Part shown: positions 1-64,000 of the stretch, one piece after another
Layout of the letters: each line of letters begins with the position of its first letter
Numbering within the stretch: the first letter of the stretch is position 1
NCBI RefSeq assembly: GCF_001308875.1
Contig: NZ_KQ465107.1
Location: 124,001-188,000, forward strand
Length of the DNA stretch: 64,000 nt
Reading direction: 5' to 3'
DNA from: Lysinibacillus sp. ZYM-1
GTDB taxonomy: Bacteria; Bacillota; Bacilli; Bacillales_A; Planococcaceae
Program-made: the position numbers and the translations under genes
The notes under the pieces: model-generated
What the model saw: only the letters and a program-made list of their open reading frames with translations
Databases searched by the model: none
What the model was told of the DNA's origin: nothing

Positions 1-1
1 C

Positions 2-1465
2 CTTCAAAGTAATCAGGATTCACGCGCAGAATTCAAACAAAAATCTGAAGATCTAATGGCTTCTTTGACTTCCGAAAAATCCATTAAGCTTCTAGAAGCT
101 ATTAATAAAAGTGAGCAAAATGTTCAACAATTTGCGGATCGTATGTTTGAGTTAAAGGCTTCGGGAGAAACAGAAAAGTACGAAAAGTTAGATAGTACAC
201 AAGGACGTTTAATTATTAAACAATTTGACGAACGCGTTGAAAATCTTTCTGATTATCAAAATGAGTATATTGATGGAAAAATTGCTGCTACATCCAAACA
301 AATTCAAGATATTAAGATCCAAATGATTCTTCTTGGGGGCCTTTCTGTTGTCATAAGTCTGATAATTGCAATGGTTGTAGGTAGCCTAATGTCTCGTCCA
401 ATCAACGGCATGGCGAAGGCAGCGAAAAAAATAGCAGAAGGTGACTTAACAGCTGAACAGATTCATATCAAAAATCGCGATGAAGTTGGTGATTTAGCAC
501 TAGCATTTAATCAAATGGCTGTTAATTTGAAGGATTTAATCACAAATGTACGTCACAACACTGTACAAGTTAGTGGCTCTGCTGCTGAATTAACAGCAAG
601 TGCTGACCAAACAATCCAAGCTACAGAGCAAATCACATCTTCGATTCAAGAAGTGGCTAGTGGCTCTGAAGCTCAAGGCAAAAATGCTACAGAAAGCTCC
701 GAAGCAATGAAAAACATGACAAAGGGCATACAACAATTAGCTTCTACTACTGCGGCAGTTTCTGAGCTAGCAATGGAAACAAATTCAGAGGCTCAGAAAG
801 GAAATGAATCTTTACATCGAGTTATTTCGCAAATGACTACGATAAACACTGCTGTCTTAGAATCTGCAAGCGTTGTCAAAAATTTAGACGGACATTCTAT
901 TGAAATAGGAAATATCATTGGTATTATTACAGATATTGCAGAACAGACAAATTTATTAGCGCTCAATGCAGCTATCGAGGCGGCTCGTGCAGGTGATCAT
1001 GGAAGAGGTTTTGCCGTTGTGGCAGATGAAGTGAAAAAGTTAGCTGAGCAATCCAAAAAATCAGCTGAGCAAATTGCTACTTTGATTGCTGAAATTCAAC
1101 AAGATACAAATCGTGCTGTGAAGGTGATGGATACTGGTACACAAGAAGTTCAAATTGGTATGCAAGTGGTTCAGATAGCTGAAGAGGGTTTTTCCAAAAT
1201 TGTGGAGCTTGTTGAACAAGTGTCGATGCAAATTCAAGAAGCAACAACAGTTTCGGAGGAAATGTCATCCAGTGCAGAGCAAATTTATGCATCCTTTGAT
1301 GAAATAGCAACCATTGCTCAAATGTCTTCAAGTAATTTACAAAATGTCGCTTCTGCCTCTGAAGAGCAGTTAGCAACTATCGAGGAAGTAGCTGCCTCCG
1401 CAGCAACGCTTTCAAATATGGCTGAAGAGCTTCAAACTGAAGTCTCTCGTTTTAAATTAGACTAA
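2..1465 (+). CDS. Methyl-accepting chemotaxis protein, 5' end cut by window
   Basis: Membrane chemoreceptor that signals through CheW/CheA. The reading frame is open back to the first base, so the true start lies outside the window; the internal ATG at 56 is not the start. Visible parts are the end of a helical extracytoplasmic sensor, one transmembrane helix (around [20 protein letters not shown]), a HAMP linker and the long antiparallel signalling hairpin. The conserved hairpin tip is clear ([18 protein letters not shown], then [18 protein letters not shown]). The ligand cannot be told because most of the sensor is missing. It ends just before a strong hairpin terminator and faces the HAD gene on the other strand. 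Confidence 0.95.
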
Positions 1466-1467
1466 AA

Positions 1468-1512
1468 AGAAAACTGCTCGACTTTCCTCTAGGAAACGAG
1501 CAGTTTTTTTCT
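1468..1512 (+). terminator. Terminator between convergent MCP and HAD genes
   Basis: The stem AAACTGCTCG/CGAGCAGTTT is followed by a run of T on the + strand. There is also a T-rich tail on the - strand, so it may serve both genes. Confidence 0.85.
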
Positions 1513-1528
1513 ATGTATGTACTATTGC

Positions 1529-2278
1529 TCACTTATATTTTGCGCTTAAAAGATTGAGCATTTCTATAATAGCTGCTTCCACACTCGGAACTTGCAAAGT
1601 AGCCTTCTCACGAACCTGATGCTCCCCCACACAAACACTTTCCTTTGCCTTCAAAAACATCGAGGCATCGTTCGCATCATTTCCAAATGCAATATACTCT
1701 CCTTCTACTACACCTAATTTAGTTAAGCCATTCCACTTATCAATGCCATTAGGGCTTAAATCTATAATATTTTCTGATGTATGTTCATAAAGCGAAACCG
1801 GAAGTTTCTGTAGCTCAAATAATACCTCATCTATATGCTCCCCAGGAAATAAAACAACTTTTACAATATCATGAATATCTTGCAACGCTACTTTTTTAGC
1901 TATTTCTAGAGGATCAAGATTTTGATAAATTGGATGATCCTCACTGCCTGTATAAGCATAATCCCAATGGCTATCTACTAGGTATGGTAATTGAAATATT
2001 GTAATGATCTGCAGAATTGCGCCAACTATATCAGTCTCAAATGTAGTTACCTCCATCGTTTTTCCATCACAAGCGACAAATGCTCCATTTCCACCTACCA
2101 TTGGATATTCTCGCATCGTCACTGGCAATACAGGTAATAGATCGCGTATTGGTCTAGCGGAGGCAAAAATGACTTCATGCCCACTCTTTCTACATGCTTC
2201 TAAAGCATTGGTGATACCTTCGCTTAAGGGCTCTCCCTTAAAACAAATTGTACCGTCTAAATCAAAGACAAATTTCAT
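1529..2278 (-). CDS. HAD-superfamily (Cof type) sugar-phosphatase-like hydrolase
   Basis: Predicted cytoplasmic phosphatase of the Cof/YkrA type, about 249 residues. Motif I (FDLDGTI) sits at the extreme N-terminus, motif II is around FASARP, and motif IV (GNDANDASMF) is near the C-terminus; between them lies the C2-type cap typical of Cof enzymes. An upstream in-frame ATG at 2296 exists, but an AGGTAGGAAG Shine-Dalgarno lies just before the ATG at 2278, and starting there puts motif I at residues 2-10 as is usual. It resembles B. subtilis YkrA, but the substrate is unknown. It is a single gene, convergent with the MCP gene and divergent from leuA. Confidence 0.85.
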   Translation of the reverse strand: MKFVFDLDGTICFKGEPLSEGITNALEACRKSGHEVIFASARPIRDLLPVLPVTMREYPMVGGNGAFVACDGKTMEVTTFETDIVGAILQIITIFQLPYLVDSHWDYAYTGSEDHPIYQNLDPLEIAKKVALQDIHDIVKVVLFPGEHIDEVLFELQKLPVSLYEHTSENIIDLSPNGIDKWNGLTKLGVVEGEYIAFGNDANDASMFLKAKESVCVGEHQVREKATLQVPSVEAAIIEMLNLLSAKYK

Positions 2279-2430
2279 GGTCTTCCTACCTTTCAAACGT
2301 CATTTCACAGCTTTTATTATCTCACAGAAATGACTATTTTTAGAGGCTACTTATTCATTTCACTAATTATCAAATATTTAATAAAGCAAATATTACTTTA
2401 GACAGAATTAAAAAAATTTTTAGAAAATTA

Positions 2431-2459
2431 TTGACAGGCTATTAATATCCAAGTAATAT
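2431..2459 (+). promoter_or_regulatory. Sigma-A promoter of the leuA T-box leader
   Basis: A perfect TTGACA (-35) is followed after 17 bases by TAATAT (-10). Transcription should start near 2466, just ahead of the T-box leader. Confidence 0.8.
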
Positions 2460-2465
2460 TGCTTT

Positions 2466-2738
2466 CAACAACACATTGTAGGCCAAGATTGGAAATAGTA
2501 AAAGTGGTTGTGTACTTGTAGAGAGCCGATGGTTGGTGTAAATCGGTAGACACACATTTTGAACTCGTCCATGAGCTACTCCCTGAACAATTTAGTAAGG
2601 GATGTCGGTTTCCCCCGTTAACAGGATAGACAGTGATAGCTGTCGATAAGGGGACTTTTTCTGTAAAGAAAAGGTCAATTAGAGTGGTACCGCGAGCATA
2701 AACTCGTCTCTATTTTCAGATAGAGATGGGTTTTTTTG
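2466..2738 (+). promoter_or_regulatory. T-box riboswitch (leucine specifier) upstream of leuA
   Basis: Class I T-box leader that reads uncharged tRNA. The conserved T-box antiterminator sequence AGAGTGGTACCGCGAG is at 2681-2696. The AGAGAGCCGATGG stem I base element is near 2520, and the specifier-loop region GAACTCGTCC contains CTC (Leu) at 2564-2566. An intrinsic terminator (stem around CTCTATTTTCAGATAGAG plus a T run) occupies 2702-2738. When leucyl-tRNA is uncharged, the antiterminator forms and leuA is read. The specifier was chosen by position and agrees with the gene's product. Confidence 0.93.
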
Positions 2739-2806
2739 TTTTTTAATGAATCATTGGCCTAAGTGTAGATTTTAGATACTGATTACTACAAAAGGAGTGT
2801 TTAAAA

Positions 2807-4378
2807 ATGGGAAGAAAAATTTGGGTATTTGATACAACATTACGAGATGGCGAACAGGTGCCAGGAGCAAAGCTAAATTTATATGAAAAAGTAGAGATTG
2901 CACAGCAACTTAAAAAATTGGGTGTCGATATTATCGAAGCTGGATTCCCTGCTTCATCACAGGGGGATTTTGATGCAGTCAAAGCTGTAGCAGAGAAGGT
3001 CGGTAATACAAGTGATATTATGATTACAGCATTAGCACGTGCTGTAAAGGCAGATATTGACGCTGTCTATAACGCTGTGAAATACGCTGAAAATCCTATG
3101 ATTCACATGGTACTTGGAACATCAGATATACATGTGGAAAAAAAATTCAGCAAATCAAAAGATCAAATTCTACAAATTGGTGTAGATGCCGTAAAATATG
3201 CCAAAACGCTATTGCCACAAGTTCAATATTCCACAGAGGATGCATCCCGTTCAGATTTTGAGTATCTTTGGAAGACAATTGAAGCTGTTATGAGAGCTGG
3301 CGCTACTATTATTAACGTTCCTGATACAGTCGGCTATGCAGAACCAGAGGAATTCGGTGAAATGATCTATAAATTGAACAACCGTATGAAAAATTTAGAC
3401 GACAGCGTTCTTCTTAGCGTTCATTGCCACAATGACCTTGGAATGGCGACAGCTAATACACTTGCTGCCATTAAAAATGGTGCCGATAAAGTAGAATGTA
3501 CAATTAATGGTATTGGTGAACGTGCAGGTAATGCGGCATTAGAAGAAGTTGTCATGGCTCTAAAAACTCGTAGCAACGTCTACAATGCTGATACACGTAT
3601 TAACACAAAAGAAATTATTAATACTTCTCGCCTTGTTTCTAGCTTTATGGGCTTAGATGTTCAAGTCAATAAAGCCATTACGGGAGATAATGCATTTGCC
3701 CATTCATCTGGCATTCATCAAGACGGATTACTAAAATCTCGTGATGCCTATGAAATTGTGCATCCTGAAGACGTAGGACTTGATGATATGGAGCTTGTAC
3801 TAACAGCACGTTCAGGTCGTCATGCAGTAAAAAATGCTCTTGAAAAATTAGGGTTTTCGAATCTTTCTACAGATGAATTCGAAGGAATCTTTGAAGGCTT
3901 CCTAAAACTAGCGGACGCCAAAAAGGAAGTATATGATCACGATTTATACGTTATAGTTGAAAGCTATTACGAAAAACATGATGCTTCTAACAAAAATGCG
4001 ACACATTACAGTGACCAATTCTTTGATATCGAAGATTTACAAGTCGTCAGCAATACAAGCTTCCCTTCTGCGAGCGTTAAAGTTCGTAAAGGTAATGAAG
4101 TATTTAAAGCCAGCGCGGTTGGCTCAGGTCCAATCGATGCCCTTTATTCAGCGATTGCAGAAATTACAAACATGGATGTAAAGCTAGTGGAATATAATAT
4201 TAACAGTGTTTCGCGTGGCAAAGAGGCGTTAGGAAAAGTAAAAATCACGATTGAGCATGAAGGTGAAAAGTATATGGCTAAAGCAGCAGATACTGATATT
4301 CTAAAAGCGAGTGCCCTAGCCTATATTAATGCCATCAATAGCATTGTCGTGGCAAAATTAACACCTGTCATGAATTAA
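2807..4378 (+). CDS. leuA: 2-isopropylmalate synthase
   Basis: First committed step of leucine synthesis: acetyl-CoA plus 2-oxoisovalerate gives 2-isopropylmalate. The N-terminal TIM barrel opens with DTTLRDGEQ, the metal-binding HCHNDLG motif is in the middle, and a glycine-rich [13 protein letters not shown] segment follows. The C-terminal part (about residue 390 on) looks like the regulatory LeuA dimer domain that binds leucine. The length (523) is normal for the family. Start is an ATG behind AAAGGAGTG. It stands alone under its own leucine T-box instead of in an ilv-leu operon; no other branched-chain genes are in the window. Confidence 0.96.
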
Positions 4379-4383
4379 AACAA

Positions 4384-4422
4384 GAAAAGCAGTATGGCTA
4401 ATTAGTCATACTGCTTTTTCGA
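4384..4422 (+). terminator. leuA terminator
   Basis: A long stem AAGCAGTATGGC/GTCATACTGCTT is followed by T residues. It lies between convergent leuA and metG and has T-rich tails in both directions. Confidence 0.85.
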
Positions 4423-4424
4423 TC

Positions 4425-6059
4425 CTAGACACTATCTCTTACTAATTTTTGATATTCCTCTTCAATTAATTCTATGTCAAGACGTTCAAACAAGGGTGTT
4501 ACATCATGAATGGTTTTAGGTAAATCCACTTGCTCATGCCACATCATTCCATCTATACCTAACATATTTCTTACTTTCTCTGCGGAAAACGGTAGGAATG
4601 GATGTAGTAACTGTCCAAGATTGGCAATAATATAGACGCAGGTTGCTAGTGTACAATTGCCAGCCTCCACATCTTCTTTTACTTGTAACCATGGCTGTTG
4701 TTCATCGAAGTAGCGATTAGTTCCACGAATATACTCAAAAATGGACTCTAATGCTTGCTTGAAATGACCACCCTCAATAAGAATACCCACTTCGTTAAAT
4801 AGCTGAATGGTTTGTTTACGAATAGTACTATCCACCTCAGCCTGTGGCACTTGACTAGCAAAAGATTTCTCTATAAATTTCAATGTTCGGTTCACAAAAT
4901 TACCATAGGCACCAAGTAATTCGCCATTATGGCTGTAAATAAATTCTCGCCATGAAAAATCCGTATCGTGATTTTCCGGTGCATTCATCGTTAAGAAGTA
5001 GCGAATAGAGTCCGCATCATAACGACTTAAAATATAAGGAACCCAAACAGCCCAGTTTTGACTAGTAGATAATTTGCGTTTTTCCAAGGTTAAATATTCA
5101 TTAGATACGATATGTGTTGGCAATGCTTTAGCACCTATCCCCATCAAAATAGCTGGCCAAATAACTGTGTGGAATGGGATATTGTCCTTTCCATGGACAT
5201 AGTACGAAATGGTTTCTTCATTCCATAAGTCTTCAATCGCCACATGATGTTGCTTTGCCCATTCTAGGCTAGCAGTTAAATACCCTGCTACTGCTTCAAT
5301 CCACACATATATTTTCTTACCTTCAAAGCCTGGGACTGGAACATCTATTCCATTTGGTAAATCTCTCGTTACTGCTCGGTCAGGAACGCCCTCTGCTAAG
5401 TAGCGCTCAGTCAATCCTAAGGCATTGTCCCGCCAACGTTTTTCTGCCTTCGCCTCGGTTAAAAAGGACTCTAATTTTCCTTGAAATTGACTAAAGGTAA
5501 AATAAAAATGCTCTGTCTCTCGAATGACTGGCTCATTCCCACATATTTTACAGCACTTGTCGATTAAATCCAGTGGGTCTAAAATTTCCGAGCAGTTATC
5601 ACATTGATCCCCTCTTGCCTTTGCACCACAATTTGGGCATATTCCTTCTACAAATCGATCTGGTAAAAATTGCTGATCCGTCTCACAGTAAGCCTGTTCA
5701 ATTTTCTTTTTATATAAAAAATTGTTGGCAAGTAGCTGTAAAAATAAGCCCTTAACGGATTCATGATGGTGCACTGCGTCTGTTCTTGTGTATAAATCAT
5801 AAGTAAATCCTAGCTCATTAAAACATCTTGTAAATTCATCATGATAATGATTAGCAATCGCCTCGGTTGTTGTGTTTTCCTGTGCTGCACGAATAGAAAT
5901 TGGCGTACCATTACAGTCACTACCTGATACATATAATACTTGCTCACCTTTTTGTCGGTAATATCTAGCCAAAATATCACCTGGTAATAGTGCGGCTACA
6001 TGTCCTAAATGCAAAGAGCCATTTGCATACGGCCAAGCGCCTCCAATAACAATGGTCAT
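4425..6059 (-). CDS. metG: Methionyl-tRNA synthetase, short type-I form
   Basis: Charges tRNA-Met in the cytoplasm. The class-I signature GSLHLGH is at about residues 14-20. Two zinc-knuckle CxxC pairs lie at about 140-175 (CPNCGAK, CDNC, CCKICG), which marks the E. coli-like type-I enzyme. The KMSKS loop is replaced by KLSTS. An anticodon-binding helical domain follows. At 544 residues it stops before the EMAP-like tRNA-binding/dimerisation domain present in B. subtilis MetS (664 residues). Such short MetRS enzymes occur as second copies in some Bacillus and Streptococcus species and can be insensitive to MetRS inhibitors; whether a canonical metS exists elsewhere cannot be seen here. It is preceded by its own methionine T-box. 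Confidence 0.93.
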
Positions 6060-6087
6060 TCTAAATTGCTCCCCTCACATAAAAAAT

Positions 6088-6388
6088 GGTAAAAAAAAAT
6101 CGCCCTAATCAAATCTGATTAGGACGAGTATACCCGTGTTACCACCTATATTTACAAATAGCTCACACTATTTGCCTCATTCAGTACGTCTCCATCTAAA
6201 TAAGAGATACTGCCGCTGTTGTAACGAGTGCCCATCTCGTCGTAATCTACTCGCTAAAAAGCTTTCGGTACGAAGCTCAAAGGTCATTTTCAAAAGGGTT
6301 CATTTACCTCATTTCCACCAACAGAGGCTCTCTACAAAATGCTGATCCAATTTACTTTTCCTTTTCAATGCTTTGTCTATAGGATTGG
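6088..6388 (-). promoter_or_regulatory. T-box riboswitch (methionine specifier) upstream of metG
   Basis: Read on the - strand, the T-box antiterminator sequence AGGTGGTAACACGGG lies at 6133-6147. The AGAGAGCC stem I element is near 6330. The specifier loop contains ATG (Met) at 6285-6287 within TGAAAATGACC. A terminator hairpin (CCTAATCAGATTTGATTAGG plus a long T run) occupies about 6090-6125. The ATG specifier matches the methionyl-tRNA synthetase downstream. Confidence 0.93.
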
Positions 6389-6392
6389 CACT

Positions 6393-6421
6393 ATTTTACG
6401 CTTTCTTGTGATGAAATGCAA
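6393..6421 (-). promoter_or_regulatory. Sigma-A promoter of metG T-box leader
   Basis: On the - strand TTGCAT (6421-6416), 17 bases, then TAAAAT (6398-6393), directly ahead of the T-box leader. Confidence 0.65.
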
Positions 6422-6450
6422 TAATTGCCGTTAAATTGCTCTCACTTTTC

Positions 6451-6473
6451 AAAAAAGCTCCAATGTTGAGCGG
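6451..6473 (-). terminator. Weak terminator after HAD gene
   Basis: A short GCTC/GAGC stem is followed by six T on the - strand, a few bases after the stop of the HAD gene. The stem is short, so efficiency is uncertain. Confidence 0.5.
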
Positions 6474-6484
6474 TTTGTAATTTA

Positions 6485-7132
6485 TTAACCTATCTTTATG
6501 TTTAATAACTCCGTCAAATCATCTATTACAATATTTGCCTTTCGCAATTCATGGTCCTGAGCAAAATCGAAACGGACACCTACTGAGAGAAGCTGATTAT
6601 CGTGGGCAGCCTGTATATCCGAAGAACGATCTCCAACTACCACCCCGTCCTGTATTCCGTTCTCTTTCACTACTTTTTTAACTAAGTCCGATTTATGCCC
6701 ACTTGCAATAGATTGAATGCTATAGGTTCCTCTTATAAAACGGTCTAACTGATATGTCTCTACAATTGCTTGTAAATAATCAACCTGCCCATTACTTGCT
6801 ATGTATAAAGGATAGCTTTTTGACAATGCGGCAAGAGTTTGTTCAGCATTTGGATAGAGCGCACCCTTACGCTTATGGATTTGCTCCGTCAACTTTTCAT
6901 GAAATAGCATATTGCTCTCTTCACGTATTTCTTTTGCATGCATTGGACATAAGGTCTCCCATACTACCGGTAGAGGGACACCCATAATTTCTCGATATTT
7001 TTCTATTGGTGTTTCTCCCTGCCATAAGCCCTTTGTACGCAGCACATCAAATGTGGCATCAAGTGCAGGCTCTAAAATAAGATTTGTTTGAAATAAGGTA
7101 CCATCCATATCAAAAATAAAAGCTTTCGTCAT
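6485..7132 (-). CDS. HAD-IA hydrolase, phosphoglycolate-phosphatase-like
   Basis: Cytoplasmic phosphatase of HAD subfamily IA, 215 residues. Motif I FDMDGTLFQ is at residues 5-13, motif II is around YIASNGQ, and motif IV VVGDRSSDIQAA is near the C-terminus. The frame runs further upstream, but that part would overlap fosB; the ATG at 7132 has a GGAGG site seven bases ahead and puts motif I in the normal place. It lies 16 bases after fosB, so it is probably the last gene of the rsgA-fosB transcript. The substrate is unknown. Confidence 0.87.
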   Translation of the reverse strand: MTKAFIFDMDGTLFQTNLILEPALDATFDVLRTKGLWQGETPIEKYREIMGVPLPVVWETLCPMHAKEIREESNMLFHEKLTEQIHKRKGALYPNAEQTLAALSKSYPLYIASNGQVDYLQAIVETYQLDRFIRGTYSIQSIASGHKSDLVKKVVKENGIQDGVVVGDRSSDIQAAHDNQLLSVGVRFDFAQDHELRKANIVIDDLTELLNIKIG

Positions 7133-7148
7133 AGTAATTCCTCCGCGA

Positions 7149-7574
7149 TTAATTATCAAAAAACTCCATATGTAATTTTTCCTTCTTATAATAATCCAAA
7201 CGATCTTGCAAAGTTCCCGTATGAAATTCAAACTTATGTCCATCAGGGTCAGTAAAGTAGATTGATTGTTTATCTTTTTCATCTCTTTGTCGACCATCTA
7301 AAATATTGACCTTCAATTGCACCAAATGATCATACATTTTATCGAATTCATCCTCAGAGATAGTGAAAGCGATATGTGTATAGGAGTGAATGATGTCATT
7401 GCGCGGGATATCTTTTTCTACATTAAGGGCAAGCCACAGCCCATTTACATCAAAATAGGCTGTGTTGTTCCCCTTTACTAATAACTTGGCATCGAAAACA
7501 TTTTCATAAAATGCAATGGATTTTTCAAGATCAGACACTGAAAATAATAGATGATTGATGCTTTGTATTGTCAT
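7149..7574 (-). CDS. fosB: FosB-type bacillithiol S-transferase (fosfomycin resistance)
   Basis: A metal-dependent enzyme that opens the fosfomycin epoxide with bacillithiol. It is a single glyoxalase/VOC-fold protein of 141 residues. The three metal ligands of the family are present (His8 in INHLLF, His67 in SYTHIAF, Glu116 in GHKFEFHTGT). The C-terminal GTLQDRLDYYKKEK stretch is very close to B. subtilis FosB. The position equivalent to Cys9 of some FosB enzymes is Leu, as in B. subtilis. Start is the ATG at 7574 with AGGAG ahead; the in-frame ATG at 7592 lacks a proper site. It follows rsgA by 14 bases, so is probably co-transcribed and subject to the attenuator at 8752-8945. Confidence 0.92.
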   Translation of the reverse strand: MTIQSINHLLFSVSDLEKSIAFYENVFDAKLLVKGNNTAYFDVNGLWLALNVEKDIPRNDIIHSYTHIAFTISEDEFDKMYDHLVQLKVNILDGRQRDEKDKQSIYFTDPDGHKFEFHTGTLQDRLDYYKKEKLHMEFFDN

Positions 7575-7588
7575 ATGTGTGCTCCTAT

Positions 7589-8659
7589 TCACTTTTTTCC
7601 TTTTTTAAATCCTTTGGAAATTTGCTTCCACTTACGTTGCTCCTCAAGCTTAGCCTGCACATTTGTTTTACGTTCCATATAAGCCAATTCCCTTTGTAGC
7701 TTAAAATAACTTTGCAGACGGTATTGATCGAGTTCACCATCTGTAATTGCTTGCCGCACTGCACAATAAGGCTCATTTTGATGCGTACAATCACGATAAC
7801 GGCAAGCTGTTGCTAATTCCTCAATATCTTGAAAGCTAGAAGTTAAACTATCACCTTGATTCCATAATTGTAGCTCACGCATTCCTGGTGTATCAATCAA
7901 ACAACCGCCAGCAGGTAACATTACTAACTCTCGATGGGTCGTTGTATGGCGCCCCTTAGCATCATCCTCACGAATCCCTGCTACCTTCATCAGCATTTCG
8001 CCACATAGCGCATTCGTTAATGTGGATTTCCCAGCACCCGAAGAGCCTAGTAATGCCCCAGTGACACCCTCTGTAAATAATGCTTGAATGTCTATTAGGC
8101 CTTCTCCAGATACAGCACTCGTTACAAAAATATCTACACCAAAGGCTATAGATTCAACTTCTTGCACTAAACTTGAAGCATCCTCACACAAATCTGCCTT
8201 TGTCAGAACAACAATGGGCTTTGCACCTGAATCCCAGGCAGCCACTAGATATCGCTCCAAACGACGAATATTAAAATCAGCATTCAAGCTCATGACAAGT
8301 AACACAATATCCACATTCGATGCAACAATTTGTTCCTGAATTTCCGTACCAGCCACTTTTCGTGAAAAAGCAGATTTTCGTTGGAATAATTGATGAATAA
8401 TTGCCCGTTCCTCACCAGGCATTTTCTCCACCAATACCCAATCACCAACTGCTGGGTAATCTTCTCGAGCTAAAGATGTATAGGCATAATGACCAGCAAT
8501 TGTCGCAAGCCATTCCCCTTCTTGTGCTAACACACGGTAGGAATGCTTATGCTCTAAAGTAACCCTCGCAGGCACACAATTCTTAAACTTAGTCTGTTTC
8601 TTCATTTCTATCATTTGTTCTTCAAAATACGTTGTAAAACCTAATGTTGTTAAATTCAA
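7589..8659 (-). CDS. rsgA: RsgA-type circularly permuted ribosome-assembly GTPase
   Basis: GTPase that acts on the 30S subunit during late assembly. The motifs come in permuted order: G4 TKAD (153-156), G1 GSSGAGKST (205-213), G3 DTPG (256-259). The N-terminal OB-fold precedes them, and the C-terminal zinc knuckle follows (Cys286, Cys291, His293, Cys299). At 356 residues it is longer than the usual 290-300-residue RsgA/CpgA, with an N-terminal extension and a basic tail (KGFKKGKK), so it may be a second, accessory paralogue. Start is TTG at 8659 behind a full AGGAGG. It follows an attenuator with a translated leader and precedes fosB, which suggests control by translation stress. Confidence 0.92.
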   Translation of the reverse strand: MNLTTLGFTTYFEEQMIEMKKQTKFKNCVPARVTLEHKHSYRVLAQEGEWLATIAGHYAYTSLAREDYPAVGDWVLVEKMPGEERAIIHQLFQRKSAFSRKVAGTEIQEQIVASNVDIVLLVMSLNADFNIRRLERYLVAAWDSGAKPIVVLTKADLCEDASSLVQEVESIAFGVDIFVTSAVSGEGLIDIQALFTEGVTGALLGSSGAGKSTLTNALCGEMLMKVAGIREDDAKGRHTTTHRELVMLPAGGCLIDTPGMRELQLWNQGDSLTSSFQDIEELATACRYRDCTHQNEPYCAVRQAITDGELDQYRLQSYFKLQRELAYMERKTNVQAKLEEQRKWKQISKGFKKGKK

Positions 8660-8751
8660 TTTATTTTCCTCCTAAATGTGCATATCTATGATGCCTCTGC
8701 CTAGACATCAGCCAGAGACTTCATCTTGATTCATCAAATTTTGAACCACGA

Positions 8752-8945
8752 TAAAAAAACCTTGTATCTACGCAATTCGGTAGTTACAAGGTTTCACACG
8801 CACGTTTAAAAGGATATACAAATACCTCGAGCTAAGCACGACGTCACTTTGTATATTTTAGGCGTGTGAAATGAAACAAACCGAATTGCAGTTCGCTAAA
8901 AATAGATCTATTCATCATGTCACATCACCTACTTTCCATTTAGTT
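8752..8945 (-). promoter_or_regulatory. Predicted ribosome-mediated transcription attenuator upstream of rsgA-fosB
   Basis: Read on the - strand. Stem A is GCAATTCGGT (8889-8880) with ACCGAATTGC (8781-8772). Stem B is TTTCACACGC (8871-8862) with GCGTGTGAAA (8801-8792). Stem C is ATATACAAA (8856-8848) with TTTGTATAT (8822-8814). All three are exact and nested. The 3' arm of A lies in the loop and inner stem of a terminator (CCTTGTA/TACAAGG plus CTAC/GTAG, 8791-8760) followed by seven T (8759-8753). Stem A and the terminator therefore exclude each other. The 5' arms of A, B and C are all inside the 24-codon leader ORF, so ribosome position should decide which structure forms. Confidence 0.82.
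8844..8918 (-). CDS. Leader peptide of the rsgA attenuator (24 codons)
   Basis: Short ORF starting with two ATGs (8918 and 8915) behind AAGTAGGTGAT and ending at TGA 8846-8844. The product begins MMNRSIFSEL and ends HFTRLKYTK. Codons 10-13 form the 5' arm of stem A, codons 17-19 overlap stem B and the last codons overlap stem C. It carries Arg19-Leu20-Lys21, matching the +X+ pattern (Arg/Lys-X-Arg/Lys) at which macrolide-bound ribosomes are known to stall, as in ErmDL. Its role as a sensor, not a working protein, is inferred from position and overlap with the stems. Confidence 0.72.
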   Translation of the reverse strand: MMNRSIFSELQFGLFHFTRLKYTK

Positions 8946-8951
8946 GTTACC

Positions 8952-8980
8952 AATATAGCTAAAATTTAGGGAATTGTCAA
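8952..8980 (-). promoter_or_regulatory. Sigma-A promoter of the rsgA leader
   Basis: On the - strand TTGACA (8980-8975), a 17-base spacer, then TATATT (8957-8952). It predicts a start near 8945, about 27 bases ahead of the leader ORF. Confidence 0.8.
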
Positions 8981-9057
8981 ATACAATATTATAAGCATGT
9001 ATTCACTTCCTTAACGCATAGAATGAACAAGACCAATAAATACGAGGAGATGTTGAA

Positions 9058-10140
9058 TTGCCTAAAATCATTTCTATTAGCACACATCAACCACCTTACA
9101 CATTACAGCAAGCAAATGCAGAGGAACTAACGAAGGAGCTTTTCTATGCAAAGATCCCAAAATTAGAGCGCTATTTAAAGGTTTTTGAAAATGGTGGAAT
9201 TGAAACTCGCCATTTTTGCGTACCACCAGAATGGCATCGTACAAATCACTCCTTTGAGGAACGCAATGATTTATATATTGAACTAGCTACGCAATACAGT
9301 GTAAGCGTCATCCAGGCATGTTTACAAAATGAAGCCTTCTTACGTTCACCCATTTCTCCTGAAGAAATTGATGCCATCATATTTGTTAGTAGTACAGGAA
9401 TTTCAACACCTAGCATTGATGCACGTGTCATGAATAAGCTTCCTTTCACAGATCAGCTTAAACGTATTCCACTATGGGGATTAGGATGTGCAGGTGGAGC
9501 AGCTGGTGTTAGCAGGGCTTATGATTTTTGTAAAGCACACCCAAATGCAAAGGTACTTGTTGTTTGTGTTGAATTATGTAGCCTCACTTTTCAGCCAAAT
9601 GATTTTTCAAAAAGTAATTTAATCGGTGCTTCACTTTTTGCCGACGGTGCCGCTTGTATTCTTGTTTGTGGTGATGAAATAACAATTGACACAAACAAAT
9701 CATCACCACATATTATTGCTACAGGCTCTAAGTGGATGCCAGATTCAGAAAATGTAATGGGTTGGGATGTTAAAAATAATGGACTTCATGTCATCTTTCA
9801 AAAGAGTATCCCTGCTATTATTACAAATTGGCTTGGGCCATTCATTGAACAGTTTCTACTGGAGCAAGGAATTTACAGTGAGCAACTTACGCATTTCATT
9901 GCGCATCCTGGAGGAAAAAAGGTCTTAAAAGCCTATGAAGACACGCTTTATCTTTCTTCCCAAAAAACCGACATTTCTCGGGAAATATTACGCCGACATG
10001 GCAATATGTCGTCGCCAACAGTGTTATATGTATTAGAACAATTTATGTTACAAGAAGGACAAGTGGAGGATACAGGTTTACTCGTCGCTCTTGGCCCTGG
10101 TTTTTGTGCAGAAGCTGTATTATTAAACTGGAGGGAGTAG
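9058..10140 (+). CDS. bpsA: Type III polyketide synthase (BpsA type)
   Basis: Chalcone-synthase-fold enzyme that extends long-chain acyl-CoA with malonyl-CoA to make alkylpyrones/alkylresorcinols. 360 residues. The catalytic Cys is at about 144 (GLGCAGGAAG), the His is in IAHPGGKK and the Asn in RHGNMSSP, giving the full Cys-His-Asn triad. Start is TTG at 9058 with GAGGAG eight bases ahead; no in-frame ATG fits. The next gene begins one base after its stop and encodes the matching methyltransferase, as in B. subtilis bpsA-bpsB. It is divergent from the rsgA leader. Confidence 0.93.
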   Translation: MPKIISISTHQPPYTLQQANAEELTKELFYAKIPKLERYLKVFENGGIETRHFCVPPEWHRTNHSFEERNDLYIELATQYSVSVIQACLQNEAFLRSPISPEEIDAIIFVSSTGISTPSIDARVMNKLPFTDQLKRIPLWGLGCAGGAAGVSRAYDFCKAHPNAKVLVVCVELCSLTFQPNDFSKSNLIGASLFADGAACILVCGDEITIDTNKSSPHIIATGSKWMPDSENVMGWDVKNNGLHVIFQKSIPAIITNWLGPFIEQFLLEQGIYSEQLTHFIAHPGGKKVLKAYEDTLYLSSQKTDISREILRRHGNMSSPTVLYVLEQFMLQEGQVEDTGLLVALGPGFCAEAVLLNWRE

Positions 10141-10141
10141 C

Positions 10142-10684
10142 ATGATCATCTATCTAATTTTGACTCTTGTCATTCTACAAAGATTGACAGAGGTTATCAT
10201 TGCAAAACGTAACGAGAAATGGATGCTTGCTCAAGGAGCTTATGAGGTAGGTAACTCTCACTACCCTTATATGGTCACTATGCATATTAGTTTTTTCTTA
10301 TTTTTAATTGTCGAAGTAGTAACAAATAACAATGGTATTTCGCCCTTATTTCCATTATTTTTTACTTTATTTGTAGCTGTGCAGGCATTGCGTATTTGGT
10401 GTATTCGCTCTTTAGGCACTTTTTGGAATACAAAAATTCTTATTTTACCTGATGCACATGTCGTGCGTAAGGGGCCCTATGAATATATGCGCCACCCTAA
10501 TTATGCTGTCGTTTGTTTGGAAATTCTCCTTCTACCCATTATGTTCCAGGCTTACTTTACAGCGTTTTGCTTTACACTATTAAACATTACAATGCTTTCT
10601 GTGAGAATCCCTGTAGAAGAAAAAGCATTACGTGATGCCACTAATTATAATCGTGTCTTTGAAAAGAAGATTTCGGAATCCTAA
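10142..10684 (+). CDS. bpsB: Isoprenylcysteine-carboxyl-methyltransferase family protein (BpsB type)
   Basis: Integral membrane methyltransferase thought to O-methylate alkylpyrones made by BpsA. 180 residues with about four hydrophobic segments. The C-terminal half carries the ICMT-family pattern: GPYEYMRHPNYAVVCLEI, then an acidic VEEKAL motif near the end. The ATG follows the bpsA stop by one base, and its GGAGGG site lies in the last bpsA codons, so the two are translationally linked. Confidence 0.9.
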   Translation: MIIYLILTLVILQRLTEVIIAKRNEKWMLAQGAYEVGNSHYPYMVTMHISFFLFLIVEVVTNNNGISPLFPLFFTLFVAVQALRIWCIRSLGTFWNTKILILPDAHVVRKGPYEYMRHPNYAVVCLEILLLPIMFQAYFTAFCFTLLNITMLSVRIPVEEKALRDATNYNRVFEKKISES

Positions 10685-10700
10685 CCGAAATCTTCTTTCT
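10662..10700. terminator. Hairpin between convergent bpsB and zagA
   Basis: A 13-bp stem AAGAAGATTTCGG/CCGAAATCTTCTT overlaps the end of bpsB. Both flanks are T-rich but without a long pure T run. Confidence 0.6.
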
Positions 10701-10702
10701 CA

Positions 10703-11896
10703 TTAATGCCATTCCCAGTTAAATGGATCTTGTAGTAGTTCCCATGAGCTGCTAAACTCTTCATCTGTTAATAGACAGTTGTCCAGCTGTTGGATAATGA
10801 GCTCTCTATCCAGATCAATACCAATAAGAACAAGCTGAGTCATACGATCTCCGAACTCATGATCCCAAGCTTCCAACACCTCAGGGCTTTGTTGGAAAAC
10901 ATCTTGCTGTTGAGCTTTCGGTAATGCCGCTACCCAATAAGAAACAGGTTCAATTTTTGCAGATGAACCAGCCTGCGATAGCAATAACGCGACATCTTGA
11001 TGTTTTGCACTCCAAACAATTCCTTTTGCTCGCACAATCGATTCTGGCATTTGGTCACACCACTCAACAAAGCGCATAGGATGGAAGGGTCTTCTACGTG
11101 CATAGGTAAACGAGGATATCCCGTACTCCTCTGTCTCTGGTGTATGATTTTCATGACCTAGTTCCAATTCTTTTAACCAGCCAGCTGATTCTGAGACACG
11201 CTCAAAGTCAAAGCGCCCTGTATTTAAAATTTCAGCAGGGTCAATTTCACCATTAACCGTTCGGATGATTTTTGCTTCAGGCTGTAGCGCACGCAATATA
11301 CGTTCTAAACGATCAAGCTCTTCTACTGATACTACATCACATTTATTTAAAATAAGGACATCACAAAATTCAATTTGATCAATAAGCAGATCTGCAACAT
11401 CACGTTCATCTAATTCCCCAATTGCTTCCTTACGCTCTAACAAGCTCTCCCCTGATCGAAAATCATGCCAAAAACGATGAGCATCCACGACGGTTACCAT
11501 CGTATCCAATTGACAAAATCTCGTTAAATCAATGCCAAGCTCTTCATCTAAATAGCTAAATGTTTGTGCGACTGGAATCGGCTCACTAATCCCCGTCGAT
11601 TCAATCAAAATGTAATCAATATTGCCAAGCTTCGCAAGACGTTCCACCTCCTGTAATAAATCTTCTCGCAATGTACAACAAATACACCCATTGGATAGCT
11701 CCACAAATTTTTCTTCTGTTCGCGAGATCCCACTACCATTGGCAACAAGTTCCGCATCAATATTAATTTCACTCATATCATTCACAATAACAGCAACACG
11801 TAAATCCTTTTCGTTTTGTAGGACATGATTCATCATTGTGGTCTTACCAGAACCTAAGTACCCACTTAATACAGTAACAGGAATTCTCTTTGTCAT
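10703..11896 (-). CDS. zagA: Zinc-responsive GTPase metallochaperone (ZagA/YciC, COG0523)
   Basis: G3E-family GTPase thought to deliver zinc to client enzymes under zinc limitation. 397 residues, the same as B. subtilis YciC/ZagA and similar throughout. P-loop GYLGSGKTT is near residue 12, the zinc-binding CxCC motif is in NGCICCTLREDL (about 69-80), and the guanine-specificity NKCD motif is near 185. A Zur box lies between the Shine-Dalgarno site and the upstream region (11911-11931). It is divergent from the zinc-free L33 gene, which has its own Zur box. Confidence 0.94.
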   Translation of the reverse strand: MTKRIPVTVLSGYLGSGKTTMMNHVLQNEKDLRVAVIVNDMSEINIDAELVANGSGISRTEEKFVELSNGCICCTLREDLLQEVERLAKLGNIDYILIESTGISEPIPVAQTFSYLDEELGIDLTRFCQLDTMVTVVDAHRFWHDFRSGESLLERKEAIGELDERDVADLLIDQIEFCDVLILNKCDVVSVEELDRLERILRALQPEAKIIRTVNGEIDPAEILNTGRFDFERVSESAGWLKELELGHENHTPETEEYGISSFTYARRRPFHPMRFVEWCDQMPESIVRAKGIVWSAKHQDVALLLSQAGSSAKIEPVSYWVAALPKAQQQDVFQQSPEVLEAWDHEFGDRMTQLVLIGIDLDRELIIQQLDNCLLTDEEFSSSWELLQDPFNWEWH

Positions 11897-11910
11897 GTTT
11901 ACAACTCCTT

Positions 11911-11931
11911 AAATCGTAATGATTACTATTT
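11911..11931 (-). promoter_or_regulatory. Zur box upstream of zagA
   Basis: Matches the B. subtilis Zur operator: core TCGTAATGATTACTA with flanking AAA/TTT. One arm ends in TACTA instead of TACGA. Confidence 0.85.
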
Positions 11932-11997
11932 ACAATTTGTAATTAAAACATATAATTTTACAAAATGCAAAGCTTTTTATTACTTGCCAAAATATAC

Positions 11998-12003
11998 TTG
12001 ACA
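11998..12003 (+). promoter_or_regulatory. Probable -35 element for rpmG
   Basis: A perfect TTGACA; possible -10 elements (TATATT or TATTGT) follow at 15-17 bases, just before the second Zur box. Confidence 0.5.
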
Positions 12004-12028
12004 ATTATTCCACTAAATTATATTGTTT

Positions 12029-12049
12029 AAATCGTAATAATTACTATTT
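12029..12049 (+). promoter_or_regulatory. Zur box upstream of rpmG
   Basis: Core TCGTAATAATTACTA with AAA/TTT flanks, almost identical to the zagA box, placed right before the rpmG Shine-Dalgarno AAAGGAGG. Confidence 0.85.
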
Positions 12050-12065
12050 AAAAGGAGGTTCTTTT

Positions 12066-12215
12066 ATGCGCGTACAAGTAACACTAGCCTGCACAGAAAC
12101 CGGTGATAAAAACTATATCACGACGAAAAATAAACGTAATAATCCAGAGAGATTGGAACTTAAAAAGTATTCCCCTCGCTTAAAACGAAACACTTTACAT
12201 CGGGAAACAAAGTAA
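12066..12215 (+). CDS. rpmGC: Ribosomal protein L33, zinc-independent form
   Basis: A 49-residue 50S protein. It reads [20 protein letters not shown], then the usual [10 protein letters not shown], but where zinc-type L33 has a CxxC after KKY this protein has SPRL. Only one Cys (position 9) remains, so it cannot form the zinc site. Zinc-free L33 paralogues are typically made when Zur is released, freeing zinc held in ribosomes. The adjacent Zur box and the divergent zagA fit this. ATG is at 12066 behind AAAGGAGG. Confidence 0.93.
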
Positions 12216-12276
12216 TTTGGACAGTGGTTATTTAATCTTGGTATACAACAGGGTATTTCTTTGATTAAGCAACTGG

Positions 12277-12331
12277 CCCTAAAAAAATAACTGTTTCAAA
12301 AGATTAGGCTTCCCCTCTTTTGAAACAGTGT
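12277..12331 (-). terminator. Terminator of the coiled-coil gene operon
   Basis: A 13-bp stem ACTGTTTCAAAAG/CTTTTGAAACAGT is followed on the - strand by a long T run. Confidence 0.85.
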
Positions 12332-12347
12332 TGTATCTATAACTATG

Positions 12348-13055
12348 CTACTTTCTATTTATTTCAAATGCAAGCTCGTTCAATTTTTGATCGAGTTCAT
12401 CGAGCATTCGTAATCGATCATCAATCTGCTCGTCTAAATTTATTGATTGCCTACTGTTGTCAGTTTGATTTTTATATCCTTTTATCTCATCGGATAATTT
12501 CTTAATTTCTAGATTTTTCGTCTCTAATTCTTTTACTAATTGTTGATAAAGGCTGTCCGCCTCTTCTTTGTCTCTACTTGACTTTTCTATGGTCTCTACG
12601 ATGCTTTCCATTTGTTGACCTGTTACTGTGGTAAAATCATTTAATCTTTTATCTAAACCTTCAATAATTGACTGATAGTTTGTATCTTCATTTGATAGTT
12701 CAATGCTATCCTTTAATAATTTATTTTCAGCTCGCAATTCGTTCAGTTCCTTTAATAATGACTCTATCGAAGCAATTTGTTTTTTTCTTTGTAACTCTCG
12801 CTTTTGTATCTCTTCATCATATGCTTCCAATTCCTTATCAAAATCTCTCTTCAACTTTAAGAGCTCCATCGAAAGATCTTTTCTTAGTTTTGTCAATTGT
12901 ATATTTTCCCGTTCAAGGCGTAGCACTAATGTATAATAGTCACTATCCCTAAGCCTTTTCACTTCATTTTTATATTTAGCTAATTCGGCCCTTAAAAATA
13001 TAATCATTTGTTGGAGTTGTAGAGGATCGCTGTTTTTGACAATATCGTTGTCCAT
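12348..13055 (-). CDS. Long coiled-coil protein of unknown function
   Basis: I do not recognise a family. 235 residues, almost entirely predicted helix with heptad-like Leu/Ile spacing and many charged residues. No signal peptide, no membrane segment, no Cys. Start ATG at 13055 has a perfect AGGAGGTG. It is the third gene of a three-gene unit (13919 to 12348) and lies beside genes that look spore-surface related, so a structural or scaffold role on the spore is possible but only inferred. Confidence 0.75.
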   Translation of the reverse strand: MDNDIVKNSDPLQLQQMIIFLRAELAKYKNEVKRLRDSDYYTLVLRLERENIQLTKLRKDLSMELLKLKRDFDKELEAYDEEIQKRELQRKKQIASIESLLKELNELRAENKLLKDSIELSNEDTNYQSIIEGLDKRLNDFTTVTGQQMESIVETIEKSSRDKEEADSLYQQLVKELETKNLEIKKLSDEIKGYKNQTDNSRQSINLDEQIDDRLRMLDELDQKLNELAFEINRK

Positions 13056-13066
13056 CCTTGCACCTC

Positions 13067-13348
13067 CTAGCCTGAATAACTTTTCAGGATGTCAATTACT
13101 GCCTCAAACTGTACTTTACTGTCTTCTAGCATTTCATCTAGTTGTTTTATCCACTTTGCCTGTAGTTCCACATTATCATGTTGTTCGATGTTCTTCTTTT
13201 CCCCTGAAACAAGATAGCCAATTAATTGATGTAATGTACTTTTTTCAAGAAATGCAAAACTATTGTCTTGTTCATTTCGGCGGCTGAGCTGGTCCTTCAG
13301 CAATTGTTGGATTACGCCACTTAGCTCTTGCTTTTCATTATCACCCAT
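13067..13348 (-). CDS. Small acidic helical protein of unknown function
   Basis: 93 residues, starting MGDNEKQELSG, mostly helical, no Cys or membrane segment. The ATG at 13348 has AGGAGGAAGACA ahead and overlaps the end of the upstream gene by 8 bases, a sign of translational coupling. The longer in-frame start at 13384 lies inside the neighbour and has no ribosome site. Function unknown; it is part of the three-gene unit with the coiled-coil protein. Confidence 0.7.
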   Translation of the reverse strand: MGDNEKQELSGVIQQLLKDQLSRRNEQDNSFAFLEKSTLHQLIGYLVSGEKKNIEQHDNVELQAKWIKQLDEMLEDSKVQFEAVIDILKSYSG

Positions 13349-13919
13349 TGTCTTCCTCCTGTGTCTGTGCCTGACTAATACCATTAAGATTAATAGGGTT
13401 TAATACAACAACACCTTCTGTTAGCTGATCACAATATGTAAAACCCATAATAGTGCCAGAGTACGATAAATTATGGGACCATATAATTTGAAAATTGGTA
13501 AATGAAATCGTTTCATTTGGTTCGATGGTAGATTTTCCTACTGGTCTCAGCCAATACTCCTCTTTGCTCGACTTGTCGTTAAAACGCTCCCAATTACTTT
13601 GCCCTTGCGTCTTTAAATTAGGTGTAAAGTTTTCGTGGACATACCTTCCAGAGAAATAGAATGGCGAATCTTTTGGTAATTGAATGCATAAATATGGATT
13701 TGTGACTGGTGTAGTACCAATATTACGAATATGATAGGAGCCTAAACATAGACTCTCTTGCTCAGAGTCATAGGATATATTGAACGAGGATGTAAAATAA
13801 CTTATAAGGTTGACCTTGTTTGGAATCACCAGCTCCTCTACCAGCTTTTTAATTTCCTGAACATAAGTGTTTGTCTGTTCTTTTAACGCTTGTATCTTGT
13901 CTTCTACACGAATTATCAC
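13341..13919 (-). CDS. Helix plus beta-domain protein of unknown function
   Basis: 192 residues. The first 35 or so form an amphipathic helix (KIQALKEQTNTYVQEIKKL). The rest is beta-rich with many aromatic and polar residues, such as SYHIRNIGTTPVTNPYLCIQ and SFTNFQIIWSHNLSYSGT. No signal peptide. Start is GTG at 13919 behind AAGGGGG. The fold looks like an immunoglobulin-like or jelly-roll module, but that is impression only. First gene of a coupled three-gene unit. Confidence 0.72.
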   Translation of the reverse strand: MIIRVEDKIQALKEQTNTYVQEIKKLVEELVIPNKVNLISYFTSSFNISYDSEQESLCLGSYHIRNIGTTPVTNPYLCIQLPKDSPFYFSGRYVHENFTPNLKTQGQSNWERFNDKSSKEEYWLRPVGKSTIEPNETISFTNFQIIWSHNLSYSGTIMGFTYCDQLTEGVVVLNPINLNGISQAQTQEEDNG

Positions 13920-13942
13920 TTCTTGCCCCCTTACTAAGGTTC

Positions 13943-13972
13943 ATAAAAAAAAGAGAGGATTATCCTCTCTTC
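13943..13972 (-). terminator. Terminator of the Cys-containing beta protein gene
   Basis: Stem AGAGAGGATAATCCTCTCT on the - strand followed by eight T. It separates this gene from the three-gene unit downstream. Confidence 0.85.
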
Positions 13973-14004
13973 ATGATATGACTTTCCTCTATTTATTAGC
14001 ACCA

Positions 14005-14655
14005 TTAACCAACAGTTGGGAAAATAACGGGGCATTGTTGTGGACGAACCGCAGTTGGACATGTGAATGGTAAATCTGCTCTTGGCTCGCAGAAAGTTGC
14101 TAAGAATTCAACTGTAACAGGGAATGTAGATTGAATACTTTGGCAAACAGCAACAGTAATTGTTAACGCAGAGAATGTGATTGTACCTACTGCAGTACCT
14201 GTTCCAACAGTAAGTGATCCAGTCGTACATACGAAGCAATCTAAATCTGTATATAGAATTTCTACATCTGTACCTTTAGGTGCACATAATGTTACTTGCT
14301 CACAGCGTGAAACAGGAATTTCAGTGCTTGTGAACATTGTTCCATTTGGTAAGGTAACTACGATCGTAAGAATGAAATTCTTTTGAATATTTAAATGTTG
14401 CAGACAAACAGTTGATCCATCAATAGAGAATTGGCGATTCTCACGGTTCAGAATCACAATTGGATTTGTAGCTGCTGGAATTACTCGACAAGTAACAATA
14501 GCACCTGTTAAGTCAGTAGTTGCTGTAACACCTGGGAATGTAATTGGTCCAGTAGGTGAAATATCAAACGACATTTCCTTTACAATCCAGTCGTATACCT
14601 TATCAACATTTATACAGATTAGTTCCTGCACTTGGGATGGCATATGTTCTTGCAT
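14005..14655 (-). CDS. Beta-rich Cys-containing protein, probable spore-surface component
   Basis: 216 residues, no signal peptide or membrane helix. Thr/Val-rich beta strands alternate with about ten Cys (for example CRVIP, TVCLQ, RCEQVTLC, DCFVC, FCEPRADLPFTC). This pattern is common in disulphide-linked spore coat and exosporium proteins. ATG at 14655 with GGAGGTG ahead. A CATATGCTA sequence upstream (14702-14694 on the - strand) fits the -10 consensus CATANNNTA of sigma-E/sigma-K, but I could not place a convincing -35. Assignment to the spore surface is inferred from composition and the BclB-like neighbour. Confidence 0.7.
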   Translation of the reverse strand: MQEHMPSQVQELICINVDKVYDWIVKEMSFDISPTGPITFPGVTATTDLTGAIVTCRVIPAATNPIVILNRENRQFSIDGSTVCLQHLNIQKNFILTIVVTLPNGTMFTSTEIPVSRCEQVTLCAPKGTDVEILYTDLDCFVCTTGSLTVGTGTAVGTITFSALTITVAVCQSIQSTFPVTVEFLATFCEPRADLPFTCPTAVRPQQCPVIFPTVG

Positions 14656-14693
14656 CCTTTTGACACCTCCATAAAATTTTTATCTTTCGTTTG

Positions 14694-14702
14694 TAGCATA
14701 TG
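14694..14702 (-). promoter_or_regulatory. Possible sporulation sigma -10 element
   Basis: CATATGCTA on the - strand matches CATANNNTA, 39 bases ahead of the ATG at 14655. No clear -35. Confidence 0.35.
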
Positions 14703-14769
14703 TTTTTCAGCTATAAGTGCATGGGCTATTACATTGGATATTTATTAAAATCAGCAACGATCATTTTTA

Positions 14770-14778
14770 CATACAATA
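14770..14778 (+). promoter_or_regulatory. Possible sporulation sigma -10 element
   Basis: CATACAATA matches the sigma-E/sigma-K -10 consensus, about 100 bases ahead of the ATG at 14882. No clear -35, so tentative. Confidence 0.35.
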
Positions 14779-14881
14779 CTTTCTTTATAGTAAGACTAAA
14801 ATGTTGAAAGAACCGGTATATTTGTAACAGAAAGTAAATATTTTTAATAAACTAATAATGGACTGAAAGGGGTGAACTACA

Positions 14882-16069
14882 ATGGAAGAGTCAAAATTGT
14901 ATACCACTCAAGAAATTGAAAATTTAAAGCAAAAAATTGAAACCTATAGAGAATCGTTAACTTCATTAAAAATGGGGACGTCCATTGAAGATTTCCTTTA
15001 TATGAAGCAGGAGTTTGATGGACTGAAAACACAGATGGCTCATTTAGAGGGGATCACAGAGACTTTGGATACTAAACAAAATTCATATATAAAAGGATAT
15101 GATGATCAAATAAAGCTTCTTTCAATACAGCTTGAGTCTCTGAATCAAACCATTGAAGGAATGAATCAAGAGATTTTAGCGGTTTTAAACAAATTAGTAA
15201 CTGTTGAAGGAAATGATACACCAACCATCTCTCCCACCATTGAAATGCCTTCTCAAACTTCGGCTACTCTTTTACCTAGACAACCTAGAATGACACAGAC
15301 AGCAGATCAAACTACGATTACATCAGCACAACCATCTTATAGAATGCTGCAAGGTTTGGCAGGTAAAGCCACAAACCACAAACCAAATGTAAATGACGGC
15401 GCTCCCTCTCCTCACAATGGTCTATATGGAACTAAACCTGAAGAGCGGCATTTTAATCAGCAATATTTTCAATCAATCAATACGCACCCAAGCCAAATAT
15501 ACAATGGTTTATACAGAAACACGACAGTTGAATCCACCTTCCATTTTAAAAATGCTACGGATGCAAAGGAAGTTCCAGTAAGTGTTTATGATCCATCTAC
15601 TGTACAGCCTACTCCAAGTGAAGAAAACATCGAGAATGATCCTTTACAATCTTCTACTGTTCATGAGTCGGATAGTACTGAAGCCGAAACGTTAGATAAT
15701 CCTATCGAGGCTATGCATAATGAAAATGAACGTAACAATCTTGAGATTTCCAAAGTATCTAAAGAATCGTTTGAACAAATTATTTCAGAGCTGCCTAGTG
15801 AGCCTGTTAGTCAAGACATTGCAGCAATAGCTAGCGAGCCTCTAAACCAAGTCATTTCAGAAGCAATAGCACAACCTGCTGACACATATCATTCTCCTTC
15901 ATTGGAAACAGAAAAATATGTTGAAGTGTATCATGCTGGAGCAGCCTATGAGGTTCATCCGTCCCTTGAAGAAGAGAATACGCAACCTGAACCTGTAAAC
16001 AAGCCGATCGAGGAAGAAAATAAGAAGGGAAAAAGCTCATTTTTCGATTTCTTTAAAAGATGGAGTTAA
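14882..16069 (+). CDS. Coiled-coil and disordered protein with an aromatic/basic C-terminal tail, unknown function
   Basis: 395 residues, three parts. About 1-110 is coiled coil. About 110-370 is low-complexity Ser/Thr/Pro/Glu-rich, with a twice-used HNGLYGTKPEE / YNGLYRNTTVE type segment (near 178 and 207) and Glu-Pro-rich repeats such as SEPVSQDI/SEPLNQVI. The tail KKGKSSFFDFFKRWS is amphipathic and could dock on a membrane or a protein. No Cys, no signal peptide. ATG behind AAAGGGGTG. It is divergent from the Cys-rich gene and just upstream of the BclB-like gene. Not a recognised family; a spore assembly or linker role is conceivable. Confidence 0.72.
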   Translation: MEESKLYTTQEIENLKQKIETYRESLTSLKMGTSIEDFLYMKQEFDGLKTQMAHLEGITETLDTKQNSYIKGYDDQIKLLSIQLESLNQTIEGMNQEILAVLNKLVTVEGNDTPTISPTIEMPSQTSATLLPRQPRMTQTADQTTITSAQPSYRMLQGLAGKATNHKPNVNDGAPSPHNGLYGTKPEERHFNQQYFQSINTHPSQIYNGLYRNTTVESTFHFKNATDAKEVPVSVYDPSTVQPTPSEENIENDPLQSSTVHESDSTEAETLDNPIEAMHNENERNNLEISKVSKESFEQIISELPSEPVSQDIAAIASEPLNQVISEAIAQPADTYHSPSLETEKYVEVYHAGAAYEVHPSLEEENTQPEPVNKPIEEENKKGKSSFFDFFKRWS

Positions 16070-16085
16070 ATTTAACATTCTATAA

Positions 16086-16127
16086 AACATCCACTATGTA
16101 TGAAAAATACATAGTGGATGTTTTTAT
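16086..16127 (+). terminator. Terminator after coiled-coil/disordered gene
   Basis: A 14-bp stem ACATCCACTATGTA/TACATAGTGGATGT followed by five T. Confidence 0.9.
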
Positions 16128-16239
16128 GTTTCAAATAAAAGCTGGCTTTAAGAAATCATTGAATTTATAGGTAAAGTAGATATTTGCCCTCCCCACTCTT
16201 TCACATATGAATAGAATAATGAAGAAAGGGGGTGTAAAA

Positions 16240-16863
16240 ATGTGTTTAAATAATTCAATGTGTGGCTGTTCATGTAACGGCCATGGTAATGGGGAGTGTA
16301 CAGCACTTGGACCATTTGTAGCAATTGATGCTGCATGTATTCCGCCAGCAGTTAACACAGGTTCAATAATCGCATTTTCTTCAGGTTTAACTACAGTTGC
16401 ATTAGCTACTGTTGGTGCTGGAGTTATTGATGTGCCTTGGCTTGTTGGATTCGGTTCAGCTGTTCCAGGCGTTGCTATTTTAGGCAATACTCTAGACTTA
16501 TCAGGTGTTGTCACAGAGGCATTTGTTGTGCCAAGAGCTGGTAATATAACAGCTATTTCTGCATCTTTTTCTGCTTTCTTAGGCGCAGCAATTGTAGGAA
16601 CAACAACATTAAGAGCGCAAATTTATCGTGCACCGGCAGGAAGTAACGTATACACTGCTACAGGCGCAGTAGTAGACTTAGCTCCGCCACTTACTGGACC
16701 TTTAAGCGCTGGAGAAATTACATTTGGTTCAGCTAATGTTGCTCCAGTTCCAGTTGTTACAGGTGATAAGTTAGTTATGGTATTCTCAATTGCAGCAACA
16801 ACAGGAGTTACTGTAGCACAAATTGTTACAGGAACAGCAAGTGCAGGTATTACCATCTCATAA
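16240..16863 (+). CDS. BclB C-terminal-domain exosporium-like protein without collagen repeats
   Basis: 207 residues. After a short Cys-rich head (MCGCSCNGHGNGEC) comes a single beta-sandwich domain like the C-terminal domain of exosporium glycoprotein BclB: SGLTTVALATVGAG, VGFGSAVPGVAILGNTLDLS, VPRAGNITAISASFSAF, then VTGDKLVMVFS. In BclB this domain follows a long Gly-X-X collagen region, which is absent here. Start is the ATG at 16240 with AAGGGGGTG; the frame opens earlier at 16207 but has no site there. It could form the trimeric knob of a spore surface layer, held by head Cys. No sigma-K promoter could be placed with confidence. Confidence 0.85.
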   Translation: MCLNNSMCGCSCNGHGNGECTALGPFVAIDAACIPPAVNTGSIIAFSSGLTTVALATVGAGVIDVPWLVGFGSAVPGVAILGNTLDLSGVVTEAFVVPRAGNITAISASFSAFLGAAIVGTTTLRAQIYRAPAGSNVYTATGAVVDLAPPLTGPLSAGEITFGSANVAPVPVVTGDKLVMVFSIAATTGVTVAQIVTGTASAGITIS

Positions 16864-16913
16864 AAAGCTTCCAGTCTAAATTAATCACTATCAAATAATA
16901 GTTACTTAACACT

Positions 16914-16966
16914 AAGGTTGGCCTCTTGTATTAGTAAATAACTAGAGGTCAACTTGCTATTTTTTC
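16914..16966 (+). terminator. Terminator after BclB-like gene
   Basis: Imperfect stem GTTGGCCTC/GAGGTCAAC with a T run after it on the + strand. Confidence 0.7.
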
Positions 16967-16985
16967 TTGTATTTAGACATCTTAT

Positions 16986-17501
16986 TTATACTTTCGCCAA
17001 AGCATTCTGAATATGTGCTAAATGGTGTTTGCCATGCCATGCATATAAACCAATTGCATGCTCAAGTGTCGTCAGTCCTGAATCAGGGTGGTTAAAGGCT
17101 CTTTGTAATTGTTCATCTGTCAAACTTGTGAGCAAGTAAACCCAACGTTCATGTAAACTTTCGATTAATTTAAGAGAAGTTGCTATTGGCATTTCTGAAT
17201 CTGGGAGCATTGCCCATTCAGCCTCATTGTATGGCTTAATAGTTGGTTCGTCCTCCGTTAAAGCTAGCTTAAAACGGATATAGCTGTTCATATGACTATC
17301 AGCAATATGATGGACTAGCTGTAGAACGTTCCAGCCATTCTCACGATAGGATTTTGCCAATGCTTGCTCAGTTGCTCTACTCAATGCTTCTTCAAGCTGC
17401 TTTGGTAATAAACGAATGTCTTCCACCCATTCATTTACCTGCTGTGATGTCACTTCTTTTGGAAATTGAAACTTCCCAATAGGATATCGTAAATCGATCA
17501 A
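16986..17501 (-). CDS. YfiT/BstA-type DinB-fold metal-dependent transferase
   Basis: DinB/YfiT four-helix metal enzyme, likely a bacillithiol S-transferase or hydrolase. It is very like B. subtilis YfiT: YPIGKF near the N-terminus, WNVLQLVHHIADSHMNSYIRFKL in the middle and LYAWHGKHHLAHI at the end. The three metal His are His in VHHIADSH and the two in WHGKHHLAH. The first in-frame ATG (17516) has no ribosome site; GGAGGAG lies inside that region, eight bases before TTG at 17501, so TTG is taken as the start. Single gene next to a lipoprotein gene on the same strand. Confidence 0.87.
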   Translation of the reverse strand: MIDLRYPIGKFQFPKEVTSQQVNEWVEDIRLLPKQLEEALSRATEQALAKSYRENGWNVLQLVHHIADSHMNSYIRFKLALTEDEPTIKPYNEAEWAMLPDSEMPIATSLKLIESLHERWVYLLTSLTDEQLQRAFNHPDSGLTTLEHAIGLYAWHGKHHLAHIQNALAKV

Positions 17502-17560
17502 ATCGCTCTCCTCCATTTCTACTCTTTTACATTTCCATAGTGCTTAAAAGATCACTACTA

Positions 17561-18040
17561 CTATTCCTGAATATCATAAATCAACGTATCAAAGAATTTA
17601 CCATTTGTATACAGTAAAATAGCCCATTCCCCAGGCTTAGGAATTTTAACGCTCGAAGGACTATGAGCATCTGCTCCGTTGACTGGCCCACCAAGACCTG
17701 TGCTCCATCCATCAACTAAAATTGGTTGGATGGATTTAGAATCTTTGTGGTAGCCTACAATTGTTAACTCTGTACTACCACTTCTTTCAATTCCCCAAAG
17801 ATGCCACATCCATTTTTGTGTGCTTAAACTCGGCATATCAGCACCAATGACACCTGACTTATTGGCATTCCCCATAATGGCCCTATCACCAAATTCCACT
17901 GCTTTATGGTCCCAATTAATTGATGCAAAATCACTCTCTTGCACAAAATCTGGGATATTCTCTGGCATTGCAACCCTTTCTTTATCTGCACAGCCTACTA
18001 CCACTAGCAACATTGCACATAAAAGGACAAATCGTTTCAC
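17561..18040 (-). CDS. Small lipoprotein of unknown function
   Basis: About 159 residues. A type II signal with lipobox LVVVGC is followed by CADKERVAMPEN. The mature part is beta-rich with several Trp (KWMWHLWGIERSG, VDGWSTGLGGPVNG, KPGEWAILLYTNG), like a small extracellular beta domain of the kind annotated DUF4871, a name I give with low certainty. The frame begins with ATG at 18052, but GGAGG five bases ahead of GTG at 18040 makes that the better start. Function unknown. Confidence 0.75.
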   Translation of the reverse strand: MKRFVLLCAMLLVVVGCADKERVAMPENIPDFVQESDFASINWDHKAVEFGDRAIMGNANKSGVIGADMPSLSTQKWMWHLWGIERSGSTELTIVGYHKDSKSIQPILVDGWSTGLGGPVNGADAHSPSSVKIPKPGEWAILLYTNGKFFDTLIYDIQE

Positions 18041-18117
18041 AACATCCTCCATTTTTTATTAAAAGTATCCTTCTATAAATTATTACAGATAATTCTGTTA
18101 ATTAAAATGCCAAATGG

Positions 18118-18759
18118 CTAAAGTTTTTCAATAACAGCTACTAATGCTTTTAATGGATGAATAATTGGGATGGCTGTTCTCTCTTCAAATTGTTGTGCAG
18201 CACCCACCATCGAGAGCTGTGCCACCGAAATTGGCTTTTGCTCATTTGCTAAATGATGCAGAGTCTGTAAAATTGCATCATTATAGGCTTTCTTTTTCCC
18301 CTGCATAATGAGATCAAATGTATGCTCGATAACTTTCGCCGTAACATTTATTGATTTGCCTTGCTTGTTAGCATATTGATGAAGTCTTGTCATCGTTCCC
18401 TCTACAGTCGCAGGATTTGTAAATAGTATAATTTGAGGCTGTTGCTCGCTACATATGATTTCAAAATAAGGTTCATCAATTTTTATAATCGGAATAGAAG
18501 AAACTAATGCAGCATCGTTGTCTAACAATGCAATATAATTTGTGCACGTTATTAAAATAGCATCTAGATCACAGCTAGCCATCCATTTAATTTGCTCCCG
18601 AATCTTACATGTTAACGCTGTAACTCCTTTTGATACTTGGTGAATAAGCCCAGGATCTACAAAATGAATCATTTCTATATCTTCAGTGTTTTGGAAAACT
18701 TGTTCTATGTACTCTATATTGGAGTGATGTGCATGCAAGCATCCCAGTTTTTTTCTCAA
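18118..18759 (-). CDS. Asp/Glu-racemase-superfamily protein
   Basis: 213 residues. The N-terminal LGCLHAHHSNIEYI and the ILITCTNYIALLD segment (catalytic Cys position of the first half) resemble the aspartate/glutamate/hydantoin racemase superfamily. The second-half Cys appears replaced, with AQLSMVGAAQQF at that place, so a normal two-Cys racemase is doubtful. Start TTG at 18759 behind GGGGGAG. It lies 11 bases downstream of the GNAT gene's end, so the two are probably co-transcribed. Confidence 0.65.
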   Translation of the reverse strand: MRKKLGCLHAHHSNIEYIEQVFQNTEDIEMIHFVDPGLIHQVSKGVTALTCKIREQIKWMASCDLDAILITCTNYIALLDNDAALVSSIPIIKIDEPYFEIICSEQQPQIILFTNPATVEGTMTRLHQYANKQGKSINVTAKVIEHTFDLIMQGKKKAYNDAILQTLHHLANEQKPISVAQLSMVGAAQQFEERTAIPIIHPLKALVAVIEKL

Positions 18760-18770
18760 ATAAACTCCCC

Positions 18771-19244
18771 CTAATTTGAAAGCCTTTTTTCCATTGTTAC
18801 TGTAGCCAAAGAAATACCGTTACGATTCTCGCCCATTTCTTTTTTTGTTACGACATAACCCAACGAGCGATATAATTCAATATTTCGAGGAACATTCCAT
18901 CGTACTTTACACTGACTTATCTTTTTCCCCTTCATTAATGCATATTGTTCAAGCTTAGCTATCAATGCTTTTGCTAACCCTTGTCCTTGTCTTTCTGGAA
19001 TGACTGATAGTCTAAAGAAATAAATACTCTGTGTGCTAAGCGTAAATCTTACCATAGCAACTGGCTGCTGCTCCATATATCCGATAAATGTCTGCTCGCC
19101 AGCCCGCATCGCCTGTTCAATCGATTCAACCGTTTCACTCAGTGCATTAGATGGTGGCGTTGCCCTTTCATACTCTTGAAATGCCTGTATCATCACCTTA
19201 TGTATAATTGGTGCATCTTTTATCTCTGCCAAAACTAGTTCCAT
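18771..19244 (-). CDS. GNAT-family N-acetyltransferase
   Basis: Cytoplasmic acetyl-CoA-dependent acyltransferase, about 157 residues. The acetyl-CoA-binding motif A is LSVIPERQGQGLAKALIAKLE, followed by the C-terminal NIELYRSLGYVVTKKE typical of the fold. ATG at 19244 with GGAGGTTGATT; the longer in-frame start lacks a site. The acceptor substrate is unknown. Confidence 0.85.
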   Translation of the reverse strand: MELVLAEIKDAPIIHKVMIQAFQEYERATPPSNALSETVESIEQAMRAGEQTFIGYMEQQPVAMVRFTLSTQSIYFFRLSVIPERQGQGLAKALIAKLEQYALMKGKKISQCKVRWNVPRNIELYRSLGYVVTKKEMGENRNGISLATVTMEKRLSN

Positions 19245-19297
19245 AATCAACCTCCACAAATGTTTTTCAATACATATTAATGTATATTCAAACAAAA

Positions 19298-19335
19298 AGA
19301 AACCGTATTACTCATGAATGAATAATACAGTTTAC
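19298..19335 (-). terminator. BCCT gene terminator
   Basis: Imperfect stem AAACTGTATTA/TAATACGGTTT on the - strand followed by CTTTTT. Confidence 0.75.
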
Positions 19336-19339
19336 TACT

Positions 19340-20905
19340 TCATTTTTTTTCTTTAGCCTTTGCTTCTTTTTCAAGATGCTTTCTGGCAACCTTCAATCGT
19401 TGTATGTCTTTTTTCTTTAGAGGAATAATCTCTTCCTTCATCATTTTAATGTAAGAGATCATTAATAGCAGTAAAACAACAGTAAAAGGTAAAGCGGCAA
19501 TTAACGAGGCGGTTTGCAATGCTTCCAGCCCTCCTGTGTACAATAAAACACCTGAAATTGCAGCCATTAAAACACCCCATACTAGCTTCGAAAATACGGA
19601 CGGATTTAAAGATCCTTTTGTTGTCATACTTGCCATAATAAAAGTGGCGGAATCAGCAGAGGTAATTAAAAATATAATGATTAGCAGTAAGCCAATAACG
19701 GAAGCAATTGTTGAAAGTGGCAAATGCTCTAACATCTGAAATAAAGCCACTGTGACATCGCTATGAACTGTTTGCGCAATTTGTGCATCTTGATGTAAAT
19801 CAAACCACATCGCGGTTCCACCAAAAGTGGCAATCCAAAAGCAAGCAATAAGGGGTGGGATAATTAAGACCCCTATAATAAATTCTCGAATCGTCCTCCC
19901 TTTAGATACACGGGCAATAAAGGAGCCGACAAAGGGCGACCAAGCTATTGCCCAAGCCCAGTAAAAGATTGTCCAATCCTTCACCCAAGTTCCACCAACA
20001 TATGGCTGCATTCTTAAACTGTATTGAATAAAGTTCGAAATATAATCACCTATTGCTAATGTAAAGGTTTCGAGTATGAAAATGGTTGGGCCTGTAATAA
20101 AAACAAATAACAGTAAGACAATTGCTAAGGTCATATTGACATTACTTAAAATTTTCATTCCCTTTTGAAGACCTGTCGTTGCAGACAACATATAGCCAAT
20201 AAACATGATAAGAATAATGGTTACTTGCAAGATAAATGTATCTGGCAAACCAAAGACGAAAGTCAAGCCTCCATTAGTCTGCAGCACACCAAGCCCAATG
20301 GATGTTGCTACGCCCATAACGGTCGCAATGACGGCGAGAATATCAATCGTTCCTTTAACGATACGATTTGTACCCGTGACTGGCTCTAAAGCAGTAGAGA
20401 TGAGCATATTTCTTTTTTTATTGAATTGTACATAGGCCATAACAAGCCCCAAAATAGCATAAACCGACCATTGGCTTAATCCCCAATGAAAGAAAGAATA
20501 CCCCATTGCCAGTCTCGCTGCATCCGTTGATAGAGGATCTGTGTCACTGAAGGGAGGTGAAAAATAATGACTCATAGGCTCTGCTACTCCCCAAAAGACC
20601 AAGCCGACACCAAGTCCAGCAGAAAAGAGCATAGAAATCCACGTTAAAAAACTAAATTCGGGACGACTATCTTCTGCTCCTAAGCGAATGGTGCCATATT
20701 TGCTAATTGCCAAGCCAAATAGAAAAATAACGATAATGAATACTGCCATTAAATAAAACCAGCCAAAATAATCGGTTGTCATATGAAATACGCTGTTTGC
20801 TACTTTCTTAAATTGTTCCGGTATCGTTGCTCCAATAATAACCAAGAGTAAAATTGCCCCACTAGAAATAATAAATACTGGGTTTTTTAAATTTTTATTT
20901 TGCAT
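19340..20905 (-). CDS. BCCT-family betaine/choline/carnitine transporter
   Basis: Sodium- or proton-coupled uptake of a quaternary ammonium osmolyte (OpuD/BetL type). 521 residues with about 12 transmembrane helices. Family signatures are present: SAGLGVGLVFWGVAEP, GYSFFHWGLSQWSVYA, and the aromatic substrate-box segment DWTIFYWAWAIAWSPFVGSF followed by ARVSKGRTIREF. The tail is basic/acidic and hydrophilic (KVARKHLEKEAKAKEKK), as in osmosensing members. ATG with GGAGG ahead. It has its own terminator. Confidence 0.93.
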   Translation of the reverse strand: MQNKNLKNPVFIISSGAILLLVIIGATIPEQFKKVANSVFHMTTDYFGWFYLMAVFIIVIFLFGLAISKYGTIRLGAEDSRPEFSFLTWISMLFSAGLGVGLVFWGVAEPMSHYFSPPFSDTDPLSTDAARLAMGYSFFHWGLSQWSVYAILGLVMAYVQFNKKRNMLISTALEPVTGTNRIVKGTIDILAVIATVMGVATSIGLGVLQTNGGLTFVFGLPDTFILQVTIILIMFIGYMLSATTGLQKGMKILSNVNMTLAIVLLLFVFITGPTIFILETFTLAIGDYISNFIQYSLRMQPYVGGTWVKDWTIFYWAWAIAWSPFVGSFIARVSKGRTIREFIIGVLIIPPLIACFWIATFGGTAMWFDLHQDAQIAQTVHSDVTVALFQMLEHLPLSTIASVIGLLLIIIFLITSADSATFIMASMTTKGSLNPSVFSKLVWGVLMAAISGVLLYTGGLEALQTASLIAALPFTVVLLLLMISYIKMMKEEIIPLKKKDIQRLKVARKHLEKEAKAKEKK

Positions 20906-20976
20906 ACAGCGCCTCCATTTATCCCAGACAGATGACTAAATTTCCTTTATTATGCGTATAAATCGAGTATTTTATT

Positions 20977-21016
20977 AAAGAAAAAAAGAAACCGCATTAT
21001 CAAAAGACAATGCGGT
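20977..21016 (-). terminator. Terminator of siderophore operon
   Basis: Stem ACCGCATTGTC/GATAATGCGGT followed by a T-rich tail on the - strand. Confidence 0.8.
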
Positions 21017-21023
21017 CTACCAA

Positions 21024-21794
21024 TTATTTCGATTTATGCATAAAACGTATTGCTCTGCTCATAACAGTTGGTACGATTGAAGCATGATTTTCATCTAATG
21101 CCTCATAAAAATCAACCTTCATTATTTTTTCTAACACCGTCGCCATTTGTCGCGCATCATCCACCATAAAGGTTTCCAGTTCACCTGCACTAATAAACAA
21201 TGTTTCGTTCATATCTTGATGCTCGTTCAAAAATACTGACGCACACTGTACTAATTCATGCTCATTCCACCAAATTGAAGGGCTAATAGCTAGATAGCGT
21301 TGAAAGCTAGATTGATGGTGCAATAGTTGCCAAAGCGTAAAATAACCAGCTAATGAGTGACCAAATAAAGATTGCTGTGCTTTATTCACTGGATAATGAG
21401 CTTCAATCATTGGTTTTAGTTCTTCTTCTAAGAATCGACTAAAGTCTGCTGCTCCACCAAGTTTCTCATGCCCCTTACCTTTAAACCTTGCTGGATAAAT
21501 ATACGTCTCTGCTGGTGCCGTAAAATCATAAAATCGTCGTTCACGCATATCGTCACCATGCCCTATACCAACAACAATAGATGGTTTAACACCCGTTTTC
21601 GGTGCATTACGGCTTTGCAAGCGTACTGCTTCCTTTACAAGGTGAAAATAAGAAGAGCCATCCAATACATAGATGATAGGAAAACCTTCTTTTGGCGCTT
21701 CCTCATTTGGCACATAAACGTTAATCCCATACGTATACTCTGCCAGTTTTGAAGTCATTTGTTGTGTAGAGTAATCAATTTCAACTAGATTCAT
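21024..21794 (-). CDS. Siderophore esterase-like alpha/beta hydrolase (BesA/IroE type)
   Basis: 256 residues, no signal peptide, so cytoplasmic. Serine nucleophile elbow GHSLAG (LFGHSLAGYFTLW), oxyanion region YVLDGSSYF, acidic residue near SAGELETF and a His in DENHASIVP match the putative esterase family (Fes/IroE/BesA). It likely hydrolyses an imported ferric siderophore to free iron. ATG overlaps the stop of the ATPase gene (ATGA), so it is last in the Fur-controlled uptake operon, the same place besA holds after B. subtilis feuABC. Confidence 0.87.
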   Translation of the reverse strand: MNLVEIDYSTQQMTSKLAEYTYGINVYVPNEEAPKEGFPIIYVLDGSSYFHLVKEAVRLQSRNAPKTGVKPSIVVGIGHGDDMRERRFYDFTAPAETYIYPARFKGKGHEKLGGAADFSRFLEEELKPMIEAHYPVNKAQQSLFGHSLAGYFTLWQLLHHQSSFQRYLAISPSIWWNEHELVQCASVFLNEHQDMNETLFISAGELETFMVDDARQMATVLEKIMKVDFYEALDENHASIVPTVMSRAIRFMHKSK

Positions 21795-22591
21795 TTGTTA
21801 TCCTCCTTCAATATGTCATAGCCATAGCATACAGGTGTATTCGTTGCTGGATCTTCCATAATACGTGCATCAATGTTAAAGACTTGACGCATCACTTCTG
21901 CGCACAAGATTTCCTGTGGTGTTCCTGTTTGCATAATAACACCCTTTCGCATTGCAATAAGATGATCTGAATACCTTGCAGCATGGTTAATATCATGAAG
22001 GACCATGACGATTGTACAATCATGTTGTTCATTTAGGTTTTTAACTATATCAAGTACTTCCAACTGGTGGGCCATATCTAAATAAGTAGTCGGTTCATCG
22101 AGCAACAAGATATTTGTTTCTTGGGCTAAGGCCATGGCAAGCCATACACGCTGACGCTGGCCGCCAGAAAGCTGTGCCAGCTCCCGATTTCGATATTCCA
22201 TCGTATTTGTGACCGTTAACGCCCACTCAATCATTTCTTCATCCTTATTTGTTAAGCGATTAACATTGTTCCGATGTGGATATCGGCCATAAGCAATGAG
22301 CTCCTCGACTTTTAATTGACCCGGTGCAATAGGTGTCTGCGATAATATTGCTAGCTTTTGTGCAATATCCTTTGTCGATAAATTTTGCATATTTTGCTCC
22401 TGCAAGTACACCGTGCCCTGTTGCTTTTTTAGAATACGCCCTATTGTTTTGAGGAGCGTTGATTTACCGCAGCCATTGGGTCCGATAATCGTTGTGACCT
22501 TGCCCTCCTCAATCGTTAAATTTAAACCTTCAAACACTCGAACTTGCTCATAACCCGAAGCCAAGTTTTCCATTCTAAATGCAGTTTGCAC
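21791..22591 (-). CDS. Iron-siderophore ABC transporter ATPase (FecE/YusV type)
   Basis: 266 residues. Walker A GPNGCGKST, Q-loop LSQTP, signature LSGGQRQR, Walker B ILLLDEPTT and the switch His in MVLHDINHAARYSDH are all present. The HDxNxAxxYxD pattern is typical of FecCD-type importers. Start GTG at 22591 behind AGGAGG. It sits between the permease and esterase genes; B. subtilis feu lacks its own ATPase and borrows YusV, so this operon is more complete. Confidence 0.93.
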   Translation of the reverse strand: MQTAFRMENLASGYEQVRVFEGLNLTIEEGKVTTIIGPNGCGKSTLLKTIGRILKKQQGTVYLQEQNMQNLSTKDIAQKLAILSQTPIAPGQLKVEELIAYGRYPHRNNVNRLTNKDEEMIEWALTVTNTMEYRNRELAQLSGGQRQRVWLAMALAQETNILLLDEPTTYLDMAHQLEVLDIVKNLNEQHDCTIVMVLHDINHAARYSDHLIAMRKGVIMQTGTPQEILCAEVMRQVFNIDARIMEDPATNTPVCYGYDILKEDNK

Positions 22592-22602
22592 ACCGTTTCC
22601 TC

Positions 22603-23634
22603 CTATGCCTTAGATTTCACAAGTAAATACAAGAAATATGGAATTCCTATAATTGACACTACTATTCCAACAGCCAGCTCAGATGGTGCGAATACGGTTT
22701 TGCCGATAAAATCAGCAAGGATTAACAAGCCTGCACCAATTAATGCGCTTACTGGCATGACGTAACGGTGCTGAATACCTACAAGTTGTTTTGCAATATG
22801 TGGCGCCATTAAACCAATAAAACCAATGCTCCCTGATACGGATACGCAGGCACTCACAATCCCCACACTGGCTAATAACAGCTTCATTTTCTCTTTTTCA
22901 ACAGCAATTCCTAAACTTGTGATGCTATCCTCTTCAAGCTGAAAATAATCAAGTAAATACGATTTTCTATGCACATAAATTCCTAAGATCAAAAGCCAAG
23001 GTAACATCGTGAGGGCAAAAATCCAATTCGCATTGTAAATAGAACCAGCCATCCAAATGGCCGCAGATTCAAAATCCTGCGCACTCATTTTTAAAGATAG
23101 AAACAACGATAAAGCCCCAAATCCACTGTTTATTGCTATCCCAGTCAATATTAATCGCTGCATATCAAGATGACCATTTTTCAAAGCAAATGTAAAAATC
23201 AATATAGCAGCAATTGTCCCACCGATAAAACCGAACAATGGCATCATTAAAATAGAAAGCCAGCTGTTCATATCTGCACTCACTAATTTTAATTGAAAGA
23301 AAAACATAAAAATTACGACTGCGGCACCAGCACCAGCATTAATCCCTAAAATCCCTGGATCTGCTAGCCCATTGCGTGTAATACCTTGTAAAACAACCCC
23401 TGCCATACCTAAGCCAATACCAACAAGTCCGGCAATGACGATTCGAGGCAAGCGGAATTCAAAAATAACAAGATCAAATTTTGAATTAGGCTCGATGCGC
23501 AACAATGTTTTTATGACATCCATCACTGACATATCAAAAACACCATTTGTAATATGTAGATAACTAGCAACTAAAATCAAAAGTATAAGCATCGACATGG
23601 TCAAAAAGAATACACTTGAGGTTTTTTTACGCAC
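22603..23634 (-). CDS. FecCD-family iron-siderophore permease (second subunit)
   Basis: About 343 residues with 9-10 transmembrane helices. Typical FecCD motifs: FRLPRIVIAGLVGIGLGMAG, GITRNGLADPGILGINAGAG and GFIGLMAPHIAKQLVG (ATPase-coupling loop). Start chosen as GTG at 23634, eight bases after GGAGG; the GTG at 23643 overlaps that site. It overlaps the preceding permease gene by 8 bases, so they are coupled. Confidence 0.92.
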   Translation of the reverse strand: MRKKTSSVFFLTMSMLILLILVASYLHITNGVFDMSVMDVIKTLLRIEPNSKFDLVIFEFRLPRIVIAGLVGIGLGMAGVVLQGITRNGLADPGILGINAGAGAAVVIFMFFFQLKLVSADMNSWLSILMMPLFGFIGGTIAAILIFTFALKNGHLDMQRLILTGIAINSGFGALSLFLSLKMSAQDFESAAIWMAGSIYNANWIFALTMLPWLLILGIYVHRKSYLLDYFQLEEDSITSLGIAVEKEKMKLLLASVGIVSACVSVSGSIGFIGLMAPHIAKQLVGIQHRYVMPVSALIGAGLLILADFIGKTVFAPSELAVGIVVSIIGIPYFLYLLVKSKA

Positions 23635-24634
23635 GTTTTTCACCTCCGTGCTTACGAACTAAATATAAGAAGAATGGCACACCAACCAATGCTGTTAAGA
23701 CTCCAATTGGCGTTTCAAACGGATAATTGACAAAGCGGCTAAGGACATCACAAAGTGCTAAGAAAAAGGCACCTATGACTGCGGCACAAGGAATGATATA
23801 GCGATAATCTACACCTACAAGGAAGCGAGTAATGTGTGGAATGACTAACCCTACAAAGGCAATTTTCCCAACAAGGGCGACCGCTGTCCCTGTCAAACAT
23901 ACGACGGCTAGCATGCTAATAATCCGAACTGCTTTTGTTTTCTGCCCTAGCCCCATTGCAATATCTTCACCTAGCGAGGTAATAGTAATGGCCCTCGCAG
24001 ATAGTAAAGCCAAAAATAAACCAGCTAACCCAAATGGAATAGAAAGAATCAGCATATCCATATCTACCATATGTACCTTTGTGTTATACCAAGCACTTAC
24101 TGTTTGTGATACTTGGAAATACATCGCAATCGCTGTGGCGATACTGCTTAAGAATGTACCAATAACTGTCCCAATAATGGCTAACCTTACTGGTGATAAA
24201 CCATTTCGAATTAACGAGCCAAAGCCAAAAACAATACCCGCACCCATTGCAGAACCTAGCATAGATAATAAAATCATCTGATAATTAGGTAGTCCTGGGA
24301 AAAAGACAATCGCTAATGTTATAACAAATGCAGAGCCATCGTTGACACCCATCAATGACGGAGATGCTAAATAATTTCGTGTAATCCCCTGCATAACTGC
24401 ACCAGCAACTGCCAAAAATGCTCCAACTAACAATACTGCAGCTACGCGTGGAATACGTCCTGTCCGTATAATTTGATGATCAACATTGGAGGGATCAAAT
24501 GCTGATATCGCCTGCCACACGGTGATTGCACTAATATCTTTTGTTCCATACAAAACAGAAATAAGTGCCACAAGGGCTATAAGGAAAGGAGATACCGCTA
24601 ATATTGAAAATGACACTATGTTTGTTTTTTTCAA
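23627..24634 (-). CDS. FecCD-family iron-siderophore permease (first subunit)
   Basis: 335 residues, about 9-10 transmembrane helices. TGRIPRVAAVLLVGAFLAVAG, MQGITRNYLASPSLMGVNDG and KIAFVGLVIPHITRFLVG match the family and pair with the second permease. Start is TTG at 24634 with AAGGTG ahead. A 103-base gap with a strong hairpin separates it from the binding-protein gene. Confidence 0.92.
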   Translation of the reverse strand: MKKTNIVSFSILAVSPFLIALVALISVLYGTKDISAITVWQAISAFDPSNVDHQIIRTGRIPRVAAVLLVGAFLAVAGAVMQGITRNYLASPSLMGVNDGSAFVITLAIVFFPGLPNYQMILLSMLGSAMGAGIVFGFGSLIRNGLSPVRLAIIGTVIGTFLSSIATAIAMYFQVSQTVSAWYNTKVHMVDMDMLILSIPFGLAGLFLALLSARAITITSLGEDIAMGLGQKTKAVRIISMLAVVCLTGTAVALVGKIAFVGLVIPHITRFLVGVDYRYIIPCAAVIGAFFLALCDVLSRFVNYPFETPIGVLTALVGVPFFLYLVRKHGGEKRA

Positions 24635-24684
24635 CTTTCACACCTTTTTCTTTACTATTTTCGCATCCAATCTTCTACTGAACA

Positions 24685-24736
24685 AAGGCCGGTAATAGCC
24701 CGGTGATATCACCAAATCTACTACCAGCCTGTTTAT
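24685..24736 (-). terminator. Hairpin between binding-protein and permease genes
   Basis: An interrupted stem AGGCTGGTAGTAG with CTATTACCGGCCT encloses the palindrome GGTGATATCACC, with a short T-rich tail. It probably lowers expression of the membrane genes relative to the binding protein or protects the 3' end of its message. Confidence 0.55.
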
Positions 24737-24737
24737 A

Positions 24738-25718
24738 CTATTTAAGTAATTTTTCAGCTGCGGCATCTAAGAATTTAACTTTAGACCAAGCGGTACCACC
24801 TTGTGCTAATGGCTCAATTGCATTTACATAAATTTCATTATTTTGTGATGCCTTTAAGCTAGTGAAAATTGGATTCTTTTGTAGTTCCTCTAATGCCTTT
24901 GGCGTATCCTTATTTTCTGACTCCTCAAATTGAAGGAAAATCGCATCTGGATTTACTTGAGCCAATGTTTCCAGTGATAATTCTGCTTGTGCTTTAGCTG
25001 TAGTAACTACTTCTGGGACTGGTGCACCTAAATCTTCATAAAGTACAGGATTTAAATAAACACCCGCTGGATAAATGTACATCACACCACCACGAACACG
25101 GATGATTAACACTTGTTTATCAGTTAATTGCTCCTTCGACTTCATTTGTGCGTCAGCAACTTTTGCTTCATAGTCGGAGATGATTTTTTTGGCATCTTCT
25201 TCTTTACCAGCTAGCTGTGCAAGCACTGTTAAATTTTCCTTCCAGTTTGTTGAAATATGTGAGTATGGAATCATTGTTTGAATTTTGTTCAATTTTTCAG
25301 CCGTTTCTTCAGGGAATTTTGAAGTACCCACGATTACATCAGGATCCAGATTAAGAATGGCCTCTGCATTTGGTTCCATTTTATTACCTACAAGTGTAGC
25401 ACCTTCAAAGTCAGATGCTAGATAAGCAGGAACTTTCCCACCAACTTCAAGTACACCTATTGGCTTAATGCCAAGCATTGCAGCATCTTCCATAGATTCA
25501 AGACTTGCAGCGACAATATTTTTCACTTCTGCTGGAAGCTCATATTTCTCACCTAAGTACGTAATTGTCTGTGTCTTAGCTTGCTCTGTCTGTGATTCTG
25601 TTGCACTTGTCTCAGCTGTATTACTTGTTGAAGTAGACTCCTCTGCCTTATCTGTTCCACATGCAGCTAATGATAGTGCTAAAAGTGCTGGCGCACACAT
25701 TTTAAAATATTTATTCAT
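24738..25718 (-). CDS. Iron-siderophore binding lipoprotein (FeuA-like)
   Basis: 326 residues. Lipobox LSLAACGTDK, then an acidic Ser/Thr linker, then a class III substrate-binding fold: NIVAASLESMEDAAMLGIKP, LNLDPDVIVGTSKF and the C-terminal SKVKFLDAAAEKLL. Membrane-anchored receptor for the uptake system encoded downstream. Two Fur boxes and a sigma-A promoter lie ahead. ATG behind AGGAGAG. Order (regulator, binding protein, permeases, esterase) matches B. subtilis btr-feuABC-besA, which points to a catecholate such as bacillibactin; that substrate is inferred. Confidence 0.92.
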   Translation of the reverse strand: MNKYFKMCAPALLALSLAACGTDKAEESTSTSNTAETSATESQTEQAKTQTITYLGEKYELPAEVKNIVAASLESMEDAAMLGIKPIGVLEVGGKVPAYLASDFEGATLVGNKMEPNAEAILNLDPDVIVGTSKFPEETAEKLNKIQTMIPYSHISTNWKENLTVLAQLAGKEEDAKKIISDYEAKVADAQMKSKEQLTDKQVLIIRVRGGVMYIYPAGVYLNPVLYEDLGAPVPEVVTTAKAQAELSLETLAQVNPDAIFLQFEESENKDTPKALEELQKNPIFTSLKASQNNEIYVNAIEPLAQGGTAWSKVKFLDAAAEKLLK

Positions 25719-25744
25719 AGATATTCTCTCCTAACGAGCTCTTA

Positions 25745-25763
25745 TTGATAATGATAATCGTTT
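25745..25763 (-). promoter_or_regulatory. Fur box 1 of the siderophore operon
   Basis: TTGATAATGATAATCGTTT matches the Fur inverted-repeat consensus and overlaps the -10 element (TATCAT, 25756-25751). Confidence 0.8.
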
Positions 25764-25778
25764 TCACATGTATGTCAA
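25751..25778 (-). promoter_or_regulatory. Promoter of siderophore operon
   Basis: On the - strand TTGACA (25778-25773), 16 bases, TATCAT (25756-25751), covered by Fur box 1. Confidence 0.7.
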
Positions 25779-25785
25779 TACATAA

Positions 25786-25805
25786 TTGATACTCATTATC
25801 ATTTA
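25786..25805 (-). promoter_or_regulatory. Fur box 2 of the siderophore operon
   Basis: ATTGATACTCATTATCATTT contains the TGATA..TTATCA pattern of Fur operators, just upstream of the -35 element. Confidence 0.7.
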
Positions 25806-25888
25806 CGGATACTATCCTAACAAAGTGAAAAAAGATTGTGAATGGACGATTTCGAAAATGACATGGACTTTTGCCGATTTAATCAATA

Positions 25889-25918
25889 AAAAAAACTGCT
25901 TCTTTCTTACAAGAAACA
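25889..25918 (-). terminator. Terminator after AraC gene
   Basis: Stem ACTGTTTCTT/AAGAAGCAGT followed by eight T on the - strand. Confidence 0.8.
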
Positions 25919-25923
25919 GTCAT

Positions 25924-26754
25924 TCATACATATTTGGCTTCCTCTATTTTTATCTTTCGATAGGCTGAAGGCGATAAACCAGTACATTTTTTAAACACCC
26001 TACTAAAATAAAAACAATCTACATATCCCACACATTCTGCAATTTCTGCTACAGAAATTACACCATATTCTAGTAAATCCTTTGCACGCCGTATACGGTA
26101 TTCGGTTATATAAGTACTAGGATTCATGCCTGTATGTTGCTCAAATAAATAGGCAAAACGGCGCCGTTCAATTCCAAATTCACTAGCAATATTGGATACT
26201 GAAAGCTGCTCCGCGTAATTTTCATGTATATACTGTAAAGCCTGCTCCATCAATTCACTAGCATTATCCAGAACCTTCATTTTTGCCGCAATAAGAATGT
26301 GTTCCAGCAAATTCATGAATAATGTCTTGGACTTAAATATCGCCATAGTACCTGGAAAGGAATAGCTTTCAACTAATTGCTGTACCTGAGTGATAATTTG
26401 CGTATTGTAGCCTGTTTTAATGAGAAAATGTTGCTCTGCTAGTGGATAAAGAACCGCTTCCTCTATAGGTAGATTATAATGAACTACAGCATATTCCCAA
26501 ACCTTTTGGCTCGTTACTTTCACCTCTATTGGCATTTGAGGGCCTGCATGCACAATCACACCTGGTTCCATCACATAAGGCGTGCCATTCAAGCTAAATA
26601 TGGCACTACCTGCAAGTGGCACAATTAATCCACACTTTTCTGGCGCAGTAGTTCTTCCTAAATCAACTTCCCCTGGCTCCATCCTTTTGGTAAAAACATC
26701 AGTAAATTTTACAGACGCTTGTGCAAAGTAATCTATTAAATACTTGATATCCAT
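25924..26754 (-). CDS. AraC-family regulator next to the siderophore operon
   Basis: 276 residues. The N-terminal cupin-like sensing domain (residues 1-165) is followed by a double helix-turn-helix (about 170-270): LSVSNIASEFGIERRRFAYLFEQHTG and VISVAEIAECVGYVDCFYFSRVFKKCTG. It lacks the binding-protein domain found in B. subtilis Btr. It sits upstream of the uptake operon on the same strand but behind a terminator, and may activate it or may belong with the DinB/nucleotidyltransferase unit, whose last gene ends 10 bases ahead of it. Confidence 0.87.
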   Translation of the reverse strand: MDIKYLIDYFAQASVKFTDVFTKRMEPGEVDLGRTTAPEKCGLIVPLAGSAIFSLNGTPYVMEPGVIVHAGPQMPIEVKVTSQKVWEYAVVHYNLPIEEAVLYPLAEQHFLIKTGYNTQIITQVQQLVESYSFPGTMAIFKSKTLFMNLLEHILIAAKMKVLDNASELMEQALQYIHENYAEQLSVSNIASEFGIERRRFAYLFEQHTGMNPSTYITEYRIRRAKDLLEYGVISVAEIAECVGYVDCFYFSRVFKKCTGLSPSAYRKIKIEEAKYV

Positions 26755-26764
26755 GTCCTAGCTC

Positions 26765-27229
26765 CTATACATGTACAACGTTCTGAATTTGTGAAAAATG
26801 ATGTAAATCATGGTCGATTAATCCTACAAAATAATCGGCAATAGTTAACTTTGATTGCCCAATATTCAAGGGCTGTTGCCATTGTTCATCTGTTAGTTGT
26901 TGAATGGCCTGTAGCAATTGACTCCTTACCAAAACAAATTCAGTAATCGTTTCTTCTAAATGCTTTTCACGACTTTTCTTAGCTGCCATCGCATTCATAT
27001 GTTCGATGTCTGGCCCTTTTGGTAGACATGTATTGGTAAATAAATATGGTATTCGGTGTTCTAACACAAATTTATCCCATGGTGTAAGATGCCCAATCGC
27101 CTCTGCAACCGACCATTTTCCATCTTCAATTGGCATACGCCATTGCTCCTCAGATAGATTCCTCAAAGCCTTTACCTCATGAAGGGATTTTTCATAGTGT
27201 TTAATGATAGACATTTTGTCTTGCAGCAA
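26765..27229 (-). CDS. DinB-superfamily protein
   Basis: 154 residues, DinB four-helix fold. Helix with WSVAEAIGHLTPWD holds the first metal His, and DHDLHHFSQIQ near the end holds the others. Probably a thiol-dependent transferase or hydrolase; substrate unknown. Start TTG at 27229 behind GAGGG. It is in a run with the upstream nucleotidyltransferase-like and alpha/beta-hydrolase genes and the downstream AraC gene. Confidence 0.82.
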   Translation of the reverse strand: MLQDKMSIIKHYEKSLHEVKALRNLSEEQWRMPIEDGKWSVAEAIGHLTPWDKFVLEHRIPYLFTNTCLPKGPDIEHMNAMAAKKSREKHLEETITEFVLVRSQLLQAIQQLTDEQWQQPLNIGQSKLTIADYFVGLIDHDLHHFSQIQNVVHV

Positions 27230-27252
27230 TGGATCTTCCCTCTTTCTAAAGT

Positions 27253-27822
27253 TTATGGTAGATGAATTTCTAGTTTAGGCCATATTAAATGCCACTGCTT
27301 ATGATTAATTCTTTGGTGATATACCGTATATCTTTCTTTATTTTCGAGAAAAAATGGCGTTGGTTCCACTATGCCGGCTCCTAATTGCCAAATCCCATAT
27401 GGTGCAGCTAGTTCAAGTTGTCCATTCGTTAATTTAATGCCGATTGCGGTTGGGATTTCAGGAAAATGAAAAATTCCATCTAAAGAAGATTGATATGGCT
27501 CACTACCATTTATCACATGCATTCTTGCTTGGTTTTTCACCGACCAAGGCTCGTTTCCTGAAACCTTCCCAAGCTCCTGCTCATAATGTTTCTCTACTTC
27601 CTCTGTTACATTACATTGATCAAAATAGATCACATCAATATCCGCAATTGGTGTTCTATCTTCTTTCTCATAAATGTAATCCCAAACCTTTGAACGAATG
27701 AATCCTGCACACACCCACCAATCTGGGAGCTGTAATACTTCAACAGTTGCCAAAACGTTCATCATCCAATCATCAGCTGCTATTAAGCTTTTTAATTCTT
27801 CCTCTGTTTGTAACAATCTCAT
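27253..27822 (-). CDS. Nucleotidyltransferase-fold protein (COG3575 type)
   Basis: 189 residues. DWWVCAGFIRSKVWDYIYEK followed by IADIDVIYFDQ has the Gly-rich loop and DxD of the nucleotidyltransferase fold in the order seen in COG3575 (DUF925) proteins. Cytoplasmic; substrate unknown. ATG with GAGGTTGATTTA. It lies 4 bases after the alpha/beta-hydrolase gene. Confidence 0.8.
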   Translation of the reverse strand: MRLLQTEEELKSLIAADDWMMNVLATVEVLQLPDWWVCAGFIRSKVWDYIYEKEDRTPIADIDVIYFDQCNVTEEVEKHYEQELGKVSGNEPWSVKNQARMHVINGSEPYQSSLDGIFHFPEIPTAIGIKLTNGQLELAAPYGIWQLGAGIVEPTPFFLENKERYTVYHQRINHKQWHLIWPKLEIHLP

Positions 27823-27826
27823 TAAA

Positions 27827-28648
27827 TCAACCTCTAATTAAACTTTCACACCAAACTTTTAATGTTGTTGCAACCATTTCAGGTGCATCTCGAAAAATAT
27901 CATGTCCTGCCCCTACAATTGGTTCAGCATCTAAATGGTCTATTTTCAATTGTAAGTTCTGGATACAATTTTTTCTTATCGTTCTTAACTCCGCAGGAAT
28001 GGTAGCATGTAATAATAAGGTCGGACATGTAACCAAGCTTAATACTTGTTCAACTGGCTCCATATTCATACCTTTTATCATCGCTTGTGCTGTGAAGGTT
28101 GAAAGAGTTAGTCTGATCTCTCCGTTTTGTTCCTTCACTTGTGCTTTTGAAGCCACTCTCAGCTCCTCTGACCATCGAGAAAGCTCTTCTTTTTCAGATT
28201 TAAAAAATTCTTCCCACGATGAAAAGCGGACATTTTCGCAAAACTTTTCAACGTCCTTTAATTCCTTTTCAAGGGTAATGCCTAGATCTTTCCCTGACAT
28301 ATATCCCCCATCTAGTAAAACAACACCTTTTATTTGCCTTGGATATTTTGAACTGAAATGGATAGCTAAATCTGCTCCAAAAGAATGCCCGATCAAATAA
28401 AATGTTTTACCCTTTATATAGGTACTTATGATTTCATCTACCATTTTAATTAAATTTGATGGTAAATAGTTCTTCTCGTCTTCTAAAGCTGTACTATAAC
28501 CGTGTCCAGGTAAATCAAAAGAAATAACATGATACTCAGTTAAATATGTTGATAACTCTCCAAACGCTAAACCACTGCTTCCTAGTCCATGTAAAAAAAC
28601 TAAAGATGTATTAGTTGGATCTCCCCATTGATATACATGTTGAGACAT
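27827..28648 (-). CDS. Alpha/beta-hydrolase
   Basis: 273 residues, soluble. LVFLHGLGSSGLAF (oxyanion HG motif), DLPGHGYS, nucleophile elbow GHSFGADL, acid in TIPAELR region and His in GAGHDIF near the C-terminus give a complete Ser-Asp/Glu-His set. Substrate not predictable. First gene of the 28648-26765 run. Confidence 0.87.
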   Translation of the reverse strand: MSQHVYQWGDPTNTSLVFLHGLGSSGLAFGELSTYLTEYHVISFDLPGHGYSTALEDEKNYLPSNLIKMVDEIISTYIKGKTFYLIGHSFGADLAIHFSSKYPRQIKGVVLLDGGYMSGKDLGITLEKELKDVEKFCENVRFSSWEEFFKSEKEELSRWSEELRVASKAQVKEQNGEIRLTLSTFTAQAMIKGMNMEPVEQVLSLVTCPTLLLHATIPAELRTIRKNCIQNLQLKIDHLDAEPIVGAGHDIFRDAPEMVATTLKVWCESLIRG

Positions 28649-28759
28649 TTTAAAATCTCCTTTTTAATAAATTTATTTTATAAATTCCTCAAAATAATAT
28701 ATTAGATTTATATATTAACAATATTTACTCTAAAGCTATTAAAGTGAGGAGAGAAGCTT

Positions 28760-29554
28760 ATGAAAAAATTTTTTCTGTTATCATTCTTTGTACTACTTAG
28801 CTTAATTGGGCTTTACTATACAAAAATTTCATTAATACTTGTATGTATTGGAACAATAGCAGCCTTTATCGGTACACTTGCGGGCGGTGGAGGGCTTATC
28901 ACGCTTCCAGCTATGATGTTGGTCGGCATCCCCATTCAGACAAGTATTGCAACAAATAAATTTTCAACAGGCATTTCAGCTTTATCCAGCATTTTTTATT
29001 TGCTCTACCATAAGGAGCTACATGTTAAAGCTATTTTAAAATACATAGCTATTGCTGTTGCAGGAGGGATTTGTGGCGCGCTTCTAGCCGTGTCACTCTC
29101 AGAAGAAACCATGAACTTCACAGCCTGTATCCTACTAATTTCCGCATTGATAGTCACTTTAAAAAATAAGGCCTGGACTGAAACTGCGAATCATACAAAG
29201 CATAAAACGTCTTCCCTCTGGCAGCCATTTTTTATTGCTATGTATGATGGAGGCTTTGGCCCTGGCTCTTCAACTTTTAGTATTTTACATTATTTGCGTT
29301 GGCATCACACTTACATAAAAGCTGTACAACTCACACGTGTGCTCATTTTTGGGAGCTGTACAGGCGCATTTGTTGTTTTTTATCAAACTGGTTTTATTCA
29401 ATGGCGCTATGCGATTGCCATGGCACTTGGATCAATTATAGGCTCTCAATTGGGCCTCCTAGTCCTTCCGCGTATTCCATTAAAAATAGCCAAACTACTA
29501 CTAACTGTGATTATTTCGTTGTTGATCATTCAAGTGGTGTTGAAAATATATTAA
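28760..29554 (+). CDS. TSUP/TauE-SafE family membrane transporter
   Basis: 264 residues, about eight transmembrane helices. LAGGGGLITLPAMMLVGIP in the first half and GGFGPGSSTF in the second are the repeated glycine-rich signatures of the family, which exports sulfite, sulfonates or similar organic acids. ATG with GAGGAGAG. Its end overlaps the end of the convergent SnoaL-like gene by 4 bases. Confidence 0.87.
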   Translation: MKKFFLLSFFVLLSLIGLYYTKISLILVCIGTIAAFIGTLAGGGGLITLPAMMLVGIPIQTSIATNKFSTGISALSSIFYLLYHKELHVKAILKYIAIAVAGGICGALLAVSLSEETMNFTACILLISALIVTLKNKAWTETANHTKHKTSSLWQPFFIAMYDGGFGPGSSTFSILHYLRWHHTYIKAVQLTRVLIFGSCTGAFVVFYQTGFIQWRYAIAMALGSIIGSQLGLLVLPRIPLKIAKLLLTVIISLLIIQVVLKIY

Positions 29555-29919
29555 TGAGCCCCACTTAAATGTTCATGAATTAACTTCCATTCATCCTTCA
29601 CCAACGTAAAAATATTTGTCGCCCTACCGCTACCTGATACAAATTTTCCATTATGGTAGCCTTCAAAGTGATATGTATAAAGACAGGTAGCAGTCTTTTC
29701 ATCAACTGTTATCCATTTTATATTAGTCGCTGCATAAACCTCTTCTTTAATCAAATTCCATGCATGATTGAAGTAAGCACCAATTTCCTCTGTGGTAGTG
29801 CATGTTTTATCTGAAAACCAATAAACTGCCTGTGGATGCAAAATAGCTTTTACTTGTTTAAAATCATGGGTATTTGTTGCTTGTATATAACGTTCTAATG
29901 CTTGTTGATGTGTCATCAT
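29551..29919 (-). CDS. NTF2/SnoaL-like small protein
   Basis: 122 residues, cone-like NTF2 fold: ALERYIQATNTHDFKQVKAIL at the start, then alternating strands with ATCLYTYHFEGYHNG and WKLIHEHLSGAH at the end. Such proteins are often SgcJ/DUF4440-type enzymes or ligand binders; function unknown. ATG behind GGAGGGGCG; a second ATG follows directly. Confidence 0.75.
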   Translation of the reverse strand: MMTHQQALERYIQATNTHDFKQVKAILHPQAVYWFSDKTCTTTEEIGAYFNHAWNLIKEEVYAATNIKWITVDEKTATCLYTYHFEGYHNGKFVSGSGRATNIFTLVKDEWKLIHEHLSGAH

Positions 29920-29992
29920 CGCCCCTCCTTTTTAACAATATTATCCTAAAATTAACTTCTTATAAATAACGAATGTTGTGTGACTTTCTACT

Positions 29993-30020
29993 TTGACAGT
30001 TAATAAAGAACACCTATAAT
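29993..30020 (+). promoter_or_regulatory. Sigma-A promoter of SRPBCC gene
   Basis: TTGACA, 16 bases, TATAAT, both perfect. The predicted start near 30027 excludes the ORF's earlier in-frame ATG at 30019. Confidence 0.8.
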
Positions 30021-30051
30021 GAAAACAAAACCACAAAGACGGAGGCTATCT

Positions 30052-30537
30052 ATGCTAGCTACTATTGAAAAACAATCCAATCGCCATGTGGCAAAATTCA
30101 AGCGCCCGCTGCCGCATTCAGTAGATGCTGTTTGGGCAGCAATCACTAACAATGAAATGCTGCAAAAATGGATGAGTAATCTAGAAATCCTTGATCTTCG
30201 AAAGAATGGTAAAATGCATTTTAATATGAACGATGGAACTGATGCCTATGAGAAAATAGACATTACAGATTATGCAGAGAATGAAGTACTTGAATTTGAT
30301 TGGGGTAGAGATACTGTAAGATTTGAACTGTCTTCTACTGACAAGGGCACGTTATTACTATTAGTGGAGACACTTCAAGAATTAACAGAGCATACACCAA
30401 AAGATTTAGCTGGATGGCATATATGCCTGGACTTGCTCACTGATTTGCTAGATGGCATTGAACAGCAAAGTTTCCCCATGGACGCTTGGCAACAGCGATT
30501 CTACGAATACAAGGAGCTTGTAGACACTGTAAAGTAA
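30052..30537 (+). CDS. SRPBCC/AHSA1-type START-fold protein
   Basis: 161 residues. Typical AHSA1 layout: VAKFKRPLPHSVDAVWAAITNNEMLQKWMS, then beta strands with VLEFDWGRDTVRFEL and a long C-terminal helix around GWHICLDLLTDLLDGI. Probably binds a small hydrophobic ligand; role unknown. Start ATG 30052 has GGAGG and lies after the promoter. Confidence 0.82.
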   Translation: MLATIEKQSNRHVAKFKRPLPHSVDAVWAAITNNEMLQKWMSNLEILDLRKNGKMHFNMNDGTDAYEKIDITDYAENEVLEFDWGRDTVRFELSSTDKGTLLLLVETLQELTEHTPKDLAGWHICLDLLTDLLDGIEQQSFPMDAWQQRFYEYKELVDTVK

Positions 30538-30543
30538 ACTTCC

Positions 30544-30581
30544 AAAAAAATCCTAGAGCAGCAAAGGCTCTAGGATTTTTA
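30544..30581. terminator. Bidirectional terminator
   Basis: Stem AAAATCCTAGAGC/GCTCTAGGATTTT between convergent genes, T runs in both directions. Confidence 0.9.
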
Positions 30582-31343
30582 TTATTGGTAAAATGCTGTG
30601 GCTATTGCTATGGCTTTTAAAGGATCCTTTATCGAATCAAGTGTATACACAAGCTTTTTATCCTGCCAAACAATTAAATTGCCTGTTTGATAAACGTCCA
30701 ACTGAGCCATACCATATTGCTTGGGAATAGGTAGCATATGACTTTCTAGATATTCTACTACCTGCTTAGCAAGCTTGATACCAGCCTCAGGATTGTCTGT
30801 TCGGGTATGTGTGGCAATTGCCCATCTCCCTTCATTCCAACCAGTCCATAATGAGCCGGCTCCTGCGTCTTGATAGCCTTTGATGTTATAACCAAGATCC
30901 ACCTTTTGCCCACCGTTTTGACTAAAATTATCAAATGCTATCTGAGCGCTTGCACCTTCTGCATTTTTATATTGCTTGACTATCAATCGCCCAATGACAG
31001 TTGCTGATTTCTTTAATCGAATATCATTAATGGGCATATTCTCTTTGCTTTCATAAAAGATAATGTCCACTTGGTTCCCTTCAGTCCTTGTAGTTGCTGT
31101 TAAAAAAGCATCCTGTGAAATAGGTATAGTCGTTGGCATTTTTATAGGGAAATCAGCAGGTATTTGATCCTTTATTTGTTGCAGGATTTCTGTTTGTTTC
31201 ATAGTTGTTCCACTATTGTCATTATTAGATTGTTCTACAGGTATATGGACCTCGCTTTCATGTGCTTGTTGTTTTTTTTCACGATCCGTACAGGCACTCA
31301 TCATACATATACTCAGAAAAAGGAGAAATACCGTTCTTTTCAT
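30582..31343 (-). CDS. Lipoprotein of unknown function
   Basis: About 253 residues. Signal with lipobox ICMMSACTDREKK, a hydrophilic Asn/Ser-rich linker, then a folded domain of alternating strands and helices (FPIKMPTTIPISQDAFLTAT, VDIIFYESKENMPIN, WTGWNEGRWAIATH). Extracellular, membrane anchored. Start taken as ATG 31343 after GGGGG; the in-frame ATG at 31358 has no site. Function not recognised. Confidence 0.72.
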   Translation of the reverse strand: MKRTVFLLFLSICMMSACTDREKKQQAHESEVHIPVEQSNNDNSGTTMKQTEILQQIKDQIPADFPIKMPTTIPISQDAFLTATTRTEGNQVDIIFYESKENMPINDIRLKKSATVIGRLIVKQYKNAEGASAQIAFDNFSQNGGQKVDLGYNIKGYQDAGAGSLWTGWNEGRWAIATHTRTDNPEAGIKLAKQVVEYLESHMLPIPKQYGMAQLDVYQTGNLIVWQDKKLVYTLDSIKDPLKAIAIATAFYQ

Positions 31344-31415
31344 CTTATTAACCCCCATTTATCAATTTCCTTCTATTGGTATTTTCCCCTAGCAAAGTTC
31401 AACTTAAACGTTTAT

Positions 31416-33047
31416 CTATGGAAGCTCATTGATTCGCTTCGTCAGCTCGTTAAACTTTTGGTCAAGCTTAGCGTAGCCCTTATCATTAGCTGTCAGAAAG
31501 CTCAGTTTACCTAATATTTCTTGCCGCTCGGTTTCGAGCTTTAAACGAAGACCCATTGTATCATCCACTTGCTTCGGAGCATCTTTTCTCCATTTTTTCT
31601 CAATATGTTGACTGTGAACCTCCCATACACTATTCGTTACCTTTTCTAGAAAGTATCGATCGTGTGAGACAACAAGTAATGTTCCATTATATTGGGCAAG
31701 CGTTTGCTCTAACTGCTCACGAGAAGGCAGATCAAGATGATTCGTTGGTTCATCTAAAATAAGAACGTTTTTGTCTCCTAATATATAGGCCATCAATTTA
31801 CATTTCACCCGCTCTCCCATGCTCATCTCACCTATAGCAGATGTCCAATGTGTAGAAGTAAATCCTAGATTCTTCATGAGGTTGCGAACTTTCCCTCGCT
31901 CTTCAAATGTTTCGTGATAAAAATATTGCTCTGGTGTCTGATCAAGCGGTAAGTCAAAAACTTCCTGTGTTAAATAACCAATATTAGCCGCTGGAGATAG
32001 CCAGACTTCGCCCCCTGCCTTTAATTGACCTAGGATAACTTTTAAAAAACTTGTTTTTCCGCTACCATTTGTTCCTGTAACGGCAATTTTATCTCCAAAT
32101 TGAGCAGTGACGTTGACATCTTTAAACAACATTCGGTCACCGAAGTGCAAGGATAAATTCTTGGCCTCCAAAAAGCGTTTACCAACACGTTGATCGGTGC
32201 CTAAAGAAAAGCGTATTTCTGCTTCTGGCTCCACAGCTTCGACCCTTGCCTTCTCGAGCTCTGCTTCTAATCGCTTTTTCTTAGATTTCACCTGTGAATC
32301 TAGACGCTTTGCTTTCACACGATGGTATTCCTTAAAACCTTCTAGTTTTGTAGACTGTGCATGACCCTTTTGAGACCAGGATGTCAGTTCTTGCATCTGT
32401 GCCTCAATACGCTCAATGTTTTTTTGCTGCTTTTCGTATGCGCGTTGCTGCGTTAATCTTCGATGCTCTCTTTCAGCCATATAGTTTGAATAATTACCTT
32501 CATGCTCAATCATTCTCTTATCTTCAATAGACCAAATTTTTGTAGCTACTTTATCTAAAAAATAGCGGTCATGTGAGACAACAATAATCGTTCCCTTATA
32601 GCTTTGTACTTGTTTTATCAAAAAAGCGGTACTTTTTTCATCTAAATGATTGGTTGGTTCATCCAGCAATAGAATTTGTGCATTCTGCGAAAAACCTTCT
32701 GCCAGGCGCATTTTCAGTTTTTCCCCACCACTTAATGCTGCAAATGATACATTTGGTACCTGCCATTTAGATAGTAAATCTGCCTCTGTTGCCGTTATCT
32801 CCACCCTATCGAAATGGGCCAGCTCTTGCGCTACAAATGCCGTTTGTACAGTTTGTAACCCTGCTATTTCTCCCGCTGTGGGCACTAAGATACCTTGTAT
32901 GAATTGGAGCAGTGTGGACTTCCCAGCACCATTCCTACCAATAATGCCGATAACCTCACCTTGCTTTACTGTGCCTGTCACATGTTTAAAAAGTAACGTA
33001 TCTTTTATTTCATAACTAATATCCTGTAATTTTAAAAGTTCCTTCAT
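31416..33047 (-). CDS. vmlR: ABC-F ribosome protection protein (VmlR orthologue)
   Basis: Cytoplasmic ABC-F ATPase that enters the ribosomal E site and displaces antibiotics (virginiamycin M, lincosamides, tiamulin in B. subtilis). 543 residues, with two ATPase modules: Walker A GRNGAGKST and GTNGSGKTS, signatures LSGGEK and MSMGER, Walker B LLLLDEPTNHLD and LILDEPTNHLD. The long inter-module linker (about 185-290, with KGHAQSTKLEGFKEYHRVKAKR) is very close to the B. subtilis VmlR antibiotic-resistance domain, and the C-terminal LRLKLETERQEILGKLSF also matches. No membrane segment. Start ATG 33047 with AGAGG; the ATG at 33056 sits on the ribosome site. It lies behind a transcription attenuator. 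Confidence 0.94.
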   Translation of the reverse strand: MKELLKLQDISYEIKDTLLFKHVTGTVKQGEVIGIIGRNGAGKSTLLQFIQGILVPTAGEIAGLQTVQTAFVAQELAHFDRVEITATEADLLSKWQVPNVSFAALSGGEKLKMRLAEGFSQNAQILLLDEPTNHLDEKSTAFLIKQVQSYKGTIIVVSHDRYFLDKVATKIWSIEDKRMIEHEGNYSNYMAEREHRRLTQQRAYEKQQKNIERIEAQMQELTSWSQKGHAQSTKLEGFKEYHRVKAKRLDSQVKSKKKRLEAELEKARVEAVEPEAEIRFSLGTDQRVGKRFLEAKNLSLHFGDRMLFKDVNVTAQFGDKIAVTGTNGSGKTSFLKVILGQLKAGGEVWLSPAANIGYLTQEVFDLPLDQTPEQYFYHETFEERGKVRNLMKNLGFTSTHWTSAIGEMSMGERVKCKLMAYILGDKNVLILDEPTNHLDLPSREQLEQTLAQYNGTLLVVSHDRYFLEKVTNSVWEVHSQHIEKKWRKDAPKQVDDTMGLRLKLETERQEILGKLSFLTANDKGYAKLDQKFNELTKRINELP

Positions 33048-33073
33048 AACATCCATCCTCTCCAGTTGGAGGA

Positions 33074-33368
33074 ATCAAAAAAATCCCTCCAAGTATTTTG
33101 GAAGGATTAGTCGCTACATATCATACAAAAATAAGCTTTTGAAATAGCTATTTTTGTTACTCCATTGCTTATTTAAGACATAGTAAAATAAGCTTGCGAA
33201 GTAGCGCTTTATTGGCTCATTAAGACCAATAGAAGCTTTAATTATGGAAAATGGGCAGACTAATCCTATTTTTGTTGTTCGTGAAATATAAAATTTCATG
33301 TGCAAAAAATAAGATTAGTTATTCATTAGCCACCCATCGTCCCTTCATCGTTTATTACCGTCATTGTA
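33074..33368 (-). promoter_or_regulatory. vmlR transcription attenuator
   Basis: Read on the - strand. Region 1 (33319-33303, ACTAATCTTATTTTTTG) can pair with region 2 (33274-33259, CAAAAATAGGATTAGT) over about 16 bp. Region 2 can instead pair with region 3 (33111-33103, ACTAATCCT). Region 3 is the 5' side of the terminator (AATCCTTCCAA/TTGGAGGGATT plus seven T, to 33076). So 1:2 favours termination and 2:3 favours readthrough. Short start-stop ORFs overlap region 1 (such as ATG AAT AAC TAA). A TACAAT -10 is at 33368-33363. B. subtilis vmlR is known to be controlled by attenuation. Confidence 0.8.
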
Positions 33369-33407
33369 ACACCATTTTTTTAGAAATTAAACATTTTTTG
33401 TATGACA

Positions 33408-33782
33408 TTATCTGAAACATTCAAATGAACGAATTTGATTTCTCGTTATGGTACGGAAATACCAGCCATACCTACGACTCCAGCGAAAGCCTGCAATGAA
33501 TTCCCGTCCTATAACGGTTGGGAAAAACCAAAAACTTCTACCTGTATTCATCCAAATATAGGTATTTCTAAATAAACAGGAACGAATACCACTTGATCCT
33601 TCTCGCCATGCGGGAACTGGTGGCGAAAAGCCAGGTGGTGCGCTCATTGGCATTTGTCCTGCTGGAGGCGGTCCGAAACTAGGTGGCCCAAAAGGTTGCC
33701 CATACGGCGATGTTTCAAAATCGTCATTGTCACCCCTGTCAGGTCTTCTAAAATTATCTTCTCTAAATGGATTATTGTACAC
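33408..33782 (-). CDS. Small Pro/Gly-rich protein with aromatic C-terminal domain, unknown function
   Basis: 124 residues. The first half is disordered, rich in Pro, Gly and Asp (FGPPSFGPPPAGQMP). The second half is a compact aromatic/Arg block: RSCLFRNTYIWMNTGRSFWF, VIGREFIAGFRW, WYFRTITRNQIRSFECF. No signal peptide or membrane helix. Start GTG at 33782 behind GGAGGG. Pro-rich head plus conserved aromatic tail is seen in small Bacillus proteins of unknown, sometimes spore-related, role; I cannot place it further. Confidence 0.7.
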   Translation of the reverse strand: MYNNPFREDNFRRPDRGDNDDFETSPYGQPFGPPSFGPPPAGQMPMSAPPGFSPPVPAWREGSSGIRSCLFRNTYIWMNTGRSFWFFPTVIGREFIAGFRWSRRYGWYFRTITRNQIRSFECFR

Positions 33783-33983
33783 AAAAACCCTCCTTTTACA
33801 TTATTCAATATATGTAAAAGGGCGTTTAACCGTTGAGCAATTGCCCATCTAGTGAAGATATCGATTCCATCGTTGCATAATGGAAGGGGAATTTTCATAA
33901 AAGTGATTTAGTCATTGTGGAGCTGCTTGAAATACAGCAAAAAAAGTTCAAGGAATTTTGCACGCATAAAGCAGCAATCACAT

Positions 33984-34496
33984 TTATTGAGATAGATATG
34001 ACAGCATAATTCGCCAATCCTCTACCTTTTCGGCAAAAGATTTAATATTTTTTCCTGGTATTGGGCTCGTTGATGGCATTTTTTTATAGGCTCGTCTGGC
34101 TAAAAGCTCTAGGCCAATATGCTTTTTAAAAACCTCGAATGCCTTCGCTCCATTAAAGAGTACCAACTGGATGTTCGGGTAGTTTTCAAAAAGGGTTTGA
34201 AAATCATTCGGCTTTTCATTGCGAATCGCTGCATCTAGGCTCCCTATACGCTCACAGGCTTCAATTGTATCCCAAAGACCGATCGCACGGTTTTTTAATA
34301 TAGCAATCCTCCCACCATAATCATAAGGTATTTCAATCTCTAATAGCTCCCCGATAATGGGCCAAAAGTGATTGCGTGGATTGCCATAGTACTGCTGCTT
34401 TTCTAATGATTGTTTCCCTGGCATGGAGCCAACAATTAGCACCCTTGTGGACGAATCTACGATTGGTAATAATACATTTTTTATTTCACTAACCAC
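33984..34496 (-). CDS. DNA-deoxyinosine glycosylase (uracil-DNA-glycosylase family 6)
   Basis: Base-excision repair enzyme that removes hypoxanthine from DNA. About 170 residues. VGSMPGKQSLEKQQYYGNPR followed by NHFW is the active-site motif of the TDG/Mug-related family 6 enzymes, and the second motif is in LFNGAKAFEVF with SPIPGKN near the C-terminus. Start taken as GTG 34496, eight bases after AAAAGGAG; GTG at 34505 overlaps that site. It lies 18 bases after the YjaZ-like gene. Confidence 0.88.
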   Translation of the reverse strand: MVSEIKNVLLPIVDSSTRVLIVGSMPGKQSLEKQQYYGNPRNHFWPIIGELLEIEIPYDYGGRIAILKNRAIGLWDTIEACERIGSLDAAIRNEKPNDFQTLFENYPNIQLVLFNGAKAFEVFKKHIGLELLARRAYKKMPSTSPIPGKNIKSFAEKVEDWRIMLSYLSQ

Positions 34497-34514
34497 AACA
34501 ATCACTCCTTTTCT

Positions 34515-35309
34515 CTATTGTAGCGGAAAATCAGAGCCGGCAAGTATATCTTGACTTGCCTTTAATAAAGGATACTGTGTTGAATGGTTCGTAAGATACG
34601 ACTGAACTATTTCATAGCCTATACAATAGCCTATCCATGGCGGAAGCTCCCCACCGTATAAAAATGGTTGATGTTTTTCCAATCCCTGAAGTTGTAAATT
34701 TGGCAAGAAGTAAGTCTTCCATAGAGACATTTCCTGTTCAAATGTATAGTTATTTAACCATGGTGCTAACCATTTATCTCCGTATAATTCTTTCACCGCA
34801 CATTCTGCTAACCCCTCTAAAATAAGAGAATCCAACAAAGTCATATTATCGAGAGACTTCTTAAAATGATGTAAACGGCAAACATGGTTATATTCATGAG
34901 CAAATAATGCTTGAAGTTCCTGTTTTTCTACTTCTCCTACAAATAAAAAAAGCGAATGAGGATAAGCCACACCGTTTTTATTGGTGATTTTTTGCTGTTG
35001 GGTAATTGGAAATATATAAATAGGTATAGTTGGACCATTCCACTTCTGCTGTAAGTCCATAAACTCCTGTTCCACACAGCCCCACACATTCATCTGTTTC
35101 AGTCTCTCTAGATCAATCTCTTCCTCTGGTAGAAAAAGACCCTGTTGCTGTAATTCAAAGTGTGTTTCCTCCGTATATCCTTCCTGAAATAGTTTGACCA
35201 AACGACCACATAGAACCGAACATTGTAAGCTGTATAGCTCATCACTGCTTGTAGATTTCCTGGAAAATTCATACTCCTCAAGCCATTTATCTGTAGACAC
35301 AACTGCCAT
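34515..35309 (-). CDS. DUF2268 zinc-metalloprotease-like protein (YjaZ type)
   Basis: 264 residues, no signal peptide. The zinc motif LFAHEYNHVCRLHHF (HExxH variant) is followed 30 or so residues later by LILEGLAECAVKE, whose Glu would be the third ligand. The C-terminal GYCIGYEIVQSYL also fits the DUF2268/YjaZ family of predicted proteases. ATG with AAGAGGTGATGAC. Probably co-transcribed with the glycosylase. Confidence 0.85.
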   Translation of the reverse strand: MAVVSTDKWLEEYEFSRKSTSSDELYSLQCSVLCGRLVKLFQEGYTEETHFELQQQGLFLPEEEIDLERLKQMNVWGCVEQEFMDLQQKWNGPTIPIYIFPITQQQKITNKNGVAYPHSLFLFVGEVEKQELQALFAHEYNHVCRLHHFKKSLDNMTLLDSLILEGLAECAVKELYGDKWLAPWLNNYTFEQEMSLWKTYFLPNLQLQGLEKHQPFLYGGELPPWIGYCIGYEIVQSYLTNHSTQYPLLKASQDILAGSDFPLQ

Positions 35310-35414
35310 GTCATCACCTCTTGACAGTATATGTGACGAATAGACAATCGGCTAAAGATAAATGCATCAATTTGCATATATTAGCTTGTAATGAAGTAGA
35401 AGGGAGGGATATTT

Positions 35415-35666
35415 GTGAATCCAACTGATGCTTATAATCTCTGTTGTAAATATCACGGTAAACGCGTTAGAATTTCGGATACATCTGGTAGAGTACATGT
35501 TGGGGAAATCACGAGGGTAGACAGAAGACAGGTATGGATTCTACCTGATAGAAGATATGGTGGTTATGGTCTAGGGTTTTGGGGATTTGGAGGAAGAGGC
35601 TTTGGCTTTGGTATTGCCATAGGAACTATTCTAGGGATTGCACTGGCTCCAATCATTTTCTTCTAA
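35415..35666 (+). CDS. Small Gly-rich protein with hydrophobic tail, unknown function
   Basis: 83 residues. The N-terminal half (LCCKYHGKRVRISDTSGRVH, VGEITRVDRRQVWILPDR) looks like a small SH3/Sm-type beta barrel. The C-terminal half is Gly/Phe-rich and ends in a hydrophobic helix (FGIAIGTILGIALAPIIFF) that could insert in a membrane. Start GTG behind GGGAGGG. Not recognised as a named family. Confidence 0.72.
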   Translation: MNPTDAYNLCCKYHGKRVRISDTSGRVHVGEITRVDRRQVWILPDRRYGGYGLGFWGFGGRGFGFGIAIGTILGIALAPIIFF

Positions 35667-35690
35667 CTCAATCAATGCTATTTAGGTGAA

Positions 35691-35731
35691 AAATAAGCCA
35701 TTTCAAGCATTGTTGAGATGGCTCATTTTTC
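35691..35731. terminator. Bidirectional terminator
   Basis: Stem AGCCATTTCA/TGAGATGGCT with T-rich ends both ways, between convergent genes. Confidence 0.75.
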
Positions 35732-36469
35732 TTATTGAATTTGCTCTTGCTGTTGTTTACTTTCAATCAACTCGGATATTGTCACAAATGTGTAGCCCTG
35801 TTTTTTTAATGCTGGTATTATCTCCTCTAATGCCTTAATGGTTTGTGTACGGTTACCACCACCATCATGAAATAATATGACATCGCCAGGCTTTGTGCCT
35901 TTCATAACCTTTTGCACAATCTTCTTTACACCGGGTTCCTTCCAGTCTTGAGTATCTTGGTGCCAAGACCACATCACGACCTTGTAGCCATCCTTAACAG
36001 CGGCATTTATCATAGCATCTGTGTAATTTCCACCCACAGGACGGAATAAAACCGGGGAAAAACCAGTAATACTATAAATTGTGTCATTCGTCTGTCGAAG
36101 CTCTTCTTGTAATTTATTGATGGAAACTTTAAACGAGTGTGTATACGTATGATTTGCTAATTCATGCCCTTCTGTATAAGAACGTAAAACAAGCTCTGGA
36201 TATTTGTCAGCATTTTTCCCAACAATAAAAAAGGTAGCTTTAGCATCATATTTCGCTAATAAATCAAGCACCGCTGTTGTGTATTTGGGATGTGGGCCAT
36301 CATCAAAGGTAAGTGCCACAATTTTATCCTCCGTGTTTATATCCCACACAACTTCTCCTGTCTCTTCATAATACGGACGTCCCTTATCAGCATGGGCTTC
36401 GTGCCCTACGAAAAAAACCGAGATGATTAAAAAGAAAACCGTTAAACCCCATACATATTTACGTGACAT
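35732..36469 (-). CDS. Secreted polysaccharide deacetylase (NodB domain, YheN-like)
   Basis: 245 residues. N-terminal signal/anchor helix (YVWGLTVFFLIISVFFVG ending near AHA). NodB motifs in order: TFDDGPH (motif 1, Asp-Asp), HELANHTYTHSF (motif 2, two metal His), RPVGGNYT (motif 3), DWKEPG (motif 4) and ILFHDGGGNR (motif 5, catalytic His). It should remove acetyl groups from a cell-wall or surface glycan outside the membrane. ATG 36469 with GGGAGGTGATG. Confidence 0.9.
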   Translation of the reverse strand: MSRKYVWGLTVFFLIISVFFVGHEAHADKGRPYYEETGEVVWDINTEDKIVALTFDDGPHPKYTTAVLDLLAKYDAKATFFIVGKNADKYPELVLRSYTEGHELANHTYTHSFKVSINKLQEELRQTNDTIYSITGFSPVLFRPVGGNYTDAMINAAVKDGYKVVMWSWHQDTQDWKEPGVKKIVQKVMKGTKPGDVILFHDGGGNRTQTIKALEEIIPALKKQGYTFVTISELIESKQQQEQIQ

Positions 36470-36660
36470 AGCATCACCTCCCAAGTCCACATTCACAGAA
36501 CTCCGTCAACTTACTATTTGCGAATTACAGTGAATTATACTTATGAAGGATTGTCTGTTTTCCAGTTTTAATTATTTCAAAAAAATTTTATAAATTTGAA
36601 CGATATGTGAAACATAAGAGATAACCTTTTATTTTCTCCTTTATTCATGTAAACTGATAT

Positions 36661-36691
36661 ATAACAACAATTACAATTGAATAATTGTTAT
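36661..36691. repeat. Inverted repeat upstream of small ORF
   Basis: ATAACAACAATT and AATTGTTAT flank an A/T-rich centre, 30 bases ahead of the ATG at 36718. It may be an operator; no regulator is implied. Confidence 0.35.
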
Positions 36692-36717
36692 GTAACACAA
36701 CAAAGGAGATGTCATAA

Positions 36718-36840
36718 ATGTGGGTAATTACAGTATTTGAAGAAAACACATATCGCATGTTTGAGTATAGTTCTAAAAGTGAGGCAACTATTGCATTAAA
36801 TAAATTTAAACAAACAGCTTTATTATCTTATACAAAGTAA
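36718..36840 (+). CDS. Small 40-residue protein, unknown function
   Basis: Starts MWVITVFEENTYRMFEYSS and ends LLSYTK. It alternates strand-strand-helix, with no signal or Cys. Strong ribosome site AAAGGAGATG at good distance and a clear terminator right after the stop argue that it is real. Not recognised. Confidence 0.65.
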   Translation: MWVITVFEENTYRMFEYSSKSEATIALNKFKQTALLSYTK

Positions 36841-36843
36841 ATG

Positions 36844-36882
36844 TTAAAAGGAATCTATTCACCAAGAGTAGATTCCTTTTTC
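36844..36882 (+). terminator. Terminator after small ORF
   Basis: Stem AAAGGAATCTA/TAGATTCCTTT with T run on the + strand. Confidence 0.85.
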
Positions 36883-36998
36883 TACAATAATTTTGTTTCT
36901 GCCTTCTTTTCCTTACGTATGAGAATGATTAGGGGCGTTATGACACCATTAGAGATTTTTTTAATGGAAATGTCGAACACCTCGTTAGTCATCACCAT
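36882..36998 (-). CDS. Possible 38-residue protein
   Basis: Reads MVMTNEVFDISIKKISNG and ends RKEKKAETKLL; it has a protein-like mix of a hydrophobic core and basic tail, and its stop abuts the terminator shared with the + strand ORF. But there is no good ribosome site ahead of either ATG, so it may be chance. Confidence 0.3.
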   Translation of the reverse strand: MVMTNEVFDISIKKISNGVITPLIILIRKEKKAETKLL

Positions 36999-37027
36999 AT
37001 TGTATATAGAGAAAAGGAGTGATTTCA

Positions 37028-37330
37028 ATGGTGACAATTGAACCTATTATGATTAAGGGGCATTTCTTCACTGCAGTAGTTGTTCAATTACCTAAAACCA
37101 CGCTACTGACCATTTCCAATAATACAGGCTACATTATGTGCGGTGCATTAGATGTAGGTCTATTAAATAGTCGCTTAGTTGATCGAAAAATTATTGCTGG
37201 TCGGGCAGTAGGTGTAAAGACGATTGATGAGTTATTAACGGCTCCCTTAGAGTCAGTTACTTATGAAGCCGAACAACTTGGCATTACAGAGGGAATGAGT
37301 GGCGTCGAGGCACTTTTAAAAATGATCTAA
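37028..37330 (+). CDS. yunC: DUF1805 family protein (YunC)
   Basis: 100 residues, a single alpha/beta domain with IEPIMIKGHFFTAVVVQLPK, then GYIMCGALDVGLLN and a C-terminal helical part, nearly full-length match to B. subtilis YunC by eye. Function unknown in the family. ATG 37028 behind AAAAGGAGTG; a terminator follows. Confidence 0.85.
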   Translation: MVTIEPIMIKGHFFTAVVVQLPKTTLLTISNNTGYIMCGALDVGLLNSRLVDRKIIAGRAVGVKTIDELLTAPLESVTYEAEQLGITEGMSGVEALLKMI

Positions 37331-37334
37331 TCTA

Positions 37335-37378
37335 AAAAAGCGTCGGTTCTAGAATGACTAGACGCTTTTCCTTTTTTT
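37335..37378 (+). terminator. yunC terminator
   Basis: Stem AAAAGCGTC/GACGCTTTT with T run after. Confidence 0.8.
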
Positions 37379-37448
37379 GATCCCCAACATGGATTGAATA
37401 AGCAAACTCCCTCTTCCCCATACTGTGGGACAAAGGGAGCGTGTTGTA

Positions 37449-38072
37449 ATGAATAGTAGTAAACATTTTATAATACATGTGACTTTCCTTGCCATTGTCT
37501 TGATCGTTTTCATCTGGTCTGTCATTAAGCCATCCTCCTACTTAGATTGGCTGGCTGAAGTTAGCCCAGGGATAGTTGCGATAATTGTTGTGGTTTGTAT
37601 CTATAATAAATTTCGATTCACAACAATTTCTTACTTCATCATTGCCCTATTATCGATTCTAACATTTATAGGTGGGCATTATACCTATTCGGAAGTCCCA
37701 CTATTCAACTGGATAAAAGAGGAGTTTAATTTACAACGTAATCACTATGATCGTTTTGGCCATTTTTTAAAAGGTTTATTGACCATCGTTATAAGGGAAA
37801 TACTAATTAGAAAGACACCGCTTACTAAAGGAGCTTGGTTAACAGGCATTTCCATCAGTATTTTGCTGGCGATTGCTTCACTCTATGAAATCATTGAATG
37901 GTTAAGCACACGAATTTCCAAGGGAAGTAAAGGGGCAAAAGATTTTTTAGGGATGCAGGGAGATCGGTGGGATGCCCAATGGGACATGTTTTTAGCCTTG
38001 TTGGGTTCAATGATAACCTTACTTTTATTGACAAAGCTCCATGATAAGTTTTTAAGAAGACTAAACAAATAA
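37449..38072 (+). CDS. DUF2238-family membrane protein
   Basis: 207 residues, about six transmembrane helices. YDRFGHFLKGLLTIVIREILIR and ASLYEIIEWLS followed by GDRWDAQWDMFLALLGS carry the conserved polar residues (Asp, His, Arg, Glu, Asp) within the membrane region that mark the COG3647 family. Function unknown. ATG with AAGGGAG nine bases ahead. Confidence 0.82.
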   Translation: MNSSKHFIIHVTFLAIVLIVFIWSVIKPSSYLDWLAEVSPGIVAIIVVVCIYNKFRFTTISYFIIALLSILTFIGGHYTYSEVPLFNWIKEEFNLQRNHYDRFGHFLKGLLTIVIREILIRKTPLTKGAWLTGISISILLAIASLYEIIEWLSTRISKGSKGAKDFLGMQGDRWDAQWDMFLALLGSMITLLLLTKLHDKFLRRLNK

Positions 38073-38126
38073 AATCTTTTTTTGCCTAGTATGATTAATA
38101 AAAAGCCTTATGAAAGGTGGTATTTT

Positions 38127-38771
38127 ATGTACTATGCACAGGTTGATCATCAATCACCCCATGCCCCACGTATTATAACTGTAACGGGCAATGGACATGT
38201 AATGGCTAAACCAGGCTCTGTTCAACTACAAATTGAAGTTCAAACCCAGGGCCAAAATGTACAAGGGCCACAGCAGGAGAATGCGGCAATTATGAAGCAA
38301 GTCATTCAATCACTTACAGCCCTTGGTATTCTAAATGAAAATATTCAAACCGCTGCTTATACAATTACACCGCTCTATCATTTTGAAGACGGGAAACAAA
38401 TCTTTAACGGTTATGAAGTGACTAATGCTATCACCGTCCATGCCTTAAATCCTGAAAGTATTGGCCTAATCATTGATACGGCCGTAGAAAATGGGGCGAA
38501 TCGTATCACTAACATACAATTCAAAGTTGACCATGCAGATGTTTACTACCAGCAAGCATTGAGTTTAGCTCTTCATAATGCTCAAGCAAAGGCGAAAACA
38601 ATTGCAGAAACTATGCATTTACCATTGCAACTACTCCCCACTGAAATTGTGGAAGAACAAGTTCATACGCCTATCCTATATCGCTCAATGGCTATTTCCT
38701 CAGATTCTACACCTATAGAACAAGGACAAATCGACATAAATGCCTCTGTCCGTGTGAACTTTCAATATTAA
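38127..38771 (+). CDS. SIMPL-domain (DUF541) protein
   Basis: 214 residues. ITVTGNGHVMAKPGSVQLQI at the start and TAAYTITPLYHFEDGKQIFNGYEV in the middle are typical SIMPL segments. Relatives are usually secreted or envelope-associated, but this one has no signal peptide, so it is probably cytoplasmic. ATG 38127 with GAAAGGTGG; the in-frame start at 38082 lacks a site. Confidence 0.82.
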   Translation: MYYAQVDHQSPHAPRIITVTGNGHVMAKPGSVQLQIEVQTQGQNVQGPQQENAAIMKQVIQSLTALGILNENIQTAAYTITPLYHFEDGKQIFNGYEVTNAITVHALNPESIGLIIDTAVENGANRITNIQFKVDHADVYYQQALSLALHNAQAKAKTIAETMHLPLQLLPTEIVEEQVHTPILYRSMAISSDSTPIEQGQIDINASVRVNFQY

Positions 38772-38827
38772 ATGACTTGAGCCTTCAGCGACTTAATAGC
38801 AGAAGGCTTCCTCATCCAGGCAACCTA

Positions 38828-39370
38828 CTAAGGACGCCATACTCGCTCTATCATTACTTTGTTGTGCTCAACTTGTAATAGAAAGACATCTGGATTACTT
38901 AATTTTTGCCAACACTGAAAATCAATATCGTTATTGTAATGTTTCAATAACAAAGCGATGATATTGCCATGACTCACTATTAATGTATTTTCAACATTTC
39001 GAGCAAACACCTCTTCTACAACACTCACAATTCGTTCCATTGCATCTTTGCTGGATTCTCCCCCATCAAATTTTAAGGACATATCCAAAAATGTTGCCTG
39101 TAATTTTTCGTACCAATCTGGCAAATCTTTAGTGCTTAAAAGTCGTTCAGACAGTCGCTTATCTATTTCAACTTTTATATCTTTCCTTTCACTTACAGAT
39201 TCAATAGATTGGACTGCTCGTAAGAAAGGACTTGATAAGATTCGATGAATTGTGATGTCTTTGAAAAAATCAGCTAAGCTTTCTGCTTGTTTCATGCCTG
39301 TCTGCGTTAAAGGAGCATCTGGTGATTGCCCCTCTGCTAGACAATGTCTAATGATATAAATTTTACTCAT
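38828..39370 (-). CDS. Histidine-phosphatase family protein with RHC motif
   Basis: 180 residues, phosphoglycerate-mutase fold. The usual catalytic RHG is RHC here (IYIIRHCLAEGQSPDAPLT). The other family residues are present: Arg in SSPFLRAVQS, Glu in GGESSKDAMERI and His in VSHGNI. The RHG-to-RHC change keeps the catalytic His. Substrate unknown. ATG with GGAGGG. Confidence 0.87.
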   Translation of the reverse strand: MSKIYIIRHCLAEGQSPDAPLTQTGMKQAESLADFFKDITIHRILSSPFLRAVQSIESVSERKDIKVEIDKRLSERLLSTKDLPDWYEKLQATFLDMSLKFDGGESSKDAMERIVSVVEEVFARNVENTLIVSHGNIIALLLKHYNNDIDFQCWQKLSNPDVFLLQVEHNKVMIERVWRP

Positions 39371-39410
39371 AAAAAACCCTCCATTCTAGAAAATAGTTGT
39401 TTTATATGAA

Positions 39411-39539
39411 TTATTTAACATTTATTATACCTGCTTTACTAACTAGCACCAATCTATTTGTTGCCTCATCAATCGTCCCCTTCTTTGAATCTTCTTGAAC
39501 ATCTTTATGGTTAAAACCTCCTATTTTATCTACGTTCAC
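39411..39539 (-). CDS. Possible 42-residue protein downstream of EamA gene
   Basis: Starts GTG three bases after the EamA stop, with AAAGGA ahead in the end of that gene. It reads as a hydrophilic sequence (KIGGFNHKDVQEDSKKGTID, then RLVLVSKAGIINVK). Coupled position and sensible composition support it, but it matches nothing I know and could be the relic of a longer gene. Confidence 0.4.
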   Translation of the reverse strand: MNVDKIGGFNHKDVQEDSKKGTIDEATNRLVLVSKAGIINVK

Positions 39540-39542
39540 ATT

Positions 39543-40418
39543 TTAATATTCCTTTTGGTTTTTGTGAACAACCCGCTCTTTTGATAACAAAAGTGCACTA
39601 AGAATAATACATATTCCTATGAAATGTCGGGTTACTAATGGCTCATCCAAAATAAAATAGCCCAATGTCACACCTACTACAGGAACTATGTAATTACTAA
39701 AAGATGCAAATAAGGCGCCCTCCTTTTTAATCAAAAGGTTATACAGCAAGTAAACAATCCCCGAATGGAAAATGCCCAAAATAATAATGGCCACCAACTG
39801 GAATCCACTCATGCTTATTTGTAAGGGTTGTTCAAAGATAATAGCCATTGGTAATAAAATTACAGTGGCAATCCCTAAAACATTCCGCATATGAACGATT
39901 GGTGAACCACCTTCTAGCTTTTCCATTAAAATTAATGATAGTGCAAAGCTCATTGCAGCCAATAGAAGCAATACAGTCCCGAATAGTGTACCTGAACCAT
40001 TCATTTCATGTGTTGGCCATGAAAGAACACCTATTCCAAAGAAACCCAATAAAATGCCAATGGTTTGGAACTTACTAACTTTTTTCTTAAAGAAATAAAC
40101 GAAAAGAACTAATGTGATAATGGGAACCATCGCTATTAACATAGACGCAATACTGCTGGAAACATATTTTTGACCTTGTGCAATAAGGATAAAGGGGATC
40201 ACAACTTCAAAAATAGCAATCAACACATAGTATTTACTATTCACATTGCTGTTTTCTCTTTTCAAAAATGCGCTCATCATACTTAAGCAAACAGCACCGA
40301 TTAAAGCTTTCAACAACGATAAAGTAATTGCCCCAACATCATTCGTCACTAATGCAACGAAGAAAAATTGAGAGCCCCATATACAACTTATTATTAATAA
40401 AAGGCTATATTTTCTCAT
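39543..40418 (-). CDS. EamA-family (DMT) transporter, second copy
   Basis: 291 residues, ten predicted transmembrane helices in two EamA repeats. It begins with LLLIISCIWGSQFFFVALV and the second repeat includes GIFHSGIVYLLYNLLIKKEG and VVGVTLGYFILDEPL. Probably exports a metabolite or amino acid. Its ATG overlaps the end of the first EamA gene by 14 bases, so the two form a unit and may work as a pair. Confidence 0.87.
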   Translation of the reverse strand: MRKYSLLLIISCIWGSQFFFVALVTNDVGAITLSLLKALIGAVCLSMMSAFLKRENSNVNSKYYVLIAIFEVVIPFILIAQGQKYVSSSIASMLIAMVPIITLVLFVYFFKKKVSKFQTIGILLGFFGIGVLSWPTHEMNGSGTLFGTVLLLLAAMSFALSLILMEKLEGGSPIVHMRNVLGIATVILLPMAIIFEQPLQISMSGFQLVAIIILGIFHSGIVYLLYNLLIKKEGALFASFSNYIVPVVGVTLGYFILDEPLVTRHFIGICIILSALLLSKERVVHKNQKEY

Positions 40419-41328
40419 TTTTTGCTACCCTCTTTAGGCCAAAATAATTTGTTCCAATAACACCCATAACTATCATGAATCCCCCTATTAAATGGTATAT
40501 ACGGAATGATTCCTGTAAAAATAAAATACCAGCAAGTATAGTAATGAGCGTAGCCAAATTACTAAAAACACTCATTTTGGAAGCTTCTAATATTGATAGA
40601 GCATAATTTGATAGATAAGATGTACCGAGTGAAGATAATAGACCTAAATATAAAATGGCGATGATAAAATCAACATGTAGAAATGGCTTAAAAAAATCAT
40701 TGATAGTGCCCTTTGTGACATGATCTCCAATAGCTATCCCATTAAAAATGACAAATCCACATAATGTCATGACATATGTTAATGTCAGTAAAGAATATTG
40801 CTTTGTGAGCCTTCTTGCAAATACGTTATAAATGGATGCCGCAATAGCTGAAAGTATAATAAATCCACTGCCAATAACATTTCCTGTAGTAGTATTAGCC
40901 CCATTCATCATTAGCATATAAATTACACCAAATACAGAAAACGCTATGGAGACAAACTGTCCACGTGTAGCTTTTTCCTTTAACAATAAACCCGCTAGTG
41001 CTAATGTAAAAATAGGAATTGTTGCTTGAATAATTCCCGCTTCTGATGAGGAAATTCTAGCAAGTCCAAGCACTTGGAACGTGAAAAAAACAATGGGATA
41101 CAATAAAGCTAAAGGTAAAATTTTTAGTAGATCCTGTTTTTTTATTGTTAGCTTATTTTTTGTAAATACGATTAAAATAACAATACCAATGAAGGCAACT
41201 GTAAAGCGATGAGCTAATGTATCAATAGGGCTCGCCACAGTCAATGTAACTTTCACAAACATGAATGAAAGTCCAATGACAAATGCATACAAAATCGCTG
41301 CTATATAGGCTTTTCTTTTTTCTGACAT
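40405..41328 (-). CDS. EamA-family (DMT) transporter, first copy
   Basis: 307 residues, ten predicted transmembrane helices in two repeats: AFVIGLSFMFVKVTL, SSEAGIIQATIPIFTLALAG, and ILYLGLLSSLGTSYLSNYAL with GILFLQESFRIYHLIGG. ATG at 41328 behind AAAAGGAG. Divergent from a MocR-type regulator, which probably controls it. Confidence 0.87.
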   Translation of the reverse strand: MSEKRKAYIAAILYAFVIGLSFMFVKVTLTVASPIDTLAHRFTVAFIGIVILIVFTKNKLTIKKQDLLKILPLALLYPIVFFTFQVLGLARISSSEAGIIQATIPIFTLALAGLLLKEKATRGQFVSIAFSVFGVIYMLMMNGANTTTGNVIGSGFIILSAIAASIYNVFARRLTKQYSLLTLTYVMTLCGFVIFNGIAIGDHVTKGTINDFFKPFLHVDFIIAILYLGLLSSLGTSYLSNYALSILEASKMSVFSNLATLITILAGILFLQESFRIYHLIGGFMIVMGVIGTNYFGLKRVAKNEKI

Positions 41329-41409
41329 ACGATAATTCTCCTTTTCAATCATTTCCTGCTGGTATGGTTATCGTATTAAAAAGAGCAAACATTGACGATA
41401 TGAAAAAAA

Positions 41410-41433
41410 CACATCTGTACCGATACAGATGTG
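41410..41433. promoter_or_regulatory. Palindrome between EamA and MocR genes, possible operator
   Basis: Perfect inverted repeat CACATCTGTA-CCGA-TACAGATGTG, 13 bases ahead of the MocR ATG and 82 bases from the EamA start. No T run follows on either strand, so it is not a typical terminator; it is a good candidate operator for the MocR protein. Confidence 0.55.
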
Positions 41434-41446
41434 CTGGAGGTTATAT

Positions 41447-42787
41447 ATGCTTAAATATGAATGGATTTATTCACAGCTTATGACTCAAATACAAGCAGGT
41501 ACTCTTCAATCAGGGGCAAAGCTTCCCTCTATTCGCCAGTTATCACAGCAATACTCCTGCAGTAAAAGTACTATCGTAACTTCTTTAAAGAAACTTGAGG
41601 ATCAGCATCTTATCTATGCATTACCGAAAAGCGGCTACTATGTTGTTGACCATCAGTTACCCTTTCAGCCACAGGTTCAAGATCATATAGATTTTGCTAC
41701 CTCCTCACCCAGCTGGCATGCTTTCCCGTACCAAGATTTTCAACATTGCATCAACAAGGCAATCGATACATACCAAGCAGACCTATTTAGATACGGGACA
41801 CCTAAAGGCTTACCATCCTTAATAAAAGAAGCAAAAAAATTATTAGCAAACTATCAAGTGTTCACAAAAGAAGACAATATTTTCATTACTTCAGGCGTCC
41901 AGCAATCCCTGTCTCTGCTAAGTATTATGCCATTTCCAAATGGTCGCTCAACCATTTTAGTGGAACAACCTAGTTATCATTTGTTTATGGATTATTTAAA
42001 AACCTATAGAATTCCCGCCATCGGCATCAAAAGAACAACAGAAGGCATTGATCTATATGAGTTAGAGCGCATTTTTAGTAAACACGACATTAAGTTTTTT
42101 TACACGATGCCTCGCCTGCACAATCCTCTAGGTACTTCTTATAGCAAACAGGAAAAAGATAGGATTCGTAAACTTGCTTATCAATATAATGTTTACATTG
42201 TTGAAGATGATTATTTAGCGGATTTCGAGCAAAATTCGAAAATAGATCCCATTCATTCAGATGATACACAGCAACATGTCATCTATTTAAAAAGCTTCTC
42301 TAAAATAATGTTTCCTGGCTTACGTATAGGTCTAGCTGTTTTACCAGAGGTCTTTATTCAAACATTTCAGCAACATAAAAATACCACTGATATTGATAGC
42401 TCGATGATTTCCCAGGCTGCCTTAGAGCTCTACTTAAAAAGTGGTATGTTTGAACGGTATCAAAAGAAGGTCAGCGAGTCTTATGCCATACGAGCAAACA
42501 TACTTCAACAATCGATAACAACCCATTTGGCAGAATATAAGGCATCTCGGGAAATCTGTATGCATAGCCACATCATTTTACCAAGACAGGTCAATACCGA
42601 TAAGCTTATCCAACATTTGAAACGAAGCAATATACATCTTGATTCTATTAACCGCAATTATTTAAATGAATTTTATCAGGAACGAATTTTGAAATTCAAT
42701 GTTTCCAATGTGGAAGATTCAAAAATTGATATCGGTATAAAGGAAATTTCGTTGTCTCTTAACAACCCTAACAATTACTTTTATTAA
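41447..42787 (+). CDS. MocR-type GntR/aminotransferase regulator
   Basis: 446 residues. N-terminal winged helix (IYSQLMTQIQAGTLQSGAKL, PSIRQLSQQYSCSKSTIVTSL) is fused to a fold-type-I aminotransferase domain. The PLP lysine is in YLKSFSKIMFPGLRIG, with Asn/Pro of MPRLHNPLGT and the Asp of IVEDDYLADF. Such proteins sense PLP-linked metabolites and control adjacent transporters or enzymes. Start ATG 41447 with TGGAGG. Divergent from the EamA pair. Confidence 0.92.
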   Translation: MLKYEWIYSQLMTQIQAGTLQSGAKLPSIRQLSQQYSCSKSTIVTSLKKLEDQHLIYALPKSGYYVVDHQLPFQPQVQDHIDFATSSPSWHAFPYQDFQHCINKAIDTYQADLFRYGTPKGLPSLIKEAKKLLANYQVFTKEDNIFITSGVQQSLSLLSIMPFPNGRSTILVEQPSYHLFMDYLKTYRIPAIGIKRTTEGIDLYELERIFSKHDIKFFYTMPRLHNPLGTSYSKQEKDRIRKLAYQYNVYIVEDDYLADFEQNSKIDPIHSDDTQQHVIYLKSFSKIMFPGLRIGLAVLPEVFIQTFQQHKNTTDIDSSMISQAALELYLKSGMFERYQKKVSESYAIRANILQQSITTHLAEYKASREICMHSHIILPRQVNTDKLIQHLKRSNIHLDSINRNYLNEFYQERILKFNVSNVEDSKIDIGIKEISLSLNNPNNYFY

Positions 42788-42858
42788 AAGTCATTCATGA
42801 AACCTTATTGTTCTTCATATATTTAGACATCATAAATTGGCTCAATAAGGAGGATTCA

Positions 42859-43104
42859 ATGCAATCTGAAAAATTGCGACTAAGGAAAATTCAGCGTCTT
42901 GCCTATGAAATCATGGATGAGATGCACAAAGAAAAAGACCGCATGGAAATGCATAAATTAATCCCAATCATTGATAACTTGTCCCGGGCAATTGGTGATT
43001 TAACAGATTCCGTTGGTAAATACTCATTGGATTATGTAGAAGAAAAAGTAAAAAATGCACATGAACTTTTATTTAACAAAGAAAAGGTCGATGTTTATTC
43101 ATAA
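42859..43104 (+). CDS. Small helical protein, unknown function
   Basis: 81 residues, mostly charged helix (KLRLRKIQRLAYEIMDEMHK then AIGDLTDSVGKYSLDYVEEK). No signal or membrane segment. ATG 42859 with AAGGAGGATTCA. Not recognised. Confidence 0.65.
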   Translation: MQSEKLRLRKIQRLAYEIMDEMHKEKDRMEMHKLIPIIDNLSRAIGDLTDSVGKYSLDYVEEKVKNAHELLFNKEKVDVYS

Positions 43105-43114
43105 AGACAGGGAG

Positions 43115-43148
43115 AAAGGGTAACCATATATATGGCTACCCCTTTTTT
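43115..43148. terminator. Terminator between convergent small genes
   Basis: Stem GGGTAACCATATATATGGCTACCC followed by a long T run on the + strand. Confidence 0.85.
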
Positions 43149-43151
43149 TCA

Positions 43152-43310
43152 TTAATGCGTGTCAGGTTCGAATGTTTTACAGTCAGTTTCCTCACTGTTG
43201 GAAGCATGTTGTCCCTTCTGGCTGACAACATAAATTTTTTCTGCTGTGCATTTGTTTCCAGAATCCCAAAATGTGCAGTTATTGACTTCACAAAGAATTT
43301 CTTGTGCCAT
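43152..43310 (-). CDS. DUF1540 small Cys protein
   Basis: 52 residues. CEVNNCTFWDSGNKCTAEKI followed by a fourth Cys in DCKTF is the DUF1540 pattern, a small likely metal-binding module found in spore formers. ATG 43310 with GAGGAGGTG. Function unknown. Confidence 0.82.
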   Translation of the reverse strand: MAQEILCEVNNCTFWDSGNKCTAEKIYVVSQKGQHASNSEETDCKTFEPDTH

Positions 43311-43387
43311 CGTTTCACACCTCCTCTTTGTTAGCTTTAACAAATTAGAGGTAAACAATACGTTGTTCAGCAAAGTCAGTCCTCGGT

Positions 43388-44272
43388 TCACTCCATACTA
43401 AAGTCTAAATTCGCTGGTTGTTTCGGTAATCTCTCCTGCGAAAGCATATTGGTTGAGGCAACCTTATCGTTGACTTCTTCAAAACGGAAGCCATCTGCCC
43501 ATACTTTCCCTGTGCCGATTAACAACACACCAAAATAAATGGAGTCACCTTCTTCGGGTACATCTAAAATAATAGAATAATGATTCCATTCAGTAGTTCC
43601 CGTCACAGAACGCTGATCCATATTATCAAATTGAATGGTATCACCCGTAGCATTGTCTATACGCATCCACGCTCCACATTTTGTAGCTTCAGCCGTTTTT
43701 AAGTAGCATGACATTTTGAGCCGCTTCCCTTTATAGTCAGCTGCCTGAAAGCCCTGCATCATCGTAGCAAATTGCCCGTTATTCGCTGATGCAGTTGTGG
43801 AAAATATTACACCAGAGCGCTTTCCTGAATGAAATACCTTATCATCCGTATGAAATTGATATAATTCTGGATTTGCGCCGCTCAGCATCCAACCCGTAAC
43901 CTGTTCATTTAATTCCATCAACTTTTCCTCCTCCATCATAGCTAGTGATTGCATCAATTTTCGGTACTTTCCTGGTGGCAAAGCATACACTTCTTTAAAA
44001 GCTCTTGTAAAAGCCTCTTGAGATTGAAATTGAAATGTAAAGGCAATCGTTATTATCGATGCATTGGAGTATATTAAACTACTGGCAGCCATAGCTAATC
44101 GGCGCATCCGAATGTATTCACCAATCGTAAGCCCTGTTTCTTGTTTAAAAATTCGACTTAGATGGAACTTCGAATAGCCAGTAATATTCGGCATAAACTC
44201 AAGTGCTATTTCTTCCACCAATTGCTCCTCAATATAAGTAATAATCCTTTGTGTTGCCTGACTATACTCCAT
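43388..44272 (-). CDS. AraC-family regulator with C-terminal beta domain
   Basis: About 294 residues. Double helix-turn-helix at the N-terminus (residues about 1-105; FMPNITGYSKFHLSRIFKQE, ITIAFTFQFQSQEAFTRAFK). The C-terminal half is a beta-sandwich-like domain (KMSCYLKTAEATKCGAWMRI, EWNHYSIILDVPEEGDSIYF) seen in a group of AraC proteins, probably sensing a ligand. Start ATG 44272 with GAGGTGGG. It lies downstream of the ABC/esterase locus on the same strand. Confidence 0.85.
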   Translation of the reverse strand: MEYSQATQRIITYIEEQLVEEIALEFMPNITGYSKFHLSRIFKQETGLTIGEYIRMRRLAMAASSLIYSNASIITIAFTFQFQSQEAFTRAFKEVYALPPGKYRKLMQSLAMMEEEKLMELNEQVTGWMLSGANPELYQFHTDDKVFHSGKRSGVIFSTTASANNGQFATMMQGFQAADYKGKRLKMSCYLKTAEATKCGAWMRIDNATGDTIQFDNMDQRSVTGTTEWNHYSIILDVPEEGDSIYFGVLLIGTGKVWADGFRFEEVNDKVASTNMLSQERLPKQPANLDFSME

Positions 44273-44341
44273 ATTTCCCACCTCACTTTTATCATAATGG
44301 AGAAGAAAAGAGATTTTTTGATGTGGATTGCTAAAATTTAA

Positions 44342-45604
44342 CTAATCTATTATTTTTGTTGGTGTTGCTTCCTGCACAACTATAAGACCGTCATATGCAA
44401 CAGCAGGTGTCATTTTAATGGTATAGAGCATTTTTGTAAGCTTATACCAAGGACGAAAATCATCGCCAATATTGCCCATTCTTTGCTCTTTCGAAAGAAT
44501 ATTTGATAGCTCTTCTGATTGACTAGCATTTTCAAAGTCTACATAAAAGATGTTGTCATGAATATCACTAAAGGCATCCACTAAAGCGTTATGATGTTCT
44601 ATCGTATACTCCTTACGTTCACCAGACCCATTTTGTGCTTGAAATGTATTTTTCACAAAGTCCGTACCAATGGCAAAGTACTGATCTTTATATTGTTCGT
44701 TTAAATATTGTCCCATTGACTTATAACTTGCCATTGTAGCAGAAGTTTTCTCAATATGACCATTATGACCAGACATCAGTACTTTATCATGGCCCTTAGT
44801 CGCTTCGAAATCAACAATCCATTGTAAATTTTCAGCTAAGTATTCGTCGCGTAAATTCATGTAATTACCATCGTTTAAAAACAATTGTGTTCGTTGCTTT
44901 AGTATTTGTGCGTATTGGGCAGCAAAGGAATAGGCATCCTTTGATGACTTTTTCTCATATGCCTCTTTGTTCGATTGTAAATCTTTGATAATGGCATCGA
45001 TCGTTTTATCGAGCTCTACTAACTGGCTGTTCGATAAATCTCTCATCGTTTTATTTGACACATGTTCTAGCTGAGCTGTATATTTCTTAGCCGTTTCAGC
45101 ATGGACATCCGCATAATAATCAAGTAAACCCCTTTTGCTATCATCATAGCGTTGCATATCATTGCCATAGAAATAAATTTTATCTTCATCACTGGCTGTT
45201 TGGTTATAGTCATGTATCCATTGCACAAACTCCACCATTTGTTCAGTTTGATAAATGCCATAATCCAGTGCTTTAATAGCTTTTTCCGCCGTGCCAGTAC
45301 TATTTACAATAAATTGATTAATTTGCTGGGCACCACCAAAATCTCCTTCTAAAACAAAGACATGAACATTTTCATTCTTAATCATTGCTTTAAAAAAATC
45401 CTTTTTTAATGTTTGAAATTCTACATTTCCGTGTGTTGCTTCTCCAAAGCCAATAATTTTCACATCATCAGGAATAGTAATATCTTTTATTTCACTACTA
45501 TATTGTGAGGCATTTTTCACAGGCTCCCCCTGTCCACATCCAGCTAAAACAAATAGTAGCATACATGCGGTCAATAATCGTAAGCTTCGTTTAATCTTTA
45601 TCAT
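44342..45604 (-). CDS. Erythromycin-esterase-like lipoprotein
   Basis: 420 residues. Lipobox LLFVLAGCGQGE, then an Ere/succinoglycan-biosynthesis-type domain: IGFGEATHGNVEFQTLKKDF (GEATHG with catalytic His), FVLEGDFGG, IYFYGNDMQRYD, LMSGHNGHIEKT. Extracellular and membrane anchored. True macrolide esterases share this fold, but most lipoprotein members have unknown substrates, so macrolide cleavage is not claimed. It follows the ABC permease by 18 bases and is probably in that operon. Confidence 0.87.
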   Translation of the reverse strand: MIKIKRSLRLLTACMLLFVLAGCGQGEPVKNASQYSSEIKDITIPDDVKIIGFGEATHGNVEFQTLKKDFFKAMIKNENVHVFVLEGDFGGAQQINQFIVNSTGTAEKAIKALDYGIYQTEQMVEFVQWIHDYNQTASDEDKIYFYGNDMQRYDDSKRGLLDYYADVHAETAKKYTAQLEHVSNKTMRDLSNSQLVELDKTIDAIIKDLQSNKEAYEKKSSKDAYSFAAQYAQILKQRTQLFLNDGNYMNLRDEYLAENLQWIVDFEATKGHDKVLMSGHNGHIEKTSATMASYKSMGQYLNEQYKDQYFAIGTDFVKNTFQAQNGSGERKEYTIEHHNALVDAFSDIHDNIFYVDFENASQSEELSNILSKEQRMGNIGDDFRPWYKLTKMLYTIKMTPAVAYDGLIVVQEATPTKIID

Positions 45605-45622
45605 TTCAGTTCTCCCTTAAGG

Positions 45623-46360
45623 TTAAATTGCTTTTCGTTGGAAATAGAAATATCCTCCAAGGAAAAACAGGATGAATCCACCACCAACAACTGTTAATAA
45701 TTGCTCCCATGGCACAAAGAAGACATCGTCTGTGCTGCCACCAATATACATCATAGAAAAGGGCTGTGCCCAAGGATAATAAGGACCAATACGTTCAGAA
45801 TTAATAGCAAAAATAGAAGGTAACGTAAATACCACATTGACAGCAAAAGGAGCAGCAAAACTTTTAAACATAATGGACATCCATAATTGGAGGGCCACTA
45901 AAGGCAATGTCGCTACCCATCCCCCCATAATACTTTTCCAAACAATCTCCATTGGGAAAGGATCTGTATAGCCCTTTATCAACCCAACAGCAAAAACTGA
46001 ACATAAATACAGTAACTGCATCGCCATAACAAGTAGCATAATTAACACATATTTAGCTATAAATACTTTACCCCTCGTTACAGGCAGTGCTAAGAGCTGC
46101 TTCCATCCACCAGATTGATGTTCATACCGACAAATGAGACTAGCAAAAACACCTGTAATAAGCGGTAAAAATAATAAAGCGTATGTTAAATTCATGGAGA
46201 ACAAAGCAATATACCATTCATTGATTGGGACCCCTGACATATTATCCTCTAAATTGGCTGATAGTCCGATAAACAGTCCAATCACTGGTCCTGCCAAGAT
46301 AATCGGTACCATTTTTGATTTATGTAACTTAAACCATTCAGCTCGCAGTATAGCACTCAT
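45623..46360 (-). CDS. ABC-2 permease, lantibiotic-protection type (second)
   Basis: 245 residues, six transmembrane helices. MSAILRAEWFKLHKSK at the N-terminus and HQSGGWKQLLALPVTRGKVF in the first cytoplasmic loop match the EpiG/MutG-type permeases. ATG overlaps the stop of the partner permease (TAATG). Confidence 0.87.
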   Translation of the reverse strand: MSAILRAEWFKLHKSKMVPIILAGPVIGLFIGLSANLEDNMSGVPINEWYIALFSMNLTYALLFLPLITGVFASLICRYEHQSGGWKQLLALPVTRGKVFIAKYVLIMLLVMAMQLLYLCSVFAVGLIKGYTDPFPMEIVWKSIMGGWVATLPLVALQLWMSIMFKSFAAPFAVNVVFTLPSIFAINSERIGPYYPWAQPFSMMYIGGSTDDVFFVPWEQLLTVVGGGFILFFLGGYFYFQRKAI

Positions 46361-47070
46361 TATTTCACGTCCCTTCTTGCAAAATCGATCATACCGACAA
46401 TATAGAGTAAGATACCAATCCCTACACCCAACATGACATTGATGATTGGCTCATCCCATTGATTCATCAAAGATGGCCACTTCCATATCATCCAATCGGG
46501 TAAAACATAAGAAGAATAGGCAAAAATCACTCCGAAAATACCTACAGTAATTGGAATACCTTGATTATGGCAAACACTTGCAATCCACAATTGAAGAGCT
46601 AGAATTGGCAATGCTGCAAGAGCTGGGAAGTAACTAAACTTGGCGAGTTCCAAGTAAGGTACAGGTTCACCTAAGTTTAAAAATAGGCCATAACTAAGTG
46701 TAAAAATCATTAACAGTGTCGACGACAAGAATAGCAGTATAGCCAACACCGTAAATTTAGATAGATATACGGATAATTTTGAAACAGGTAATGCGATGAG
46801 TTGCTTCCACGCATTTGTCTCATTTTCAATACTCGCCATGAATGACGTTAGAATAGCAATACCTAAGACAATGGCCAGCGGTGTAAATGAATGAATATTT
46901 AATAAAAAATAACCCCAATCATCATCGCTTTGCTGTAAAAGATAGTCTTTCCTAACACCGTAATTGACCATTTGCAGAGCGACTACACCAATAGGACCTA
47001 AGAGTGTTAAAAACCATAAACCTTTGCGTTTAATCTTTAAGAAATCAGCAGTTAACAGTTTACCCATCAT
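46360..47070 (-). CDS. ABC-2 permease, lantibiotic-protection type (first)
   Basis: 236 residues, six transmembrane helices. LLTADFLKIKRKGLWFL at the start and ETNAWKQLIALPVSKLSVYL in the loop parallel its partner. Its ATG overlaps the ATPase stop (ATGATG), so the three are coupled. Confidence 0.87.
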   Translation of the reverse strand: MMGKLLTADFLKIKRKGLWFLTLLGPIGVVALQMVNYGVRKDYLLQQSDDDWGYFLLNIHSFTPLAIVLGIAILTSFMASIENETNAWKQLIALPVSKLSVYLSKFTVLAILLFLSSTLLMIFTLSYGLFLNLGEPVPYLELAKFSYFPALAALPILALQLWIASVCHNQGIPITVGIFGVIFAYSSYVLPDWMIWKWPSLMNQWDEPIINVMLGVGIGILLYIVGMIDFARRDVK

Positions 47071-47978
47071 ATCGTCAGCTCTCCTGCCGTCATTTGCAGG
47101 AATATTTCCTCCAATGAACGTTTTTCTTCCTCAACTCGGAATACGGAGATACCTTCCTGAACAAGTACCTGGACAATATGAGCCACCTTTTCATCCGAGC
47201 ATTCCTCTAAGAAAATCACGCCATCATGATAGTCCGCCTTAATCCCATTGGCTAAAAGAGAACGCCATCCTTTCTCGCTATTACTTACTTTAAAAGTAAC
47301 TTTTGGTTGTGCAAATTTACGCATCTCCTCAATGGAATCTTGAAAAATCAATGTTCCCTTAGAAACAATGCCTACCTGTGTAGCCATTTGATCGATCTCT
47401 GATAATAAATGGCTGGAAATAATAATGGTCATGCCGTATTCCTTCGGTAGTCTTTTAATTAAATTGCGAATCTCAATAATACCTGAAGGATCGAGACCAT
47501 TCGTTGGTTCGTCTAAAATGAGTAATTCTGGGTTGTGAAGTAAAGCAGCAGCAATACCAAGTCGTTGTTTCATTCCTAGTGAAAAGCCCTTTACTTTCTT
47601 GTTGGCAGCTTCCTTCAAACGAACAATTTGGAGAACTTCATCAATTCTAGCTTTTGGTACACCTAGTATTTTTCTTAGTGCCTCCAAATTTTCATAGGCC
47701 GTCAAATGTGGATAATAAGAAGGATTTTCAACTAATGAACCAACATTGGCTAATATTTGAATACGTTCCTTCATAATATCCTTTTGAAAGATTTTTATTG
47801 TTCCTGATGATGGCTTCATTAGACCAAGTAGCATGCGAATTGTTGTAGTTTTCCCCGCACCATTTGGTCCTAAAAATCCGTATATTTCACCTTTGCGTAT
47901 TTGCAAATTTATATTTGAGACAGCTTGTTCTTTTCCAAAGCATTTCGATAAGTTTTGTGTTTGTACGATATATTCCAA
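47067..47978 (-). CDS. ABC transporter ATPase, lantibiotic/bacitracin-protection type
   Basis: 303 residues. Walker A GPNGAGKTT, signature FSLGMKQR, Walker B LLILDEPTNGLDPSG, switch His in SSHLLSEID. The C-terminal extension (about 225-303) is usual for BcrA/EpiF-type subunits that clear lantibiotics or similar peptides from the membrane. Start taken as TTG 47978, six bases after GAGGTG; the GTG at 47987 lies in that site. Confidence 0.9.
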   Translation of the reverse strand: MEYIVQTQNLSKCFGKEQAVSNINLQIRKGEIYGFLGPNGAGKTTTIRMLLGLMKPSSGTIKIFQKDIMKERIQILANVGSLVENPSYYPHLTAYENLEALRKILGVPKARIDEVLQIVRLKEAANKKVKGFSLGMKQRLGIAAALLHNPELLILDEPTNGLDPSGIIEIRNLIKRLPKEYGMTIIISSHLLSEIDQMATQVGIVSKGTLIFQDSIEEMRKFAQPKVTFKVSNSEKGWRSLLANGIKADYHDGVIFLEECSDEKVAHIVQVLVQEGISVFRVEEEKRSLEEIFLQMTAGELTI

Positions 47979-48012
47979 TGTCCTCACCTCTTTTACTATC
48001 TTAAAATTGGCA

Positions 48013-48053
48013 GTTTAAAAACAGGTAGGGACTAAGTTTAAATTTTGTTTAAA
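48013..48053 (-). promoter_or_regulatory. TTTAAAC repeats upstream of ABC operon, possible response-regulator sites
   Basis: TTTAAAC occurs three times on the - strand: 48053-48047, 48042-48036 (11 bases on, one helical turn) and 48019-48013 (23 bases on). Such spacing fits OmpR-family dimers, and an OmpR-type regulator is encoded just upstream. Confidence 0.55.
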
Positions 48054-48076
48054 AAAGCAATTTTTTCATAAAAAAA

Positions 48077-48114
48077 ATCTGCGAGCTGTTACTGTCCAAG
48101 CATCGCAGATTGAT
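48077..48114 (-). terminator. Terminator between kinase and ABC genes
   Basis: Stem AATCTGCGA/TCGCAGATT followed by eight T on the - strand; it overlaps the last codons of the kinase gene. The ABC genes thus likely have their own promoter. Confidence 0.8.
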
Positions 48115-49471
48115 TTACATGTTTTATAATAATTTTTGTACCCGATGGATCTGAACAGATATCCCATTCTAAATGCATGCCCTTTACCATGACATCTACA
48201 ATTGATAAACCAATTCCTGCACCCTTTGCATTCGATTCATTTTTCATACCATTTCCATGATCCTCGATAATAAATGCCGTATAACTCGCTGTCGATTCCG
48301 TTTTCACACCTATATATTTCCCGCTATTTGCGTGCCGCAGTACATTTTGGAAGACATTATCCAATATTCGCCCTAACCAAATGGGGTCTACACACCATTC
48401 ATGATGTTCAAATGCTTGTAGCTCAATATCAATGGTAAAGCCTTCTCGCTCAAAAACTGGATACCATGTCGTCAGGTGCTCTCGTACAAACCGAATAACA
48501 TTGATGTCTTTTGGTTCAAATTTATATTTACTTGCCATGAGCAATGTGTAGGACATTAAATTTTCGATTAAAGCATCAATATTTACTATAGACGTTTCCA
48601 TCGCACGTAATGCCTGCTTACCTTCCTCTGACAATGCCTCTTTGCTAATGGAGTAGGATTGGGCTCTTACCTTTGTTAAAGGTGTTCGCAAATCATGTGA
48701 GAGATTAGCAATCAGTTCACGTCTTAGTTGCTCTTCTTTTTGCTGGCGCTGTTTGCTTTCTCTCAGCTCACAAACCATTCTGTTAAAACTATGCTCCAGT
48801 TGCCCAATTTCGTCCTTCTTTTTCACATTGATTTCAATAGGTAAACCATCTACATCTCGTATTTCCATGGCATCTTGAAGATGTAAAAGTCTCTTTCTGA
48901 TTCCTTTGAAAAATAACAATGATACAACAATGAAAAATAGAATAATGGCAATAACGCCAAGAAATAAGAAGTTACCGTAGTTTTCGTAGATATTAATAAG
49001 TGGCGGATTAAATACGTTCCTTGGAACTTCTAATACAATAAAGCCATTGGATACATCATCGCCTAAGAAAGCAATAACTGTAAATGGGTCTCCTCCATAC
49101 CGCTGTTTTATAAATTTAGTGGTAAATGCGGGTGTCCACTTTGCTGGAAGATCCTCCTGAACATTTACTGTAGTCAATAATGTCCCGTCTTCACTCACCC
49201 AGAACATAGAAGCCGTAGGTAATTGCTCTTGCCACCTTTGAAAAAGTTGCGTAATGGCATCATTTGATACATTGGGTAAATTTTTAGACTGAGCGTGCCA
49301 TTGCTCCTCAATTTCACTTTCCAAAAGCACCTCACTAGAAAATTCCCCTACCCCAGTCTTCGTAATTCCTAATACAAACATGGCTGTTCCCATATAAGAA
49401 ATTTGAACAATCGATAAAGCTAATAGGATGATTAACATATATTTAGCTAGTAGTGATTGAAAGAATTTCAT
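48089..49471 (-). CDS. Sensor histidine kinase
   Basis: 460 residues. Two transmembrane helices (about 10-32 and 170-192) flank an extracytoplasmic domain of about 135 residues, then HAMP, HisKA (ELIANLSHDLRTPLTKV, phospho-accepting His) and the HATPase domain (N box DNVFQNVLRHA, G1 EDHGNGM, G2 AKGAGIGLSIV). The large sensor domain sets it apart from small intramembrane-sensing BceS-like kinases. ATG overlaps the response-regulator stop (ATGA). Confidence 0.93.
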   Translation of the reverse strand: MKFFQSLLAKYMLIILLALSIVQISYMGTAMFVLGITKTGVGEFSSEVLLESEIEEQWHAQSKNLPNVSNDAITQLFQRWQEQLPTASMFWVSEDGTLLTTVNVQEDLPAKWTPAFTTKFIKQRYGGDPFTVIAFLGDDVSNGFIVLEVPRNVFNPPLINIYENYGNFLFLGVIAIILFFIVVSLLFFKGIRKRLLHLQDAMEIRDVDGLPIEINVKKKDEIGQLEHSFNRMVCELRESKQRQQKEEQLRRELIANLSHDLRTPLTKVRAQSYSISKEALSEEGKQALRAMETSIVNIDALIENLMSYTLLMASKYKFEPKDINVIRFVREHLTTWYPVFEREGFTIDIELQAFEHHEWCVDPIWLGRILDNVFQNVLRHANSGKYIGVKTESTASYTAFIIEDHGNGMKNESNAKGAGIGLSIVDVMVKGMHLEWDICSDPSGTKIIIKHVNQSAMLGQ

Positions 49472-50136
49472 AGTTTCACCCTATAACCAATTCCTCGAAT
49501 CGTTTCGATAATCATTGGCTTTGCGGGATTTATTTCTATCTTTTCTCTTAAATACCTAATATGTACCATCAATGTCTTATCTCCTTCGATATAGCTTTCA
49601 CCCCAAACACCCTCATAGAGTTGCTCTTTCGTTAAAATTTGATTAAGATGGCGAATAAAATACTGTAAAAGATAAAACTGTTTACCCGTCAAGAGAATTT
49701 CTTCTTCAGTCAATGTATTAATAATCCTCATATCTTTTGTATACATTTTAAGATGCTGTAGTTCTAACACATCATCACTTTTTTGGTATCTTCTCAGTAA
49801 TACTTCAAGCCTTGCTACTAACTCATCTGGATGGAAAGGCTTTGTTAAGTAATCATCTGCGAAATTCAAGCCCTCTATTTTATCTTCAACTGCCGTTCTC
49901 GCAGATAGCATTAAAATTGGCAGTTCTTTATTTGCCCGTTTAATTCTTTTACCGATAGAAAAACCATCTAATCCAGGTAACATCACATCCAATATGGCAA
50001 TATCCTTTGAGGAAAGATGTTGCTCAAGACCATCCCCAGACTCTAACCAGGTCACCTCATAGCCTCTTTCAGTTAAATCCTTACTAACCCATTGTCCAAT
50101 TTCCTTTTCATCCTCTATGTATAAAATACGAATCAA
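49468..50136 (-). CDS. OmpR-family response regulator
   Basis: 222 residues. Receiver domain with acidic pair IEDEKE, phospho-Asp in AILDVMLPG, Lys in LTKPFHPDEL; winged-helix DNA-binding domain with KTLMVHIRYLREKIEI and RGIGYRVKL at the end. Start TTG 50136 behind GGAGGGTGAGC. It likely controls the ABC/esterase genes downstream. Confidence 0.93.
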   Translation of the reverse strand: MIRILYIEDEKEIGQWVSKDLTERGYEVTWLESGDGLEQHLSSKDIAILDVMLPGLDGFSIGKRIKRANKELPILMLSARTAVEDKIEGLNFADDYLTKPFHPDELVARLEVLLRRYQKSDDVLELQHLKMYTKDMRIINTLTEEEILLTGKQFYLLQYFIRHLNQILTKEQLYEGVWGESYIEGDKTLMVHIRYLREKIEINPAKPMIIETIRGIGYRVKL

Positions 50137-50185
50137 TGCTCACCCTCCTTATGTTTAAAAGCTATATTAAAATATCATATTTTGC

Positions 50186-50215
50186 ATTATACATTTATCT
50201 TAAAAATAAAAACAA
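50186..50215 (-). promoter_or_regulatory. Probable promoter of two-component system
   Basis: On the - strand TTGTTT (50215-50210), 18 bases, TATAAT (50191-50186). Confidence 0.55.
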
Positions 50216-50299
50216 GATAAATTCCATACATGGTTATTATAGGGTAATTCCCTACTTGTTTTCTTCTTAATTTTTAAAACTTTGAATAAGGAGGGAGAA

Positions 50300-50334
50300 T
50301 AAAAAAACGCAACTTCTTGTAAAGTTGCGTTCTA
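50300..50334 (-). terminator. Cytosine permease terminator
   Basis: Stem AACGCAACTT/AAGTTGCGTT with seven T on the - strand. Confidence 0.9.
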
Positions 50335-50343
50335 AGGGTATAT

Positions 50344-51648
50344 CTATGCATGTTTCTCTGATTCATTCAGTGAAGTGGAATTAGTAAACAAGCTACCAAT
50401 ATAGAAGAAAATAGCTGATGATACTATCCCTGCTACTACAACTGACAGTTGAGGAGCGTAGGCATTTACAGTTAAAGCAACAAGTGCCCCTAAAGCCCAA
50501 GCGATAAAGGACAAAGGCTGCCATTTCTTCGTCTCATCATTTTTCCTCTTTAAGATAAGTTGGTCCATAATAATGATGGTCGCAATCGGTGGAACAATTA
50601 GCCCAAGAAGGTTTAGCCACGTTTGAAAGGCATTCCATATACCTGAAATAGCAACAGCAATACCAATGACACCAAGGACAATCGTCAATGTTCTCATTTT
50701 ACCACCTGTCATATGTGACCAACCTACAGCGCCATTATACAAGCAATGTGTACAACCAACACCAAGGTTAATAAATACAAAAATGATAGCTAATATAGAA
50801 AGGAACGGTCCAGCATCAGCTAATATCATAATAAAATCGCCGCCAGTCGTTTCAGGTTGTAATACAACGCCAGTTGCTACAATAATAGCTCCAATCACTT
50901 CTGCAAAAAATTTTGAAATGGGGAAAGCCGTAAATGCCGCCAAAAATCCTTGCTTCCCATTTTTCGCCCATCGTGTGAAATCAGCAGTCATTGTACCTGA
51001 ATCAGTAAAAGTGGCAAATACCATTGTCACAGCCGCTCCAAACGATAGAGCGCCTGCACCTGCGATTGGTTGAAAATTAATAATATCTCCGGAACCATTT
51101 TTAAAGGCAATGACTACTGAAATAATCCCTAAAATGAGATACAAAGGTGCTGCTATATATCCTAATATTGTGAGCGCTTTGATACCAATAAAAGTGGCTG
51201 CAACATAAAGCACTCCGCCTAAAATCGTCATGACTAATAAGTTAGCTCCAAATGAACGGAACATTGTGTCTCCAGTTAGACCAACCATTAAAGCAAACCA
51301 CCCAACAACAACTGTTGAAAGCAGTCCTGATACTGCTAAATAACCTAATTGACCAAATGTTCTTTTTGCGGAAATCGCAAAGTTTTCACCTGTATTTCCA
51401 GCCAGGTAACTAAGTGCCCCTACAATAATACACAATAGCAGGTTACCCGTTAGAATAGCTGCAACACCTATTTTAAAACCAAGCATGGCTGTCACGACAC
51501 CACCAATAACAGCACTCGTTAATACGAGAGGGAAACTATACCAAACAGCTGAAACCGAAGAGAAACTTTTCCGATGCTCTTTCGGGATTGCTGTATGTTC
51601 AAATTCAGGATCTAAACCTTGCTTTTGTTCGTTAGCTATCGTTGACAT
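50344..51648 (-). CDS. Cytosine/purine permease (NCS1 family, CodB-like)
   Basis: 434 residues, 12 transmembrane helices. NCS1/CodB features: an N-terminal hydrophilic leader, SAVWYSFPLVLTSAVIGGVV, the polar FTDSGTMTADFTRWAKNGKQG segment in the middle, and GLIVPPIATIIIMDQLILKR near the end. Proton- or sodium-coupled uptake of cytosine or a related base or thiamine precursor; no catabolic gene is adjacent to decide. ATG with GAGGGGCA. Confidence 0.87.
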   Translation of the reverse strand: MSTIANEQKQGLDPEFEHTAIPKEHRKSFSSVSAVWYSFPLVLTSAVIGGVVTAMLGFKIGVAAILTGNLLLCIIVGALSYLAGNTGENFAISAKRTFGQLGYLAVSGLLSTVVVGWFALMVGLTGDTMFRSFGANLLVMTILGGVLYVAATFIGIKALTILGYIAAPLYLILGIISVVIAFKNGSGDIINFQPIAGAGALSFGAAVTMVFATFTDSGTMTADFTRWAKNGKQGFLAAFTAFPISKFFAEVIGAIIVATGVVLQPETTGGDFIMILADAGPFLSILAIIFVFINLGVGCTHCLYNGAVGWSHMTGGKMRTLTIVLGVIGIAVAISGIWNAFQTWLNLLGLIVPPIATIIIMDQLILKRKNDETKKWQPLSFIAWALGALVALTVNAYAPQLSVVVAGIVSSAIFFYIGSLFTNSTSLNESEKHA

Positions 51649-51927
51649 TGCCCCTCACTCCAATTTTTATGTATTTATGAAAATAAAAGTTGATAGTCTC
51701 CTTTCCATTAATTTACTTTATTCATTAATTAACCCCTCCCTATACCTCATTTTTATCTTTATTTAGCTTGGTTGTGATGACCAACAAAATAAAGCGCTTT
51801 CATTTCCTATTTTAAAGTTTTGCTTAATTTTGTCCTTGTACAAACATTCCGAAAACTCGGTAGATAATTTAGTAGTTATGCACAATTATTTTCAATAGAA
51901 CTTCAATATTTAGACATAAGTTACAAT
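51649..51927. other. Intergenic stretch without recognised content
   Basis: A/T-rich region upstream of the cytosine permease. I see no gene, riboswitch or clear operator in it; the permease promoter must lie here but no good -35/-10 pair stands out. Confidence 0.5.
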
Positions 51928-51970
51928 AAAAAAAGGTGTAGTAGCCCTACTAGGACTTCCAACACCTTGT
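51928..51970 (-). terminator. Ankyrin lipoprotein terminator
   Basis: Stem AAGGTGT/ACACCTT around an inner AGTAG-CCCTACT pairing, with seven T on the - strand. Confidence 0.75.
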
Positions 51971-51981
51971 GTGCATAGCCT

Positions 51982-53301
51982 CTATTTTGCTCCTGCTTGA
52001 ATAAGAATCTTGCTTATTTCCTGAAATCCTCGAGATTGTGCATGCTGCAGGGGTGTGATTCCCTTTGCATCGGCCACATTAACATCCGCTCCATATTCGA
52101 TCAATAAATGAATGGTTTCTTGATGCATTGGCCCACCATCACCATAGACAATTGCTTCTAACAATGCTGTCCAGCCTGGTTTATTAATGAGGTTTACATC
52201 GACATCTGTATGCTCAAGAATCTCTCGAACATTCTCTACATAACCATGCTCTGATGCCGGAATAAGTGCCGTCCCACCAAATCTGTTTAAAATGGTAGGG
52301 TTTGCTCCTGCCTCAATCGTTAGCTTTAAAATTTCTAAGTATCCTTCCGCACCCGCATAAAGGAAAGGGTTATTTTCCATGTGATCTCTAATATTGATGT
52401 CTGCCCCATGTTCAACTAAAACCTTAACAACATTTGGGTAATTCTTATAGGTTGCAATCATAGCCGCCGTTCTTCCTTGCTCATCAGCAACATTAATATC
52501 GATTCCTTTATTTAAAATCTCCGTAACTTGTGCAACGTTCCCCTGATCCGCAGCTTGAAAGAATTTCTTCTTTATTTGAGCTTTATCCGCCTCAGATAAT
52601 TTTTTAAAGCTGTCATTAGCAAGAATGTTGGTGATTTCCTTAAATCCCTTTTCCTCGGCATGTTGCAATGACGTCATACCTTCTAAATCAGCTAAACTCA
52701 TATCCGCACCATGATCTAGTAAAAGCTTCACCGTTTCTTGTTGCTTTTCCCTTCCGTCACCTAAAATAACGGCTTCCATTAATGCAGTCCAACCTAAGTT
52801 ATTCACATGATTGACATCGATAGAAGTTTGCTCTAAGAGATATTTGACAATATCCACATGGCCATGCTCTGATGCAGGGATTAAAGCGGTTCCTCCATAT
52901 CGATTCGTTAGTGTTGGATCGGCTCCTGCATTACTAACGAGTTTTAAAATATCTATATAGCCTTCTGCACCCGCGTATAAAAAAGGATTGTTATCCATAT
53001 TATCTTGAATATTCACATCTGCCCCTGCATCAATGAGAGCCTTTACCATTGCCACATCATTGTTATAGGTTGCAATCATGATTGGAGTACGTCCTTTAGC
53101 ATCTTGAATATTCAAATCAATATTTTCATCTGCTATTAATTTATAGATGGTATCCCTATCTCCTTGTTTTGCCGCATGAAGTAGCTGATCGCCAATCTCT
53201 ACAACTTCTTCTTTATGGACAGTATCCTTATGATCGTTTGGCATACACGCTTGAAGGAATAACCCTATTCCAAGACATGCAAATACCCATTTCTTCATCA
53301 T
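51982..53301 (-). CDS. Ankyrin-repeat lipoprotein with internal tandem duplication
   Basis: 439 residues. Lipobox LFLQACMPN anchors it outside the membrane. The rest is ankyrin repeats in two long copies: about residues 38-230 and 245-437. The copies share NNPFLYAGAEGY, GGTALIPASEHG and GWTAL(M/L)EA(V/I) in the same order, so a roughly 200-residue unit was duplicated. Secreted bacterial ankyrin proteins often pair with secreted enzymes or catalases; no partner is adjacent. ATG/ATG start with AGGAG ahead. Confidence 0.88.
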   Translation of the reverse strand: MMKKWVFACLGIGLFLQACMPNDHKDTVHKEEVVEIGDQLLHAAKQGDRDTIYKLIADENIDLNIQDAKGRTPIMIATYNNDVAMVKALIDAGADVNIQDNMDNNPFLYAGAEGYIDILKLVSNAGADPTLTNRYGGTALIPASEHGHVDIVKYLLEQTSIDVNHVNNLGWTALMEAVILGDGREKQQETVKLLLDHGADMSLADLEGMTSLQHAEEKGFKEITNILANDSFKKLSEADKAQIKKKFFQAADQGNVAQVTEILNKGIDINVADEQGRTAAMIATYKNYPNVVKVLVEHGADINIRDHMENNPFLYAGAEGYLEILKLTIEAGANPTILNRFGGTALIPASEHGYVENVREILEHTDVDVNLINKPGWTALLEAIVYGDGGPMHQETIHLLIEYGADVNVADAKGITPLQHAQSRGFQEISKILIQAGAK

Positions 53302-53343
53302 GTAGATGTTCAGCTCCTACTTCGTTTCATTAGTCTGATTTTG

Positions 53344-54540
53344 CTATTGCATCGAATTATGTTGTTGTAAATGGTCTCCTCGCTTCTTTCCTAATAGTTT
53401 CATAGATATAGCGCTACTTACGATTAGGACAAACGCTCCAAATAAATAAGGTAGATTAATTTGAAGATCAAATAATATGCCTGCAAGTACTGGCCCAAAA
53501 ATTTGCCCAAGACTCATATACGCATTGTTTAAACCTGCCACAAAGCCTTGTTCATTACCTGCTTCTTTCGATAAAAGAGTATTAATGGTTGGACGCAAAA
53601 TATTATTAAATGAGAAGTATAGCATCGTCATCACCATCACGTAATAAAAATTAGCGGACAGTAGGAGGAGGACAAGCGCCGAAGCTGAAAAAAGAAGCAT
53701 ACTGCTAATGATATGCTTTTCCCCAAACTTATTAGTAAGCCAGCTTGTCAATAATAATTGATTCACTGTCCCAACTAAGGAACAAACCATAAATAATATA
53801 GAAATCTGCCTAGTTGTAAAGCCATACTTCTGCGTCACTACTAATGGATAAGCTGTTTCAAAATGTGCTAGTCCAAATGTCAGGGAAAATATCATAAATA
53901 GCAGAATAAAATATGGAGATTTAATAGATTGTACAAGTTGTAGAATAATATTTTCCTTTTTAAAAGTCGTTTCAATATGTAGTCTAGTTCTTTTTGATTC
54001 TGGCAATAAAAATAAACAGCTCATCGCTGCTAAAATACCGACAGTAGCTGAGGTAAAGAATGGCGCTCTTGTGCCTAATTCCGCTAAAAGTCCACCTACA
54101 CCTGGTCCAACGATAAATCCTGAAGACATAGATGCACCTAAAAGTGACATCGCCTTCGTTCGTTTTTCTTCAGTAGTAATATCTACGATGTAAGCCATGA
54201 TAGAAGGAACTAATGCTGCAGAACCCATACCTCCAATAAAACGTGAAATAAGAAAGATGGTAAAATTGCTTGCTAAGGCTCCAACTAAATTGGATAGTGC
54301 AAACAAAATAAGGCCACCAATTATCATCGGCTTTCGACCATATTTATCAGAAAAATTCCCAGCTATAGGTGAGAATAAAAATTGTGTTAATCCGAATGCA
54401 GATACTAAATATCCTGCTGCTTTGCCACTTGCTCCGAACTCAATCAATAATTGAGGGAGAATCGGTATGACAAGGCCCGCACCAAGCATAGCGAGAAACA
54501 TATAAACTAATAAAAGTGGAAATATTGTTTTAGTTGGCAT
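53344..54540 (-). CDS. MFS drug exporter (TCR/Tet-like)
   Basis: 398 residues, 12 transmembrane helices. The motif A loop GNFSDKYGRKPMIIGG is between helices 2 and 3, and motif C is around GPGVGGLL in helix 5. Probably exports drugs. Start ATG 54540 with AAGGGG; the GTG at 54558 has no site. Divergent from a LysR regulator, which may control it. Confidence 0.88.
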   Translation of the reverse strand: MPTKTIFPLLLVYMFLAMLGAGLVIPILPQLLIEFGASGKAAGYLVSAFGLTQFLFSPIAGNFSDKYGRKPMIIGGLILFALSNLVGALASNFTIFLISRFIGGMGSAALVPSIMAYIVDITTEEKRTKAMSLLGASMSSGFIVGPGVGGLLAELGTRAPFFTSATVGILAAMSCLFLLPESKRTRLHIETTFKKENIILQLVQSIKSPYFILLFMIFSLTFGLAHFETAYPLVVTQKYGFTTRQISILFMVCSLVGTVNQLLLTSWLTNKFGEKHIISSMLLFSASALVLLLLSANFYYVMVMTMLYFSFNNILRPTINTLLSKEAGNEQGFVAGLNNAYMSLGQIFGPVLAGILFDLQINLPYLFGAFVLIVSSAISMKLLGKKRGDHLQQHNSMQ

Positions 54541-54696
54541 TGATGTTATCCCCTTCACACTTAGGTGCTAGAAAAAAGAGATTACTCTCCTTTTTTCTTT
54601 TATATAAATATGCTAACATGACACTAACTATATGAAAAATATTTAAAAAATATGTTTTACTTAGGTTTTACGAATAATAAGGAGGTGCTTTTTTAA

Positions 54697-55575
54697 TTGG
54701 ATATTCGACAACTAAGGTATTTTATAGCGATCGTGGAGGAAAAAAAAATTTCTGCTGCGGCTGAAAGACTACATATTTCTCAACCTCCATTAAGTCAGCA
54801 TTTAAAAACTATGGAAGAAGAACTAGGTTCAAAACTTGTGGAAAGAAGTGGGAAGTATTTCAAAGTAACGGAGGCTGGAAAGACCTTATATAAATATGCA
54901 CTACAGGTTGCTCAATTAATGGCAGAAGCTGAAGTGGAAGTTAAAGATGTAGGATTAGGTATTCATGGACGATTAACATTAGGTATCAATACATTTTCAG
55001 TTGTTGAACTCCCTCAATTATTACATCAATTTCAGCAACAATATCCTAAGGTGACTTATAAAATTCAACAAAATGAATCCTCTTATCTTTGTAAACTTGT
55101 AAGAGATCGTATAGTAGAGCTAGCCATCATTCGTTTGCCCTTAGAATTAGATGATTTTTCTGTCCTTCATATGTATACAGAACCGTTTTACTTTATTCAA
55201 TCCAATAAAAATGATCGGCTAGAACATGATGTCACATTGGCTGAAATTCAAAACTGGCCACTCCTTTTACCAAGCACTGAAGGTTTAGGCGTTCACTATT
55301 CCATATTAGAAGCTTTTTCCCGCTTCCAATTACAATCCCATATTGTTGGAGAATGTTCAGACACCGCACTTTTAATGAATTTAATTGCTACAGGATTTAG
55401 CTCATCTATCGTACCTGAAACCATTCTAAAGCAATTTGAAGACCTACCGCTCCATGCCTATAAAATTCCTGCTTCAGAGTTATCCACTTCCGTTGGGCTT
55501 GTCTGGATGAAAAACCATTACCTATCTAAAGCTGCCCAAAACTTTGTGGATTTAATGAAAGGGCACTATTGTTAA
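54697..55575 (+). CDS. LysR-family regulator
   Basis: 292 residues. N-terminal winged helix (MDIRQLRYFIAIVEEKKISA, AAERLHISQPPLSQHLKTME) and a C-terminal periplasmic-binding-like effector domain. Start TTG 54697 behind AAGGAGGTG. Divergent from the MFS exporter gene across a 156-base A/T-rich gap. Confidence 0.92.
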   Translation: MDIRQLRYFIAIVEEKKISAAAERLHISQPPLSQHLKTMEEELGSKLVERSGKYFKVTEAGKTLYKYALQVAQLMAEAEVEVKDVGLGIHGRLTLGINTFSVVELPQLLHQFQQQYPKVTYKIQQNESSYLCKLVRDRIVELAIIRLPLELDDFSVLHMYTEPFYFIQSNKNDRLEHDVTLAEIQNWPLLLPSTEGLGVHYSILEAFSRFQLQSHIVGECSDTALLMNLIATGFSSSIVPETILKQFEDLPLHAYKIPASELSTSVGLVWMKNHYLSKAAQNFVDLMKGHYC

Positions 55576-55578
55576 AGC

Positions 55579-55622
55579 AAAAAGATAGCAAAACTAGCCA
55601 CTCTAGTCTGCTATCTTTTTTA
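55579..55622. terminator. Bidirectional terminator
   Basis: Stem AAAAAGATAGCA/TGCTATCTTTTT between convergent LysR and VOC genes. Confidence 0.85.
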
Positions 55623-55627
55623 GATCA

Positions 55628-56068
55628 TTACTGAATAATCAACATATCATTTTCGTCGAACTGCCACATATCACCATAGGCAACTTCCCAATAGAAGCCA
55701 TTCGGATCTTGGAAGTAGCCACTATACCCACCCCAAAAGACCGTTTCCGGTTCTTTAACAATCTTCGCCCCAGCTTTTTTTGCTAACTCAAATACCTTAT
55801 CGACTTCTTCTTTAGATTTGCCATTATAGGCAAGCGTAATGCCTCCAAAGCCTTGACCGATTTCAGGTGGGTTAGCTTCATTAATATCTTTAGCCAATCT
55901 TTCAACTGGGAATAGCGATATTTTTGTTCCTCCATTATTAAAAAACATAACATCTGGATCTGTTTCCTCCCCATACACAACAACCTCAAAGCCAAGACCT
56001 TCTCTGTAAAAAGCAAGAGACTGTACCATATCCTTAACGCCTAATGTAATTAAATTTAAACGATTCAT
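55628..56068 (-). CDS. Glyoxalase/VOC-family protein
   Basis: 146 residues, two beta-alpha-beta-beta-beta modules. LNLITLGVKDMVQSLAFYRE at the start and YSGYFQDPNGFYWEVAYGD with the metal Glu at the end. The first metal-ligand position is Thr, not His, so it may not be a standard glyoxalase I. ATG 56068, preceded at a short distance by a 20-bp palindrome. Confidence 0.82.
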   Translation of the reverse strand: MNRLNLITLGVKDMVQSLAFYREGLGFEVVVYGEETDPDVMFFNNGGTKISLFPVERLAKDINEANPPEIGQGFGGITLAYNGKSKEEVDKVFELAKKAGAKIVKEPETVFWGGYSGYFQDPNGFYWEVAYGDMWQFDENDMLIIQ

Positions 56069-56083
56069 TATCCAAACCCCTTT

Positions 56084-56103
56084 TTAAAGTAATATTACTT
56101 TAA
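56084..56103. promoter_or_regulatory. Perfect 20-bp palindrome upstream of VOC gene
   Basis: TTAAAGTAATATTACTTTAA is a perfect inverted repeat ending 15 bases before the start codon of the VOC gene. It looks like a repressor operator. The rest of the 56104-56392 gap shows no other clear element. Confidence 0.5.
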
Positions 56104-56392
56104 TTCTGCTTCGAAACAAAAAATTCCTTTTATTAAGAGATTCCACTTCAAGCCCAAAGCTTTTTATATAGCAATTGTCATGGCACTTGTTCTATATGAT
56201 TTTAGTTAATAAATGCGATCTATCAAGTGCATGCTTTGTTAATATGAAAAAAATTTATTCCCACTAACCTTTGTCCACTCACAAAAGTTACCTTAACGTT
56301 TCTATGAAACAAAAATGTGCGTACTTTTTTTTACCTTGATGGGAAACCATAATAAAGAAGCAATAAGCAATCAAACAATTGGAGGAATCACA

Positions 56393-57238
56393 ATGATTAA
56401 TCATTTACAAGATACAATCACATTAAATAACGGTTTACAAATGCCTGGTATGGGTTTAGGTGTTTTTCAAGTAGCCAATGATGCTACTGCTGAGATGGTT
56501 AAAAACGCTATTGAAGTCGGTTATCGCAGCATCGATACTGCCGCTATTTACGGCAATGAAGCAGGCGTAGGGGAAGGTATTAAACAAGCGTTAGCATCCA
56601 CTGGATTACGTCGTGAAGATCTGTTTATTACATCAAAAGTATGGAATGACGGATTAAGCTATGATGAAACTGTTACAGCTTATGAAGAGAGCCTACAAAA
56701 ATTAGGATTAGATTATTTAGATCTTTACCTTATTCATTGGCCAGGTAAAGACAAGTTTGCTGAATCTTGGAAAGCTCTTGAAGACCTATACGAACAAGGC
56801 AAGATCAAAGCAATTGGCGTATGTAACTTCACTGTGGCACACTTGGAAAACTTATTATCATTTGCTCGTATTAAACCAGTTGTGAATCAAGTGGAGTTCC
56901 ACCCACGTTTACAACAAGTGGAACTTCGTGCATTCTGTGACAAGCATCAAATTCAACTTGAAGCATGGGCACCTTTAATGCAAGGCGGACTTCTTGAAGA
57001 TGAAACTATTTCAAAAATTGCAACAAAATATGGAAAATCAAATTCTCAAGTTATTTTGCGCTGGGATGTACAAAATGGCGTGATCACTATTCCAAAATCT
57101 GTACGTAGAGAACGTATGATGCAAAATGCCGATATCTTTGACTTTACTTTAACAGACGAAGAAATGGCTATCATCAATGCGATGAACCTTGAACAACGTG
57201 TTGGACCAAATCCAGATGAATACGACTTTGCTCTATAA
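56393..57238 (+). CDS. Aldo/keto reductase
   Basis: 281 residues, NADPH-dependent carbonyl reductase of the YvgN/YtbE type. Catalytic set Asp (SIDTAAIYGNE), Tyr in the same motif, Lys (FITSKVW) and His (LIHWPG); cofactor end IPKSVRRERMMQNADIFDF. ATG 56393 with GGAGGAATCACA; the upstream extension lacks a site. It is near the HxlR regulator and an MFS gene and may detoxify aldehydes. Confidence 0.92.
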   Translation: MINHLQDTITLNNGLQMPGMGLGVFQVANDATAEMVKNAIEVGYRSIDTAAIYGNEAGVGEGIKQALASTGLRREDLFITSKVWNDGLSYDETVTAYEESLQKLGLDYLDLYLIHWPGKDKFAESWKALEDLYEQGKIKAIGVCNFTVAHLENLLSFARIKPVVNQVEFHPRLQQVELRAFCDKHQIQLEAWAPLMQGGLLEDETISKIATKYGKSNSQVILRWDVQNGVITIPKSVRRERMMQNADIFDFTLTDEEMAIINAMNLEQRVGPNPDEYDFAL

Positions 57239-57247
57239 GCATTAAAA

Positions 57248-57285
57248 AGGCAAAGAGACTGTCTACTGTTTGACAGTCTCTTTCT
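57248..57285. terminator. Terminator between AKR and HxlR genes
   Basis: Stem AAAGAGACTGTC/GACAGTCTCTTT with T-rich ends both ways. Confidence 0.88.
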
Positions 57286-57292
57286 TCCCTCA

Positions 57293-57676
57293 TTACGATG
57301 TTTGCTGCATAGCTATATCATCATCACGTTGTTTTAACAATACATCTTCGCCTTTGTCCTGTAATACTTCAACATGCTTTTCGCCCCAAGTGCAAAGCAT
57401 GTTCAGAATAGGTTCCATTCCTTGTCCATAGTCCGTTAAGGAATATTCAACTTTTGGCGGTACTTGATTGAAAACCTTTCGCAGGATTAGTCCAGCTTGC
57501 TCTAACTCTCTTAATTGACTTGTGAGCATTTTTTGTGAAATCCCTGGAATTAATCGTCGAAACTCATTTGTACGAATTTTACCATGGTGGTTTAAATGAC
57601 AAAGAATGACTGGTTTCCATTTACCCCCAATGACTTCAAGTGTAGCTTCTACACCAATATTATAAATTTTTTGCAT
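57293..57676 (-). CDS. HxlR/YodB-family regulator
   Basis: 127 residues, winged helix of the HxlR family: TLEVIGGKWKPVILCHLNHH, RLIPGISQKMLTSQLRELEQ and SLTDYGQGMEPIL. A Cys in the first motif (ILCHL) recalls thiol-based quinone/electrophile sensors of this family such as YodB and CatR. Divergent from the MFS gene, so probably its repressor. Confidence 0.9.
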   Translation of the reverse strand: MQKIYNIGVEATLEVIGGKWKPVILCHLNHHGKIRTNEFRRLIPGISQKMLTSQLRELEQAGLILRKVFNQVPPKVEYSLTDYGQGMEPILNMLCTWGEKHVEVLQDKGEDVLLKQRDDDIAMQQTS

Positions 57677-57785
57677 TGTAACCCCCCGTAATATTCAAAA
57701 GTAACCAAAAGTACTCTACAGATCTTTTAGGTATGCATGAATGTTACTACACATAATAAAAAAAATCAAAGGAGATATTAGTAGT

Positions 57786-58970
57786 ATGTCACAATCAAAA
57801 AAGCCAAGTGCTAAATTAACTTTGCTAGCACTTGCAATCAGTGCATTTGGTATAGGGTCCACTGAATTTATCAGTGTCGGTCTCTTACCATTAATTACAG
57901 ATGATTTTGGTATATCTTTAAGCACAGCGGGCTTAACCGTTTCTATATATGCTCTCGGGGTCACTGTCGGGGCTCCATTATTAACAGCCTTAACCTCTCG
58001 TCTCAGTCGAAAAACCGTTTTATTACTAGTTATGGCTATTTTTATCGTTGGGAATTTAACAGCAGCTATAGCACCTTTATTCTCAATACTTATAATCGGG
58101 CGCATTATTTCTGCATTAGCACATGGTGTGTTTATGTCCATCGCTTCTGTCATTGCAGCCGATGTAGTTGAACCAAATAAACGAGCAAGTGCAATTGCCT
58201 TTATGTTTACAGGATTAACATTAGCCACTGTAACAGGTGTCCCACTAGGCACATTCATTGGACAAGTAACAGACTGGCGTATGTCGTTCATCTTTATCGT
58301 CATCATTGGGATTATCGGATTAATTAGTAATGCTTTGTTAGTACCTAGCCAATTATCGAAAGGTAACCCAATCTCTCTCCGTGATATCGGCAAAGTATTA
58401 GGCAATATTCGTATGTTATTAATCCTTTTCATTACGGCAATTGGATACGGTGGTGCCTTCGTTGTCTACACGTATGTTTCACCTATTCTAGAACAATATA
58501 TGGGTTATTCACCACATGCGGTCGTTATTATATTAGTTGTCTATGGTATTTGTGTTGCTATTGGTAATACATTAGGCGGCCGTTTCGCTAATCAAAATCC
58601 ACTTCGTTCTATCTTTATTATTTTTGTAGGACTTGCCTTAGCATTACTTGGCATTGGCTTCACTCTCGAATCGCCAATTATCGGATTAATCATGGTCCTA
58701 ATCATGGGGCTATTTATGTTTATGAATGTCCCAGGATTGCAGCTATATGCGGTTATATTGTCTGAAAAATATATACCATCAGCCATTTCAATGGCCTCCG
58801 CATTGAATATTTCTGCTTTCAACATTGGTATATTTTTAGGATCATACATTGGAGGATTTATTATTCGACATCAATCGTTAGCACACACACCAATCTATGG
58901 ATTCTTAATGGTTATGCTTGCAGCGGTTGTTACACTGTTATGGCTACTTTTCGATAAAAAGAAACAATAG
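57786..58970 (+). CDS. MFS exporter (DHA1, AraJ/YdhP-like)
   Basis: 394 residues, 12 transmembrane helices. GIGSTEFISVGLLPLITDDF at the start and LTSRLSRKTVLLLVMAIF in the motif A loop match DHA1 exporters of sugars, drugs or chloramphenicol. Start ATG 57786 with AAAGGAG. Divergent from HxlR. No terminator is visible before the Fur-boxed gene. Confidence 0.9.
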   Translation: MSQSKKPSAKLTLLALAISAFGIGSTEFISVGLLPLITDDFGISLSTAGLTVSIYALGVTVGAPLLTALTSRLSRKTVLLLVMAIFIVGNLTAAIAPLFSILIIGRIISALAHGVFMSIASVIAADVVEPNKRASAIAFMFTGLTLATVTGVPLGTFIGQVTDWRMSFIFIVIIGIIGLISNALLVPSQLSKGNPISLRDIGKVLGNIRMLLILFITAIGYGGAFVVYTYVSPILEQYMGYSPHAVVIILVVYGICVAIGNTLGGRFANQNPLRSIFIIFVGLALALLGIGFTLESPIIGLIMVLIMGLFMFMNVPGLQLYAVILSEKYIPSAISMASALNISAFNIGIFLGSYIGGFIIRHQSLAHTPIYGFLMVMLAAVVTLLWLLFDKKKQ

Positions 58971-59015
58971 TGCTCCAAACTTCATTTTGTATAAAAAATA
59001 TGTTGAGAATGTGTA

Positions 59016-59044
59016 TTGTTTGTTTTTATGTTGTATCCTATAAT
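59016..59044 (+). promoter_or_regulatory. Promoter of orphan iron-binding protein gene
   Basis: TTGTTT, 17 bases, TATAAT. The Fur box begins 16 bases after the -10. Confidence 0.7.
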
Positions 59045-59060
59045 TTACTTGAGTCAAACG

Positions 59061-59077
59061 AGAATGATTATCATTCT
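59061..59077 (+). promoter_or_regulatory. Fur box
   Basis: AGAATGATTATCATTCT, a perfect palindrome around a central base and an excellent Fur match, placed over the transcription start region. Confidence 0.9.
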
Positions 59078-59129
59078 AGATTAGGATGATATCCAAGCTG
59101 TTTTAGTAAATTTATAGGAGTGAATTGCC

Positions 59130-60080
59130 ATGCGTATAAATCGTTCTTTTACATTGGTACTTTTCTTTGTACTGATGTTTGTTTTAAGTGCCTGTGGTTC
59201 AAACGAAACACAAGAAAATTCCGAGATTGAGAGTCAATCAAAAGAAGATACAAGAATTGTAGAAGATGAGTTTGGAGAAGTAACAATTCCTACAAATCCA
59301 AAGCGAGTAGCAGCCATCTATATGGAAGATTATTTAACTGCTTTGGAAGTCAAACCTGTCGTGCAATGGTATCACCCATCCTGGGGTAAACAAGATTATT
59401 TAGGATTAGATGTACCTGAGTTCGACATTACAGGTAGTATGGAGACCTTACTCCAAGCAAAGCCAGATCTAATCATCGTGAATGGTGCCGCAGATAAGGC
59501 AAAATATGAAGAATATTCAAAGATTGCGCCTACTTATCGCTTAAAAGAAGATATACTACAAGATCCACGTGAAATTGTGAAAACAATAGCGGATGTTTTA
59601 AATATTCCCGAGAAAGCAAATGAAATCGTTGATAAATATGAGAAACGTGTTACTAATTTAAAAGCTAAGTTAGATGAATCAGTTGGTGACGAAACTGTTG
59701 CCGTTGTTCGTCTAAATGTTGCAGATAAAACATTGGCATTATTCGGTATAAAGAATCGCTACACGGGCTACATTTATACGGAAGTTGGTTTAACTCCACA
59801 TCCATTAGCTCGTGATATGACAGAGTTCCACGAGGTCTTGTCTGAAGAAGCTATTCCAGAATTAGATGCTGATCATATTATACTCTTCCCTTCAAATGGC
59901 ACTTGGGAAACCGAAGAAAATCAAGAGGCGATTAAATGGTTAGATAGTACACTTTGGAAAACAGTTCCTGCTGTAAAAAATGGACAAGTTTATATTGCTG
60001 ATCGAACTTATTGGCAGTCTGGTGCCATTACTGCAAACCTACTAAAATATGATGATCTTGAGAAATGGTTCGTGAAATAA
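59130..60080 (+). CDS. Iron-siderophore binding lipoprotein, orphan
   Basis: 316 residues. Lipobox FVLSACGSNET, then a class III binding-protein fold (EFGEVTIPTNPKRVAAIYME, LLQAKPDLIIVNGA, VGLTPHPLARDM). Fur box and promoter ahead. No permease or ATPase follows; the only FecCD genes in the window are 35 kb away. Downstream is a regulator whose C-terminal domain is clearly related to it, sharing WGKQDYLGL and GLTPHPL, so both probably bind the same or similar siderophore. ATG with AGGAGTG. Confidence 0.92.
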   Translation: MRINRSFTLVLFFVLMFVLSACGSNETQENSEIESQSKEDTRIVEDEFGEVTIPTNPKRVAAIYMEDYLTALEVKPVVQWYHPSWGKQDYLGLDVPEFDITGSMETLLQAKPDLIIVNGAADKAKYEEYSKIAPTYRLKEDILQDPREIVKTIADVLNIPEKANEIVDKYEKRVTNLKAKLDESVGDETVAVVRLNVADKTLALFGIKNRYTGYIYTEVGLTPHPLARDMTEFHEVLSEEAIPELDADHIILFPSNGTWETEENQEAIKWLDSTLWKTVPAVKNGQVYIADRTYWQSGAITANLLKYDDLEKWFVK

Positions 60081-60084
60081 TTTA

Positions 60085-60115
60085 CAAAAGAAAGCTCTTT
60101 AGGGGGCTTTCTTTG
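60085..60115 (+). terminator. Terminator after binding-protein gene
   Basis: Stem AAGAAAGC/GCTTTCTT with T-rich tail. Confidence 0.75.
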
Positions 60116-60158
60116 TGCTGTTTTCCAAATTTAAACTTTACTTAGGAGTGCGTGGACA

Positions 60159-61730
60159 ATGGGTAATTTAACACAAATCTATCATTTACAAACTATTTCA
60201 TATACTATTTTTTCAGCGGATATGCAGCCATATAGCAATACATACTATTCGCTTTTCATCCTTATTAGTGGTAACGGAACACTTAAGACAAATCATGAAA
60301 CTATCCACCTTATGAAAGAAAAATGTGTGATTATTCCACCTAATAGCCATGTCGAAATTCACACTGCCGATGAGCCTCTCTGCTTGTACCAATTGACATT
60401 TAACACGATCTATCTAAGTGAATCCCATGCTCCTACTAGTCTCTTTACAAGTGTTAGAGAACTACGTCTTCTTCCCTTTTCTCAATGCAATAGTCTATTA
60501 GAAGCTATTTATCGGTGTCGTCAAGCAAAGGATGAACACACTATTTTTGAGCAGCATGTTCGTTTCCAAGAATTGATGCTATTTATTTTTGAACAAAACC
60601 AACCGAAGCCTATACTACAAAATGATCGTCAGTCTGTAGAGCAATCTATCCAATATTTGCACAAACACTTTGGAAGGGATTGGACTGTTGAACAGTTAGC
60701 AGAACTGGCAGATGTTCCAAGATGGAGTTACTCTCGTATTTTTAAAGATATTACGGGGCAGATTCCTCTTCATTATTTAAATAGTATACGTATTGAAAAA
60801 GCCAAACAATTATTAATGACAACTAATGATCGGGTATTTGAAATTAGTCAGTCCATTGGTTTTAATAACGAATATTATTTCAATCGTCGCTTTAAAGAGC
60901 ATGTAGGTATTTCCCCAGGACAATATCGACGAAATCAGAGCAATAATGTCCGTGTATTCGCACCGTTCTTAGAGGACTTCTTCGTGGCTTTAGGAATTAC
61001 ACCAATTGCTCAATTCAGTCATTCCAAGTGGGGAAAACAAGACTATTTAGGCCTGCAGGGTGTACCCGATATCGATGTACAAAATGGAGAAGTGGATCGC
61101 CTCTTTCACTATAAACCAACTTTAATTATGTTAGATGCTGGTATAGAGCGTTGGGAAACTTGTCTTCATTTAAATAAGTTGGCCCCAATCTGTCACCTAA
61201 ACCACCCTGGGGAGGACTGGCAATCGACCCTATTTAAAATTGCTGATTTAACAGGAAAAACCACTATGATGAAAGATATTATCACAGAATATGAGGATAA
61301 GGTACAGAAGGCTCGACGAATTCTCGGTAAATCCGTTTACGGGCAAAGTGTGGCATTTCTTCGCATTTCAGCCATTGGCATTACGCTGTATGCCGGCCCT
61401 GAATGCGGTTATACAGGGCCAATCCTATACCGCGACTTAGGCTTAACGCCTCATCCATTAGTATGGAAAATACCGCGTAATCAGCGTAAAGCTCACCTGA
61501 CATCAGATCAGCTGCTACAACTAGACGCTGATCATTTATTTATCACCTTCGACAAGCAGCACTCCATTTATGAGCATGAAGAGCGTACTATTTTAAAATC
61601 TTCTATGTGGAAAAACCTAAGTGCAGTTAAGACCAGCTGTGTTTATGAGGTCGATTTTTTAACGTGGATGAATTATGGAATCCTATCACATAGCAAAAAA
61701 ATAGATGATGTATTAAATGTTCTTGGCTAA
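60159..61730 (+). CDS. AraC regulator fused to a siderophore-binding domain (Btr-like)
   Basis: 523 residues. Three parts: cupin-like N-terminus (about 1-150), AraC double helix-turn-helix (about 165-265; WTVEQLAELADVPRWSYSRI, VFEISQSIGFNNEYYFNRRF) and a cytoplasmic class III binding-protein domain (about 275-523; SKWGKQDYLGLQGVPDID, LGLTPHPLVWKI). B. subtilis Btr has this layout and turns on feuABC when it binds bacillibactin. Here it likely activates the adjacent binding-protein gene and maybe the distant uptake operon. ATG with TAGGAG. Confidence 0.92.
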   Translation: MGNLTQIYHLQTISYTIFSADMQPYSNTYYSLFILISGNGTLKTNHETIHLMKEKCVIIPPNSHVEIHTADEPLCLYQLTFNTIYLSESHAPTSLFTSVRELRLLPFSQCNSLLEAIYRCRQAKDEHTIFEQHVRFQELMLFIFEQNQPKPILQNDRQSVEQSIQYLHKHFGRDWTVEQLAELADVPRWSYSRIFKDITGQIPLHYLNSIRIEKAKQLLMTTNDRVFEISQSIGFNNEYYFNRRFKEHVGISPGQYRRNQSNNVRVFAPFLEDFFVALGITPIAQFSHSKWGKQDYLGLQGVPDIDVQNGEVDRLFHYKPTLIMLDAGIERWETCLHLNKLAPICHLNHPGEDWQSTLFKIADLTGKTTMMKDIITEYEDKVQKARRILGKSVYGQSVAFLRISAIGITLYAGPECGYTGPILYRDLGLTPHPLVWKIPRNQRKAHLTSDQLLQLDADHLFITFDKQHSIYEHEERTILKSSMWKNLSAVKTSCVYEVDFLTWMNYGILSHSKKIDDVLNVLG

Positions 61731-61734
61731 AGAA

Positions 61735-61770
61735 CAAAAAGGAAGCACGCCATGGCTTCCTTTTTTGTTT
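61735..61770 (+). terminator. Terminator after AraC-fusion gene
   Basis: Stem AAAAAGGAAGC/GCTTCCTTTTT with T run. Confidence 0.88.
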
Positions 61771-61892
61771 GTGTAGCATGTCATTCAACATATTATATTT
61801 TATACTCCTGTACAGGAATATCTTTATCCAAACACCTAAAAAGATCATGATACATAAGATAAGATATCAGCTTTTGGATAGGAGGAATTGAA

Positions 61893-62294
61893 TTGTATTA
61901 TAATCCTTATCCGTATTTTGTTCACCCCTACCATTACCCAATACCGTCGACAGCCCATCACCTTACAGCTAGATCCCTTTCTAAACATTTAGCAATGCCT
62001 ACCAGTAATAGTCCCTTTCCCCCTGTTGATACACAAAAATTAATATCTTCAGCTACGCGGATAAAGACGATTATGCAGCAAGCACAATTACTTACGGATA
62101 AAATTGATAGTTCTCAACAATTTGCACATGATTTAAAAAATGCCGCACAACTTTCAAATAAAACAGAGGTCGAAAAATTAATTACATCCACAGGCATCAC
62201 TACGAAATTCGAAACAAACTATACACCAGATAATTTTAGAATACATCTTATGGATAGTGCTTGCTGTGGGGTAACATTAATTTTAAATTGGTGA
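61893..62294 (+). CDS. Small protein with Tyr/Pro/His-rich head, unknown function
   Basis: 133 residues. Head rich in Tyr, Pro and His (YYNPYPYFVHPYHYPIP), helical middle (KLISSATRIKTIMQQAQLL, FAHDLKNAAQLSNKTEV), then a short tail with a Cys pair (DSACCGVTLILNW). Tyr/His/Pro-rich heads are common in small spore-coat proteins of Bacillaceae, so a spore role is a guess. Start TTG 61893 with GGAGG. Confidence 0.65.
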   Translation: MYYNPYPYFVHPYHYPIPSTAHHLTARSLSKHLAMPTSNSPFPPVDTQKLISSATRIKTIMQQAQLLTDKIDSSQQFAHDLKNAAQLSNKTEVEKLITSTGITTKFETNYTPDNFRIHLMDSACCGVTLILNW

Positions 62295-62324
62295 ATCCAT
62301 TTTAACCCTGTATTCCTATCAAAG

Positions 62325-62353
62325 TTGTAAACTATAAAAAAATATGCTAAAGT
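62325..62353 (+). promoter_or_regulatory. Promoter of SAM riboswitch transcript
   Basis: TTGTAA, 17 bases, TAAAGT, 38 bases before the aptamer. Confidence 0.6.
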
Positions 62354-62390
62354 GTTTGTAATATTGTTTCTGAAAATTCTTATATCATAT

Positions 62391-62555
62391 TTCTTATCAA
62401 GAGAGACGGAGGGATTGGCCCTATGAAGTCTCAGCAACCAGCTCAACAGTATGGTGCTAATTCCTATTGGCAAAATTTTTAGCCTTAAGATGAGAAGACG
62501 AACTACCATTGTTTGATTCAGGGAGTCCTCTTCTATAGAGGACTCTTTTTTATTT
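62391..62555 (+). promoter_or_regulatory. SAM-I riboswitch (S box) with terminator
   Basis: Aptamer at about 62391-62500: P1 arm TTCTTATC, then AAGAGAGACGGAGGGATTGG, CCCTATGAAGTCTCAGCAACC, GGTGCTAATTCC and closing GATGAGAA. Terminator stem GAGTCCTC/GAGGACTC plus T run at 62523-62555. The P1 3' arm (AGAAGA) can pair with TCTTCT in the terminator, giving the antiterminator. With SAM bound P1 is stable and the gene is shut off. Confidence 0.94.
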
Positions 62556-62584
62556 ACTACAACTAATAGAAAGCAGGGAATTAA

Positions 62585-63322
62585 ATGTCTAACGAACTTT
62601 TACAAGCATTGCACTTACTAAAATCAAAACAATGGGTCGATTTGACACATACCTTCGGCCCTGATTCACCTCATTTTTTCATGTTTGAGGATGCTAGATT
62701 TGAAACATTATTCTCGCATGATGATGGATTTTTCGCACAGCAATTTACCTTTCCAGGCCAATATGGAACACATATCGACCCACCGATTCATTTTGTAAGA
62801 GATACTCGCTTTCTAGATGAACTAGCGCTAAAGGAACTCGTTCTCCCTCTTATCGTCATTGATAAATCACAAGAGGCTTCCAGAAATCATGACTTTACGC
62901 TACGTGTTCAAGATATTCTTGAATTTGAGGCACAACATGGAGAGATTGAAGAAGGTACTTTTGTGGCACTTCGAACAGATTGGAGTAAACGTTGGCCAGA
63001 TAAAGAGGCATTCAGTAATAAAGATGTGGACGGACATAATCATATTCCCGGTTGGGGCTTGGAGGCATTACAATTTTTATTCAAGGAACGTAAAGTAAGT
63101 GCAATCGGTCACGAAACTTTTGATACCGATTCTGCTACTGATTTTCGTCAAAGCGGCAAATTGGATGGAGAATATTTTGTCCTTGATCAAGACACCTATC
63201 AAATTGAGCTTATGACTAATTTGGACAAGCTTCCTCCAAAAGGAGCTATTATTTTCAATATCGTACCTAAACCTGAAAAAGCATCCGGATTCCCTGTCCG
63301 ATCGTTTGCCATTTTGCCATAA
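62585..63322 (+). CDS. Cyclase-family (KynB-like) metal hydrolase under SAM control
   Basis: 245 residues, cytoplasmic. The Mn/Zn-binding motif GTHIDPPIHF of the kynurenine-formamidase/isatin-hydrolase family is near residue 62, with WVDLTHTFGPDSPHF at the N-terminus. A later HETFDTDSATD and the C-terminal FPVRSFAIL are also typical. It should hydrolyse an amide or lactam-like bond. Tight SAM-I control implies a role in sulfur, methionine or SAM-related metabolism, not tryptophan breakdown; no kyn genes are nearby. ATG behind CAGGGA. Confidence 0.88.
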   Translation: MSNELLQALHLLKSKQWVDLTHTFGPDSPHFFMFEDARFETLFSHDDGFFAQQFTFPGQYGTHIDPPIHFVRDTRFLDELALKELVLPLIVIDKSQEASRNHDFTLRVQDILEFEAQHGEIEEGTFVALRTDWSKRWPDKEAFSNKDVDGHNHIPGWGLEALQFLFKERKVSAIGHETFDTDSATDFRQSGKLDGEYFVLDQDTYQIELMTNLDKLPPKGAIIFNIVPKPEKASGFPVRSFAILP

Positions 63323-63323
63323 C

Positions 63324-63353
63324 AAAAAGTCGGTATGAATCATACCGACTTTC
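63324..63353. terminator. Bidirectional terminator
   Basis: Stem AAAGTCGGTATG/CATACCGACTTT between convergent cyclase and DedA genes. Confidence 0.88.
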
Positions 63354-63948
63354 ACTTTTGTACGTTTCTTTTTTTAAATAGATAATAAACAATTATCATG
63401 ACTAGGATAAACAACAAGATGACATAAATACTATAATGGGATAGATAGTAACCGACAAATCGCCACTTCTCCCCTAGCACTTTCCCTATTGTTATAAATG
63501 TGAAAGTCCAGATAAATGCCCCTGTATAAGCAAAGAAAGCGAATTTCTTATAGGGATAATTATTAATAGCGGCAATATAGGCTGTCAGATGGCGTACACC
63601 AGGAATAAAATAGCCGACGATTAATAAAAATGGCCCAACTTTCGAAAACATTTTTTTAGTGAAATCGATTTTTTGCTCAGTTATATGAATTTTTGGTCCA
63701 TATTTCTGCAAGAGCGGTAAGCCAAATCGACGGCCAACATAGTAGCTTACAGTAATACCTCCCATTGCGCCAACCATTGCACTTACTAAGGCGGGAATAT
63801 GTTCAAGGCTTTCTCGATAAACACTGTAGCCTACATAAGTCAAAAATACTTCATCAGGAAGTGGCAACCCAACAATGCCTCCAATTAGGATCACGATGAT
63901 GCCAAAATACCCGTAATGTTCAATTAGAGATTGCACATGCTGTGCCAT
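63352..63948 (-). CDS. DedA-family membrane protein
   Basis: 198 residues, about five membrane segments. GLPLPDEVFLTYVGYSVYRE, the glycine-rich re-entrant region MVGAMGGITVSYYVGRRFG, and VGYFIPGVRHLTAYIAA with the essential Arg are DedA signatures. The family flips lipid carriers or phospholipids. Start ATG 63948 with TAGGTGG. Confidence 0.92.
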   Translation of the reverse strand: MAQHVQSLIEHYGYFGIIVILIGGIVGLPLPDEVFLTYVGYSVYRESLEHIPALVSAMVGAMGGITVSYYVGRRFGLPLLQKYGPKIHITEQKIDFTKKMFSKVGPFLLIVGYFIPGVRHLTAYIAAINNYPYKKFAFFAYTGAFIWTFTFITIGKVLGEKWRFVGYYLSHYSIYVILLFILVMIIVYYLFKKRNVQK

Positions 63949-64000
63949 TATCCAACCACCTAACACATTGTTCTATACATTCATAACCATATATCCAAAG

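Follow-up and report, generated by a model that had tools for sequence, protein, structure and literature searches.

A uORF-containing leader resembling ribosome-arrest transcription attenuators precedes an RsgA-family GTPase paralogue in Lysinibacillus

According to our analysis, the leader of rsgA2, a gene for a paralogue of the RsgA-family GTPases in Lysinibacillus sp. ZYM-1, is very probably a transcription attenuator that responds to ribosome arrest on a short upstream open reading frame (uORF). It lies on the minus strand at 8753-8980 of the window, by which we mean the whole stretch of 64,000 nucleotides analyzed here.

Anatomy of the leader

The elements of the leader follow one another in the order promoter, uORF, stems A to C, and T-tailed terminator, and behind them come rsgA2 and fosB (Table 1). 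A first, sequence-only reading of this DNA had described a consensus sigma-A promoter, a 24-codon uORF with its own ribosome site, three stems with their 5' arms in the uORF, and a terminator whose loop serves as the 3' arm of stem A. All of these are present: the promoter hexamers agree with the consensus in all but one base, stems A, B, and C are exact in the window with every 5' arm inside the uORF, and the terminator loop plus 2 nt makes up the 3' arm of stem A ahead of the T-run. That reading had also taken the stems to be mutually exclusive, which is true of A and the terminator but not of the other two, since B overlaps the terminator by 3 nt and C is compatible with it; in the predicted fold of the free leader RNA, most of B and C coexist with the terminator. 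Its comparison with antibiotic-type attenuators stands as far as a translated-leader attenuator in which arm A of the uORF competes with the terminator is concerned, but it had overlooked stem D, the pairing of the uORF ribosome site with uORF codons 17 to 20, which covaries across the family. About 95 nt separate the terminator from the TTG start codon of rsgA2 at 8659.

Table 1. Features of the rsgA2 leader and the two genes behind it, in window coordinates
Feature	Position	Strand	Remarks
Sigma-A-type promoter, TTGACA-17-TATATT	8952..8980	-	11/12 consensus bases
Stem D, 5' arm; contains the uORF ribosome site	8920..8931	-	Swap test
uORF ribosome site, AGGTGAT	8924..8930	-	Sequence; no variation in 28 genus rows
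uORF, 24 codons, peptide MMNRSIFSELQFGLFHFTRLKYTK	8844..8918	-	24 codons in 28/30 genus leaders
Stem A, 5' arm (antiterminator); uORF codons 10-13	8880..8891	-	Exact pairing part 8880-8889
Stem B, 5' arm	8862..8871	-	Family support weak
Stem D, 3' arm; second half of uORF, overlaps B 5' arm	8859..8869	-	
Stem C, 5' arm	8848..8856	-	90.2% of genus cells paired
Stem C, 3' arm	8814..8822	-	
Stem B, 3' arm	8792..8801	-	
Intrinsic terminator with T-run 8753-8759	8753..8794	-	Arms 8780-8794 and 8757-8771 (one mismatch), loop 8772-8779; double changes at 3 pairs in the genus
Stem A, 3' arm; terminator loop + 2 nt	8772..8781	-	
rsgA2 ribosome site, AGGAGG	8668..8673	-	Sequence
rsgA2, RsgA-family GTPase paralogue, 356 aa, TTG start	7589..8659	-	PF03193 1e-51; TIGR00157
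fosB-type bacillithiol transferase gene (FosM)	7149..7574	-	NF038306, 258.3 bits (cut-off 255); ATG inferred

The leader folds at -54.9 kcal/mol, compared with -38.6 +/- 3.7 kcal/mol in 200 shuffles, none of which was as low (z-score -4.4). A simple terminator scan gave no hits and thus did not return the leader terminator. No Rfam family matched the leader at gathering score, which rules out a known Rfam element as its identity; the weak matches below gathering reached 23.4 bits on the opposite strand, where the threshold was 50, and 21.7 bits on the leader strand, where it was 80. Elsewhere in the window there are T-box leaders at 2476-2714 (+) and 6117-6377 (-), the latter preceding a methionyl-tRNA synthetase gene downstream of rsgA2-fosB, as well as a SAM riboswitch at 62391-62496 (+); the sequence at 33077-33358 (-) matches the Bacillus sRNA ncr1575. 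A palindromic-looking element, GACATC.GCCAGAG..., lies 3' of the leader terminator (8704-8717 and flanks). It occurs in a single exact copy in the window, recurs in relatives (L033, L095, L096, and L153), with similar DNA inside the leader loop in L095 and L096, and is possibly a small mobile repeat.

Conservation and covariation

When a 296-base leader query was searched against 61 genomes, 32 of them from the same genus including the window's own, the leader was found in 30 of the 32 Lysinibacillus genomes and in none of the 29 others. G008 and G030, the genus members in which it is missing, are also without rsgA2 and have only a housekeeping match of the 1e-29 type. Many of the more distant leader matches extend from query base 1-6 to 232-236, that is, from the promoter through the terminator; matches to query bases 57 to 90 in G002 and G027 were rejected as leaders, since an unrelated 369-aa gene that shares the ribosome site begins there. 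All 30 genus leaders have the uORF frame with its ribosome site, and in two of them (L004 and L005) loss of the stop codon extends the uORF to 28 codons, with a peptide ending in RRRA.

In an alignment of 28 of the 30 leaders (L008 and L011 were left out, their letters being identical to those of L007 and L010), stem A is 99.4% paired, and in three rows (L028 to L030) one of its A-U pairs has become U-A, the uORF codon CAA changing to CAT together with the terminator loop. In the terminator, both partners have changed at three pairs. Stem C differs between rows mostly by G-U wobble, stem B is exact only near the window (24 of the 28 rows cannot form its pair at columns 71-160), and stem D varies in one row only and is hence uninformative within the genus. 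Taken jointly, A, B, and C beat shuffles both in cells paired and in covariation score (1/500 each); the number of their pairs changed on both sides, two, was no better than in shuffles (103/500) or slid structures (up to 3). Within the uORF, synonymous divergence amounts to 0.216 in codons 3 to 9, 0.029 in codons 10 to 13, 0.048 in codons 14 to 20, and 0.198 in codons 21 to 24, next to 0.261 in rsgA2 codons 2 to 18, and since synonymous sites are slow in the stem arms, the RNA constraint sits there. With a pN/pS ratio of 0.57 in uORF codons 3 to 9, close to the 0.45 of rsgA2, the early uORF peptide may be mildly constrained. The sequence-only reading had staked its proposal on conservation of the uORF and of stem pairing in relatives, and both are conserved.

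Outside the genus, an rsgA2-type protein search matched all 261 family genomes, many via the housekeeping gene only, and 17 of the 19 family genera have at least one protein match of 1e-60 or better. We examined the DNA upstream of 40 rsgA2 orthologues from other genera, picked for spread, and found in 38 of them a uORF, a terminator, and a duplex between the two of -12 kcal/mol or lower, a cut-off chosen after the first swap-test results. The two misses are L077, whose uORF is visible by eye, and L094, with a duplex of -9.1 kcal/mol. Where several frames fitted, the one nearest to the gene was taken, with a choice by hand in L089, L101, and L143. Applied to the 62 genes of the window with any fitting frame allowed, the same rule found 14 with a uORF-like frame, three with a terminator as well, and a single gene, rsgA2, passing all. 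A promoter of at least 9/12 lies upstream of the uORF in 83 of 86 family leaders versus 20 of 86 single shuffles.

Covariation across the family was assessed by alignment-free swap tests, in which the energy of a leader's own duplex is compared with those of duplexes with swapped partners over 20,000 permutations. The set comprised the 87 family leaders whose terminator folded below -12 kcal/mol (L077 and L117 are not among them), merged at 72% uORF identity into 23 clusters; this also merged duplicate fetches (e.g., L072/L106, L091/L109, L086/L113, and L092/L114). Across these clusters, which share ancestry, so that the permutations are not independent events, stem A gave -16.4 kcal/mol for own against -10.0 kcal/mol for swapped partners (0/20,000), its reversed controls showing a small effect of about 1 kcal/mol that comes from composition (123 to 181/20,000). 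For stem D, tested as the ribosome site against the uORF from codon 5 onward, the values were -17.1 and -13.1 kcal/mol (0/20,000), with reversed controls near zero (-0.16 and +0.19). The effect was weak for stem B (-12.8 versus -11.6; 311/20,000) and absent in the 23 clusters for a control pairing of the ribosome site with the terminator core (P = 0.85). In 22 of the 23 clusters, L082 being the exception, the partner of stem D starts downstream of where arm A begins, and in five of these it overlaps the arm. The covariation anticipated by the sequence-only reading is supported for stem A, by the swap test and a compensatory change in the genus, and for the terminator, by its double changes in the genus, but only weakly for B, while C varies mainly by wobble pairs. 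It is on such comparative sequence evidence that the uORF, the promoter, the terminator, and pairings A and D rest. A TTNTTT motif, which in vmlR serves as a pause motif, precedes the terminator in 11 of the 23 cluster leaders (shuffled mean, 4.9; 6/2000) and is absent from the window leader.

In a class-wide search of 398 genomes (family included), 187 had a match at 1e-60. Inspection by eye of leaders from other families revealed some in which the terminator loop GGGCTGTGC stands against CACAGCCC in the uORF (e.g., L133, L134, and L145) and others with no terminator and possible masking of the rsgA2 ribosome site (e.g., L140, L142, and L148). For 22 nonfamily loci in 19 clusters (L129, L141, L149, and L150 were left out), the swap of the uORF against the downstream leader gave -29.1 for own versus -24.2 for swapped partners (0/20,000), with no effect in the reversed control. 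A uORF was seen by eye in L149 and none in L150.

A wider scan, of which the best 80 of at least 528 relatives were kept, reached Bacilli, Clostridia, Cyanobacteria, Alphaproteobacteria, Planctomycetota, and others. Among these best 80 of at least 528, a rule-based uORF was found at 54 of 79 testable rsgA2-lineage loci (L190 falling outside the 79, and L153 and L162 being scored as misses despite a partly visible leader), versus 12 of 129 neighboring genes with free upstream space. Only 1 of 30 housekeeping rsgA genes had one; most of the 30 sit directly behind another gene, which leaves them no room for a leader. In swap tests with nonoverlapping uORF and downstream pieces, in which the uORF of 12 loci was hand-chosen among several, own and swapped energies were -28.7 and -21.3 in 32 Bacilli (0/20,000; reversed, 465), -22.0 and -16.6 in 9 Clostridia (0/20,000; reversed, 147), and -33.7 and -28.6 in 13 members of other phyla (1/20,000; reversed, 2,321). 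Swapping the ribosome site against the uORF gave, of 20,000 permutations, 0 in Bacilli (reversed, 170), 694 in Clostridia (reversed, 11,045), and 96 in other phyla (reversed, 3,454). Since near relatives were left unmerged in these tests, we regard the figures from outside Bacilli as a good lead rather than a result. Judged by sequence, uORFs follow the rsgA2 lineage across phyla, more widely than had been guessed. The same logic seems to be built with different RNA outputs: the window's family and further Bacilli have a terminator, and Clostridia and some other Bacilli appear, by eye, to mask the ribosome site.

Predicted ribosome positions and alternative explanations

The folding of the leader suggests how such a switch would operate. 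By default, the uORF would be read through, or its ribosome site would be folded into stem D, and the terminator would form and stop transcription. A ribosome held at the first codons (about 4 to 6 here) would instead cover the 5' side of stem D and of the local uORF hairpin, and arm A, lying just downstream of the ribosome, would be freed to pair, as the RNA emerges, with the loop and 3' arm of the terminator. Stems B and C would lengthen this antiterminator, and the polymerase would continue into rsgA2 and fosB. We infer that the arrest would be caused by a translation inhibitor or an assembly fault and that RsgA2 would then help 30S subunits or ribosomes under that stress.

The ribosome positions that would open the switch were modelled by folding 23 leaders with the ribosome footprint held single-stranded. 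The mean terminator probability was 0.92 without a ribosome, 0.60 with a ribosome at codon 1, 0.80 at codon 6, and 0.95 to 0.96 at codons 13 to 19, and in this equilibrium folding a ribosome at codon 1 brought it below 0.5 in just 8 of the 23 leaders. In the window leader, the terminator was relieved at codons 4 to 6 (0.7, 0.5, and 0.4). The trend was unchanged with three footprints, which for the window leader at codon 5 gave 0.77, 0.54, and 0.16. A few leaders also open at late codons, L101 at 24 to 27 and L120 at 29 to 30, and L082 and L085 do so partly. In nascent RNA ending at A, arm A was paired in all 23 leaders with a ribosome at codons 1 to 4, in 14 at codon 7, in none at codons 13 to 15, and mostly again with the ribosome at the last codons; without a ribosome, it was paired in 19 of the 23. 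By the terminator-probability scan and these nascent-RNA folds, early arrest is predicted to open the switch and a ribosome over codons 10 to 15 to close it, and the earlier proposal that a stalled ribosome frees arm A and weakens the terminator agrees with the models mainly for early arrest. The ribosome-free state depends in the models on kinetics, and the absence of a ribosome may not mean "off," as ribosome-free nascent RNA favors A in 19 of 23 leaders.

The pairing of arm A in ribosome-free nascent RNA would also suit a sensor of initiation capacity, in which a uORF left untranslated by a shortage of competent 30S subunits opens the switch and RsgA2, by maturing or recycling 30S subunits, restores them, in a homeostatic loop rather than in response to a drug. 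RsgA is indeed termed a putative 30S maturation factor in the portion of PMC3669203 drawn on here, and vmlR is, according to an excerpt of PMC9226507, constitutively induced by ribosome assembly defects; because vmlR is so induced, an rsgA2 loop answering 30S trouble is a serious alternative. We nevertheless consider it unlikely, since full-length free RNA favors the terminator (0.92), since stem D, which covaries, sequesters the uORF ribosome site and has arm A inside it, an arrangement that disfavors a switch that is on when untranslated, and since a peptide motif that tracks arm A from its upstream side points to arrest at set codons.

This motif, [IV][VAI], occurs upstream of arm A in 17 of the 23 clusters at a spacing of 2 to 5 codons, most commonly 3, and its position tracks that of the arm with a Spearman coefficient of 0.85, although the test uses the last motif before arm A, a choice that favors correlation. 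Because the position of the early motif tracks arm A, the sequences suggest that arrest occurs at a fixed site and not on the start codon. In a set of 42 uORF clusters (without L117, L129, L141, L149, and L150, and with L077 added by hand), I[VA] is found at residues 4 to 9 in 16, versus 3.3 expected from shuffles (0/5,000). Short as the likeness is, the early I[VA] resembles the motifs IFVI and IAVV of erm leaders. Within Lysinibacillus, I[VA] is poorly kept, the uORFs having I, V, or A at the motif place followed by F or I. Two cyanobacterial loci of different genera, L183 and L189, have alike uORF peptides before rsgA2 (MTVFTAISVEISPQNRRK... and MTEFIAIAVRVEPSPQNRNK...), hinting at peptide conservation.

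All 16 clusters with I[VA] use ATT as the early Ile codon, and L085 and L103 contain III, as might be expected of a trp/ilv-type attenuator that senses amino acid starvation through Ile codons. Such a mechanism is very improbable and was rejected: most uORFs in Lysinibacillus encode V or A at this place, single-codon runs are rare among the uORF clusters, and the controlled gene is not biosynthetic. ATT is also used in GC-rich-looking leaders such as L080 and L142, which could reflect a constraint at the RNA rather than the peptide level. Equally remote is a leader bound by a ligand or protein, with the uORF incidental, for which we found no supporting point; no Rfam family matches the leader at gathering, and the uORF is kept despite great RNA divergence and, by eye, different outputs. 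That the stems arose by chance within an ordinary leader, as two-copy short repeats often do, is scarcely credible and was rejected in view of the shuffles (fold z-score), the swap tests, the genus conservation, and the passing of our rule by 1 of 62 window genes.

RsgA2, its neighbors, and known attenuators

The RsgA2 protein scores 179 bits with TIGR00157 (cut-off, 100) and 175.6 bits with PF03193 (cut-off, 30), staying below cut-off for two narrower RsgA models (179 of 360 and 127 of 483). Twelve solved sequences match it, RsgA/EngC chains among them, the best being 1t9h, followed by RsgA chains such as 5no2 and 7boi. GSSGxGKS, DTPGMRE, H238, and C286/C291/H293/C299 are invariant in 15 rows, so that what we take to be the GTPase and zinc-site residues are intact. 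The genome has a second RsgA-family gene on another contig, 31% identical to rsgA2 and without a uORF, which is the housekeeping copy; as the sequence-only reading had it, the leader does stand before an extra RsgA. In a tree of 93 proteins, 81 rsgA2-type rows are split from 12 housekeeping rows by a 100/100 branch, and the window gene does not group with the housekeeping copies. Loci with uORFs are scattered over the rsgA2 side, requiring 19 changes versus 29.7 in shuffles. Some genomes contain three or four RsgA-like matches (G001, G014, G015, G016, G024, G028, and others).

The FosB-type gene starts about 14 nt after the rsgA2 stop codon if its ATG is at 7574 and is likely cotranscribed with rsgA2. 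The sequence-only reading had the leader control both genes; rsgA2 and then fosB do lie downstream, but the leader is tied to rsgA2, and fosB is a neighbor at the genus level only. A FosB-like gene flanks 29 of the 30 genus rsgA2 loci (the exception is L061 in G012) and, among 120 loci searched, L151 and L152, also from Lysinibacillus, but none of the other 118; the downstream DNA available in L066 to L105 was 15 to 1578 bases long (median, 1515). Because fosB adjoins only within the genus, the leader belongs to rsgA2, and fosB was rejected as its reason.

By structure, the rsgA2 leader would work like the vmlR and hflXr attenuators, whose type features it shares: a uORF between promoter and terminator, an intrinsic terminator, and an exclusive antiterminator partly encoded in the uORF. 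Its anatomy closely matches that of the vmlR leader of Bacillus subtilis, with D, by inference, as the anti-antiterminator at the uORF start, A as the antiterminator, and the terminator thereafter. As outlined in the portion of PMC9226507 consulted, the vmlR uORF lies within an anti-antiterminator hairpin, and an arrested ribosome leads to the antiterminator, so that intrinsic termination does not occur; early arrest, predicted for rsgA2, and the chromosomal location of the gene add to the likeness, and vmlR is also induced by ribosome assembly defects. vmlR is, however, an ABC-F gene with a predicted minimal uORF of three codons, whereas the rsgA2 uORF has 24 codons with arm A inside it. In the hflXr/rli80 leader of Listeria monocytogenes, as far as the part of PMC6310831 used here describes it, a ribosome GTPase likewise stands behind a uORF transcription attenuator; it differs in belonging to the HflX family, in its 14-aa uORF with an RLR motif, and in that induction and resistance were demonstrated for hflXr, the rsgA2 leader being known from sequence. 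The toiL uORF of Escherichia coli topAI is similar in that one uORF senses several kinds of translation stress but differs in unmasking a ribosome site, in Rho dependence, and in its toxin-antitoxin target (PMC12121999, in part). An rsgA attenuator or leader was described in none of the literature matches listed, and in the portions of PMC6912228 and PMC10502375 at hand, rsgA and leader peptides or ribosome stalling co-occur only via an ErmBL title in the references.

In leaders of the ermC/ermA class, arrest on the leader peptide also frees an RNA arm, but there it is translation of an rRNA methylase that is attenuated. Loss of YloQ in B. subtilis is said to have been found by Campbell in 2005 to sensitize cells to ribosome drugs. 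In laboratory E. coli, loss of rsgA raises susceptibility to gentamicin and cefotaxime, as stated in an excerpt of PMC10295648. Attenuators with such a uORF are most familiar from drug resistance genes, and here a probable one stands before a paralogue of a 30S-assembly GTPase. Since similar arrangements recur in distant bacteria, the sequences suggest that rsgA2 helps cells cope with blocked protein synthesis. There is, we think, an even chance that RsgA2 is an unrecognized, phylum-crossing translation-stress GTPase, a candidate that would be kept silent by uORF attenuators, turned on at ribosome arrest, and protect or recycle ribosomes as HflXr does. The covarying leader, present in nearly every family member tested, hints at a role of RsgA2 under stress and offers an inducer assay, and it bears on why many Bacilli have two RsgA genes. 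If RsgA2 does protect ribosomes from a class of drugs, it would be an overlooked factor of intrinsic tolerance.
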